Shown here: piece after piece, positions 1 through 37,075 of the stretch
Numbering within the stretch: the first letter of the stretch is position 1
How the letters are laid out: each line of letters opens with the position of its first letter
Source: a virus
Strand: one strand, 5' to 3'
IMG/VR virus record: IMGVR_UViG_3300038548_000049
Location: 1 to 37,075 of that record
Length of the DNA: 37,075 bases
Program-made: the position numbers and the translations under genes
Notes under the pieces: generated by a model
The model's database searches: none
Told to the model about the DNA's origin: nothing
Seen by the model: only the letters and a program-made list of their open reading frames with translations

Positions 1-275
1 AGCCACAGGGCGGGCAACCGCAAGGCGGCTACGCTCCTCAAGGTCAGCCACAGGGTGGACAACCGCAAGGCGGCTACGCTCCTCAAGGTCAGACACAGGG
101 TGGACAACCGCAAGGCGGCTACGCTCCTCAAGGTCAGACACAGGGTGGACAACCGCAAGGCGGCTACGCGCCTCAAGGTCAGACACAGGGTGGACAACCG
201 CAAGGCGGCTACGCTCCTCAAGGCCAACCGCAAGGACAGCAACCGACGCAGGCGCAAGACTTCCTACCACAATAA
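1..275 (+). CDS. Single-stranded DNA-binding protein (DUF2815-like), C-terminal part
   Basis: This is the 3' end of the gene that starts at 36313 and runs off the right edge. From base 3 the reading frame encodes five copies of the 15-residue unit [15 protein letters not shown] (some copies start with T). A short tail ending DFLPQ and a TAA at 273-275 follow. The same unit, in the same frame, is found at the other end of the window, so the two pieces belong to one gene on a circular map. Joining base 37075 directly to base 1 gives CAG-AAG-CCA, not a clean repeat, so one or more bases or repeat units are probably missing at the junction. The tail is uncharged apart from one Asp and resembles the flexible glutamine/glycine/proline linkers of bacterial SSBs. 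Confidence 0.85.
3..227. repeat. 45-bp tandem repeat array, left part
   Basis: Five head-to-tail 45-bp units lie at 3-47, 48-92, 93-137, 138-182 and 183-227. They differ only at a few positions: CCA or ACA at the start, GGCGGG or GGTGGA near the start, one T-to-G change in unit 4, and a diverged end in unit 5. Every unit is an exact multiple of three and is translated as part of the SSB tail. Units 2 and 3 plus one base match the last two complete units at the right edge of the window. There are no unique spacers between units. Confidence 0.95.
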
Positions 276-294
276 GCGGTAACACACTACGCAG

Positions 295-316
295 GGCATT
301 CTCGCGAGTGCCTTTT
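295..316 (+). terminator. Terminator-like hairpin after the SSB gene
   Basis: GGCA at 295-298 pairs with TGCC at 309-312. An inner CTC/GAG pairing with a two-base bulge extends the stem, and TTTT (313-316) follows directly. It lies 19 bases after the SSB stop and 26 bases before the polymerase start. It could lower polymerase expression relative to SSB rather than stop transcription fully, since the stem is short. Confidence 0.45.
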
Positions 317-342
317 ATAATGTGAACTGATAAGGATCAAGT

Positions 343-2784
343 ATGTCTATTTACTACCACCCGCCCAGCGACACCTATTTTAGTAGTAACGAGGTGTGGG
401 TAGACGACTGCCAGCCCCGCGCGATCAGCGAGATACCCGCAGGCGTAACAATACCCGCAGGCATGGGGCTGTCTACCGTTATGCCTTCTATGGACTTCGA
501 AACCTTCAGCGCCGTAGGCTACGACATTGACCCTATGACGGGCAAAGTTAAAGGTAAAGGCGGCCAAGGCAAAGGCGGGCTACCTGTAGTCGGTACGCCT
601 GTTTACGCGGAGCATGAAAGCACCGAGGTACTGTGCCTCTACTATGATCTAAAAGACGGCCGAGGTGTCCGCGGTTGGACCCCCGGAACGCCCGAGCCTA
701 CCGACCTGATCGAACATATCCGCGCCGGCAAACCGATCGAAGCTTGGAACGTTACGTTTGAGTTTTGGATCTGGAATATGATATGCGTCCGCCGTTTGGG
801 CTGGCCTGTGCTCCGTCTCGATCAATGCTACTGTGCCATGGCTAAGTCTCGCCGTCACAGCCTACCCGGTGCGCTCGGTGGTTGTGCGAAAGTACTCGGC
901 ACCACGAACAAAGACCCCGAGGGTAATCGCCTGTTAAATAAGTTGAGCCGACCTGTCTCGGCCACTAAAAACCGTAAAGCGCCGCGCTGGACACAGTCGA
1001 CAGCATGGGACGACTACCTAAAACTTTACGCCTATTGTGGTCAAGACGTGGCGGCGGAAGACGCGGCGGCGGCTCTCATTCCCGATTTAACAGACTACGA
1101 GCGTAAAACGTGGTTAACCGATCAGAACATTAACGCCAGGGGCGTACTGGTCGAAGTAGAAAGCTTAGAGGCTTGTCTGCGTATCATGCGGGAAATGATA
1201 AAGCAATACACCCTAGAGATCTGCACGCTAACGGGTGGCGCTGTCGGCGGTGCGACTGAAGTCGCCAAGCTCACCGACTGGCTGCGCACACAACGCGTCT
1301 ACATGCCCGACATGACGGCCGACAGTGTTAAAGAAGCACTAGGCGGGGCGTTCGGCACGTTCCCCGATACGGCCGCACACCGGGCGCTAGAAATACGCAG
1401 CATACTAGCCGGCGCAAACATCAAGAAGCTACCCGCGCTTAAACTTCAGATTAACAGTGACGGGCGCCTGCGTAATCAGTATATGTATTGTGGTGCCGAT
1501 CGGACGGGTCGGTGGTCTGCCGGTGGCGTACAACTCCAAAACATAACCAGCAAAGGCCCTAAGTCGGCCATGTGTGAAAGCTGCGAGAAATATTTTAACC
1601 CAATAGGCGAAGGCTGCCCGCGTTGTGGTTCTCAAATGTGGCACAAGCTCAACGACTGGACGGTCGACGCCGTAGAACAAGCCCTAGAAGACATCAAACA
1701 TGGGCAACTCGCAGATATCGAGCTTATATGGGGCGACCCTTCTACCGTTCTTGCTGGTTGCTTGCGCGGCCTTTTCATAGCCAAAGAAGGCACCCGCTTT
1801 ATATGCTGCGACTTTTCAGCTATAGAAGCCGTAGCCGCCGCGTGCTTAGCTCGTTGCCAATGGCGGATCGACGTTTTCAACACTCACGGCAAAATATACG
1901 AAATGTCGGCCAGTAAGATCACCGGTACGCCTCTCGACGTATATTTCCAGTACAAGAAGGACAACGGGTTCGACCACCCGGACCGTAAGAAGATAGGCAA
2001 GATCGCAGAACTAGCGAGCGGGTACGGCGGTTGGGTCGGTGCGTGGAAGAACTTCGGCGCTGATATGTCGGACGACGAGATCAAACAACAGGTTTTAGCA
2101 TGGCGAGACGCTAGCCCGGAGATCGTCGAAATGTGGGGCGGACAGTTCAAGCACTGCGGCCCCGGCAAATGGGACTACCGCCCGGAACTGTTCGGTCTCG
2201 AAGGTATGGCGATTTTAGCAATACTTAACCCCGGCAAGTGCTACCACTATATCGACATATCGTACGCCGTGTTTAAAGACGTTCTATACTGCAGACTGCC
2301 TTCGGGGCGTTTCTTGACGTACCACCGCCCTAAACTGATCATGACTGAGGACAAACTCGGGCGGGACCACGAAACACAATATTACGACGGTCAACCCCAC
2401 AAAGTACGGATCTGCGATTGCTGGTCGATCACCTTTGAGGGTCACAACAGCAACGCGCAAAAAGGCCCCGTAGGCTGGCACGTCTTAGAGACGTACGGCG
2501 GTCGTTTATTCGAGAATGTGGTCCAAGCGGTAAGCGCAGACATACAGGCCGAAGCGTTGGTGCGATTAGAAGAAAACTACTACCCGGTAGTAATGCACAC
2601 CCACGACGAGGCAATAGGGGAAGTGCCTTACGTGTGGGACGAAATGGACGGCTACGACATGACGGGCACACCCCGGGGGTCGATCGATGAAATGGCCGCC
2701 ATAATGACTGAACGCCCGCATTGGGCTAGCTGGTGGCCCCTACGCGCTGCCGGTTGGGAACATTCGAGGTATCAAAAGGACTAA
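343..2784 (+). CDS. Family A DNA polymerase with 3'-5' exonuclease domain
   Basis: Replicative DNA polymerase of the phage, 813 residues. The N-terminal proofreading domain shows exo I (D51-F-E53), exo II (N136 to E140, Glu where Asp is usual) and exo III (Y231xxxD235). The polymerase domain shows motif A (DFSAIE, D490 and E495), motif B (K553 to Y561-G562) and motif C (HDE, 754-756). A zinc-ribbon-like segment with Cys 411, 414, 425 and 428 sits between the template-binding QLQN region and motif A, where E. coli Pol I has none. The start is the ATG with AAGGA seven bases upstream. Polymerases of this kind commonly travel with DUF2800 and DUF2815 genes, as here. The 5' nuclease domain of bacterial Pol I is absent. 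Confidence 0.95.
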   Translation: MSIYYHPPSDTYFSSNEVWVDDCQPRAISEIPAGVTIPAGMGLSTVMPSMDFETFSAVGYDIDPMTGKVKGKGGQGKGGLPVVGTPVYAEHESTEVLCLYYDLKDGRGVRGWTPGTPEPTDLIEHIRAGKPIEAWNVTFEFWIWNMICVRRLGWPVLRLDQCYCAMAKSRRHSLPGALGGCAKVLGTTNKDPEGNRLLNKLSRPVSATKNRKAPRWTQSTAWDDYLKLYAYCGQDVAAEDAAAALIPDLTDYERKTWLTDQNINARGVLVEVESLEACLRIMREMIKQYTLEICTLTGGAVGGATEVAKLTDWLRTQRVYMPDMTADSVKEALGGAFGTFPDTAAHRALEIRSILAGANIKKLPALKLQINSDGRLRNQYMYCGADRTGRWSAGGVQLQNITSKGPKSAMCESCEKYFNPIGEGCPRCGSQMWHKLNDWTVDAVEQALEDIKHGQLADIELIWGDPSTVLAGCLRGLFIAKEGTRFICCDFSAIEAVAAACLARCQWRIDVFNTHGKIYEMSASKITGTPLDVYFQYKKDNGFDHPDRKKIGKIAELASGYGGWVGAWKNFGADMSDDEIKQQVLAWRDASPEIVEMWGGQFKHCGPGKWDYRPELFGLEGMAILAILNPGKCYHYIDISYAVFKDVLYCRLPSGRFLTYHRPKLIMTEDKLGRDHETQYYDGQPHKVRICDCWSITFEGHNSNAQKGPVGWHVLETYGGRLFENVVQAVSADIQAEALVRLEENYYPVVMHTHDEAIGEVPYVWDEMDGYDMTGTPRGSIDEMAAIMTERPHWASWWPLRAAGWEHSRYQKD

Positions 2785-2790
2785 ACGACT

Positions 2791-2973
2791 ATGACCGAAT
2801 ACCGCCGTAAATACAAAGGCCAAACAATTTACAAATGTAAAGTTAACGGCTGTCTGCCGACCCCGTCGTGGGCCAAGTACTCCGCAATGTGTGCGCGTAT
2901 CGCCTGCGGCTCGGATCAATGTAAAGCCCACGGTAACGAGCAATGTGAACATAAGGTGAAAAAAGATGATTAA
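2791..2973 (+). CDS. Small cysteine-rich protein, unknown function
   Basis: 60 residues, starting six bases after the polymerase stop and preceded by an AAAGGA-like ribosome-binding site. It is basic at the N-terminus and has five cysteines (in KCKVNGC, MCARIACGSDQC and EQCEH contexts) plus two histidines, enough for a zinc-binding fold, though no known finger pattern fits exactly. It ends in a charged KVKKDD tail. It overlaps the next gene by eight bases, so the two are translationally coupled and belong to the replication operon. The function is not recognised; a DNA- or RNA-binding accessory factor is only a guess. Confidence 0.7.
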   Translation: MTEYRRKYKGQTIYKCKVNGCLPTPSWAKYSAMCARIACGSDQCKAHGNEQCEHKVKKDD

Positions 2974-3184
2974 ACAATGCACAGACCCCACTTTTCTAGG
3001 TACAGCCATTTACGCCACGGTAGGCGGTAAACTGTTTAAGCTCTCGCGCCTTGTGGCCGCGCGGGACAAGGAAGGGGCGGTCGAGTTTGAAACACTCAAC
3101 AGCCAGTACGCCGCGAGGTTTACAGACGAAGAAACACGGTGCGCATTCGTTGACACTTGCCGCACGATCGGGAGGCTGAGCTAA
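2966..3184 (+). CDS. Hypothetical 72-residue protein
   Basis: The start ATG overlaps the previous gene and is preceded by AAGGTGAAAAAAG. Its stop TAA shares one base with the ATG of the clamp-like gene (TAATG), which implies coupled translation of the set. The sequence is soluble-looking, with no membrane segment, signal peptide or known motif. It has charged stretches and ends in a TCRTIGRLS tail. The position between polymerase and clamp suggests a replication accessory role, inferred from context only. Confidence 0.7.
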   Translation: MIKQCTDPTFLGTAIYATVGGKLFKLSRLVAARDKEGAVEFETLNSQYAARFTDEETRCAFVDTCRTIGRLS

Positions 3185-3720
3185 TGACTAACCTAACTAA
3201 CATCTTCCGCGCTATGTTGACGGTAGCGCCTAAAAATAACGTTAAGTACTATTTAAACGCGGTACATGTCGAGCACCGCGGCGATAAATGCGTAATCGAA
3301 GCGACCGACGAAGCTATGGCGCTACGTGTGTCAGTGCCTACTTACTTCTTTAAAGGCGTACTGTCCGGCGTCGGTGACCAGATACTAATTAGGCGCGAGT
3401 CATTGGAGCAGGCAGTCGAAGAGGGCGACAACCCTAACGGCATGCTCCGCATTAACAGCCGTGTGCTGTTCCGTGGTAGAAACCTCGATCTAATGGAGGG
3501 TAACTTCCCGTTCTTAGATACGGCTAAACCACGGCCAGACGGCACGCACTCCGTACATGTCGACACCGACCGCTTAATGGTGTTGCTAGGCGCTATCAGC
3601 TTGTTACGTAAAGATTGTAAGCGTAACGTGTCGCGGCTAGGCGTGGGCGGCAACGTCGGATTAGCCGGCTTCGTTGACGACGTAGACTATGTGGCTTTTC
3701 TTGCACCCGCTAGCCGCTAG
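3184..3720 (+). CDS. Miniature DnaN-like sliding clamp (putative)
   Basis: 178 residues. By eye it follows E. coli DnaN from the middle domain onward. NNVKYYLNAVHVE (18-30) corresponds to the VRYYLNGMLFE segment, EATDEAMALR (39-48) to the VATDGHRLAV segment, and MEGNFPFLD (104-112) to the DGRFPDYRR signature. A half-length third-domain-like tail follows. A normal bacterial clamp is about 366 residues in three domains, so this is half size or less. The start used is the ATG at 3184, with GGGAGG upstream and a one-base overlap with the previous stop; an in-frame TTG 27 bases upstream is less likely. It probably tethers the phage polymerase encoded just upstream. The alternative is a clamp-domain protein that interferes with the host clamp. 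Fold assignment is fairly sure, role less so. Confidence 0.6.
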   Translation: MTNLTNIFRAMLTVAPKNNVKYYLNAVHVEHRGDKCVIEATDEAMALRVSVPTYFFKGVLSGVGDQILIRRESLEQAVEEGDNPNGMLRINSRVLFRGRNLDLMEGNFPFLDTAKPRPDGTHSVHVDTDRLMVLLGAISLLRKDCKRNVSRLGVGGNVGLAGFVDDVDYVAFLAPASR

Positions 3721-3771
3721 TGCTATCGTGTGCTTAAACCTCATACAAACGGACCACGGGCGACATGGCTA

Positions 3772-4143
3772 ATGTTATTCTTAAAAAGTTTAATGATTCT
3801 AATAGCTTTCGCCTTGGCCGTTGTTCTATGGATCGTGCAACATGACCCCCGAAGAGCATCAAGAAAAATTCAACGACCGAATACTAGCCGCGATCGAGAA
3901 ACTCACCGACACCGTAGCAGACTTAGAGAAACACACAGTAGCGGTGCAGGGGTTAGCCTCGACGGTAGCGGACCACGAAACGCGACTGAAGTCGATAGAA
4001 CAATCAATGGACTTTGTGAAGGGTGCGAAGGCGGTGTTTATTGCACTGATCATTGCTCTAATTATTGGGTCCGCGGCGACAGTGTGGCAAGTAGTGAAGG
4101 GCGATCCGGCAATGACCCACACGGACGCCGCCGCTATCATTAA
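3772..4143 (+). CDS. Possible small membrane protein overlapping the XhlA-like gene
   Basis: From ATG 3772 (or GTG 3730 in the same frame) the reading frame opens with a hydrophobic segment, FLKSLMILIAFALAVVLWIV, immediately followed by basic residues. It looks like a genuine transmembrane helix lying mostly before the next gene starts. The rest of the frame (to 4143) runs inside the XhlA-like gene in another frame and is Arg/Ser/His-rich, so its length may be accidental. No good ribosome-binding site is visible. A second candidate in the same gap is a 26-residue peptide from ATG 3765 that ends in an ATGA overlap with the gene at 3842. Holin or leader-peptide roles are speculative. Confidence 0.3.
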   Translation: MLFLKSLMILIAFALAVVLWIVQHDPRRASRKIQRPNTSRDRETHRHRSRLRETHSSGAGVSLDGSGPRNATEVDRTINGLCEGCEGGVYCTDHCSNYWVRGDSVASSEGRSGNDPHGRRRYH

Positions 4144-4174
4144 AGCAATTAAAGACTCTAAAACATCCCGTTAG
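3842..4174 (+). CDS. XhlA-like coiled-coil membrane protein, candidate holin component
   Basis: 110 residues from ATG 3842. An amphipathic coiled-coil-like N-terminal half (LTDTVADLEKHTVAVQ and onward, heptad-like) is followed by one membrane helix (about residues 62-81, with AVFIALIIALIIGSAATVW). A short hydrophilic tail rich in Ala and Lys closes the protein. This architecture is that of XhlA-type lysis proteins, which cooperate with endolysins in membrane disruption. It lies tail-to-tail with, and overlaps by 17 bases, the DUF1353-type gene, beyond which the endolysin is encoded on the other strand. A structural or spanin-like role is possible. It has no recognisable strong ribosome-binding site, so expression may depend on coupling to the short frames upstream. 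Confidence 0.55.
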   Translation: MTPEEHQEKFNDRILAAIEKLTDTVADLEKHTVAVQGLASTVADHETRLKSIEQSMDFVKGAKAVFIALIIALIIGSAATVWQVVKGDPAMTHTDAAAIIKAIKDSKTSR

Positions 4175-4568
4175 CGCGGGCTTTACCCCCGCCGAAAAAC
4201 CAAGTAGCCCAAAACCAAGTGTATTGGCGCACGTAGCGCCCTTCGTCTCTCATTATGTCCGTGAGGACGTGCGATGCTTGCCAGTTGCTACATTTCGCGC
4301 CACCTTCGAACGTGCCGTCGTTACATAGCTCGTCATGGAAGATCCAGCCGAAAGAGTTAATATCCTTCGCACTAGTCGCACCGTCGGACCGGTCGCCCTT
4401 CTCTACCCCGATCCACTTCGAATAGCGCAAGCTGTAATACGCTATGTTTTGCTTAACACGGTAGCCTAGCACTTTGCCGTCGTCGGCTTTGATCTTGTCG
4501 ACATAACCGAACACGCTCTCGCTTTTAACGTCGACAACGTGGTACGACTTCCCGTTTAAAACCTTCAC
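4158..4568 (-). CDS. DUF1353-like phage protein
   Basis: 136 residues, last gene of the leftward late operon. The central part SDGATSAKD followed by WIFHDELCNDG matches the DUF1353 pattern of a D-G-A-S/T stretch and a conserved His-Asp. DUF1353 proteins are common in phage lysis/tail-end regions; their biochemical role is not established, though the conserved His/Asp suggests a metal or hydrolytic site. The C-terminus carries a Trp/Phe-rich stretch (YTWFWATWFFGGG) that might insert into a membrane. It overlaps the endolysin stop by four bases (ATGA), so the two are co-translated, and it overlaps the convergent XhlA-like gene. Confidence 0.7.
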   Translation of the reverse strand: MKVLNGKSYHVVDVKSESVFGYVDKIKADDGKVLGYRVKQNIAYYSLRYSKWIGVEKGDRSDGATSAKDINSFGWIFHDELCNDGTFEGGAKCSNWQASHVLTDIMRDEGRYVRQYTWFWATWFFGGGKARANGMF

Positions 4569-5101
4569 AGGATCACCCTTTTGTTAAACCAACCATAGAT
4601 AAATGTTTCGTCTTTCTCCCGGCGCTCTGCTAGCTCAACGTAGAACGCGCCCTGCAGAACGTTAAGCATTTTAACCAGCGTCGACTCGTCACGGTGTTGT
4701 AAGTACGCTTGTAGCGCCCTTAGCGTTCGGCTTCCTATGATACCGTCGGCCGTCAAGTCGTCGTACAGCTCGCCTTTAAGGTTTAGCACGTTAAGCGACC
4801 GCTGTAGTATTTCGCCGGCTTTGTGTGGCCCGGTGTTGACCGCCGTGTCGACAACTTCAGCCGCTACGGGTTCCGATAACACAAGCAGGTGATCCGCGCC
4901 CACCGCATACCAAAAGATAGCCGCGTAGACCTCAAAGGCAAACGAGCGGGGTAAGCCCCGCATGTCGCCTTCGTAGCCGTAAAACCGCGCCATTTCTTCA
5001 GTAATACCGTATTTAGTCTTACCGCCGGAGTCGTCCGGGTTATCGACGAACCCGGCCTCCGCTTCGATCACTTCGTTAATAATGTCGTTTTTTAAAGACA
5101 T
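4565..5101 (-). CDS. Endolysin, glycosyl hydrolase family 108 type
   Basis: 178 residues. The N-terminal signature EAEAGFVDNPDDSGGKTKYGIT (residues 13-34) is that of GH108 (DUF847) peptidoglycan hydrolases, with E15 the likely catalytic acid. The C-terminal half (TADGIIGSRTLRALQAYL and after) looks like the peptidoglycan-binding domain usually fused to this family. There is no signal peptide or anchor, so release to the periplasm should need a holin. GGGGGT precedes the ATG at the right distance. It follows the tailspike in the late operon and is coupled to the DUF1353-like gene. Length is typical of the family. Confidence 0.88.
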   Translation of the reverse strand: MSLKNDIINEVIEAEAGFVDNPDDSGGKTKYGITEEMARFYGYEGDMRGLPRSFAFEVYAAIFWYAVGADHLLVLSEPVAAEVVDTAVNTGPHKAGEILQRSLNVLNLKGELYDDLTADGIIGSRTLRALQAYLQHRDESTLVKMLNVLQGAFYVELAERREKDETFIYGWFNKRVIL

Positions 5102-5141
5102 GTAGTACCCCCTGTTTGAGAAATGACTAAAAGGTTTTAGG

Positions 5142-6827
5142 TTAAGTGTTCAATCGTCTAACCGTTAGTGATACCTCGCCGCCTGACAGCGTAAAACCTT
5201 CGCCGTCAACAAAAGACACACCCACCCTTACGTTTGTTAACGTACCTAGTAAAATACTCTTGTAGTTCATATAGCCACTACCTACAAATTTATCCGCAGC
5301 TACCGACTTAATGAACGCCCGCCTTACAGAGGTAAAAGATCCGCCTTCTTCTAGTACTTCAATATCAAATATTAACGTTCCAGCAATAGACGGATCGCTT
5401 AACTCAATAATGTTTACTTCAACTTCGAACTCTCCCATTATTCTATTAGGTAAATTAGCGGCGGGCGTTATAGCAACGTCATTAAGGGTATTAAACTCCA
5501 AAAATTGCTTCGAGCCCGTAATTACTAACGACGTTACATTAGTATAGAACTGACTTTCTCTACCGCCTTTAAGTGTTCTAAATGAACACCCTCTAGCGAC
5601 CGCTTTAGAGTCAGCCGTTACCGGCCCCCAACTTGAGGGCTCATTTATTGCTAATATCTGAACACCGGATGGTTCTCTTAGTCCTACCGCTCTAACACTA
5701 TTCTTATTCCATTCTTGATACATAGTTCCTGTACAGCCTTTTTCAGCATACAAGCCCCAAAAGTTACGTTCTGACACGCAATTTATAAACTGTAACGCTG
5801 CGCATCGTATATTAAAGAACCCTTTACCGTACCCTGTTGCAGCTACGTTCTCACAAGTGACAGTTGTAGCGTCCCTATCATCAAATCCGAAACATATACC
5901 CCACGAATCATCTTCAACATAGTTCTGTATATCAAAGATGTCCCTTACTATGATACCGAAAAGATTTAGATTCTTAAAGGTACATTCAAAAAACGGACAT
6001 CTACCGTCAACTCCGTGCATGAAGCCAATAACAACAACATTGTGTATATTCAAAAATCTTACCGAGCCTGTGGTATTTGCTTGTATCCCAAAAGTGAGTG
6101 CCGCGTCAGGGAAAATATTGTCTGACTTTATGGTTAGGTTTTCTATCTCCATACCTGTAACTGAATTAGCACCTGTCGGAAGTCTTAACCCGTTTATACC
6201 GACAGCAAAATCAATGATGCATTTCTCACGAAGAAATACGCCTTTAATAGCCGACTGGTTTAATATATCTAAAGTTTGCGAAGAGAAGTGCGTACCGTCA
6301 GAAGGTATGAAGGTTTTCTTTTCCGACTGCGACAATTGAACACCACGGTTAAGTACGGCATGATCATCAGTTCCGCCTTGGTTGCCGTCACCATCAACGG
6401 CCGCACCTAGTTGTTTAGATGTAAAGCTAACACCGGTAGCGTCAAAATCAAAACTAATACTTTGGTCTACTAAGGGACTGGCGATAATGTCCATATTGTT
6501 ACTTGTGCCAGTGCCAGTTATTTTTTTATAAGTTGCACCACCGCCATTACCGAGTAGAAACTCCTTGGTAATAATTGTTTTACCGTCTGGGAATTCAAAG
6601 GGGAAGCCTTTAAAGTCTTGTACTGTCTTAAATATATAAGGAACGGTAACATCATCAATTGAAGGCGTTAGGGCTAGCGCGTCCAAATACGCCGCCAAGT
6701 CGTTATAGTCTGCCGCTAACGGTGCCTGGTAGTTAAGCCAATCATCAGCATTGTTAGCAAAATCATTGGCTGATTGATTTCTGTTTGGCGTTGTGCCGCT
6801 GAAAAGGGGTATTAGTGGCGCGCTCAT
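5142..6827 (-). CDS. Tailspike / receptor-binding protein with beta-helix
   Basis: 561 residues. The first 65 or so residues (SGTTPNRNQSANDFANNADDWLNYQ) look like a virion-anchoring head. There follows a region with the AVDGDGNQGGTDDHAVLN pattern typical of the start of pectate-lyase-like tailspikes (the usual form is G-D-G-x-T-D-D-T). From about 200 to 400 short, regularly spaced strands (for example VTGMEIENLTIKS, FECTFKNLNLFG) suggest a right-handed beta-helix, with a beta-rich C-terminal domain. It probably binds, and may cut, host surface polysaccharide. The base composition is clearly richer in A/T than its neighbours, consistent with exchange of host-range genes. The start overlaps the upstream stop by ATGA, with AAGGA upstream. 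Confidence 0.8.
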   Translation of the reverse strand: MSAPLIPLFSGTTPNRNQSANDFANNADDWLNYQAPLAADYNDLAAYLDALALTPSIDDVTVPYIFKTVQDFKGFPFEFPDGKTIITKEFLLGNGGGATYKKITGTGTSNNMDIIASPLVDQSISFDFDATGVSFTSKQLGAAVDGDGNQGGTDDHAVLNRGVQLSQSEKKTFIPSDGTHFSSQTLDILNQSAIKGVFLREKCIIDFAVGINGLRLPTGANSVTGMEIENLTIKSDNIFPDAALTFGIQANTTGSVRFLNIHNVVVIGFMHGVDGRCPFFECTFKNLNLFGIIVRDIFDIQNYVEDDSWGICFGFDDRDATTVTCENVAATGYGKGFFNIRCAALQFINCVSERNFWGLYAEKGCTGTMYQEWNKNSVRAVGLREPSGVQILAINEPSSWGPVTADSKAVARGCSFRTLKGGRESQFYTNVTSLVITGSKQFLEFNTLNDVAITPAANLPNRIMGEFEVEVNIIELSDPSIAGTLIFDIEVLEEGGSFTSVRRAFIKSVAADKFVGSGYMNYKSILLGTLTNVRVGVSFVDGEGFTLSGGEVSLTVRRLNT

Positions 6828-7741
6828 TGTGATAGTCCTTCTACGGTTATAGTTGCATCCGTTATCGTTGGCGTTGATATATTATTTTGATAATCCCTAT
6901 AGTACCCGAAAACGAGCGTCGGGTCATTCGTGCCGTCGTCGCCGACCCACACGCTAGGTATTGTCGTCAGTAATGATAGCTGGTTAAACACGTAGTTAAC
7001 TTTTTCTTTTGCTATAGTCACATCGAAGGAAACAAGTTTACTGGTACGGCCGGGGGTGATCACTATGTTCCCAAAGTCGTCAAGCTCTTTTTTAGAAAAA
7101 TCAAGGAGCTGTACAGACGTCCCGTAGTTGGCGACGCCTAAGACTATTACGCTACCAAAAATAAGACTACCCACCCCTATGTCGCCCCCGTCGAAGGTTA
7201 CTTTTACTGTTGCGGACGGGTACGTAGGCAAGTCAAGGAGGGCAAATTCAGAGGCTCTTTCTATTGGCGAAAAGTAGTAATAGTACCAGTCTGCGACCTG
7301 TGAATTGTCCACCAAGTCCAAGTCATTGTCGTACACAACGCCCGCCGAGGGGTCTGTCATTGTGACATTAATCGCGCCGACGCCTTCAATACTGAAACCC
7401 GCTACGGAGTTCACTATTCCCGCGGGGGTCACTTCGGTAATTAACTGCGTTGATATCCGAGATTTAGTGCTATTTAAGTTATCAAACAGAGCCCACTTAT
7501 TAGTGGGGGCGACATTGACCCACGTAGGCGGGTCAGCCAAGACGCCCACTTCGGGATCGTCCGTCGTGCTAGGGATCGCCGTAACTTCGTAAACGCGGTG
7601 CGTTGAAGACTTTATACGCTGATCGCCGGTGTTGAACGATCCCGCGATCCATTCGACCTCACCTACCGAAGCGTCAGGCTCGGGTATTGACGACGAGGTG
7701 AACTTCGCGTCAGTAACGACTATGGGTCTAACTACTCGCAA
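6824..7741 (-). CDS. Tail protein following the tape measure (putative distal tail/baseplate)
   Basis: 305 residues, start TTG at 7739-7741 with GGGGAAG just upstream. The sequence is beta-rich and acidic, with a segment at about 35-85 (FNTGDQRIKSSTHRVYEVTA, then WVNVAPTNKWALFD) resembling the modules in phage tail proteins that attach carbohydrate-binding or fibre domains. No catalytic motif is seen. It sits between tape measure and tailspike, the place where distal tail or fibre-attachment proteins are encoded, and shares ATGA with the tailspike start. The exact structural role is inferred from position. Confidence 0.6.
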   Translation of the reverse strand: MRVVRPIVVTDAKFTSSSIPEPDASVGEVEWIAGSFNTGDQRIKSSTHRVYEVTAIPSTTDDPEVGVLADPPTWVNVAPTNKWALFDNLNSTKSRISTQLITEVTPAGIVNSVAGFSIEGVGAINVTMTDPSAGVVYDNDLDLVDNSQVADWYYYYFSPIERASEFALLDLPTYPSATVKVTFDGGDIGVGSLIFGSVIVLGVANYGTSVQLLDFSKKELDDFGNIVITPGRTSKLVSFDVTIAKEKVNYVFNQLSLLTTIPSVWVGDDGTNDPTLVFGYYRDYQNNISTPTITDATITVEGLSQ

Positions 7742-7759
7742 GATACTTCCCCTTTAATA

Positions 7760-10700
7760 TTATACCGCATTTGTGTCGATCCCGTTAAGTTCCATACGTT
7801 GCAACAGTCGGGCCGTCGTCTTGGTGTTTTTGACTATTTCCCTTTGAAACATGGCGTTTTCTTCACGCATTTTCTTCACTTCGTCTTTTGTCTGTTCCCG
7901 CAACGCATCGCCCGTCGCCCGTCCGGCAGTCTGAGGCAATGCCCCACCCGACGTAGGCGCTAACGCGGCTATTGTCTCGTTTAACGCCGCTATGGCACTC
8001 TCGACGGACAGCACGCTGTCGTCTATGCCTAGCGCAGCGTTCAGCAGGCTCTCGTTATCCTCGATTAGTTGGTCGAGTCTCGACAGCTCGTCCGCGTAGC
8101 CCTGCTTGTGTAAGTCGAATACCGCGTCGGCGCTTTCTTCTAACATGTCTAACTGTGCTAGCCGGTTTTGATTTAACGCGGTTTGTACTGCCAGCTCGGA
8201 CGCCGAAGAGAACCCCGAAGGGTCTAGGCTGGTAAGTGTTGATCTTAACTCACGTATGCGGCCTATTTCCGCCTTATGTGCCTCCCCGGCGACATCTAGC
8301 ACAGCCCTTGCCCGTTGGCGCTCCAAGCTAACGGCTTTTTCAAGCATAGAAAACGCGTCGCGTGCGGCGTCCTCTATGCCGTCTATAAACTCGCTTAACG
8401 CCGGGTTTAGCTCTAAGAGCGCCGCAAATAATTCTTGGCCCGCTACCGTCGTTAGGTCGACACCCCCGACTAGTTTTCTAAATTCTTCCCGACTAGTGAC
8501 GGCCGCCTGCCCTAAAGAGTTAAACGCTTCTGTGACGGAACCCTCAAGCATGGCGAGCTTTTCAGCGTCAGTAAAAAAGTTGTCAACGAAAGAGCTAGTT
8601 ATGTCGGCGAAATTCTCAAAGCCGCCAGCTATCGCAATAACCGACTGAGCAACTTCGATTTGCATGATGCTTGATAAACTTGACAGGCTATCACCCATAA
8701 AATCAATTGCGTCATTAAATACTACCTGCTCTTGAGTTATTCTAGCTAATGTGTCGAATAACCCCTCACCCACGCGCTGAAAGTTAGAAAGTTCAGGAAT
8801 AAGAAACTGAGCCATTAAGTCCGCTTGCCTGCCGAATATTGCTTCAAGCTGTGTTTGTATTTCTTCGCCGGTCAACCCTTCTAAATTTATATTACCGATA
8901 GATACAACGAAATCCTCAATTGTTTTTTTGCCTTCCAGTCCAAGTAATGCGACTGATTGCGATACTGTCTCACCAAGGCCGATCAAGATTTGACCGACCG
9001 AGGCTTTTATCTCTTCGGTTGCACTAACGGAAACTGATTCTCTTGATATTTGAAATACCCTGTCTAATCTTTCTGCCTCGCCTCGAATTTCAGTCCCCCA
9101 CCGGCCCACTATGGCATCGAAAGCGATATCTATACCTAGAGACTCGCTGCTAATAATGTCGCCAAGATTTTGAGTTGCAAACTTGATGCTAGAACCTAGA
9201 ATTTCTCTGACCTTGGCATCACCGACAATATCACCAACACCAACGGCTTGACCTGCGCTAGCAAGATTACCACCGGCAACTCTGGCGGCTAAGTTTGATA
9301 TCCCAGCGGTAACGCCGGTTAACGCACCCCTGATCCCCCGTAGCTCTGCTAGTTGATCGACCGCTATATCGGTAAACCGTTCTTGAGCGTTTATTATTGA
9401 TTCTGTTTTGTCCTCGCTTCCTAAAACTGTACCTGTTCCCTGCGCTTCTTGTGCTACTTCAGATGCGGACGGCCCGCCAAAGCCGCCCCCACCCCCGCCG
9501 AAGCTACCTAACACACTAGACATTAAACCGATCATAGCGGCGGCGGCGGCGAACCCTACCGGGAACGGCGCGGCGGCTGCGGCGGTCACTGCTTCGACGG
9601 CGTTAGCGCCGGCCTTCGCGGTGCTGTTTGCTATGTGTACCTGAGTAGCCGCGCTGTCTGCGAACACTTTCTGAAGTATCATAGCTTGTTCTGCTATGCC
9701 TATGACTAGGTTGACTTGGTGCAGTCTCTTAGCAATTTTCTCATTTTCGCCGAAAGCCTCCCCTAGCCCTTTGGTCACTTCTTTAATATTGCTGATCCAC
9801 TTGACGGCGTCGCTTCCCGATACCTGAACGATCATGTTGTTGGCTTTGCCTGTCTTAGTAATTGCGTCCTGTAGTTCCCTCTGAGCTTCAACGGCGGTAA
9901 TAATCCCTTGCACCCATTGATCCATCCCTTCGGACGGTAGCGGCTGCAGCATGGTGTCGATCACGTCTTGCCAGGCGTTCGCTATGTTCTCGTTAGATTG
10001 TACTAGGTCAGTCTCAAGGCCCGCCGCTTGCGCTTTCAGCATGCTGATCGACGCTTCTAACTCGGAAGTGTCTAGCGGTTGCGGTTCTATGGCCACGTCG
10101 TCGAACACGTCGAACACGTCGGCCGCGTTAAGCATGGACGTAGCCCACCGCGCCAGCTCGGCGTCCTGTTCGTTAACCCACTCGATAAGCGCGAGTTGTA
10201 ACTCGTCGAAAGTCATTTCGAATGATACGCCGAGCTGTTCTAGCCTCGCGTCCATGGTGTTAAAACTTTCTACCAGAGTGAAGGCCGTAGCGCCTAACGC
10301 TTTGCCGAATATCTCAAACACTCGCCCGGCGTCTGCATAAACGCCCGCCACAGTTACGCCCACTTCTATTAGTGTCGTCATTCCTTCGCGTAGAGTGTCA
10401 GCGCTAATAGCGTTGTCATTAAAGCGATCTGTTAGGTCTTTAACGAAAGGCGCAAGGACAGCGCCGATCACGTTGCTAGCCCCTTCCGCTATGGCCGACA
10501 ACTCACCTAGCGACGTTTTCATGGCGTTAAGATTAGATATGTCGAGCTGGTCTAGCACGATCCCTAGTTCGTCCGCACGCTTAGCCAGGCGCTCAAACTC
10601 TGCGCCGTTGTTAGCCAGTAGCGGTTGCAGTAGGGTAGCGTCGCTCGCTATGGCTTCCATAAAGAAAATCATTTCAGACTGTGAAACGTTAGCCTTTTCT

Positions 10701-11188
10701 AAGCTGGAAACGTAAAGCTGAAGGGCGTCTTTACCGTTTAGGTCGCGGAAATTGTCCGCAGTAATGCCGACTTGCGGGGCTATCTTCTCGAAAAAGTCAA
10801 CCATTGGACCCGCGCCGGTAGTCAGAAAGTCGCCGACTTTGTCCTGCACGTCCTTTAAAATGTCGCCTAGTTTGTCTTGCTCTATGCCGAACGCTCGCGC
10901 AGCAAAAGCTGTACGCTGGAAGTCTTCGACGGTCTGGTTAGATAGGCGTGATAAATTCGTTATCTCACGGGCAGCGTTGCCCGCGGCTACGGTCACGACT
11001 CCAAGGGCGGCGGCAGCGGTTACCCCGAAGGTAGCTACGGCTTTGCCGGCGGTGTTAATACCCTTACGGAACTGTTTAGCTTTATTGTCGGCACCTTCCG
11101 CACTATCGGCGAGCTTGTCTAAAGACTTCGCGCCTTTGTCTATGTCCGTCGTGTCGGCTTTTAGGCCTAGGGTAAAAATATCAGTCAT
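7760..11188 (-). CDS. Tail tape measure protein
   Basis: 1142 residues, the longest gene. It opens with TDIFTLGLKADTTDIDKGAKSLDKLADSAEGAD, a typical tape-measure start. A hydrophobic segment follows at about 50-70 (VATFGVTAAAALGVVTVAAG), then long helical stretches. A second hydrophobic Ala/Gly-rich part lies near 535-570, ending in GGGGGFGGPS. The C-terminal third is again helical and charged. Tape measures set tail length, often quoted at about 0.15 nm per residue, which would predict a tail of roughly 170 nm. It lies directly after the frameshifted tail chaperone pair, the conserved order in siphoviruses, and overlaps that gene by eight bases. The 8650-9400 part is more A/T-rich than the rest. 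Confidence 0.95.
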   Translation of the reverse strand: MTDIFTLGLKADTTDIDKGAKSLDKLADSAEGADNKAKQFRKGINTAGKAVATFGVTAAAALGVVTVAAGNAAREITNLSRLSNQTVEDFQRTAFAARAFGIEQDKLGDILKDVQDKVGDFLTTGAGPMVDFFEKIAPQVGITADNFRDLNGKDALQLYVSSLEKANVSQSEMIFFMEAIASDATLLQPLLANNGAEFERLAKRADELGIVLDQLDISNLNAMKTSLGELSAIAEGASNVIGAVLAPFVKDLTDRFNDNAISADTLREGMTTLIEVGVTVAGVYADAGRVFEIFGKALGATAFTLVESFNTMDARLEQLGVSFEMTFDELQLALIEWVNEQDAELARWATSMLNAADVFDVFDDVAIEPQPLDTSELEASISMLKAQAAGLETDLVQSNENIANAWQDVIDTMLQPLPSEGMDQWVQGIITAVEAQRELQDAITKTGKANNMIVQVSGSDAVKWISNIKEVTKGLGEAFGENEKIAKRLHQVNLVIGIAEQAMILQKVFADSAATQVHIANSTAKAGANAVEAVTAAAAAPFPVGFAAAAAMIGLMSSVLGSFGGGGGGFGGPSASEVAQEAQGTGTVLGSEDKTESIINAQERFTDIAVDQLAELRGIRGALTGVTAGISNLAARVAGGNLASAGQAVGVGDIVGDAKVREILGSSIKFATQNLGDIISSESLGIDIAFDAIVGRWGTEIRGEAERLDRVFQISRESVSVSATEEIKASVGQILIGLGETVSQSVALLGLEGKKTIEDFVVSIGNINLEGLTGEEIQTQLEAIFGRQADLMAQFLIPELSNFQRVGEGLFDTLARITQEQVVFNDAIDFMGDSLSSLSSIMQIEVAQSVIAIAGGFENFADITSSFVDNFFTDAEKLAMLEGSVTEAFNSLGQAAVTSREEFRKLVGGVDLTTVAGQELFAALLELNPALSEFIDGIEDAARDAFSMLEKAVSLERQRARAVLDVAGEAHKAEIGRIRELRSTLTSLDPSGFSSASELAVQTALNQNRLAQLDMLEESADAVFDLHKQGYADELSRLDQLIEDNESLLNAALGIDDSVLSVESAIAALNETIAALAPTSGGALPQTAGRATGDALREQTKDEVKKMREENAMFQREIVKNTKTTARLLQRMELNGIDTNAV

Positions 11189-11546
11189 TTTCGGGTGCCG
11201 GGCAGTCGTGGGATTTAGAAATATTGTACTGCGAAACGTAGTAAAAGGAAAGCTGGCGTAATATTTTAGATTCTTCGGCGTGTAGTTCCGTACCGGTTAA
11301 CTGTGCCCACGCTTTAATGTCTACCCAGTCGATAGGTACTGCGCCCATGCCTGTATTTTTCTGCAGGCCTAGTTCGTGGGCGTACTGCACCAAGTAGGGG
11401 GCAATAGTGACGGGGGGTAATTCTCGGTTAGGTGATTTTTTAGATAGCAGTTTCGCGCGGGGTGCGTTAAGCGCCTTACCGTCGGGGCCTTCCGGTGTTA
11501 CAGAAAGCCACGCGAGACGCTTAACATATAGAACTAGTTCGGGCAT
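11181..11546 (-). CDS. Tail assembly chaperone, frameshift extension (GT-like T part)
   Basis: 121 residues if started at its own ATG, but the upstream signal is poor: AAGAG lies only two bases from the start codon. More likely it is made as a -1 frameshift extension of the gene at 11552-11914. After slippage on T8 the frame reads Leu-Arg-Ala and then this ATG, giving a fusion of about 244 residues. In lambda-like tails the fused form bridges tape measure and tail tube during assembly and is absent from the virion. It directly precedes and overlaps the tape measure gene, as expected. The sequence has a WVDIKAWAQLTG segment and a Tyr-rich tail (FYYVSQYN). Confidence 0.75.
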   Translation of the reverse strand: MPELVLYVKRLAWLSVTPEGPDGKALNAPRAKLLSKKSPNRELPPVTIAPYLVQYAHELGLQKNTGMGAVPIDWVDIKAWAQLTGTELHAEESKILRQLSFYYVSQYNISKSHDCPAPEND

Positions 11547-11551
11547 GGCTC

Positions 11552-11914
11552 TTAAAAAAAATTACTGTCCTCTTGCATGAACTTCTCAGCCTGCAAGCGT
11601 AACCAGCGGTAATCGTCATGCTGTAGTGTTTCGATCAAAGCTTTACGGTCGAACTTCTTCTCGTCGGCACCGTCGTAGCTTTCACAACACGCGCCGATAA
11701 GCCTAGCGCTTTCTTGGATCGAGTCTTCCATTGTCTGATCGCCCTTCTTGGTGCGGCGTAACATGGCGGCTATTGCGTTGCGGTACTCTTCCGAGTGCTT
11801 ACCGTGGAGCATAAGGCTGATGCCGTGCTTTTTGCCGATCGCCGGGTCAGGGTGAACAGGTGTGAATTTTTTGGCGGATTTAGCGTTCTCGCCTACACGT
11901 AACTTATTAAACAT
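11552..11914 (-). CDS. Tail assembly chaperone (G-like)
   Basis: 120 residues, charged and helical, starting ATG at 11912-11914 with AAGAGAG upstream. It ends in EDSNFF, where the two Phe codons form the slippery run. It lies between tail tube and tape measure genes, the conserved position of the G/GT chaperones that coat the tape measure before tube polymerisation. Internal sequence features such as EEYRNAIAAMLRR and DDYRWLRLQAEKFM are helical, and the DDYRW segment resembles the C-terminal region of such chaperones in other phages. The start lies just downstream of a 9-bp inverted repeat that overlaps its ribosome-binding site. Confidence 0.78.
   Translation of the reverse strand: MFNKLRVGENAKSAKKFTPVHPDPAIGKKHGISLMLHGKHSEEYRNAIAAMLRRTKKGDQTMEDSIQESARLIGACCESYDGADEKKFDRKALIETLQHDDYRWLRLQAEKFMQEDSNFF
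11554..11561 (-). other. Programmed -1 frameshift slippery site (T8)
   Basis: On the minus strand eight T residues lie across the last codons of the upstream chaperone gene: AAT TTT TTT TAA. A one-base backward slip at TTT-TTT bypasses the stop and enters TTA-AGA-GCC-ATG, exactly in frame with the next gene. This is the expected place and direction for the tail chaperone frameshift known from lambda G/GT and many other siphoviruses. Confidence 0.75.
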
Positions 11915-11924
11915 TTATTTACTC

Positions 11925-11958
11925 TCTTATCAGAAAAAGCGGGGCGAGGCTGATAAGA
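11925..11958 (-). promoter_or_regulatory. Inverted repeat covering the chaperone ribosome-binding site
   Basis: TCTTATCAG (plus 11925-11933) and CTGATAAGA (11950-11958) are perfect 9-bp complements separated by 16 bases. In the minus-strand transcript the downstream arm carries the AAGA part of the AAGAGAG ribosome-binding site of the chaperone gene. The loop side carries a C-rich then T-rich stretch (CGCCCCGCTTTTT). It could act as an RNA hairpin limiting chaperone translation relative to tail tube, or as a processing site. Confidence 0.5.
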
Positions 11959-11981
11959 CCCCCACCCCTAGCCAAAACGGC

Positions 11982-12428
11982 TTAAGCGTCGACAATGCTG
12001 TCGGTTAGCTCTAAGGTACTATTAGCGCCGATAATGGCGTCAATCGTACCACCTACACGGGTGTAAGTCATAACTAAAGCGCGATAGTACTCGATACTAC
12101 CGTCTTGCTTAACTTCCTCAAAGGAGGCTACTACGTCGATATCCACGCCGGTCGCTAAAGAGTCTAGTATCACTTGGCCCACGTCGACGATATCTAAACC
12201 TAACGATAGCGCATACGAACCGAAGTTAACCGAACCTTTGAACTTTTGAACGGTTCGTACAGCTAGCGGCGAGTGAGAGACAAGCGCAGCCGCGCCGCCT
12301 TTCTCACCGCTAGAAACAATCTCGCCGATCGGTGTAAAAGTTAGAGCGGCAAAACCCGCCTGATCATGTGTTGCGGGTGCTGCGATAGAAACCGATATCG
12401 CCGTGCCCGCGTTAGTTTGTACAGTCAT
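11982..12428 (-). CDS. Major tail tube protein
   Basis: 148 residues. The beta-rich sequence with ALTFTPIGEIVSSGE, VRTVQKFKGSVNFG and a C-terminal immunoglobulin-like run ending in LELTDSIVDA matches small siphovirus tail tube proteins. These stack as hexameric rings around the tape measure. It has a strong ribosome-binding site (AAGGGG) and lies just upstream of the tail chaperones in the transcript, the canonical order. The size is at the small end of the family. No decorating C-terminal domain is present. Confidence 0.8.
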   Translation of the reverse strand: MTVQTNAGTAISVSIAAPATHDQAGFAALTFTPIGEIVSSGEKGGAAALVSHSPLAVRTVQKFKGSVNFGSYALSLGLDIVDVGQVILDSLATGVDIDVVASFEEVKQDGSIEYYRALVMTYTRVGGTIDAIIGANSTLELTDSIVDA

Positions 12429-12439
12429 GGTATTACCCC

Positions 12440-12835
12440 TTAATTAAGTTGACTAATGGCATTATCAATGAACTTTTGATAATTTTCAATAGATATGCGT
12501 AGCATGCCCGCCGGCGCTTTCTGTGAATGCCCTAGAAACTCAATAGGACGGGCGTACGGTTGATTGTTTACTAAGTAGTACACACCTTTACGATCGAGAG
12601 TAAAAGCGAGCCTGTCTTCGATTGCGGCCATCTGCGCGTCAGGTGAAGAGTACGCGGCGCTAGAAGTCGACGGCGCGGCGGTTGTGGCCCGCCAGCTATT
12701 CGCTAAAAAGCCCGTTAGTACGGGCGTCTTGATTATTACCGACGCGCTAAGGTTGATCAGCGACTCGGTGACTACTTCGTCTAGGTTACGCTTTTGTAGC
12801 TCGGCGTACTTGCGTATATCGCTGCCGAAACTCAT
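12440..12835 (-). CDS. HK97 gp10-like tail completion protein
   Basis: 131 residues. The pattern TPVLTGFLANSWRATTA, followed later by YYLVNNQPYARPIEFLGHSQKAPAGMLR, is that of the HK97 gp10 family, in which an N-terminal helix and the sequence TP-x-x-T-G-x-L-R/A-x-S-W are conserved. These proteins act at the head-tail junction, completing or stabilising the connector or tail end. The start overlaps the stop of the tail terminator gene (ATGA). Its place between terminator and tail tube is usual. Confidence 0.8.
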   Translation of the reverse strand: MSFGSDIRKYAELQKRNLDEVVTESLINLSASVIIKTPVLTGFLANSWRATTAAPSTSSAAYSSPDAQMAAIEDRLAFTLDRKGVYYLVNNQPYARPIEFLGHSQKAPAGMLRISIENYQKFIDNAISQLN

Positions 12836-13230
12836 AACCCACGATACCGAATAGATACGGGGACACGGTAATGCGTCTTGTCAGTGATCGCCGCGTTGGC
12901 CCACACCTTCGACAGTACTACGCGTGTGCCGCCTTCGATAATCGAACTACTGCGGACAAAACGCGCCTTGATGCGTTCAAGCTCGGCAACGTGGCCCGCT
13001 TTCCCGCTACCCTTCGGCACGTTAATAATTATCTGGTATATGCCCGCCAGAACGTCCGAACCGCCCACCTCTACGCCTACGGTGTCGCCCTCGGCCGGTA
13101 AAAGGTTTTGAGATAGGTAGATCGTCGGCGTTTGGTCTAGCCCGACATTATCCCAGTCAACAGGCGGCCGCCCCGGCATACCTTCGAGGTGGCCGTCTAG
13201 GGCTTTTCTTAGTTCCGTTTCGGCTGCCAT
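12832..13230 (-). CDS. Tail terminator (DUF4128-like)
   Basis: 132 residues. The features PPVDWDNVGLDQTPTIYLSQNLLP, then GIYQIIINVPKGSGKAG and a C-terminal HYRVPVSIRYRGL, match the DUF4128 family, which is structurally related to lambda gpU-type tail terminators. Terminators cap the tail tube at the correct length and join it to the head. It lies between the head-closure genes and the gp10-like protein, which fits. The family match is by eye. Confidence 0.72.
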   Translation of the reverse strand: MAAETELRKALDGHLEGMPGRPPVDWDNVGLDQTPTIYLSQNLLPAEGDTVGVEVGGSDVLAGIYQIIINVPKGSGKAGHVAELERIKARFVRSSSIIEGGTRVVLSKVWANAAITDKTHYRVPVSIRYRGL

Positions 13231-13233
13231 GTG

Positions 13234-13581
13234 TTACGACTCTAGGAGCTGCGCTTCCATGGCGTCGGCACCCGTCAAGGTTACAACGCCAGTAAGGTGT
13301 GCGCCGATACTATTTAGCGGTATTGCCACACTGTCGCCTATGCCTACCGCAGAGAAAACCGGCGTGACTGATACGTCTACGTCGCCGTGGCCGGGGACAC
13401 CAATCACGCCGCCCGCGTCGCCGACAATGCTCAACGTTAGCGCGCCGCCCGTGACGTTGTTAAGCAATAGTACGGGGTTTTTATTCGGGTTGTACACTAA
13501 CGTATCTGACGCACCTAATACGGTGACGTTTGCGGCTCTTTGGCCCGAGCCTAGTAGTGATGTTGGTACTATAACAGCCAT
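13234..13581 (-). CDS. Small beta-rich structural protein, unknown
   Basis: 115 residues, rich in Val, Gly, Leu and Thr, with no charged helices. It contains repeated strand-like segments such as NPVLLLNNVTGGALTLSIVG and TGVVTLTGADAMEAQLLES. It looks like a compact beta-sandwich, such as a capsid decoration or neck protein. GAGG upstream supports the start. It is located among connector genes, so a virion part is likely. No specific family is recognised. Confidence 0.6.
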   Translation of the reverse strand: MAVIVPTSLLGSGQRAANVTVLGASDTLVYNPNKNPVLLLNNVTGGALTLSIVGDAGGVIGVPGHGDVDVSVTPVFSAVGIGDSVAIPLNSIGAHLTGVVTLTGADAMEAQLLES

Positions 13582-13583
13582 GG

Positions 13584-13934
13584 TTATTTCCTCATTTGTG
13601 CGATTGTTAGAATAGTGCCGGATTCGTCCGGGTCGATGTTATTTATAGCATGAACACGCCAACCGTTATATAGATCGCCGATCAATAGCGCGTCACCCTG
13701 AAATAAAAGCTTTCTATCAGTGGCGCGGATCTCGGTCCCGTCAATTTCTTTATTGCTATACCCGACCAGTACGCCCACCCCGTTAAGGTTAGTAGTGCCG
13801 CCGCCTGAGAACGTGCCCGCTACCGGGTCATACGTTGCGCCGTCTTCTGCACGGGTTAACGTTATGGAGTTGCCGAACTCTTCTAGTATTTCCAGTACGT
13901 CAACACGTAGCGAGGCATAATCGAAGGTAGACAT
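13584..13934 (-). CDS. Head-closure / head-tail joining protein (putative)
   Basis: 116 residues from the ATG at 13932-13934, which overlaps the previous stop as TAATG; an in-frame TTG six bases upstream is unlikely. The N-terminal helix (RVDVLEILEEFGNSITLTR) is followed by DGATYDPVAGTFSGGG and a beta-rich C-terminal half ending in LTIAQMRK. This is the pattern of small head-closure proteins that ask for an N-terminal helix and an SH3-like barrel. It sits between the adaptor-like gene and the unknown beta-rich protein, in line with adaptor then closure order. Confidence 0.62.
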   Translation of the reverse strand: MSTFDYASLRVDVLEILEEFGNSITLTRAEDGATYDPVAGTFSGGGTTNLNGVGVLVGYSNKEIDGTEIRATDRKLLFQGDALLIGDLYNGWRVHAINNIDPDESGTILTIAQMRK

Positions 13935-14458
13935 TAGCAAACACCTATACGGCCGAAGTTACCGCCCACACCGCCACGAATTAAACCGATCAGGTAATTG
14001 TCTGCGAGTGGGTAGCTTCTTATGCCGAAATAGCCGCCGGTGTTGTCTTGGTATTCTGTCTCTACTTCGATAACATCGACTTTCTTTTTAGTTTTCTTCA
14101 GCGCGCCTTCGTCCGTAACGTCCGGCTGAATTGGTGCGGATAGCTGCCGCTTTGCGTACTCGGCCACAGCGTTTTTTAATTGGTTAGGTATTGTAAAAGA
14201 AGGGATGACGCGCCCTTCGTCGTCCACTACGGCGACACGGGGCCAGTCGAGAGGCTGGTCGCTCATTGCGATCGTGCCTTTCCACTTGTTGTTCAAGTCT
14301 ACGTACTGCGTAGCGATAATGATCGCCGCTTCTTTCTCCGGGTCCGTCTGCGACAATGTGACGTTACGGCATGACCAGTAAGCGTCTAACTCCACTACGG
14401 ATATATAACCGTTAGCTAAGGGGTTTAACCCTGTGCCGTCTTCTACTATTAAAGCCAT
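13934..14458 (-). CDS. Head-tail adaptor, DnaT-like family
   Basis: 174 residues. The start MALIVEDGTGLNPLANGYISVVELDAYW matches a very common phage protein family often labelled 'putative DnaT-like ssDNA-binding protein'. The position just after the capsid gene in many phages points instead to a head-tail adaptor that docks onto the portal. The first half is helical, with Trp residues (KWKGTIAM, PLDWPRVAV), and the C-terminus is Gly-rich (LIRGGVGGNFGRIG). I call it the adaptor from position and family habit; DNA binding is not supported by anything visible. Confidence 0.75.
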   Translation of the reverse strand: MALIVEDGTGLNPLANGYISVVELDAYWSCRNVTLSQTDPEKEAAIIIATQYVDLNNKWKGTIAMSDQPLDWPRVAVVDDEGRVIPSFTIPNQLKNAVAEYAKRQLSAPIQPDVTDEGALKKTKKKVDVIEVETEYQDNTGGYFGIRSYPLADNYLIGLIRGGVGGNFGRIGVC

Positions 14459-14509
14459 GCTGTGCCCCCGAAAGTTGGGCTAGCTCCCTGCCCGCCCGTT
14501 AACTGCAAT

Positions 14510-14866
14510 TTACTTTTTCTTAGCTTCGGCCGCCATTTCTTTAGTAACGCGTGCGCGCACTTCAACTTCTAGGCGGTACTTACGCTCGATCTCGGCTTCT
14601 TCTGCCGCTTCGGCTTTCACCTTAGCTTCGATCCCGGCTTCTTCTGCGGCCTTCGCGTTCGCGGCTTCTAGCTCGGCGGTGATAGACGTAAGCTTAGGCG
14701 CTTTAGCGGCGACCATGTCTTCCGGGTAGTCACGGGCGTACTTAGCGTCTACAATTTTTAAATTGTGTTGCATAGCTAACGTTTTGACGTCTTCTTTAAA
14801 CTGCCCGATAGGGTGCGCCACCAGCCAGATTTTACGTACTGGGCGTTTTCTTAAATTAGTACTCAT
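14510..14866 (-). CDS. Small Ala/Glu/Lys-rich protein after the capsid gene
   Basis: 118 residues. An ordered N-terminal half (KIWLVAHPIGQFKEDVKTLAMQHNLKIVDAKYARDYPED) is followed by a long, highly charged helix or coiled coil of alternating Ala, Glu and Lys that ends in AEAKKK. It is separated from the capsid gene by a hairpin. The first half could be a capsid accessory or decoration domain. No family is recognised. It could also be a head-completion factor. Confidence 0.6.
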   Translation of the reverse strand: MSTNLRKRPVRKIWLVAHPIGQFKEDVKTLAMQHNLKIVDAKYARDYPEDMVAAKAPKLTSITAELEAANAKAAEEAGIEAKVKAEAAEEAEIERKYRLEVEVRARVTKEMAAEAKKK

Positions 14867-14884
14867 AGTTTTTACTCGACTTAA

Positions 14885-14915
14885 AAGGGTTTAGGCGAGT
14901 CGTACAGACCTCGCC
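14885..14915 (-). terminator. Hairpin after the capsid gene, possible attenuator
   Basis: GGCGAG (plus 14894-14899) and CTCGCC (14910-14915) are perfect 6-bp complements with a 10-base loop, 15 bases after the capsid stop. In the minus-strand transcript the hairpin is followed by TAAACCCTTTTAAG, which is a poor U-run. Partial termination or RNA stabilisation would raise capsid mRNA relative to connector mRNA, a common arrangement. It is not a strong terminator. Confidence 0.4.
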
Positions 14916-14929
14916 GCCGCGTCAGGTTG

Positions 14930-15910
14930 TTATAGCGCTTCGTCGCCGATTAGCAATACACCCGCCGTGTGCTTGACGTCGTCCGCCACTTGGTCCCAGT
15001 TTGAACCGGTGCCGATGTCGGTGTCGTCAGGCGATTGTCCGCCGTTGACCGTATCCCATGTGAAGCCCTTCATGTTTAAGCCGAAGGTGTAGTCAGCCTG
15101 GAACGTTGTAACAATGCGCTCTAAGCCGTTCTTAGTCTCCACGTTGGTGATCACGTCGGCGTTATCGCTAACAGTAATCGCACCCGCTACAAGGCCTAAA
15201 ATGTGTTGCTTGTTAGGCGTACCCGCCACACGTAACGCAGGGGCGTCAGTGATGATGATCGGGCGACCTTGACCGAACGTCGTACCGGTTTTAACAGCGA
15301 TCCCGCCAATCTCGAACAGGTTGTTACTGTTGTCGATAGCTTGGCCGATTAGCTTATGCCAAGAGTTGCCGGTCATGATCAACGCTTGGACGTTTTGCGA
15401 CGCGTCACCGAACAGCGCTAACGTGTCGTTAATAGCTGTTTGTGATACTGGCGCGGACGCTGACACGTCGTTCGTTAATGCCCCCACATTACTGATCGCA
15501 GCTACTAGCGCTAAAATAGCGGTGTTAAGCTGATCGGCGATTAACGCTTCTACGAAGTACTTAGCCGCAACCGTAAGGCCTTCTTGCGTTGGCTTGCGTA
15601 GCCAAGACATTTGACCCGGTTCGAATTGTAGAGGACCGAAGCCGCCCGCTACTTTAACGGTCGCGTGTTTGCCCTGCGTAATGTCCACAGGCGCTACGAC
15701 ACCGTTAGCGGCGAAACGATCTACACGGCGCTTATTGCTATGTAGTGCGTTATAAAATGACTGTTCAAAGAACGAGCCGTCGAAGCCTTCGCCAGTTAAT
15801 ACGATAGTATTGTTTGACGCGGCGTTAAACTTTTCCACTTCTTGCGGAAACATTTCGGTAACAAGCGGCATAATAAAGCCGTTGAACACCTGCATGACTG
15901 ATAGGGACAT
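14930..15910 (-). CDS. Major capsid protein
   Basis: 326 residues. It follows scaffold and precedes adaptor genes. It has no obvious N-terminal scaffold extension; instead a separate scaffold gene lies just upstream. The arrangement ADQLNTAILALVAAIS (a spine-helix-like stretch at about 130-145) and a following long region with NSWHKLIGQAIDNSNN, and IIITDAPALRV, is what is expected of HK97-fold capsid proteins of this type (gp13-like). The best ribosome-binding site of the late operon (AGGAGAAAA) fits the most abundant virion protein. Confidence 0.85.
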   Translation of the reverse strand: MSLSVMQVFNGFIMPLVTEMFPQEVEKFNAASNNTIVLTGEGFDGSFFEQSFYNALHSNKRRVDRFAANGVVAPVDITQGKHATVKVAGGFGPLQFEPGQMSWLRKPTQEGLTVAAKYFVEALIADQLNTAILALVAAISNVGALTNDVSASAPVSQTAINDTLALFGDASQNVQALIMTGNSWHKLIGQAIDNSNNLFEIGGIAVKTGTTFGQGRPIIITDAPALRVAGTPNKQHILGLVAGAITVSDNADVITNVETKNGLERIVTTFQADYTFGLNMKGFTWDTVNGGQSPDDTDIGTGSNWDQVADDVKHTAGVLLIGDEAL

Positions 15911-15928
15911 GGCGGTTTTCTCCTAAGG

Positions 15929-16606
15929 TTAATTTACTGGTAGTTCGTTAAATCCGGGTATATTCGTCCCGAATGTTTTTCCGTCAGACTCGCCACCGGC
16001 TCCGCCTTTACCTGATCCGCCCTTGCTCTGCACCGCAGACACTAGGGACGGGTATCTCGTTTTTAAATTCGCTTTGTACTCGTCGACAGTTTGCGGCGTT
16101 GCTTTGCCGTCTGCGTCAAGTACTATCATGGTGCCGTCGGCTTGCACTTCAATGTCTGCCGCCGCCATGCGCTTAAGTATGCTGCGATTCGCTTCCGTAG
16201 CGCTCGCCGCCACGTCTGCCACTATAGCGGCTTTCGCGTTGTCGTTTACCTTCTTCTCGGACGCGGCTATGCGCTCTTGGTACTTTATTTCTGACTCGTC
16301 GACCTTTTTAGTCAAGTTGTCGATAACTTCTTGCTGACGTTGTGCTGCGGTTAGCCCCTTCGTGCGCTCTTCTTCGGCTAACCGTAGGCGTTCGGCTTCG
16401 CCCACGCTCAACTCGTCAAGCTTCGTTTTCATGCTGGCGCTGTCGTCCGTTAGCTTAGTAACGTCGCCCTGTAAGCGGAAAGCTTCCTTTTTCGACTCGG
16501 CAAAATCTTTATGAAGGAAGACAGTCGCGTCGCCTTCTTTGAATTCTACAAAATCATTAGTTTCATTTTCTGGTATATCTTTCTTATCAGTATAACGTAT
16601 AGCCAT
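15929..16606 (-). CDS. Capsid scaffold protein
   Basis: 225 residues from ATG 16604-16606, preceded by GAGGTTCG; an upstream in-frame start would add 22 residues but has no ribosome-binding site and would lie over a candidate promoter region. It is acidic and lysine-rich, with a long coiled coil (about residues 35-125, heptads such as LTKKVDESEIKYQERIAASE), and a Gly/Ser-rich C-terminal part (GGSGKGGAGGESDGK). This organisation and position before the capsid gene define phage scaffolds, which guide procapsid assembly and then leave. No protease motif is seen. Confidence 0.82.
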   Translation of the reverse strand: MAIRYTDKKDIPENETNDFVEFKEGDATVFLHKDFAESKKEAFRLQGDVTKLTDDSASMKTKLDELSVGEAERLRLAEEERTKGLTAAQRQQEVIDNLTKKVDESEIKYQERIAASEKKVNDNAKAAIVADVAASATEANRSILKRMAAADIEVQADGTMIVLDADGKATPQTVDEYKANLKTRYPSLVSAVQSKGGSGKGGAGGESDGKTFGTNIPGFNELPVN

Positions 16607-16659
16607 TGTCCGAACCTCGGGTTGTTTTAAGTTATGCGTGAACCTCACGCCATAGGCAC

Positions 16660-16687
16660 ATAATAGCACCACCGCACATAATGTCTA
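16660..16687 (-). promoter_or_regulatory. Candidate promoter ahead of scaffold and capsid
   Basis: On the minus strand TAGACA (plus 16682-16687) and TATTAT (plus 16660-16665) are separated by 16 bases, each one mismatch from the sigma70 consensus. The -35 box overlaps the end of the portal gene. It would start a separate transcript for scaffold and capsid, the most heavily needed proteins. A 6-bp hairpin (GCGTGA/TCACGC) lies in the resulting leader. Confidence 0.45.
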
Positions 16688-18172
16688 CAACTGTCCGTTA
16701 GTCTCTAACTCGTCCAGTACCTCGTTAGCCTTCTTCGTCAGCACGCCGCCCCGCTCTAATTGGCGTAGCGCCTCAGCACGGGTGATCACATTCTCGCGTA
16801 GCTCACCCAGTATGGCGGCCCGGTCTTGTGCTGTTAGCGTGATAGCCACGAATTCGCGGGACAGCTTGACCACTACGTCGTCAGCGCTAGAACCGTCAAA
16901 CATTGCTACCCACCCAAGGACCCGGCGGTAGCTCTCTTCGATATTCTTGGCCAGTGTGGACAGTACACCCTTTTTCTCTGCGCTGTTAATGCTCGCAGCC
17001 GTCGCGGTGTTAGCGCTTTCGCTCTCTTCGCTGAATACGCCACCTAGTGCTATAATCTGCTTTTTGTTCTCTTCCATGTATTTAAAAAGCGCGTTGCTGT
17101 CGGCTTCCCAGTTCAAGTACCCGGCCTCTGCGTCGCCAAATAGCGGAATGTGTGCGCCAGCGCCTAGAATGATTTGATCGCGCCCTGTGGCCCTCTTGTA
17201 TTGCTCGAACGATTGATCGGTCCAACCCTTCGTAAAACTTGTAGGCTGCGCGGTTAATCGTAGCGACTCTTTTAGCAGGGCACTAACTTGGTAGCGGTGT
17301 ACGGCCTTAGAGCTGATAGGGTCGATATAACCTAATTGCTTAGGCACGTCGCCGACTTGGCGCTCTGAAGAGTAGACGATCTCGAATGGGATAGAGCGTA
17401 AGCGCTTATCGTCAGCTATGGGGTAGACTAGCTCGGACCATTTGCCCTCGGTGCCTTTCTTGCCCGACGATATGTAGCGGCGCTGGAAGTACTCGCCGTC
17501 AGCGTCTAGGGCAAGAAGTAAATACGACTTAACGATGTCCTGAGTAAACCCGGTAGACGTCACAGTCTCCGCGCTGAATACCTGCAGCTCTTCCTCGCAC
17601 AGTATGACCATGTTTAACTGTTTGGACCCGTCGACCACACGATACGACCAGTTGACGATATCCTCGCGCGGGTAGTGCTTAATAGTGGCACGTAGGCCGC
17701 GGTCCTTGCTTACCTGTACGGTGATCTCGGTAGGGTCTTCGCCGGCGAGGTCTGAGAACTCAACTAGTAGGCCATGGTAGCGCATTTGCAAACACTCGGA
17801 CGCGGTCAACTCGATAGACTGGGCCAAGCCTGCGCCGTTGCCGTCCGCATCATTAATCAGTTCAGGATCTACGCCGTCGACTTCAAGGGTAGGGGCGACG
17901 CGGAACATAGCGCCCACTAGCGTGTCTAGCGTGTTGCCCGGTATATTCTCATACTCTGCAAACATTATGTAAGACGAATAGCGTTGTTTTTGCTCTGCCG
18001 TGTCGACTTCTTGCGGATCGGTACACGGGTGCGGTAAATATCTAACGCCTTGCGACTTGAGAACGTCCTCACCGCCGACACTGTCACGCATACGCATAAC
18101 GCCCGGCTTAGTACGTATGTACTGTGGGTGTTCCCATTGGGCCTGTGTGCTATTCGTGCTGTGTGCTGCCAT
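16685..18172 (-). CDS. Portal protein (DUF4055-like)
   Basis: 495 residues. The beginning (HPQYIRTKPGVMRMRDSVGGED then GVRYLPHP) and the helical C-terminal part match the DUF4055 family of portals. The portal forms the dodecameric ring at one capsid vertex through which DNA enters. Supporting features are a central beta-rich wing (VEFSDLAGEDPTEITVQVSKD) and the stem/crown-like helices with SESANTATAASINSAEKKG. GGAG upstream of the ATG is well placed. It follows terminase and Mu-F-like genes, with the small ParB-like gene between. Confidence 0.87.
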   Translation of the reverse strand: MAAHSTNSTQAQWEHPQYIRTKPGVMRMRDSVGGEDVLKSQGVRYLPHPCTDPQEVDTAEQKQRYSSYIMFAEYENIPGNTLDTLVGAMFRVAPTLEVDGVDPELINDADGNGAGLAQSIELTASECLQMRYHGLLVEFSDLAGEDPTEITVQVSKDRGLRATIKHYPREDIVNWSYRVVDGSKQLNMVILCEEELQVFSAETVTSTGFTQDIVKSYLLLALDADGEYFQRRYISSGKKGTEGKWSELVYPIADDKRLRSIPFEIVYSSERQVGDVPKQLGYIDPISSKAVHRYQVSALLKESLRLTAQPTSFTKGWTDQSFEQYKRATGRDQIILGAGAHIPLFGDAEAGYLNWEADSNALFKYMEENKKQIIALGGVFSEESESANTATAASINSAEKKGVLSTLAKNIEESYRRVLGWVAMFDGSSADDVVVKLSREFVAITLTAQDRAAILGELRENVITRAEALRQLERGGVLTKKANEVLDELETNGQL

Positions 18173-18175
18173 GTG

Positions 18176-18529
18176 TTACTCCGAAGTGTCTCTGCAGGGT
18201 GTCGGGTTCGTGTCGAACCTAACCGCCTTAATTGTTTTTGCATTAATAAATAACGCTTTCATTATGCGGTGTCTACCGTCCATTAGCTCGCCGTCTTCGT
18301 CTAAAATAATAGGGTAGCTTAGGTCGGCGTCGCTCACTGCGCGCATGTGCTTAACCATGTCGCGTAATGTTAAATTTTTGTAAATCTGGTAGACATTCAG
18401 GTGGTTGAGCGGGATCTCCATAACCTCAAATTTAGCGGTAAGCGTTATCAGGCGCGCTATGCTGAAATGGTGGTGGCCTAGCTGGCACGTCTGCCCTTCT
18501 TCTATGGTGCTGTGTCTTTCGATTTTCAT
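18176..18529 (-). CDS. ParB/sulfiredoxin-fold protein in the head module
   Basis: 117 residues. The motif ELMDGRHRIMKALFINAKTIKAVRF resembles ParB N-terminal boxes (G-x-x-D-G-x-H-R), preceded by LSYPIILDEDGE. This fold binds nucleotides (CTP in ParB) or acts as a nuclease in other families. There is no ParB DNA-binding HTH here, so chromosome-type partitioning is unlikely. It overlaps the Mu-F-like gene stop (ATGA) and lies four bases before the portal start, so it is expressed with packaging genes. Similar small ParB-like genes near phage terminases are known; their role is unclear. Confidence 0.65.
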   Translation of the reverse strand: MKIERHSTIEEGQTCQLGHHHFSIARLITLTAKFEVMEIPLNHLNVYQIYKNLTLRDMVKHMRAVSDADLSYPIILDEDGELMDGRHRIMKALFINAKTIKAVRFDTNPTPCRDTSE

Positions 18530-19761
18530 TTGTCCGCCTTCCTGAATGCCCGCTCGCCTGCGTTAGTCTCGGCCAGTTCGTCAAGTGTTAGCTGTCGCCC
18601 TGTCATATCGGTAAACCTGTCGATATGCATGTCGCCGTCGATGAACAGTCTAGCGCGTTCCTTGCCTAGTGTCGATTCTACAAACCACCTAGGCTGACGG
18701 CGCAACCATTGATCGCTGGTCACCTTGGCTTCGATAGTCTGTATGTCGAATATGTCGTTATCTTTCTTGCCCCTAAACGTAACTTTAGACTTGGTAGGCG
18801 GTACGCCCTCTTCCCCGAGTGCTCTACGTTCGGCACGGTTACCGCGGAGATTGTCCTGCCTGTCGGTGCGCTTCTCAAATTGTTCCTTGGCGTTAGCGCC
18901 TTTCTGCCCGCCTACCACTGTGCGGTCAGTGTTGAGGGGGTCAAAGCCCTTAGTTTTAAATATGTACTGTGATCGCTCGTTAAAGTGAAACGGTAAGTTA
19001 GGGAAAGGCTCGCCGGTTGGGTAGAAGTTTAAATGGCGCTTAAGGCATATCGTCGTCGTGACGTTGTCGAGGGTGGCGAACAGTGTACGGCCTTCGATCA
19101 GGCTTTTGTTTTTAACGGCGAATTCGTCACGGGCTACGTTAGCGTAATGCGATACGCCGGTACGTGTTAGCGAGTCAGCGCCGGCCCGTGCTTTGCCATT
19201 TAGGAAGCCGCCCTCAAACTTACCGGTTTTACGGTTAAACGTGCCGCGCAACTGCTTTACAATTTCTTGTTTAGTCAGGTTGTTGTTAAAGCCCTCGCGC
19301 ACTATGCCCGCTATGCCGCGCATCGTTGAGTCGCTGTTCTGTCTCACGAATTGCGCCCATGTGCCGGACTGAGATATGTCGGTCGTTAGGGTCATAACGG
19401 CGGCGCGCGTACCAGCTTCTATCTGTTTAGTGGTTGGCGGTACCAGCGTCTCGGGCACAAAGTCTTGATAGACACCCGTAACCGCTTCGCCTTCAATCTG
19501 CGCCATTTTTAGCAGTTCGTCGCTAATGTCTTGCCACATCGTCGACCAGGTGGTACCAAACTCGGCACGCATGGCGATCGTAAGCTTGTTAACGTCTGAG
19601 GCCGTCATACTCTCGAAGTCAAAGTCGGACATTATGCGGGGCAATGAACGGCTAAGCGCTTGAGTCGTCGGCGCTACTTCGGTACGTTCTAAATGCGTGC
19701 TGAAGCGCTGGCGGTTAGTCTCGCGCCGCAGCTCCGTGTCTAGTATGTCGTTACTTGGCAC
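18526..19761 (-). CDS. Mu F-like head morphogenesis protein
   Basis: 411 residues, start GTG at 19759-19761 with GAGGG upstream. Residues from about 150 to 260 match the Mu F-type minor head domain: helical, then LTRTGVSHYANVARDEFA, followed by the TLDNVTTTICLKRHLNFYPTGEPFPNLPFHFNERS core, with conserved Cys/Pro-His features. Such proteins are minor capsid parts, possibly injected with DNA or bound inside the portal. The C-terminal 130 residues (basic, RTDRQDNLRGNRAERR) form an additional domain of unknown function. The neighbours, terminase and portal, are as expected. Confidence 0.82.
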   Translation of the reverse strand: MPSNDILDTELRRETNRQRFSTHLERTEVAPTTQALSRSLPRIMSDFDFESMTASDVNKLTIAMRAEFGTTWSTMWQDISDELLKMAQIEGEAVTGVYQDFVPETLVPPTTKQIEAGTRAAVMTLTTDISQSGTWAQFVRQNSDSTMRGIAGIVREGFNNNLTKQEIVKQLRGTFNRKTGKFEGGFLNGKARAGADSLTRTGVSHYANVARDEFAVKNKSLIEGRTLFATLDNVTTTICLKRHLNFYPTGEPFPNLPFHFNERSQYIFKTKGFDPLNTDRTVVGGQKGANAKEQFEKRTDRQDNLRGNRAERRALGEEGVPPTKSKVTFRGKKDNDIFDIQTIEAKVTSDQWLRRQPRWFVESTLGKERARLFIDGDMHIDRFTDMTGRQLTLDELAETNAGERAFRKADK

Positions 19762-20011
19762 GGGATCGGCCCTCTTTACTGAAGCTCTCCGCGTAACGCC
19801 CTTTCAGGTTAAAAGATATTTTCACATTGCCGCGCTTCTTAACTCTGACAATCTCGTCGCCTCTCACGCGTAACGGTCGCGTCCAGTACTCTACAAAGCC
19901 TTTGCGGCCGTGCTTTGCGGCTATACAGTATTTGACCTCTTTACCGTTTAGATATATGCGGGTTTTGCCTATTAACGCTCTGCGGCTGGCTTTGTCTACA
20001 TCAATATACAT
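19751..20011 (-). CDS. Small basic protein in the packaging module
   Basis: 86 residues, strongly basic (many Arg and Lys, ending KGRYAESFSKEGRSRAK). It has strand-like segments KTRIYLNGKEVKYCIAAKHGRKGFVEYW and IVRVKKRGNVKISFNLKGRY. AAGGG precedes the ATG within a TGATAAGGG leader shared with other genes. It lies between terminase large subunit and the Mu-F-like gene. DNA binding is plausible from charge. It is not recognised as a known family. Confidence 0.6.
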   Translation of the reverse strand: MYIDVDKASRRALIGKTRIYLNGKEVKYCIAAKHGRKGFVEYWTRPLRVRGDEIVRVKKRGNVKISFNLKGRYAESFSKEGRSRAK

Positions 20012-20039
20012 AGTAGTGACCCTTATCAGTGGGGTTAGT

Positions 20040-21557
20040 TTAGTGACGTCGCATAGCCGGCGCTATCTCGCTTCGGCTGTTCGTTGTCGCTCTGTATCGT
20101 AGGGCGTCGTAGTCGTGGTCTTCCTGATCCGTGTCTACGTCGTCCGGCTTTTTAGTGTCTCGCGCCAATATTGGGAAGCGCGAAATTATACCGCGCACAT
20201 TCTCGAAGAAATACAGCGCTGGGCGTTCAGGTAGTCCGCTCTCGCTCGCCTTGCCCTCGACTGCCGCTTCTAGCATTTCACACAGTACCGCCGCGCCGTT
20301 AATTCTTGACCCGGGGGACTTGTCGCTCTTTGTCCAGTATACCCCCTGTTTTGCCATTTTGTCACTAATGCTTATCTGCTCGTCGTCCTTGTTGGTGATG
20401 GAGTTATCCGCAGGGCCAGCCACTACGCCGCCCGGAGCTATGCCTGGGCTGATGTTAATCTCGCCCACAGCGTCGACACTGTTACCGGCGTCGCGCATAG
20501 CGTCGTCTATCTGCTTAACGACCTTAGCGACGTTACTCGCTGACATTTTAAGGCCTACGTTATGCTGATCAGGCTCACAGCCGTAAAACTCCCCTATCAC
20601 GAATAGCGTACCGGCTGGGTAATCTCCCTCGCCGTTAGACTCCGCGAACCATAGGTTACTGAATGGCTTAGACTCCCCCCAGTCATGTGAGCGATCCACA
20701 GCCCACCCCGAAGGTATAACGAAAGGCTTAACGACGTGTGTGGCCTCGTCCCATAGGTGATCGAAGCGCCCGCCAGCCGTAACGGACCAGTCACCCTCTA
20801 CCCACGCTTTGCGCTTGTTTGGATCTTTAATGGACTTAAGGCGGGCTATGTACATCGGATCTAGGTACTTGTTTTCGCGCCATGAGCCGTGAATAGCGAC
20901 ACGCGTTAGCGTTACCGTCTCTTCTTTGTTGGTCTGCGGGTTGGTCACTACGATATCACGGCGTTGTACTGTGCCGCGTGGTGCTGGGTCGATAAAATGT
21001 TTCTTGACCCATGAATGTCCAACACCGAAAGGGTTAGTAGTCGAGAAGCATTCTAGCGGTATCGGCGGCAGTAGCTCACCGTCCGGGAGCGGGTGATCCT
21101 GTGGTCTGAATGACGAGCGCATACAACTAAACATAGCCTCGTAAAATTCACCGTCCGCGCGTTTGGTAAGCTCATTGTGTCCGATAAAGGGGAATTCTTG
21201 CCCGTGGTAGTTCCAATACCCCGAGGCGTCCTTCTCATAGCGGAATAGTAGCTGCTCACCGCTAGGCCATACCCACATGAGTTTCGACGGGGATTCTAGG
21301 AAGCGCGCGCCGTCATTGAGCGGCTTAAACAGCTTCTTAGACTGGGCGATAATGTCGTCAAGGTTTTTAAATTCAATGTCAAAAATTACGCCTTTCCAGA
21401 ACGCGCCGTAGCCCTGGCCGACCTTGCGGTAAAACCTCATAAGCTGCGCGGCAGTCTTCCCTGGGCCGCGTGTCCCTTCGTATAATATTTCGTCACAAGG
21501 ACAGGAAAGGGCTAAACATTGCGATCCGGGTTGAGGTTTCAAGACGACGTTATACAT
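20040..21557 (-). CDS. Terminase large subunit
   Basis: 505 residues; packages DNA using ATP and cuts it to headfuls or at specific sites. The Walker A motif is GTRGPGKT (residues 28-35). A Walker B-like region is FPFIGHNELTKR, slightly divergent. The C-terminal RNase H-like nuclease contains AVDRSHDWGESKP and ends near DQEDHDYDALRY, giving the Asp residues expected at the active site. The ATG overlaps the small subunit gene by eight bases, with AAAGG upstream. The two nearly identical ends of the window inside a gene would fit circular permutation, hence headful packaging, but this is inference. Confidence 0.93.
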   Translation of the reverse strand: MYNVVLKPQPGSQCLALSCPCDEILYEGTRGPGKTAAQLMRFYRKVGQGYGAFWKGVIFDIEFKNLDDIIAQSKKLFKPLNDGARFLESPSKLMWVWPSGEQLLFRYEKDASGYWNYHGQEFPFIGHNELTKRADGEFYEAMFSCMRSSFRPQDHPLPDGELLPPIPLECFSTTNPFGVGHSWVKKHFIDPAPRGTVQRRDIVVTNPQTNKEETVTLTRVAIHGSWRENKYLDPMYIARLKSIKDPNKRKAWVEGDWSVTAGGRFDHLWDEATHVVKPFVIPSGWAVDRSHDWGESKPFSNLWFAESNGEGDYPAGTLFVIGEFYGCEPDQHNVGLKMSASNVAKVVKQIDDAMRDAGNSVDAVGEINISPGIAPGGVVAGPADNSITNKDDEQISISDKMAKQGVYWTKSDKSPGSRINGAAVLCEMLEAAVEGKASESGLPERPALYFFENVRGIISRFPILARDTKKPDDVDTDQEDHDYDALRYRATTNSRSEIAPAMRRH

Positions 21558-22161
21558 TGTTTAAGGCCTTTTCCTGTTGTTCCTGTGCGGCTTTTTCCCA
21601 GTCGTCGACACTGGTAGCGGAAGGCACTAACATAATGTTATTGGCCGAGACGGTTAGGCCGGCTTCTTTCTCCCACGCCCTAACGTCGATGTGTTTCCCG
21701 ATAAGTTCTAAGTTCTTCTGTTTGTCTGGTAGCTTAACTTTTTTCAGCAATTGGATCAGCCGCGTAGGGTCGTTACGCGCGGCGACTATCTCCCCGAAGT
21801 CCATACCGCTGATCGACGTGCGCCAAGACTTCGGCCATTCCTTGATCGGGAGTATGCCGTTCTCGTCGTCCATGATGTCGGCAATGTCTAGGCTATCAAA
21901 CTCTAAAGCACGCGTTAGAACGAAGTCAGCGTCAATCTGAAGCCTTTTATTGCGTTCTTCGACTAGTCGGGCCACTTCTATCAAAACTAGTGTGTTATGG
22001 CTATTCTCGTAGCCGCGTCGCTGGCACCCGTCACGGTTAGGCCCGTCGCTATAGCCCGCCTCTCGCGCCGCCTTAGTGGCGTTAAAGTTATGCTTTACAT
22101 ACAGTTTCGCCCATAGCTTCTGTAGCTCTGAGGCTTTCTGTCTACTAATCCTACCCGCCAT
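21550..22161 (-). CDS. Terminase small subunit
   Basis: 203 residues from the ATG at 22159-22161, which has GAGGTTCG upstream; a longer frame with 20 more residues has no ribosome-binding site. The N-terminal helix-turn-helix-like part KLWAKLYVKHNFNATKAAREAGYSDGPNRDG is the DNA-recognition domain of the terminase small-subunit (Terminase_2) family. Later parts (KKVKLPDKQKNLELIGKHIDVRAWEKEAG) match the family's oligomerisation end. It recognises the packaging site, most likely close to its own gene. It is the first gene of the leftward late operon. Confidence 0.88.
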   Translation of the reverse strand: MAGRISRQKASELQKLWAKLYVKHNFNATKAAREAGYSDGPNRDGCQRRGYENSHNTLVLIEVARLVEERNKRLQIDADFVLTRALEFDSLDIADIMDDENGILPIKEWPKSWRTSISGMDFGEIVAARNDPTRLIQLLKKVKLPDKQKNLELIGKHIDVRAWEKEAGLTVSANNIMLVPSATSVDDWEKAAQEQQEKALNNV

Positions 22162-22322
22162 GTCTCGAACCTCGATAATATGGTAAATGAGCCACCGGCT
22201 CTTAGCCACAGTGTACACCACGGCCTAACCGACCGCAACGGCGACACTCTGACGCGCCGTAGCGCCTTATAGCCGAATGGTCTAAGAGAGCCGTGCTTAT
22301 AACTGTAACACTTGAAACGTGC

Positions 22323-22553
22323 GTAACGTTACAGTAACACTTCTCCGATCGCCTACACGCCGTACTGGCTGTACGTTGTAACGTTGTAACGCTTAAAACG
22401 TCTTATAAAACGGGAGCAGGCAGGGAACCCTGCGTCCCTTCTTTCTTTATATTTTATTATTATATAGTTTAAAGGTAAAAGAAGCGTTACAACGTTACAA
22501 CCCACGCCACCACAGGGCTAGAGAGAAGCCGAGAAGTGTTACTGTAACGTTAC
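22323..22553. repeat. Nested perfect inverted repeats around one centre
   Basis: Outer arms of 23 bp at 22323-22345 and 22531-22553 are perfect reverse complements; each includes the palindrome GTAACGTTAC. Inner arms of 20 bp at 22375-22394 and 22482-22501 are also perfect complements; each has the octamer GTTGTAAC twice in tandem (or its complement). Both pairs share the same centre of symmetry, base 22438. Extra GTAAC/GTTAC copies lie at about 22305, 22559 and 22590. Such iteron-like, symmetric sites usually bind an initiator or repressor dimer or oligomer. Confidence 0.9.
22412..22444 (+). terminator. Hairpin with pyrimidine tail in the control region
   Basis: GCAGGG and CCCTGC (22420-22433) form a near-palindrome, and GGGA (22412-22415) can pair with TCCC (22435-22438) to lengthen the stem with an internal loop. 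T-rich sequence (TTCTTTCTTT) follows. It resembles a rightward terminator or attenuator, but might equally be a structured part of an origin, since it lies at the symmetric centre of the flanking repeats. Confidence 0.4.
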
Positions 22554-22654
22554 ACGAACGTAACAACCCTAGAACGTGCTGTGGCTCCTGTTACGGCGCA
22601 CCGCTATAGGGCATAAGAGAGCGCCTGATAGACCGTAAAGGTATAAAGTTTCGT

Positions 22655-22683
22655 TTGACATCGAAAAAGGCGCGGTTTATAGT
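22655..22683 (+). promoter_or_regulatory. Strong sigma70-type promoter for the rightward operon
   Basis: TTGACA (22655-22660), a 17-base spacer and TATAGT (22678-22683) make an almost consensus promoter. Transcription would begin near 22690, which excludes the upstream in-frame TTG and ATG as starts of the first gene. It drives the small genes, primase-helicase and transglycosylase-like gene to the right. Confidence 0.8.
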
Positions 22684-22723
22684 TATGTCGGTTTTAACGA
22701 TTATAACGGACAGGCGGTGCGGC

Positions 22724-22897
22724 ATGGCGAAACATCATATAGTGAAGAAAGCGGGTAGCTGGTGGCGGTTTACTTCCCGCAGGCATTATTCCCTCTACGT
22801 GTCTTTTTGCGCGGGAAAGGCGCCGTTCCAATACGCACCTTTGCAGCTCATTAACGGTAATTTTACGGCCACCCTCGCCGCTATACCTAATAGGTAA
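22724..22897 (+). CDS. Small basic protein, first gene of rightward operon
   Basis: 57 residues from ATG 22724, the first start downstream of the predicted transcript start, with GGACAGG about ten bases upstream. It is basic and aromatic (KKAGSWWRFTSRRHYSLYVSF), with no known motif. Phages often place small host-acting proteins directly after an early promoter, so a take-over function is possible but not shown. Confidence 0.5.
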   Translation: MAKHHIVKKAGSWWRFTSRRHYSLYVSFCAGKAPFQYAPLQLINGNFTATLAAIPNR

Positions 22898-22906
22898 GGA
22901 ATTAAA

Positions 22907-23347
22907 ATGATAAACGATGCTAAGAAAGCACTAGCCGGCCTTGAGTTAATGATGGCCATAGTTGAAGAGATCAACGCCCGCCGCCCTGACCTAGTACAGC
23001 AAGCGGCAGCGAAGGTTCTAGGTGTTAACGCCAACGTGGGCGACGACGTGTTCAACGCAATTTTAGACAAACGCGCCGCGGCGGTTACCCACTTCGACAA
23101 ATACGCCGACCGCGTGGCAGAACTAGAGCACGCCCTGACGCAAGTCCGCGACCTGGCTAGACGGCCGAGCCACTACGCCAGCGGGGTGCGTCCCGACATA
23201 CAGGTACGGTGTAATGAGGTGCTGACCCCAGGCACGCCGAACCGCGTAGCCGGACTGGAAGAAGCGATCAAGGGCCTTGTGGCGATGCTGCCCGAAGAGA
23301 AGAAGCAGGCGGCGACAGGCATCGTTTACAGGGCGCTAAACAAATGA
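22907..23347 (+). CDS. Hypothetical helical protein
   Basis: 146 residues, preceded by TAAGGAATTAAA. It is mostly helical, with an N-terminal stretch KKALAGLELMMAIVEEINARRPD, then a region KYADRVAELEHALTQVRDLARRP, and a C-terminal helix GLEEAIKGLVAMLPEEKKQAA. No membrane segment or catalytic motif is recognised. Its stop overlaps the next ATG (ATGA). The segment RVAELEHAL resembles one in the 79-residue protein at 23809 (RVAVLELALSNAGANFL), so the two may share a domain. Confidence 0.65.
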   Translation: MINDAKKALAGLELMMAIVEEINARRPDLVQQAAAKVLGVNANVGDDVFNAILDKRAAAVTHFDKYADRVAELEHALTQVRDLARRPSHYASGVRPDIQVRCNEVLTPGTPNRVAGLEEAIKGLVAMLPEEKKQAATGIVYRALNK

Positions 23348-23646
23348 AAGTCTTATTAATAGGCGGCCCACTAGACGGGCAACGCGTAGACGTCCACAAC
23401 GCACAGGCGAACTTTATTAGCTCACAGGATAAAGCCCAATATGTGCGCGCCACGCCCTCGATATTCATCAGCGTGACCATACCACAGGAAGATATGGTCG
23501 AATTCTTGGCCCAAAAAGTGATCGACGGCTACGACTTAGTCCACCGCGTCGGCATGGCCTTAACCCAACTAGACGACGCGGCGATGTACACCAACATTCA
23601 AGCGTCATGTCACATAATCAAAGCGCGGGAGATCCTCAATGGATAA
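23344..23646 (+). CDS. Hypothetical 100-residue protein
   Basis: Starts MKVLLIGGPLDGQRVDV, a beginning often seen in small phage proteins, where 'GGPLDG' forms a hairpin in a small beta-domain. The C-terminal half (DYDLVHRVGMALTQLDDAAMYTNI style) is helical. No signal peptide is seen. It overlaps the gene before (ATGA) and the gene after (eight bases), so it is coupled in the operon. The function is unknown. Confidence 0.65.
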   Translation: MKVLLIGGPLDGQRVDVHNAQANFISSQDKAQYVRATPSIFISVTIPQEDMVEFLAQKVIDGYDLVHRVGMALTQLDDAAMYTNIQASCHIIKAREILNG

Positions 23647-23812
23647 ACTACTTAAAACCGCAGAGGTGCAAGCCCTGTTAAATGTCGGCCGCGATACCGT
23701 GCTGAAGCTGATCGAAGACGGTAACCTAAAAGCGACACGCCTCGGCCCTAAAACAATCCGCGTATTTCAAAGTAGCGTTGACGCGCTCATAGAAGAGGGG
23801 CTGAACTCATGA
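23639..23812 (+). CDS. MerR/excisionase-like helix-turn-helix protein
   Basis: 57 residues. The sequence KLLKTAEVQALLNVGRDTVLKLIEDGNLKATRLGPKTIRV is a classic HTH_17-type DNA-binding domain (pattern 'T..EVA..L..S..TV..LI..G.L.A...G...R'). It is not followed by another domain. Its start overlaps the previous gene and it ends in an ATGA overlap with the next. In temperate phages such proteins are excisionases; no integrase is seen here, so a regulatory or architectural role (for example binding the nearby symmetric repeats) is more likely. Confidence 0.8.
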   Translation: MDKLLKTAEVQALLNVGRDTVLKLIEDGNLKATRLGPKTIRVFQSSVDALIEEGLNS

Positions 23813-24048
23813 GAATGTCCGACCATTTCCCGTTACCGTTACACGCGGACATACCCGCCGGCGAAACGTTGGCTTTTCGCACTACGGGCGCGGCAGCCGA
23901 AGCGGCAGTACACGCAGTAAACCACCACGACGCACTAGTCGACAGGGTCGCAGTACTTGAACTTGCGCTGAGTAATGCGGGCGCGAACTTCCTATCCCCT
24001 GATATCGTCCTACAGGTTTGCTCTGAGGCCCTAAATAATGATAAATAA
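23809..24048 (+). CDS. Hypothetical 79-residue protein before the primase
   Basis: Starts ATG 23809 in an ATGA overlap; a second ATG two codons later is also possible. It has a beta-like N-terminal part (HFPLPLHADIPAGETLAFRTTG) and a helical C-terminal part (RVAVLELALSNAGANFLSPDIVLQVCSEAL). It overlaps the primase gene by 11 bases. No motif is recognised, but its C-terminal half resembles part of the 146-residue protein at 22907. Confidence 0.6.
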   Translation: MRMSDHFPLPLHADIPAGETLAFRTTGAAAEAAVHAVNHHDALVDRVAVLELALSNAGANFLSPDIVLQVCSEALNNDK

Positions 24049-26455
24049 CCTAGCCGTACAGCTCTACGCTGCCGGGTTGGGTGTTTTTCCTTGTAGTGCA
24101 AACAAAGCCCCCGCAGTACCGAAGGGCGTAGCGTGGCAGCACGTAGCCACAGGCAACCCGCAGGGCATTAACTGGCCTAGCGGCCTAGTCGGTTTACCTA
24201 TCCCCGCCGGCGTGGTTGTCCTCGATTTAGATACCTACAAAGGTGTAACCCGCGAACAAGTGGAAGCCGTGATCGGTTGCCGCCTACCGTGGGATCAAGC
24301 GCTCATACAGACAACAATGCACGGCGGTCAGCATTACGCCTTCGCGACTACTTGGCCCGTCATCCAGGGGACTAACATAAAAGTAGAAGGCTTCGACACA
24401 AGGGTAGCGGGTAAAGGCTACATTTGTTCAGGTGAAGGCTATACGCCTGTCGGCTTCGGCCCTTACGCCATGGCACACCCTGAAAGCCTGCCCGTACTGC
24501 CTGATAGTTGCCGTAAAGTACTCGAGCACTTGCCCGCAAAGCCAACAGAACGTACGGAATTGCCGGAAGGTGACAAAGACGTAGAAACTATTAAACAGGC
24601 GCTTAGCCACATAAGCCCCGGTTGTAGCCGTAGCGAATGGCTTCGCGTCGGTCTGGCTTTACGTCACCAATTCCACGACGACGAGTCTACCGGGTTAGCA
24701 CTGTTCGACGCTTGGTCTAGTGGCCGTTTTACTGCAACCGGAGACGCGCCTGAAAACTACAGCGCCGAAACGATGGATCACCAGTGGGGCAGCTTTAAGG
24801 CAGAAGGTGGCCTGACTATAGCGACGCTATTCTACTCGGCCATATCGGCAGGCTGGACACCGCCGGCGGGGCTAGACACTTCGGCAGCATTCGGGGGCAC
24901 GGCAGCAACGGCGGGGCAGTTCGATCAAATTATCGACGATATAACCGAAAACGGCGGCAACCCTAAGAGCACGAACGCGCTGATCACGGCCATACAGGCG
25001 GTACAGTGTAACGGGCTACAACGGGGGATCTTGCTGGCGACACTTCACCGCGAGCTTAAAGAAAATGGCCTGCTAACGAAAGACGTTAAGAAGCTGCTAG
25101 AAGGTAAGAAGCCCCCACGCCCTCAAGGCGAGTACGGCGCGAACCACACCGAAAACGCCACCGTATTTATAGACACACACTACCCTAACGGGACAATATG
25201 CCGCAGTCAGCAGGTATGGTACGTGTTTAACGGTAAGGCGTGGGAGCAACGCGAAGACGAGGACATAGCGCACGAAGTCGCGATCGCACTGGCCCCGAGT
25301 ATGCCTCAAGTGGCGGTTGTAACCGGTACGGCTACCATGATGCGGTTACTAGCTACGAACCTCACTAAGAAGATCGGCGACATTCCCGAAGGCATAGTAC
25401 TTATGCAAAACGGCGCGCTAGATCTGAACACGGGCAGGCTAACCGGTCATCATAAAGATTATTTTACAACTAACATTCTACCGTACAGCTATAACATTCA
25501 AGCACGGAGCGCCGAGTGGGGCCAGTTTATGTGGGACGCCTTCGAAGGGGACGAAGAGCGGATCGACCTACTGCAGGAATGGTTCGGCTATATGATGTCT
25601 AGTAGCTACGATTATCAAAAAGTTATGTTACTGCTAGGGCCTAAACGTTGCGGTAAGGGCACGATAGGCCGAGTGCTGAAACTGCTAGTAGGCGAACAGA
25701 ACTACACCGGCGGGACGTTAACCAGCTTCGCGCGTGATTCCTTCATCGAAAGCCTACGCACTAAAACGGTAATGTTTATCGGTGATGCGGCGAAAAACAT
25801 ACCGCGCGGCGTTGTCGACTACGTAGTGGAACGCGTCAAGGGGATCAGCGGTTGCGACGATCAGACATTCGACCGGAAATACAAGTCGACACTGTCCGAG
25901 CAACTGCCTACCCGCATTACGATAGCGGGCAACCACGTACCGAGGCTTTTCGACGACTCGGGCGCGTTGGCCTCCCGTTTGGTTGTGTTGCCTATGAACG
26001 TCTCATGGTATGGCCGAGAAGACCCGACTCTCTTCGGCCGCTTAGTCCAGGATATCGAGGGGATCGCCATTTGGGCGCTACAGGGCTTAGCCCGTCTCAA
26101 CCAGAACGGCCGCTTCACCATACCCGCGGCAAGTCAAGCCGAAACGGACTACATAAGCGAAGCATACAGCCCGTTAAGAATGTTCTTAGACTCGGCCTGC
26201 ATAATGGGCGGCGTTGAATTTGTAAGCGCCGAGGACGTTTACTCGACGTATAAAGCGTGGGCGGTACTAAACCAAGAAGACCACATACTACCGCGCCGTA
26301 CGTTTATCGGATCATTTAAAGACTTAACCCGAGGTACGGGCATAATATACGGCCCCCACAGAACACCGGGCGCGTCGCCGGTCCGGGGGTTTAAAGGCTT
26401 AACACTTCGACAACTCGGCCAAGGCGGCAGCATACCGCTAACAGCTGTTAAATAA
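24038..26455 (+). CDS. Primase-polymerase / SF3 helicase (D5-type)
   Basis: 805 residues; makes primers and unwinds DNA at the fork. N-terminal archaeo-eukaryotic primase domain: VVLDLDTYKG (D63 and D65), GGQHYAF (H99), and EGFDTRVAGKGYI with D120 and R122, the three catalytic motifs. A middle linker region (about 190-250) resembles primase C-terminal domains. The C-terminal helicase has Walker A GPKRCGKGT (534-542) and Walker B VMFIGD (D583), followed by arginine-rich motifs and IAGNHVP (a motif C-like 'GN'). It starts by overlapping the preceding gene. Expressed from the promoter at 22655, it is a candidate to load at the symmetric repeats close by. Confidence 0.92.
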   Translation: MINNLAVQLYAAGLGVFPCSANKAPAVPKGVAWQHVATGNPQGINWPSGLVGLPIPAGVVVLDLDTYKGVTREQVEAVIGCRLPWDQALIQTTMHGGQHYAFATTWPVIQGTNIKVEGFDTRVAGKGYICSGEGYTPVGFGPYAMAHPESLPVLPDSCRKVLEHLPAKPTERTELPEGDKDVETIKQALSHISPGCSRSEWLRVGLALRHQFHDDESTGLALFDAWSSGRFTATGDAPENYSAETMDHQWGSFKAEGGLTIATLFYSAISAGWTPPAGLDTSAAFGGTAATAGQFDQIIDDITENGGNPKSTNALITAIQAVQCNGLQRGILLATLHRELKENGLLTKDVKKLLEGKKPPRPQGEYGANHTENATVFIDTHYPNGTICRSQQVWYVFNGKAWEQREDEDIAHEVAIALAPSMPQVAVVTGTATMMRLLATNLTKKIGDIPEGIVLMQNGALDLNTGRLTGHHKDYFTTNILPYSYNIQARSAEWGQFMWDAFEGDEERIDLLQEWFGYMMSSSYDYQKVMLLLGPKRCGKGTIGRVLKLLVGEQNYTGGTLTSFARDSFIESLRTKTVMFIGDAAKNIPRGVVDYVVERVKGISGCDDQTFDRKYKSTLSEQLPTRITIAGNHVPRLFDDSGALASRLVVLPMNVSWYGREDPTLFGRLVQDIEGIAIWALQGLARLNQNGRFTIPAASQAETDYISEAYSPLRMFLDSACIMGGVEFVSAEDVYSTYKAWAVLNQEDHILPRRTFIGSFKDLTRGTGIIYGPHRTPGASPVRGFKGLTLRQLGQGGSIPLTAVK

Positions 26456-26469
26456 TAAAGGAGGAAGAC

Positions 26470-26718
26470 ATGAATAAGTACAGACACCAATTCGTTAGCA
26501 AATGCCCTAATAATGGGCATAGCATTATATACGTGTTGACGATTGAAACCGATAACGAAATGATACACGCCGAGCACATAACGCGGTATTGCGCGCTACT
26601 ACCTGAAGGGTATCACGAAGCAATCGCCGATAATTTAAAAAAAGCGTTCCCCGGTTTGCAAACAATGGTGGCCACTCACGACGGAGTAGAGATCACAACC
26701 GTCAGGGGAGGAAGGTGA
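26470..26718 (+). CDS. Hypothetical 82-residue protein
   Basis: Preceded by a strong AAAGGAGGAAG ribosome-binding site. The protein is a mixture of strand and helix (HSIIYVLTIETDNEMIHAEHITRYC), with two Cys and five His. It has no recognised domain. It overlaps the GTG of the next gene (GTGA). Confidence 0.6.
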   Translation: MNKYRHQFVSKCPNNGHSIIYVLTIETDNEMIHAEHITRYCALLPEGYHEAIADNLKKAFPGLQTMVATHDGVEITTVRGGR

Positions 26719-27443
26719 TCCCATACCACGGTACGCCGCTAGGGGGAAAGGAAGACCAGAAAGGGCGGTTTTTTACCGCTCGCCACGCCCTAGTCAGTTT
26801 CGCATATAAAGACGACTTAGGTATCGTCGCGGAGAAATGCCAAAGCTTCATTTTTGATAACGGGGCCTTTACGAATTTTAAGAAAGGGCACGGGGTTATA
26901 GACGTGGTCGAGTACGGGCACTGGGTCGAAGAATACGCGGCGCACCCCGGGTTCGATTGGTGCCTTATCCCTGATAAGATAGATGGCACTGAAGAAGAAA
27001 ACCGGGCCATGCTCCACGAATGGCGCGCAAAGAAGTACAGGGCGAAAGGCGTCCCAGTTTGGCACCTCCACGAATCGCTAGACTACTTAAACTTTTTAGT
27101 TGAGAACTTCGAGATAGTAGCGTTAGGCAGTTCGGGCGGTTGGAAAACCCCCGGCAGCCGTAAGTGGTGGGACAGAATGCGACTAGCTATGCTAGTCGCT
27201 TGCGATAGCAAAGGCCGCCCACGGTGTAAGCTTCACGGGTTACGAATGTTAAACCCTAAAGTTTTTACCTACCTACCTCTAGCTAGCGCTGACTCTACAA
27301 ACGCGGCGGTAAACAGCGGCGCGAAGGGTAGGTGGGGTATGTACCAACCCCCGACGAGGGCACAATGCGCGGACACCATAGCGAGCCGCGTAGAAACATA
27401 TAACAGCGCGCCGGTGTGGATCGGCCCAAGAATTTTTAATTAG
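26715..27443 (+). CDS. tRNA-guanine transglycosylase-like (DpdA-like) enzyme
   Basis: 242 residues, start GTG with GGGGAGGAA upstream. The motif series follows a TGT-type TIM barrel. FDNGAF carries D48, IPDKIDG carries D87, a PVWHLHE strand follows, and ALGSSGG (137-142) marks the base-binding glycines. KLHGLRML (172-179) comes next, then LASADSTN with D193 in the place of the TGT nucleophile. The Cys-rich zinc site of true tRNA-modifying TGTs is absent, as in the DNA-acting DpdA family. It may exchange guanine for a 7-deazaguanine in phage DNA, protecting it from nucleases, or remodel tRNA. No queuosine-pathway synthesis gene is visible, so the base would have to come from the host. Confidence 0.62.
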   Translation: MIPYHGTPLGGKEDQKGRFFTARHALVSFAYKDDLGIVAEKCQSFIFDNGAFTNFKKGHGVIDVVEYGHWVEEYAAHPGFDWCLIPDKIDGTEEENRAMLHEWRAKKYRAKGVPVWHLHESLDYLNFLVENFEIVALGSSGGWKTPGSRKWWDRMRLAMLVACDSKGRPRCKLHGLRMLNPKVFTYLPLASADSTNAAVNSGAKGRWGMYQPPTRAQCADTIASRVETYNSAPVWIGPRIFN

Positions 27444-27463
27444 CCACTGATAAGGAAGAAAGC

Positions 27464-27625
27464 ATGAAAATAGTAATGAAGTTAAGCAAGTCGACTAAGG
27501 GTACGCACGTCTACGCGGACAGCTCCGCCGAAGCGCCGGTACCCACAATTTACATCAAACGCGCCGCGCTACCAGCAACACCGCCGGCAACCATTACGCT
27601 AACCATTGAAGAGGGCGAGGCGTGA
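27464..27625 (+). CDS. Small conserved-looking protein, unknown
   Basis: 53 residues, preceded by AAGGAAGAAAGC. The core KLSKSTKGTHVYADSSAEAPVPTIYIKRAALP followed by PPATITLTIEE is of a type seen repeatedly in small proteins of phage early regions: beta-strands, a conserved 'KGT.VY' and 'IYI.K..LP'. Its role is not known to me. The stop TGA overlaps the GTG of the next gene. Confidence 0.6.
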   Translation: MKIVMKLSKSTKGTHVYADSSAEAPVPTIYIKRAALPATPPATITLTIEEGEA

Positions 27626-27837
27626 CCCAGTCGCGCCGTAGTTCTCTATTCGAAAGCCTGTTTAACATTGCGATAGGCTATACCGTCGCAGTGGCCGCAC
27701 AGGCGCTAATTTTCCCACTCTTCGGCCTTTACCCGCCGCTGGTGGACAACCTACTGATCGGCGCATGTTTCACCGTCGTCTCGCTGGTCCGTAGTTATTT
27801 AATCAGACGGTTATTTAATAAGTGGAGTAAACCATGA
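27622..27837 (+). CDS. Small membrane protein, DUF7220-like
   Basis: 71 residues, start GTG in a GTGA overlap. Two hydrophobic helices (about residues 12-33, IAIGYTVAVAAQALIFPLFGL, and 38-60, LLIGACFTVVSLVRSYLIRR) with a basic C-terminus. The pattern SRRSSLFESLFNIAIGY and FPLFGL and FTVVSLVRSY resembles a widespread family of small phage inner-membrane proteins labelled DUF7220. The function is unknown; superinfection exclusion is a possibility. Confidence 0.65.
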   Translation: MTQSRRSSLFESLFNIAIGYTVAVAAQALIFPLFGLYPPLVDNLLIGACFTVVSLVRSYLIRRLFNKWSKP

Positions 27838-27947
27838 AAAAGAAATTTTTAGCAATGTGTATAACGGCGATCTGTTATCCGGGCACACAGCCACGATGGG
27901 AACGCGACATCGACGACGCTATATGGCGTTTAATGCATAACGTCTAA
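27834..27947 (+). CDS. 37-residue peptide
   Basis: Starts ATG in an ATGA overlap with the membrane protein gene. MKKKFLAMCITAIC looks like the start of a short export signal, with a Cys at position 14 in the region where a lipoprotein-type signal would end. The mature part, if any, would be about 23 residues rich in Asp and Trp. A lipobox is not convincing. Small and unrecognised, but the coupling and basic start support translation. Confidence 0.45.
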   Translation: MKKKFLAMCITAICYPGTQPRWERDIDDAIWRLMHNV

Positions 27948-27961
27948 CCGAGGGCCACGCT

Positions 27962-28117
27962 ATGAGCACAGAACACGAAGCGATCAGATATGGCGACGAG
28001 TACCAGTGCTCTAAGTGTGGCAAAGCTTGGGAAGTTAACGACCCGGAGCCGCCGCCATGCAAAACAGGCGCGGACCACTTACGCGATATAAGGGCTAAAC
28101 TACGTGAATCTAAATGA
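27962..28117 (+). CDS. Small zinc-finger-like protein
   Basis: 51 residues. YQCSKCGKAWEV (CxxC) is followed by PPPCKTGADHL (Cys and His), giving a CxxC-C-H arrangement that could bind zinc. The C-terminal half is a basic helix (LRDIRAKLRESK). It sits alone in a short gap before the coiled-coil/HTH gene and overlaps it by 14 bases. No particular function is recognised. Confidence 0.6.
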   Translation: MSTEHEAIRYGDEYQCSKCGKAWEVNDPEPPPCKTGADHLRDIRAKLRESK

Positions 28118-28451
28118 GTTTTTCTCGTTAAAAGACAGGGTCGCCGAGTTAGAAGCCGAGGTCGAGACGCTTAAAAACCGTATACGCACGGAGCAGAAAG
28201 CGAAAAGCAAATGGCGTACCCGCTACGAGGCTGTTAAGCCTGCCGCAAAGTCCCGTAGGTTAGCCAAAAACCAAAAAGCTTACGATATGATAGCGCAAAG
28301 AGAAGCCGGCGAAATAGACGCCACACTGGCCGATATTGGCCGAGAATGTGGCGTTAACTACGGCACGCTTAAGCACATGGCTTACGAATACCGCCAGTGC
28401 CTTAAGGTAACGGCAGATCCAGTTCCCCTTCATACCAAGTCAACAAACTAG
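28104..28451 (+). CDS. Coiled-coil and helix-turn-helix protein
   Basis: 115 residues from GTG 28104, whose ribosome-binding site is the weak TAAGGG. A heptad run (LKDRVAELEAEVETLKNRIRTEQKAK, residues 9-34) forms a coiled coil, followed by a basic stretch and then a likely HTH: EIDATLADIGRECGVNYGTLKHMAYEYRQ (about 72-100). Dimeric DNA binding is likely. It is the last gene of this rightward operon; its end overlaps the convergent structural gene by 50 bases. A transcription regulator or replication initiator co-factor is possible. Confidence 0.65.
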   Translation: MNLNEFFSLKDRVAELEAEVETLKNRIRTEQKAKSKWRTRYEAVKPAAKSRRLAKNQKAYDMIAQREAGEIDATLADIGRECGVNYGTLKHMAYEYRQCLKVTADPVPLHTKSTN

Positions 28452-28977
28452 TTATGTCTTGGGGCATAGTGTCTAGAGAGATAATTCTAAAAAGGTAAAT
28501 TGTGTTAGGTTTTAGTAGCTTTTCTCTACCGATGACTGCACCCGACGTACCTTTCCCTTGAATCGAGGTATTACCAACTAAGTGATCAGGGGCAAAGGCC
28601 AAAGTTCCAACGTCTGTGACTGTTGCGCCAACTACTATTTGAGATAGCCCAGTAACAGGGTTTATATCTGACGCGTTTTGATACGGAACTGACGCACCCC
28701 CCGTATAGGTTGCCCCTGTGTATATTTCAGCGGTTACACCCTCACCAGTAAAGCCAATAACCCTACCTTTTAACGCTACAGGTAACGCCCCAGTTACAAA
28801 CATCGTATCATTTACAGCTAAGCCCGCTACAGCTACAAGTCGAGTTGACCCCTCATGCTCTACGCCTAGCTTCGAATTCGCTTCGGTGTATGACTGGACC
28901 GTTAGCGCCCTTGTGCCCGCCGCGATCCCCTCGGGGAAAGCTTCTTCTAATATGCGGTTTCGTGTTCTCTTATGCAT
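28402..28977 (-). CDS. Virion-type structural protein embedded in the early region
   Basis: 191 residues; GGAGGG before the ATG. It has an all-beta character, with YTEANSKLGVEHEGSTRLVAVAGL, an EGVTAEIYTGATYTGG middle, and an end LLKPNTIYLFRIISLDTMPQDITSLLTWYEGE. The last motif, 'LKPNT-Y-hydrophobic-R-h-S ... L-x-W-Y-E', is typical of a family of phage head or tail structural proteins. It is the only structural-looking gene outside the late operon, faces leftward, overlaps the plus-strand gene, and lies beyond a terminator for the genes above it. It probably has its own promoter, not identified. A capsid fibre or decoration protein is likely. Confidence 0.55.
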   Translation of the reverse strand: MHKRTRNRILEEAFPEGIAAGTRALTVQSYTEANSKLGVEHEGSTRLVAVAGLAVNDTMFVTGALPVALKGRVIGFTGEGVTAEIYTGATYTGGASVPYQNASDINPVTGLSQIVVGATVTDVGTLAFAPDHLVGNTSIQGKGTSGAVIGREKLLKPNTIYLFRIISLDTMPQDITSLLTWYEGELDLPLP

Positions 28978-29017
28978 GTTGTACCCTCCATAGGTTCCGC
29001 AATAAGTATACGCCCAT

Positions 29018-29040
29018 AAAAAAGCCCCGTAAACGGGGGC
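29018..29040 (-). terminator. Rho-independent terminator of the leftward early operon
   Basis: In the minus-strand reading GCCCCCGTTTACGGGGC forms a stem of at least five G-C pairs (plus 29025-29029 with 29034-29038, extended by 29024 with 29040). It is followed directly by TTTTTT (plus 29023-29018). It overlaps the stop of the zinc-ribbon gene and ends the operon that begins near 34241. Confidence 0.85.
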
Positions 29041-29231
29041 TAGACTTTAGAACCGCAGCGGCAACACCGCCAACCGCCGAAACTGACGGACGACAGAAAC
29101 CAGATAGGCAACCACAAGCCGGCGGTAATAACTGTTAAGATTAAATGTAAAATGTGGTTAGGTCCGGGGCGTTCCGCCATAACCTTTTCTTTGCAGTGTT
29201 TGCACAGCTTACTAGTTTTTTGAGTCGCCAT
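29040..29231 (-). CDS. Small zinc-ribbon membrane protein
   Basis: 63 residues. CKHC (10-13) and CRCGS (56-60, after another Cys) flank a hydrophobic segment HILHLILTVITAGLWLPIWFL. This 'CxxC - membrane helix - CxxC' plan is that of LITAF-type zinc ribbons and of small proteins found in several phages. It is the last gene before a terminator. The role is unknown; a membrane-located host interaction protein is a guess. GGGGG upstream supports the ATG. Confidence 0.65.
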   Translation of the reverse strand: MATQKTSKLCKHCKEKVMAERPGPNHILHLILTVITAGLWLPIWFLSSVSFGGWRCCRCGSKV

Positions 29232-29499
29232 TGTGACCCCCTTCGTTACGGGTTAGTTTAGTAACCCCGTCACACTCTTTGATCTGTTCAACAATAAGCG
29301 CCACGGCGTTAAGCGTTTTTAGTGTACGTTTAAAATTCTTCTCGTCCACGTCATTCAGCATGGCAGACATATCTAACGGTCGGCCCTTACATAGGTGATC
29401 GACAAGCGCGCCGATCTTATTCTCGCTTTTAATGCTGGTCAGCGAGAGAAGAAGCGCGACCCGGCGTTCCGACTCTAGGCCGGGGCATAAGACGTTCAC
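29212..29499 (-). CDS. PapB-like putative regulator
   Basis: 95 residues from GTG 29497-29499, which overlaps the upstream TGA (GTGA) and has GGGGG upstream. A longer in-frame start is unlikely. The core VALLLSLTSIKSENKIGALVDHLCKGRPLD, followed by a further helix pair ending in LNAVALIVEQIKE, resembles the PapB/FocB family of small fimbrial regulators ('LL.L..I.S.K...AL..YL..G'). If right it may bind AT-rich host or phage DNA. The match is weak by eye and the C-terminal tail (Asn/Gly/Lys-rich) is unlike the family. Confidence 0.45.
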   Translation of the reverse strand: MNVLCPGLESERRVALLLSLTSIKSENKIGALVDHLCKGRPLDMSAMLNDVDEKNFKRTLKTLNAVALIVEQIKECDGVTKLTRNEGGHNGDSKN

Positions 29500-29696
29500 G
29501 ACACACCCCCGCCGGACCAGATCCACGCCAGCAAGTCGATCAGCTCTATATCGTGCAGCTGTGCGTAGTTGCCGCACTTGCTACGTTCTTCGACTTGCAC
29601 AAACTCGCCGCGCGTCTCCGGTTCGCTTAACGCGTCCCCGTCGTAGACCTTTTGGCCCGTTTCTTTAAGATACGCCAACATCATTGCTTTTTTCAT
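29496..29696 (-). CDS. Hypothetical 66-residue protein
   Basis: It begins MKKAMMLAYLKETGQKVYDGD and ends with a hydrophobic LHDIELIDLLAWIWSGGG. Its stop overlaps the next gene by GTGA. It lies between two probable regulators in one operon. No domain is recognised. Confidence 0.55.
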   Translation of the reverse strand: MKKAMMLAYLKETGQKVYDGDALSEPETRGEFVQVEERSKCGNYAQLHDIELIDLLAWIWSGGGVS

Positions 29697-29700
29697 GCGG

Positions 29701-30006
29701 CTACCCTCTAACTAAGTCGAGGGCGGCGGCTTTGTGTACTTCCGGCGCTGCCTTGGCGTGATTGTCGCCAGCGACCAAACCCTGAGCGATAACGAGTAGC
29801 ACCCCGTCGCGTACCGCTTTACGCATAACGTCCCTGCGTAGTTGGGGCATAGTCCCGAAGTAATACTGGACGAGTGGCCCCGAGACGCCCGCCTCGGCGG
29901 CTACTGCGCTACGTGTCATGTGCGCATAGTGTGAAGCCTCGGCCACCTTAAGGGCGGCGGCTAAAATGTCGGCTTTACGTACTGCCGTGTCGTTGTTTCG
30001 TTTCAT
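29701..30006 (-). CDS. Short TetR-type helix-turn-helix protein
   Basis: 101 residues from ATG 30004-30006 (AAGGTTCG upstream and ATGA overlap with the gene before). Residues about 12-60 (KADILAAALKVAEASHYAHMTRSAVAAEAGVSGPLVQYYFG) are a full TetR DNA-binding domain: helix 1, then 'T...VA.EAGVS...V.YYF'. Typical TetR proteins are about 200 residues; here the ligand-binding domain is reduced to roughly 40 helical residues. It therefore probably binds DNA without an effector, as a phage early repressor. Confidence 0.75.
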   Translation of the reverse strand: MKRNNDTAVRKADILAAALKVAEASHYAHMTRSAVAAEAGVSGPLVQYYFGTMPQLRRDVMRKAVRDGVLLVIAQGLVAGDNHAKAAPEVHKAAALDLVRG

Positions 30007-30197
30007 AGTGCGAACCTTATCCAAGAAAGGCAGAGGCGGGTATTGCCTGTCTGCTCGTAAATTAATGTATTTTTTGTACGTACAACCGGCACGCCCGGGA
30101 TCAGTTTCTCCGCCTCGGCCAACGTCTCAACGTGTAACGGAGTACTAGCGGCTAGAGCCTGTTTAGTTTTATTATCGAAAGGTGTCGCGTATATCAT
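30003..30197 (-). CDS. Hypothetical 64-residue protein
   Basis: Starts ATG 30195-30197 in ATGA overlap with the methyltransferase stop, with GAGG nine bases upstream. The sequence LHVETLAEAEKLIPGVPVVRTKNTLIYEQ looks like a small alpha/beta protein. Its stop overlaps the TetR-type start. No motif is recognised; translation coupling makes it a likely real gene. Confidence 0.6.
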   Translation of the reverse strand: MIYATPFDNKTKQALAASTPLHVETLAEAEKLIPGVPVVRTKNTLIYEQTGNTRLCLSWIRFAL

Positions 30198-31549
30198 TTT
30201 TTAGCGTCCTCTATGCGTGCGCGTGCTATCTCTGCGTACTGCGCGTCTAATTCAAAGCCCAAAAAGCCGAAGCCTTCAAGAGCTGCGCCCCGACCTGTTG
30301 ATCCGCTACCGGTAAACGGGTCGACGATCAAACCGCCGGGCGGAGTAACTAAACGGCATAACCAGCGCATAAGCTCGGTAGGCTTAACGGTTGGGTGAAT
30401 GTTTTTAGCCCCGCTCGTTCTCCCTGCGCCACTTCTCGGGCTGTTTAGCCCGTCGCTGCCTTCTTGCCTGCCGCCGGTAACTTCGCCCGCTGTGTGCATG
30501 TCGAACAGCTCGAGGCCAGCTTCGCGATCTGCTTTGCTCGCCTTGGCCGAATAGAAGTAACGGTCCATAGGGTCGGGCAGACAACCATCATGTAAAACAT
30601 TACCGGGCCAGCGGCCGCCCTCAACACGACAGCCGTTAATATTTAAAGCCCCCGCGCCGTGCTTCAGTACATTATTAGCGTACGTTCCGTCTAACGGCTT
30701 ACGGCAAAGTATGATCGGTTCGTGTGCGGGTTTTAACGCCGTGCCGAAGCCCTCCCAGTTTTTCGCCTCTTCGGTGTGCGGTTCGGTTATTGCAGACGGC
30801 GGCAAAGACACCCCGCCTTCATACTTAGCGCGCCACTCTGAAGCCTGCGCCGGTTGTTCGTGGTGGCCGACTATCTTACGGTTTTTAGTATTCTGACTTT
30901 CTACCGTACGCGCTTCGATTAACACCTCAACCCAAGCCGGCACCGGTTCGGTAAGGTACGGGCGTAGCCTCTCGAAGTGCTCGCGGGTGATAACTTCGGG
31001 CTGTTTGCCGTTAGGTCGGCAGTCGGTCCAGTGTCTCGCTAAAGTCTTGGTACCACAAATTCGGTCGATCTCCGGGTTGGTCATGTTAACCCACGGCTTA
31101 AACCATTCAGTAAAAGCGTAAGCCCTCGCGGTGCGTGCCTCTACGGCGTCGTAGGCGTCGATCGCTTTGCTAATGTCTAACGACTTAGGGAAACCCGAAC
31201 CGTACATCCAGTGCAACATGTCGACAACCTCAAAGCCCGCAATACGCAGACTTATCGCCATTAAATCGACGGTACGACTTCCAGCAAAAACAACACAATA
31301 GCCGCCAGGTTTAAGGATCCTATACGCTTCCGCCCATGTCAGCGGACCAGGTACGAAGCTGTCCCACGTTTTACCCATAAAGCCGCCACCGGTTGCGGTG
31401 TAGTCGTCACCGTTTAACCAGTGCTTTAACACCTCGGCGATCTTCGGTTGTTTGCTCAGGCCGTACGGCGCATCGGTCACAATGCTGTCGACGCTGTTAG
31501 CTGCTAGCGTTTTCATGCCCGCACGACAACACATATTAATTACTGTCAT
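30194..31549 (-). CDS. DNA methyltransferase, N6-adenine/N4-cytosine (beta-type order)
   Basis: 451 residues from ATG 31547-31549, which overlaps the upstream stop (ATGA); an upstream ATG at 31567 is less likely. Motif IV is DAPY (26-29, where DPPY is usual) near the N-terminus, followed by a GGYCVVFAG strand. Motif I, VDPFTGSGSTGRGA, and FELDAQYAEIARAR are near the C-terminus. That IV-then-I order defines the beta class. The roughly 300 residues between include the target-recognition part. Protects phage DNA from host restriction or alters regulation. No partner restriction enzyme is seen. Confidence 0.88.
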   Translation of the reverse strand: MTVINMCCRAGMKTLAANSVDSIVTDAPYGLSKQPKIAEVLKHWLNGDDYTATGGGFMGKTWDSFVPGPLTWAEAYRILKPGGYCVVFAGSRTVDLMAISLRIAGFEVVDMLHWMYGSGFPKSLDISKAIDAYDAVEARTARAYAFTEWFKPWVNMTNPEIDRICGTKTLARHWTDCRPNGKQPEVITREHFERLRPYLTEPVPAWVEVLIEARTVESQNTKNRKIVGHHEQPAQASEWRAKYEGGVSLPPSAITEPHTEEAKNWEGFGTALKPAHEPIILCRKPLDGTYANNVLKHGAGALNINGCRVEGGRWPGNVLHDGCLPDPMDRYFYSAKASKADREAGLELFDMHTAGEVTGGRQEGSDGLNSPRSGAGRTSGAKNIHPTVKPTELMRWLCRLVTPPGGLIVDPFTGSGSTGRGAALEGFGFLGFELDAQYAEIARARIEDAKK

Positions 31550-31767
31550 GGTCTGATCGACTCCCATAATTTAGTTTTAGCACTTTGCACCAGTTCCGGC
31601 GGTAGCATATTCTCGCCGCTAGGTATGACGCTTCGGGTGTTGCCTTTTACTTGCCACACGGCCACGCCGTAGTCAATCGTAGCGCCTACCCCGCGCTGAA
31701 TAGGTATGATTGTGACCTCTATCTCAAGGCCTGCGCCAGCAACGGGCACAACTACGGAAGCTATCAC
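31546..31767 (-). CDS. Hypothetical 73-residue protein
   Basis: Start GTG in GTGA overlap with the VRR-NUC gene; stop overlaps the methyltransferase ATG. Beta-rich N-terminal half (EIEVTIIPIQRGVGATIDYGVAVWQV) and a short helix at the end. No domain is recognised. Its place between a nuclease and a methyltransferase, with coupling on both sides, makes it a real operon member. Confidence 0.6.
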   Translation of the reverse strand: MIASVVVPVAGAGLEIEVTIIPIQRGVGATIDYGVAVWQVKGNTRSVIPSGENMLPPELVQSAKTKLWESIRP

Positions 31768-32270
31768 AGCGACACCTCGCCGGTGCTGAATTGTGCTAGC
31801 CCACCTTTGCCACTAACGACAGCTAGGTAGGCTTGCTGTGCTTCTTCCCGCCCCTTGCCTGTGTAGTGCCACCCTGGGCGCTTGCACTCTACGGCGACAA
31901 ACTGGCCGATCGTGGTGCCGAGCATGCTGTGGGTAATAGTCCTAGGCATAACGCCGATCAGGTCACTTGATTTTATGATCGCGTTTAATTGGCTCGAGTC
32001 GTTAGCAAGGCCATAACGGACCATGCGCTGATCGACTTGCCCGTGGAACCCGCAACGGCCACAATTATAATCAACCTTCGCCGGGGTGGCCCCGACGTTA
32101 TTACGCCAAGACAAACCGCCGGCGCGAGATATAGCGAACCGTGCCTGCTGCTGTGCGTAGCTTTCATCGTGCCCCGCATACGCCGAGGCTATTGTAGGTT
32201 GTTGCGCCGTCACTTGTGAAAGCTCCGCCGCGGCTTGTGGGTTACGTATGGCCCATTCGTTAAATGTCAT
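31764..32270 (-). CDS. VRR-NUC domain nuclease
   Basis: 168 residues. The core pattern is RNNVGA (56-61), RYGLANDSSQ, then SSDLIG with D103, later FVAVECKRPG with E128 and K130, and EEAQQAYL. This is the D...ExK catalytic set of VRR-NUC (PD-(D/E)xK) nucleases, which cut branched DNA. An inserted CGRCGF (70-75) gives two Cys. In related phages a VRR-NUC gene next to an SF2 helicase is common, as here. The ATG is preceded by AAAGG; it overlaps the helicase stop. The likely role is resolving replication or recombination intermediates. Confidence 0.88.
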   Translation of the reverse strand: MTFNEWAIRNPQAAAELSQVTAQQPTIASAYAGHDESYAQQQARFAISRAGGLSWRNNVGATPAKVDYNCGRCGFHGQVDQRMVRYGLANDSSQLNAIIKSSDLIGVMPRTITHSMLGTTIGQFVAVECKRPGWHYTGKGREEAQQAYLAVVSGKGGLAQFSTGEVSL

Positions 32271-33981
32271 AGCTAAAGCCTTTTGTTATGCGCGCTATTA
32301 ACGCGTCGGTGTCTTTATCGTTTAAAGTAAAAGCCGTCGACATGTCAATGCCGAAGCGTAAGTAAAACCGTCTATATTTTTCGCTCATACTGCGATCGGT
32401 TGGTTGTAGTCCCACCCACCAGCCGACGAGGTTATGAAGTACACCGCGACGGTATTTAGCCGCGGAGTGGCGCCTGACTGCTTGCCCGTGAAACTTCGGC
32501 GGTATGATCTTCCCGTTTTCGTCGGGGTGGAACAGCCCCCGTGCGAAGTCCTCGTCGCTCATATTGGCCGCCTGTCTCTCGGCGAATAATGCCGCCAGTC
32601 CTTCGACGTCTAGCTCCAACAGGTCGCCGTCTACGTGCTTCGGCTTCTTACGTTCAATCGGTACGGGCGCAAAGCCGCAGTAAGGACAGGTTTTATAATA
32701 CGCTTCGTGTGGCTGCGTACAGGCTAAACAAACTTTTTGCGGTATCGTCGACATGTCCGTCTTACGGGCGCCTTTCTCTTCGTCGTCTAGTGACCAAACG
32801 CGCGGCCAGTCCGGCATCCCGTGGCGTTCCCAGTTACGCACCGGGTCGATAATAATGGCGTAAGGTTTAGGCCCGGCGGCAATCGCAGCTTTACGGCCCG
32901 CAATGGTCGAGAGATCGAACCCGGGGGCGTACACAACGCGGAGCACACGGCCGCACATTTGTAAAAATTTAGCTAGTGACTGCGTGGGCCTTCCGAGTAC
33001 GTCGGCGTCGCAGAGAGGCACGTCAAAACCTTCATCAAACAGGTCGACATTTGTTAACCCGAGATTAGCCCCGCTCTCGAACTTGTCTAGCTCCGCGTCT
33101 CGTTCCCCGGCGTCAGTGCCACCGCTTAAAGCTTTACACTCTACGCCTTGCGCCATAAACTCGGCCGCCGTTTCTTCGGCCGTCAGTACGTCAGTGTTAA
33201 AAACTATAAAACGCTTACCGTCGGCAAATTGCTTATAGTGGGCCACGATGTCGCCGATCAAGTGCGAGTCAACAACCCTGGCACGTAACGCCTTAGCGTT
33301 AAAGTCCCCGGAAGCCGTAACCGCTAGATCGCTAACATCGAGGTCAGACGCCGGCGCATAGTATTTATAAGGCGTTAAGAAGCCGTTATCTATAAGCCAT
33401 TTAGTCGTCTTGCCTTCGACCATTTCTTCCACAAACCCGCTAGCGTCTGCGCCGAGGCCTTTACCGTCTGCGCGTTTCGGCGTAGCTGTGACAAATAGAA
33501 GTTTAGCGCGTTCTAACAAGTGGACAGCAACGGCCCACGATCCCGTGTTGACGTAGTGGTGCCCTTCATCGAACACGCCTAACGTTATTTGGTTAACCCA
33601 CGACATAAGCCCCGCGTCATTCTGTGACGACTTACTCGCTAACGTCTGAACACTAGCGACACCACAAAGCGCGTGCTGATCGACATAGCAAGCGTCTAAG
33701 AAGCGCAAATGGCGGCGACGTATGCGGCGGATCACGGACTGCGGGGCGACAATGCGGTGTTTAACGCCAAGCTTTGCCAGCGATAAGCTGATCTGGCTTA
33801 GTATTTCTTTACGGTGAACGCATACGATACTTGCCCCGTTATGGTCCTTTATAATGTAACTGAATATCACAGTTTTACCGCCGCCCGTCGCTAGTACCGC
33901 GAGAACAACCCTTACGCGGTTCCACGCATCATGTATGGCGTTGACTAAAGACATCTGATACTTGCGAAGTTTAAAACTCAC
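32260..33981 (-). CDS. SF2 DEAD/DEAH-type helicase
   Basis: 573 residues from GTG 33979-33981, which overlaps the previous stop (GTGA) and has GGAG nine bases upstream; an ATG 15 bases earlier is possible. Motif I is ATGGGKT (31-37), II DEGHH (138-142), III TATPKR, V-VI FDEGFDVP and QMCGRVLR. A zinc-ribbon-like CLACTQPHEAYYKTCPYCG lies C-terminal to the helicase core, and the last 120 residues form an additional domain. Typical of phage replication clusters with VRR-NUC and PolA. Role: fork or branch unwinding. Confidence 0.92.
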   Translation of the reverse strand: MSFKLRKYQMSLVNAIHDAWNRVRVVLAVLATGGGKTVIFSYIIKDHNGASIVCVHRKEILSQISLSLAKLGVKHRIVAPQSVIRRIRRRHLRFLDACYVDQHALCGVASVQTLASKSSQNDAGLMSWVNQITLGVFDEGHHYVNTGSWAVAVHLLERAKLLFVTATPKRADGKGLGADASGFVEEMVEGKTTKWLIDNGFLTPYKYYAPASDLDVSDLAVTASGDFNAKALRARVVDSHLIGDIVAHYKQFADGKRFIVFNTDVLTAEETAAEFMAQGVECKALSGGTDAGERDAELDKFESGANLGLTNVDLFDEGFDVPLCDADVLGRPTQSLAKFLQMCGRVLRVVYAPGFDLSTIAGRKAAIAAGPKPYAIIIDPVRNWERHGMPDWPRVWSLDDEEKGARKTDMSTIPQKVCLACTQPHEAYYKTCPYCGFAPVPIERKKPKHVDGDLLELDVEGLAALFAERQAANMSDEDFARGLFHPDENGKIIPPKFHGQAVRRHSAAKYRRGVLHNLVGWWVGLQPTDRSMSEKYRRFYLRFGIDMSTAFTLNDKDTDALIARITKGFSYDI

Positions 33982-34241
33982 GGGCGCACGCTCCATTTGC
34001 TAAGGTCGGCCGCTACGGCTTCAAGTGCGAAAATCTCATGTTGGACGCTAAAGCGCGCCGCGCTGATTAAGATGTCAATAATAGGTATAAAACGGTTATT
34101 AACTAAAAAGCCTAACTCTTCCATTAAAAGGAAGTAGTCCTCGTCGTGCACGCAATCGTAGTGGCGGAACCCACACGCTAAGGCCCCCTCGTAATTCCGT
34201 AAGTTTTTTTCTATATCTAGCAAGGTGTCAGGGTTCCGCAT
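33978..34241 (-). CDS. Hypothetical first gene of the leftward early operon
   Basis: 87 residues from the ATG at 34239-34241, with GAGG upstream. A longer frame from 34304 would begin on the -35 box of the promoter and is rejected. It is acidic and helical (NPDTLLDIEKNLRNYEGALACGF, EDYFLLMEELGFLVNNRFIPI), with no known motif. It overlaps the helicase start. Early host-acting or helicase-partner function is possible. Confidence 0.6.
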   Translation of the reverse strand: MRNPDTLLDIEKNLRNYEGALACGFRHYDCVHDEDYFLLMEELGFLVNNRFIPIIDILISAARFSVQHEIFALEAVAADLSKWSVRP

Positions 34242-34272
34242 TTCGTTAACCTCTTCGTTTATATTGTCGCCA

Positions 34273-34301
34273 AGCTTACGCCGTAACTTTCTTATTGTCA
34301 A
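34273..34301 (-). promoter_or_regulatory. Promoter for the leftward early operon
   Basis: In the minus direction TTGACA (plus 34296-34301) is followed after 17 bases by TAAGCT (plus 34273-34278). The -35 is perfect and the -10 weak. An alternative -10 is TATAAA a little further on with a poor -35. Either places the transcript start upstream of the ATG at 34241. Confidence 0.55.
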
Positions 34302-34316
34302 CATAGAAAATAGTTA

Positions 34317-34345
34317 TTGACAGGTTAGAAAATAGCGCCTAGTAT
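34317..34345 (+). promoter_or_regulatory. Strong promoter for the rightward replication operon
   Basis: TTGACA (34317-34322), a spacer of 17 bases, then TAGTAT (34340-34345), close to the sigma70 consensus. It is back-to-back with the leftward promoter: the two TTGACA boxes are 15 bases apart and inverted, so one bound regulator could control both. It reads into the genes at 34388 onward, including SSB and, across the window join, polymerase. Confidence 0.8.
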
Positions 34346-34387
34346 TCACATCGTCAACACGACTTAACAACACGGAGTAACTACGAA

Positions 34388-35101
34388 ATGTTTAAATTAG
34401 AATTCCCAGCGGAAAACAAAACGCTAGCCGCAGCAATAGGCCGCGCACTATTAGAGTACGGCACCGGCGAAGTGACAGCGGGCGCAATTATCACGCACAC
34501 CATTAAAAAAGAAGTGGGCGACGTAGCCCTAACCGAAACGGTTACCACTGAGCCGGTAAAGACGACGGCAACGCAGGATCCCGTAGAATCAACTGCTATA
34601 CTCGGTGCGGGAAGTGCCCCCGCTGCACAGGGTACAGATAACACCGATCGCAATAACCTAGACGAGAAGGGCGTAGGCAAAAACCCCGACTTTTGTAGTA
34701 ACGCGCAGATCCCGTTCTTCCAGTCAGGCAAGAAAAAAGGCCAATGGAAGAAAAAGCAAGGCGTAGACGAAGCCGATTACGACGCATGGTACGGAGCCGA
34801 GCTAGCTAACGCCAACCCCGCCAACCAAACGGCAGCCAGCGGCACACCGGTAGACACCGGCGCGGCATTCGGTAACCGATCGGCAGCGGCTAACGCGAGC
34901 GGTGAAACCTTCGCCAACGCGGGCGAGTTTATGGCGTGGGTTGCCGAGCAACAAGCCGCGGATCGCCTAACACAAGCGGACATCGACAACGCCTACCAAG
35001 TGACGCAGGTACAAGTACACGACTTGTTTAACCCTGACTTATTCGATAACGCGGTGTCAGCGGTCTACCAGTTCTTAAGACCTATATCAGAGGGGGCATA
35101 A
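34388..35101 (+). CDS. Unknown protein, first gene of the replication operon
   Basis: 237 residues from ATG 34388 with GGAG upstream. An N-terminal helical part (KLEFPAENKTLAAAIGRALLEYGTG) is followed by a Thr/Ala-rich linker and then FCSNAQIPFFQSGKKKGQWKKKQGVDEADYDAWYGAEL, a compact basic/aromatic element. A second Ala/Thr/Asn-rich linker and a helical C-terminus complete it. It ends in a TAATG overlap with the nuclease gene. It is not recognised; being upstream of nuclease, SSB and polymerase it is probably a replication or recombination accessory protein. Confidence 0.65.
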   Translation: MFKLEFPAENKTLAAAIGRALLEYGTGEVTAGAIITHTIKKEVGDVALTETVTTEPVKTTATQDPVESTAILGAGSAPAAQGTDNTDRNNLDEKGVGKNPDFCSNAQIPFFQSGKKKGQWKKKQGVDEADYDAWYGAELANANPANQTAASGTPVDTGAAFGNRSAAANASGETFANAGEFMAWVAEQQAADRLTQADIDNAYQVTQVQVHDLFNPDLFDNAVSAVYQFLRPISEGA

Positions 35102-36309
35102 TGGGCGCCGAGCACGCGCCTCTCCCCCCTAGTGGTTCCCCTCAGTGGGGGTACTGCTCCGGGTCGATTATGGCGAACATGCAAGCGCCGGACATCGAAC
35201 TCCCCCGCACCCGCGCCGGCACCGCGTCGCACTGGGTAGTGTCTGAGTGTTTGGGCACACTACGGGAAGGCCGGAGGGAGGTATGCGACGCGTTCATAGG
35301 GGCGCAGGCACCGAACGGCGTCATTATCGACGAAGAAATGGCGGAAGGCGCACAGGTATTCGTCGACAACGCAATGGCTGTAGCTACTGAGCACGACGCC
35401 GTCGGCTGCATGTTAATAGAGCACAGGGTGCACATGCCGCACATTCACCCGCAAAACTGGGGCACGCTCGATCTGTGTATCCCTTTGCTAAAATGGGAGA
35501 GGGTGAACGAGAACGTAGACCGAGTGGTAAGCGGTACGATCTACATGATCGACTACAAGTTCGGGCACCGTGAAAACAAGGCCTTTGCTAACTTACAGCT
35601 GATCGACTACTTAGCCGGTATCTGTAACGAGTACCAGATCGACGAGCTCGCCGAGCAGTTTATCGAGGTAGTGTTCCAAATAGTGCAACCGTTTTGTTAT
35701 CACGCTAAAAACCCGATCGACGAATGGCGTACGAGCGTCGCGGATTTGCGGGGTTACGTTAACCAGCTAACGGCTAAAGCGCAAGAGGCGTTTAGTAACC
35801 CGACGTTTAGCAGTGGCGCACATTGCCGCGATTGTAAGTCTATAGTACGTTGTAGCGTGGCGCGTAAGTCTCACTACAGTTTAATAGACTACACTAACGA
35901 ACCGTGTGTGATCGACAACATGAACGGCCAAGACCTAGCGGTCGAACGTGGCATACTTAAGCAGGGCGCGGCGACGCTCAAAGCACGCCTTGAAGCTATC
36001 GAAGAAGAGCTGAAACACCGCATAGGTAAAGGCGAGAGCGACAGCGGCCTAGCGCTCGAAAACGGCGAAGGGAACCTAGCGTGGGCCATACCGGCACCGC
36101 AGGCGGTCATGTTCGCAGCCCAACTCGGGATCGACGCGGCAAAAGCGGGCATCTTAACCCCCACACAAACGATCGCGAAAGCATCTAAGGACATGAAACC
36201 GATCATAGAACAAGCGCTAAAAACGGTAACTAAACGCCCATCAACGGGTCTTAAATTAATCAAAGCGACCGAAAGTAGAACGGCTCGCGCATTCAGCAAA
36301 AAGGTATAA
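35101..36309 (+). CDS. DUF2800-like PD-(D/E)xK nuclease
   Basis: 402 residues with GAGGGGG before the ATG. The N-terminal pattern RAGTASHWVVSECL (G40, H44, E49) and later GTLDLCIPLL with MIDYKFGHREN and LQLIDYLAG are the H...D...DxK...QxxxY sites of RecB/Cas4-type nucleases. C-terminal Cys residues (HCRDCKSIVRCSV) suggest an iron-sulfur or zinc clasp, also like that family. DUF2800 genes stand next to DUF2815 SSB and PolA in many phages, as here. It probably makes 3' single-stranded ends for recombination-dependent replication. Confidence 0.82.
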   Translation: MGAEHAPLPPSGSPQWGYCSGSIMANMQAPDIELPRTRAGTASHWVVSECLGTLREGRREVCDAFIGAQAPNGVIIDEEMAEGAQVFVDNAMAVATEHDAVGCMLIEHRVHMPHIHPQNWGTLDLCIPLLKWERVNENVDRVVSGTIYMIDYKFGHRENKAFANLQLIDYLAGICNEYQIDELAEQFIEVVFQIVQPFCYHAKNPIDEWRTSVADLRGYVNQLTAKAQEAFSNPTFSSGAHCRDCKSIVRCSVARKSHYSLIDYTNEPCVIDNMNGQDLAVERGILKQGAATLKARLEAIEEELKHRIGKGESDSGLALENGEGNLAWAIPAPQAVMFAAQLGIDAAKAGILTPTQTIAKASKDMKPIIEQALKTVTKRPSTGLKLIKATESRTARAFSKKV

Positions 36310-36312
36310 GTT

Positions 36313-37075
36313 ATGATATTCGACGACAAACATGTAAAAATTCACGGCTGTTTCATCGTATGGGACGGGATCACACGCCCGGAACAAGGTCACGACGGCA
36401 AGCCTAAGTACAGCTTGAAAGTGGTAGTAAACCCGAATAACCCTGATCTAGCTGACATGAATAACTTAGCTAACACCACGTTACAAACGTCTAAGTTTCG
36501 CGGTCAGTTACCCGCCGGCGGTCGTATGCCAATCGGTCAGGCACGCCCCGACGAGTTTAACAACCTGTACCCGGGCTGGGTAGTTCTTGGCTGTAACACG
36601 CAACGTCTACCCGACGTCTACGACGAAAACGGCGGCAAGTTGGACCCTATGCAGTACGGCCCTATGCTGTTCGGAGCGCAACAAGTAGACGTACTAGTCC
36701 ATTGTTACGAGTACGACGCGAAGGGTAACAAAGGTATAGCGACCGGGCTAGACGCTTTTAGTATCATCGTAAGCGCTAACGCGGTGCCTCAAAACTTCGG
36801 CGGCGCTGGTATCGCAACTCAGGGCGCATTCGGTCCAAGCGGCGCAGCTCCACAGGGCGGGCAACCGCAAGGCGGCTACGCTCCTCAAGGTCAGCCACAG
36901 GGCGGGCAACCGCAAGGCGGCTACGCTCCTCAAGGTCAGCCACAGGGTGGACAACCGCAAGGCGGCTACGCTCCTCAAGGTCAGCCACAGGGTGGACAAC
37001 CGCAAGGCGGCTACGCTCCTCAAGGTCAGACACAGGGTGGACAACCGCAAGGCGGCTACGCTCCTCAAGGTCAGA
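36313..37075 (+). CDS. Single-stranded DNA-binding protein (DUF2815-like), N-terminal part
   Basis: Starts ATG 36313, three bases after the nuclease stop, and runs off the right edge; its end is at 1-275. The first 160 residues ([54 protein letters not shown], and [14 protein letters not shown]) have the character of DUF2815/gp2.5-like OB-fold SSBs. The remainder is a series of 15-residue [15 protein letters not shown] units, at least five on this side. The role is coating single-stranded DNA at the fork; the low-complexity tail may mediate protein contacts or self-association. The complete length is unknown because the repeat number at the junction is uncertain. Confidence 0.85.
36850..37074. 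repeat. 45-bp tandem repeat array, right part
   Basis: Five complete 45-bp units at 36850-36894, 36895-36939, 36940-36984, 36985-37029 and 37030-37074, with one further base. Units 1-2 read GGCGGG near the start and 3-5 GGTGGA; unit 5 begins ACA like the later units of the left part. All are in frame with the SSB gene. Codon choice is nearly fixed between copies, so the array expanded recently or is homogenised by recombination. Confidence 0.95.

Follow-up and report, generated by a model that had tools for sequence, protein, structure and literature searches.

Genomic Context of a Half-Size Clamp Gene

The window analyzed here is the whole 37,075-nt stretch of virus DNA in IMG/VR record IMGVR_UViG_3300038548_000049 (positions 1 to 37,075). 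Close to its start, after a family A DNA polymerase gene and two small genes and in the same direction as the polymerase, lies a gene for a protein that corresponds to about half of the bacterial sliding clamp DnaN. Its reading frame opens with an ATG at 3184 and runs without interruption through 178 residues to a stop codon ending at 3720. The features of the locus are:

343 to 2784, plus strand: family A DNA polymerase (PHROG 17, E 1.3e-82), upstream of the half clamp and in the same direction
3170 to 3175, plus strand: Shine-Dalgarno-like GGGAGG, 8 nt upstream of the half-clamp ATG (from the sequence)
3184 to 3720, plus strand: half-size DnaN-like clamp protein, 178 aa (intact ORF, PHROG 3007, family profile, AlphaFold2 and structural alignment)
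3184 to 3537, plus strand: equivalent of DnaN domain II, residues about 1–118, two helix-plus-strands units (alignment and predicted secondary structure)
3238 to 3261, plus strand: NVKYYLNA, counterpart of the clamp motif DVRYYLNG (alignment)
3304 to 3321, plus strand: TDEAMA in subsite I where the family has TDGHRL, that is G174E, H175A, R176M and L177A in E. coli numbering (alignments)
3499 to 3516, plus strand: GNFPFL, counterpart of the GRFPDx motif (alignment)
3538 to 3717, plus strand: equivalent of the C-terminal half of domain III, residues about 119–178, one helix-plus-strands unit (model and family C-terminal profile)
3703 to 3717, plus strand: C-terminal APASR where the family has MPMRL, replacing pocket residues M362, M364 and R365 (alignments)

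The ORF directly upstream (2966–3184, a 72-aa frame) had no match in PHROG or Pfam profile searches. A PADLOC search gave no match. On the 3′ side the half clamp is followed by a few short frames and then by a lysozyme-like gene on the opposite strand (4565–5101). The slot that the half clamp occupies, after the polymerase and two small genes, varies among relatives. Elsewhere in the window, a queuine tRNA-ribosyltransferase-like gene (26715–27443) matches PHROG 887 at E 1.5e-61 over 212 residues of the 509-position profile. Both ends of the contig (1–276 and about 36310–37075) share one tandem repeat, located in the tail of an SSB-like protein; the record is thus probably a nearly complete circular genome that was broken within this repeat.

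The Window Protein Is Related to DnaN

Profile searches matched the 178-aa protein to PHROG 3007 (E 3.8e-7) and to PHROG 947, “DNA polymerase processivity factor” (E 1.8e-4, aligned at profile positions 135–272 of 368). A family profile built from 62 other half-size phage clamps, with the window protein left out, scores it at 31.6 bits; the best of 5000 shuffles reached 6.7 bits and none of the other ORFs in the window scored above 2.2 bits. Generic DnaN models recognize the protein weakly and below their cut-offs, with 15.4 bits for PF02767 (cut-off 27) and 14.8 bits for TIGR00663, the curated model of bacterial DnaN (cut-off 137.65). The resemblance to DnaN is not due to chance, and we are highly confident that the protein is a DnaN-derived half clamp. 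A preliminary description of this DNA, made from the sequence alone, had pointed to segments at 3184–3720 that parallel the middle domain of DnaN and to a GxFPxx signature; the profile matches confirm the former, and the latter is present at residues 106–111.

One and a Half Domains With a Predicted Clamp Fold

An AlphaFold2 model of the window protein as a monomer, with 31 family sequences as input, has a pLDDT of 87.3 and a pTM of 0.85. It aligns along its full length with residues 132–366 of E. coli beta (Z about 14.8, 165 aligned residues, rmsd 2.9), and every top match shown in a PDB search with the model was DnaN or a DnaN-containing complex. The model of L078, a more typical member of the family, is likewise well folded and aligns with E. 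coli 126–366 at Z 15.1 and rmsd 2.8. Structure prediction, which had been named beforehand as a test capable of overturning the clamp reading, therefore returned the clamp fold.

Within the domain II part, secondary structure prediction places helices at residues 4–14 and 71–79 and strands at 26–52, 66–70 and 87–101; the domain III part has a helix at 128–141 and strands at 150–155, 157–164 and 167–173. The whole-family alignment left it ambiguous whether the first or the second half of domain III is kept. A separate C-terminal profile, built from 55 half clamps, decided for the second half: it scores E. coli 316–366 at 24.4 bits versus 3.7 bits for 269–302. Judged by this comparison, half clamps run from domain II straight into the C-terminal half of domain III. 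The earlier observation that domain I is absent and domain III incomplete is hence upheld and made more precise. A long ORF at another locus (L092), considered as a possible fusion, was rejected because its N-terminal part resembles read-through upstream of the real ATG.

The window protein shares with bacterial DnaN the fold of domains II and III and the positions of the YYLN, TD and GxFP motifs. Unlike DnaN, a dimer of three-domain chains, it has one and a half domains per chain, lacks the interface-bearing regions and has most of its pocket residues changed. The dimer-interface residues of E. coli beta include Ile78, Phe106, Ile272, Leu273, Lys74, Arg96, Glu298, and Glu300 (PMC11139829). 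All of these lie in regions that half clamps lack, namely domain I and the first half of domain III, and the window protein is therefore unable to build a ring of the bacterial type. The residues of the partner-binding pocket listed in the same paper lie in regions that half clamps keep.

A Widespread Phage Family Under Conflicting Names

The half-size clamp is not unique and has hundreds of counterparts on record. Searches (tblastn) with half clamps matched 96 and 236 GenBank phage records, mostly of Salmonella, Escherichia, Klebsiella, and Vibrio phages, so that at least 236 such records carry half-clamp matches. In a scan of IMG/VR, at least 257 of 600 candidate stretches encode relatives among the matches listed. 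We kept 80 of these loci and classified 58 as half-size and 15 as full-length among the matches listed; relatives were collected with a motif adjoining the pocket, and members with a changed pocket may be under-sampled in these counts.

All 31 aligned half clamps, the window protein included, match PHROG 3007. Of 14 control genomes, 9 also gave a match to this profile, which presumably falls on their DnaN. Named members comprise Snoke gp006 (Kagunavirus), Bcep781 gp15, Sodalis phage SO-1 gp7, an Akiravirus protein and the “putative beta-clamp” of Serratia phage Eta. Like these proteins, which are 170–200 aa in length, the window protein consists of domain II and the C-terminal half of domain III, has no domain I and adopts the clamp fold in prediction; unlike them, it does not keep the TDGHR and MPMR pocket motifs. 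Its blastp match to the Snoke protein extends over 95 residues only, at 34%. With full-length phage clamps of PHROG 947 (for example, the 371-aa gp103 of Arthrobacter phage Lymara), which carry all three domains, it shares homology in domain II.

Annotations within the family vary between “DNA polymerase III sliding clamp,” “RusA-like Holliday junction resolvase” and hypothetical protein. The Bcep781 copy is annotated as “DNA Pol III b subunit fragment,” the SO-1 record says “possible moron,” and some GenBank records already use “DNA polymerase III beta subunit (fragment).” We rejected the RusA resolvase identity implied by the name of PHROG 3007, since the predicted structure is a clamp fold along its full length. 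The members of PHROG 3007 seen here were all DnaN-like half clamps, and the RusA name has spread into RefSeq phage records. Half clamps are thus present under conflicting names in hundreds of sequenced phages, laboratory phages of E. coli and Salmonella among them.

The Kagunavirus copy has been called a beta clamp, in a passage that does not remark on its size (PMC9825357). In open-licence papers we found no description of half clamps as a class, no statement of which part of the clamp they keep and no family-level account of the kind given here (domain II plus half of domain III, with the pocket kept and the ring parts gone). Searches of IMG/VR, GTDB genomes and INPHARED with peptide patterns, tblastn and a degenerate DNA pattern revealed no close relative of the window protein. 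It adds a new, divergent member to a phage family that is known but has been poorly described.

The Pocket Is Conserved in the Family and Altered in the Window Protein

We compared the 16 pocket residues given in PMC11139829 across 41 half-clamp clusters with less than 70% identity to each other, after removing the columns of the motif that had seeded the search. Identity to E. coli was 73% at the pocket residues and 16% elsewhere (P 3e-8); in full-length phage clamps, the same test gave 83 and 24%, respectively. A conserved pocket is a common trait of PHROG 3007 members, not a formal criterion, and the window protein is without it. It keeps 4 of the 16 residues and its 41 relatives keep 7–14, its own C-terminal pocket positions being assigned from an alignment at about 15% identity.

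From these comparisons the family appears to have a pocket but no ring, and the retention of only four pocket residues suggests that the binding partner of the window protein has probably changed relative to the family. A pocket kept while the ring-making regions are gone provides a direct and testable idea of what half clamps do. The window protein shows the other side of the question, the role of a half clamp once its pocket has changed.

An Apparently Incidental Family A Polymerase Neighbor

The preliminary description regarded the pairing of a clamp with a PolA-type enzyme as unexpected. Among 13 half-clamp carriers checked, five encode a PHROG 17 polymerase (the window, the IMG/VR genome G005, Snoke, Bcep781, and SO-1) and eight have no match to that family; a Pfam search of 12 of the 13 agrees. 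Conversely, of 11 phage records that encode related polymerases, SppYZU01 alone gave a half-clamp signal, and a weak one. G005 alone among the IMG/VR polymerase relatives has a clear half clamp, at a distance of about 11.5 kb from the polymerase, and the record with an 83%-identical polymerase, which may be incomplete, has none. Since only 5 of 13 carriers have the polymerase and the half clamp is missing from most phages whose polymerases are closest, the pairing looks like a coincidence of an accessory slot and loses the significance first attached to it.

A motif scan found no QLxLF-type clamp-binding motif in the window polymerase, and the idea that this enzyme uses the half clamp through such a motif was dropped. 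Between its LQNI motif and motif A (about 1555–1641), the window polymerase contains a zinc-ribbon-like CxxC..CxxC insertion, and an insertion of this kind is common to the polymerases of loci L001 and L002.

What Half Clamps May Do

Taking together the identity, architecture and predicted fold of the protein and a pocket that is conserved across the family but altered in the window copy, we tentatively favor, at a little under even chances, a reading in which the family consists of monomeric clamp-pocket proteins that act as decoys or adaptors for clamp-binding motifs, the window copy having a different partner. In this reading the phage-borne DnaN fragment would stay monomeric and would not encircle DNA as a processivity ring. 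Its pocket would bind clamp-binding motifs on proteins of replication and repair, from host or phage, for example the clamp loader subunit delta or a polymerase. The window protein keeps the predicted fold and has most pocket residues replaced, so that its partner is probably not that of its relatives.

A precedent comes from a monomeric mutant of E. coli beta, which has lost Pol III tethering and whose binding to delta is about 50 times tighter than that of the dimer (PMC11139829). By analogy, a pocket module on its own could compete effectively. We also count in favor of a decoy or adaptor the eight carriers lacking the polymerase match and the placement of the gene in several phages, where it stands isolated, moron-like, and opposite in direction to the head genes. 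The family might equally well have kept its pocket for a genuine role in processivity, and the altered pocket of the window protein weakens the claim that it binds canonical motifs. A bolder version, which we hold to be doubtful, has phages widely carrying monomeric, ringless pocket proteins that capture delta or clamp-binding polymerases and so redirect replication, with the pocket of the window protein rebuilt for a different partner.

A related proposal is that the half clamp is a dominant-negative partner that docks on host beta or on the clamp loader, stops ring closure or loading and thereby shuts down host replication. The tight binding of delta by monomeric beta, the moron-like placement and the many carriers without a match to the polymerase family of the window all fit this proposal. 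However, no interface strand is kept for pairing with host domain I, and in the window copy the residues of the delta-binding pocket are changed, so that we consider it unlikely. The earlier suggestion that the protein might block the host clamp accordingly holds up as plausible for the family and less so for the window protein. If the decoy idea is right, a parallel would be Twort gp168 (PDB 7evp), a phage inhibitor of the host clamp, since both would then target the clamp system of the host; our match to 7evp is to its beta clamp chain (377 residues) and not to gp168.

Still less likely is that the window copy derives from a captured half clamp that no longer functions and is decaying. The loss of most of the conserved pocket residues, the lack of close relatives in our searches and the absence of the gene in the record whose polymerase is 83% identical would suit a relic, but the 178-codon frame is intact and preceded by a good ribosome-binding site, and the fold is retained in prediction (pLDDT 87).

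The preliminary description had also raised a new ring arrangement. One form of it would be a tetramer serving as processivity clamp of the phage polymerase. The numbers would allow it, as each modeled chain has three helix-plus-strands units and four chains would supply the twelve found in DnaN dimers and PCNA trimers, and the gene lies just downstream of the polymerase in the same direction. Against this, the regions bearing the ring interface in E. coli are missing, and the lone half-domain would have to pair in a hypothetical way. The second helix of domain II, which would line the hole, is absent from the model of the typical family member, although present in that of the window protein. 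The polymerase itself has no recognizable clamp-binding motif, and relatives of it with up to 83% identity occur in records without a half clamp. We judge a new ring to be improbable for the window protein. Poorest of all are the prospects of the clamp fold having been reused in the phage replication operon as a scaffold for unrelated binding that involves neither ring nor pocket, which would suit a fold kept while pocket residues were replaced and a position in a variable slot after the polymerase and two small genes, but for which no candidate partner was identified.

Other Reduced Clamps

E. coli is reported to make a shortened beta, beta-star, after UV irradiation from an internal start (Paz-Elizur 1996, Skaliter 1996). 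The window protein resembles beta-star in missing domain I. It differs in that beta-star retains domains II and III in full and comes from the full dnaN gene, while in the window protein half of domain III is gone and the gene stands alone, preceded by the 72-aa ORF described above and not by the remainder of a dnaN gene recognizable in PHROG or Pfam. A 215-aa phage protein at locus L066 (3034–3678) starts at the domain II motif and has a complete domain III; it resembles beta-star in extent, or could be a truncated or frameshifted full clamp.

In some relatives a second family of about 200 aa is encoded just upstream of the same family A polymerase and carries clamp-like TDGHR motifs (L002 1214–1819, its equivalent in L003, L017 5297–5908 and L127 1498–2223). 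Two of these proteins also have PD- and MRV/VRV-like motifs. Profile support for the second family is weak. This family is possibly an even more reduced clamp-pocket protein.

Follow-up and report, generated by a model that had tools for sequence, protein, structure and literature searches.

Replication origins of the PICI/SaPI satellites contain oppositely oriented repeats that load two head-to-head helicases, like SV40 (PMC9894130), and the SaPI Rep protein, apparently in the form of two hexamers, uses its C-terminal domain to bind the iterons (PMC7581432). This layout has been said to be shared by no other known bacterial replicon (PMC6092414). Here we describe an iteron array of this kind in the window, i.e., the whole 37,075-nt stretch analyzed, which is an IMG/VR virus record of a tailed phage that carries structural genes of its own. 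The array is very probably the replication origin of this phage, as the first-pass annotation had offered as one of two functions, and this reading is strongly supported by the conserved geometry, the gene neighborhood, covariation with the C-terminus of the helicase, and published origin architecture.

Structure of the Iteron Array

The components of the array are as follows.

22305..22594, no strand: full extent of the candidate origin array, dyad center 22438, with 13 GTAAC/GTTAC iterons
22323..22345, + strand: left outer arm, 23 nt, with GTAAC at 22323, GTTAC at 22328, and GTAAC at 22334
22375..22394, + strand: left inner arm, 20 nt, with two direct GTAAC iterons (22378 and 22386) at a spacing of 8 bp
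22395..22481, no strand: core between the inner arms, with an AT-rich right half; right side conserved with the relative L004
22422..22439, + strand: small terminator-like hairpin
22482..22501, - strand: right inner arm, 20 nt, with two inverted GTTAC iterons (22486 and 22494) at a spacing of 8 bp
22531..22553, - strand: right outer arm, 23 nt, with GTTAC at 22538, GTAAC at 22544, and GTTAC at 22549

The 23-nt and 20-nt arm pairs are 100% complementary and both centered on 22438.0, exactly as the first-pass annotation had described them, and this center is unique in the 37-kb window for perfect inverted repeats of at least 14 nt within 1 kb. The palindrome attributed to each outer arm, GTAACGTTAC, has two copies in the window, confined to the outer arms, and the octamer attributed to the inner arms, GTTGTAAC, is found there in tandem. 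The high density of GTAAC/GTTAC pentamers noted earlier also stands, with the count corrected from about 12 to 13 (22305–22594), whereas the richest other 300-bp window contains 5. Among 2000 dinucleotide-preserving shuffles of 22222–22654, none contained any pentamer 13 times (shuffle maximum 12), and complementary 8-mers on one center, of which 29 were observed, never exceeded 6. The symmetry had been thought to extend over 231 bases; this holds for the arms but not for the 29-bp spacers separating outer arm from inner arm on each side (matches at only 10 of 29 positions), so that the symmetry is limited to the arms, and these form separate islands.

The inner pairs are oriented > > and < <, giving two iteron sets in opposite orientation as in the PICI/SaPI layout, and the outer sites are mixed. 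The right outer arm lies 44 bp past the inner pair, with equal spacing in L004 and the R9Y phages. The GC content is 22% in the 60-bp window from 22438, and the AT-rich right half of the core is the likely melting site. Both the hairpin and the AT-rich tract reported inside the array are present, but L004, the closest relative, lacks the hairpin. The perfect 23-bp identity could possibly have arisen by quasi-palindrome correction, the right outer arm being copied into the left one. When used as a nucleotide query against phage records, the region itself gave no match, and the GC skew of the window, which is confounded by gene direction, gave no support either way for an origin.

Genomic Context

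The neighboring features are listed below.

21550..22221, - strand: terminase small subunit terS (Terminase_2), left neighbor, outside the element
22655..22683, + strand: sigma-70-like promoter TTGACA-17-TATAGT of the early/replication operon, 11/12 matches, conserved in L004
23639..23812, + strand: HTH_17 (excisionase-family) small protein, 57 aa
24038..26455, + strand: primase-helicase, 805 aa, with Prim-Pol, PriCT_2, D5_N, and DUF5906 (primase_Cterm) domains
26174..26413, + strand: C-terminal winged-helix domain of the primase-helicase, approximately residues 713–792, predicted fold

The array is located 5' of the operon, ~1.5 kb upstream of the primase-helicase start, and is followed rightward by the promoter at 22655, small genes, HTH_17, and the primase-helicase. 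The latter matches the NCBIfam family "phage/plasmid primase, P4 family", and no match to a Toprim (DnaG-type) primase was found in it. An HTH_17 gene precedes the primase-helicase gene in 21 of the 22 relatives examined, and TTGAC occurs downstream of the array in most relatives too. On the left, the terminase subunits (20040–22221) and a long leftward gene block distinguish the record from a satellite without a full structural set. No second iteron cluster, such as the second site of P4, was seen in the 37-kb window.

Both ends of the window (4–223 and 36850–37074) consist of the same 45-bp tandem repeat, coding for a protein repeat; the record was thus probably cut inside one repetitive gene, and the window is probably a circular or permuted, near-complete genome. 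Over two leftward ORFs (561 and 305 aa) in the segment 5001–7000, the GC content is 41–43%, compared with ~52% elsewhere; this may be a receptor-binding or tail gene acquired recently.

Conservation of Array Geometry in Related Phages

The primase-helicase of the closest relative, L004, is 86% identical to that of the window. Its 20-bp inner arms are identical at 20/20 positions and the right outer motif is kept, whereas the left outer arm is not. The left outer sites in L004 are located at -102.5, -112.5, and -122.5 from the center, with the mirror positions being +101.5, +112.5, and +123.5; hence L004 retains the mirror geometry but not the exact 23-bp identity. Absence of the arms from close relatives, named by the first-pass annotation as evidence against its proposal, is therefore observed for the perfect left outer arm but not for the mirrored sites.

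Alteromonas phages R9Y1-3 (~46% identical) also have GTAAC iterons, and their right-hand spacings (8, 44, 6, 5, and 12) are nearly those of the window (8, 44, 6, 5, and 11). In R9Y1, the array is located at 28821–29250 of record OM287554. The same layout is built of GTGAC in L005 (= L100) and of GTCAC in L101, and the cores in more distant phages are GTTGC, GTGGTC, GTAGT, TGTTGT, GTGCCC, and GTGCAC. The layout of the relatives comprises an iteron pair 8–9 bp apart, a gap of ~90–112 bp, an inverted pair, and ~44 bp to the outer sites, which are stepped by ~11 bp. Scored by rule, the right inner pair with a spacing of 8–10 was found in 19/19 phages (window included), and the next site was located 41–47 bp past the inner pair in 13 of these 19, against 0.62 expected from shuffled flanks. 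L099 and L106 are two-sided as well, with 43–44 bp on both sides. Many relatives carry a putative half-origin whole on just one side, and the mirror-symmetric array is its two-sided version.

An initial automatic geometry scan, in which all four inner sites had to carry identical 5-mers, matched the window, L004, the R9Y group, L100, and L101 (background 5/284 chunks) and missed relatives whose inner sites differ by one base. No obvious array was seen in the stretch examined upstream of the gene in L102, L103, L112, L113, L120, L089 (Vibrio phage 97.13), and L159 (Alteromonas prophage). An AT-rich tract upstream of the primase-helicase is also not obvious in L102, L103, L112, L113, and L120, whose origin may be elsewhere. 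The left-hand neighbor, terS in the window, is in relatives an Imm5-like gene, a gene with a weak HK97-gp10-like match, or unknown; it varies, whereas the array moves together with the HTH_17 and primase-helicase module.

Candidate Initiator and Iteron-Reading Domain

The iteron class follows the helicase, or C-terminal, half of the primase-helicase (permutation p 0.0002; partial r 0.69 when controlling for the Prim-Pol half), a covariation that is strong but not conclusive, since assignment to classes was made by eye among sequences that share ancestry. No covariation of the iteron class was detected with the Prim-Pol half (p 0.12) or with HTH_17 (p 0.39), and the similarity of the Prim-Pol half to that of the window is 0.45 in phages both with and without GTNAC iterons. 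Among the proteins proposed earlier as binders, the 57-residue HTH_17 protein is thus disfavored, the 115-residue HTH protein (28104–28451) shows no convincing DNA-binding family, and the primase-helicase is favored by the covariation of its C-terminal half and by its predicted fold.

In the full-length model of the primase-helicase (pLDDT 81, pTM 0.47), the helicase half aligns with the SaPI5 primase-helicase 7OLA (TMt 0.65–0.74), and D5-like viral helicases match too. The model of the C-terminal 126 residues (680–805; pLDDT 75) resembles two DNA-binding domains, that of RFX (Z 10.4) and the origin-binding domain 1KA8 of phage P4 (Z 9.5, rmsd 2.9, 85 residues). Although the winged-helix fold is widespread, the RFX and P4 matches head the structure list, and a C-terminal winged-helix origin-binding domain of the P4 type is present on the predicted model. 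Family, fold, and covariation agree in predicting a self-loading helicase with a C-terminal iteron-binding domain. The primase-helicase is probably the initiator, and its modeled C-terminal winged helix is probably the iteron reader.

In L090, L091, L092, L093, L094, L113, L115, and L116, the Prim-Pol half is common (45–60% identity) and the helicase half is unrelated, a series of natural module swaps within a single gene; in some relatives with the shared Prim-Pol half, the helicase half is distant rather than unrelated. Three of these Prim-Pol primase-helicase homologues (L092 1382–3757, L093 1386–3761, and L090 1781–4126; VP16C, VP16T, and PY6) are labeled "putative integrase" in public records, which is a probable misannotation.

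Occurrence of the Array Pattern in Viral Sequences

Viral sequences were scanned for the pattern GTAAC-N3-GTAAC-N(80-110)-GTTAC-N3-GTTAC, which was found in at least 120 viral stretches, compared with 10 for the backwards-read core CAATG; the GTGAC pattern was found in 109. The flipped GTTAC..GTAAC pattern (L333–L449; at least 120 viral stretches), intended as a negative control, is as enriched as the original, with neighbors and spacing alike among the matches listed. It looks like another orientation of one design, and the reversed core CAATG was used as the control instead. A primase-helicase-like ORF was present within 2 kb, among the matches listed, at 62/97 nonredundant loci for GTAAC, 53/97 for the flipped pattern, and 41/91 for GTGAC, all compared with 1/9 for the reversed core; as the reference set of such ORFs was built from the GTAAC loci themselves, the GTGAC and flipped sets provide the cleaner tests. 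The median distance from array to ORF among the matches listed is 74–80 bp, mostly at the ORF 3' end.

Proteins at representative loci contain D5_N/DUF5906/Pox_D5, DUF927 with Cch HTH_56, VapE-like, or Toprim_3 with AAA_25 domains, and others contain Prim-Pol with AAA_25, Zn_Ribbon_Prim, or NrS-1 HBD domains. L204 and L226 keep the iteron geometry beside Toprim_3 and AAA_25 proteins, a helicase type other than D5. In all three real sets, the sites outside the inner pairs peak at ~43, 55, 66, and 75 bp among the matches listed, which is apparent helical phasing across different initiators. These observations make it fairly likely that a single origin design is common to different viral replication-helicase families (D5/SF3, DUF927-Cch, VapE-like, Toprim/AAA_25, and NrS-1-like initiators), with a fixed pentamer spacing (8 bp, a melt of ~80–110 bp, 8 bp, 43 bp, then steps of ~11 bp) and letters diverging with the initiator C-terminus. 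Since the letters diverge and the geometry is fixed, the spacing would be set by the shape of the loading double ring.

Alternative Functions of the Array

The array separates the leftward structural block from the rightward early operon, a strong promoter is present at 22655, and a conserved HTH_17 gene lies nearby, as would suit an operator. In this reading, the pentamers would be bound by HTH_17 or a different phage repressor that governs both divergent operons, early and late, and looping would account for the symmetry. A single operator for both operons was the other function proposed by the first-pass annotation. We consider it very unlikely: the iteron class covaries with the helicase half and not with HTH_17, the left-hand gene differs among relatives, terminase relatives lack the array, and hundreds of other loci have the array 3' of the helicase gene, where a shared promoter is not expected. 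Autoregulation may nevertheless be a second role of the array. Its position directly upstream of terS also raises the idea of a pac site recognized by the adjacent terminase small subunit, to which we assign a next to negligible probability. In 25 phages with related large terminases, most of them 66–78% identical, there are 0–4 pentamers per 300 bp upstream of terS, compared with 13 here, which argues against a packaging site, and the array occurs without a terS neighbor, e.g., in L005.

The arms could also constitute one large single-strand stem-loop that is recognized by the primase-helicase in place of double-stranded iterons. The inner stem would measure 20 bp, with an 87-nt loop, and the origin of pRN1, whose protein combines AEP, SF3, and winged-helix domains, has a 21-nt stem and a 58-nt loop; such an origin was also put forward for certain phages (PMC4234260). 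Folding of the strand is much stronger than that of its shuffles (z -7.7), as must hold for any inverted repeat. However, the left pair in L100 and L101 has a spacing of 9 and the right pair one of 8, which would place a bulge in the stem and leave the pentamers intact; the outer arms are not complementary in L004; and the conserved feature is single sites at helical steps. This pRN1-like form of the origin is thus highly improbable, and the hairpin as the functional form was rejected on the left/right spacing.

Proposed Mechanism and Implications

The origin reading starts from two sets of oriented pentamers that oppose one another on either side of an AT-rich tract; their spacing is conserved, and the HTH_17 and primase-helicase operon lies downstream. 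From the observed symmetry, spacing, covariation, and fold matches we infer the following course of initiation. The C-terminal winged helix of the primase-helicase would bind the iterons on double-stranded DNA, with the outer sites lying on one helix face in ~11-bp steps, and each side of the array would nucleate one helicase ring. The two opposed rings would melt the AT-rich tract, after which the Prim-Pol domain would prime and the host polymerase would extend both ways, resulting in bidirectional replication. The initiator bound near the early promoter at 22655 may also autoregulate the operon.

The scans suggest that the satellite-type origin layout is common in full phages. Its presence in tailed phages contrasts with the claim of PMC6092414, a comparison made within open-access text, so that prior reports may exist. 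The pattern amounts to a simple rule by which phage origins may be located from sequence, and it predicts the protein domain reading them. Phages in which the Prim-Pol half is constant and both the helicase half and the iterons differ represent a domain-swap series supplied by nature for initiator specificity, and the conserved 43/55/66-bp spacing is a testable constraint on the loading of two helicase rings.

Comparison with Known Replication Systems

Several described systems share parts of this organization. In phage P4, as in the window, one protein (alpha) comprises a primase, a helicase, and a C-terminal origin-binding domain, and the modeled domain of the window resembles that of P4 (1KA8); however, the alpha primase is of the bacterial Toprim type (PMC4234260), whereas the window protein has Prim-Pol and PriCT_2, and P4 has a second site, for which no counterpart cluster was seen in the window. 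The pRN1 protein ORF904 similarly combines an AEP primase, an SF3 helicase, and a winged helix, and its origin has inverted arms around an unpaired center (PMC4234260), but that origin is 3' of the gene and is described without iterons, unlike the 5', iteron-made array of the window. The putative origin of SCCmec Cch2 involves a D5-type helicase that binds short direct repeats through its C-terminal domain (PMC7581432); it differs in having only three iterons (AAGTG) located 3' of the gene and a helicase without a fused primase. The Prim-Pol of phage NrS-1 also has a helicase domain that forms rings, and its initiation is sequence-specific (PMC8718748), whereas its motifs as given in the accessible part of that source, TTTGGTTA and GTG, are single-strand priming signals, and no mirrored array is described there. 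The accessible part of the R9Y phage paper describes no origin.

The closest likeness is to the PICI/SaPI origins (SaPIbov1, SaPI5, and EcCICFT073), as compared by published description rather than by sequence: opposite sets of short iterons flank an AT-rich region (PMC6092414, PMC7581432, PMC9894130), and the initiator is a self-loading helicase, the SaPI5 primase-helicase being of the same D5 family as that of the window. In these satellites, however, the origin is immediately 3' of rep, whereas the array of the window lies 5' of its operon, belongs to a tailed phage with structural genes, and has a near-perfect two-fold dyad. Since the layout and the initiator fit, and the tailed phage and the 5' array do not, the locus is best described as a probable PICI/SaPI-like origin in a phage and not as a PICI.
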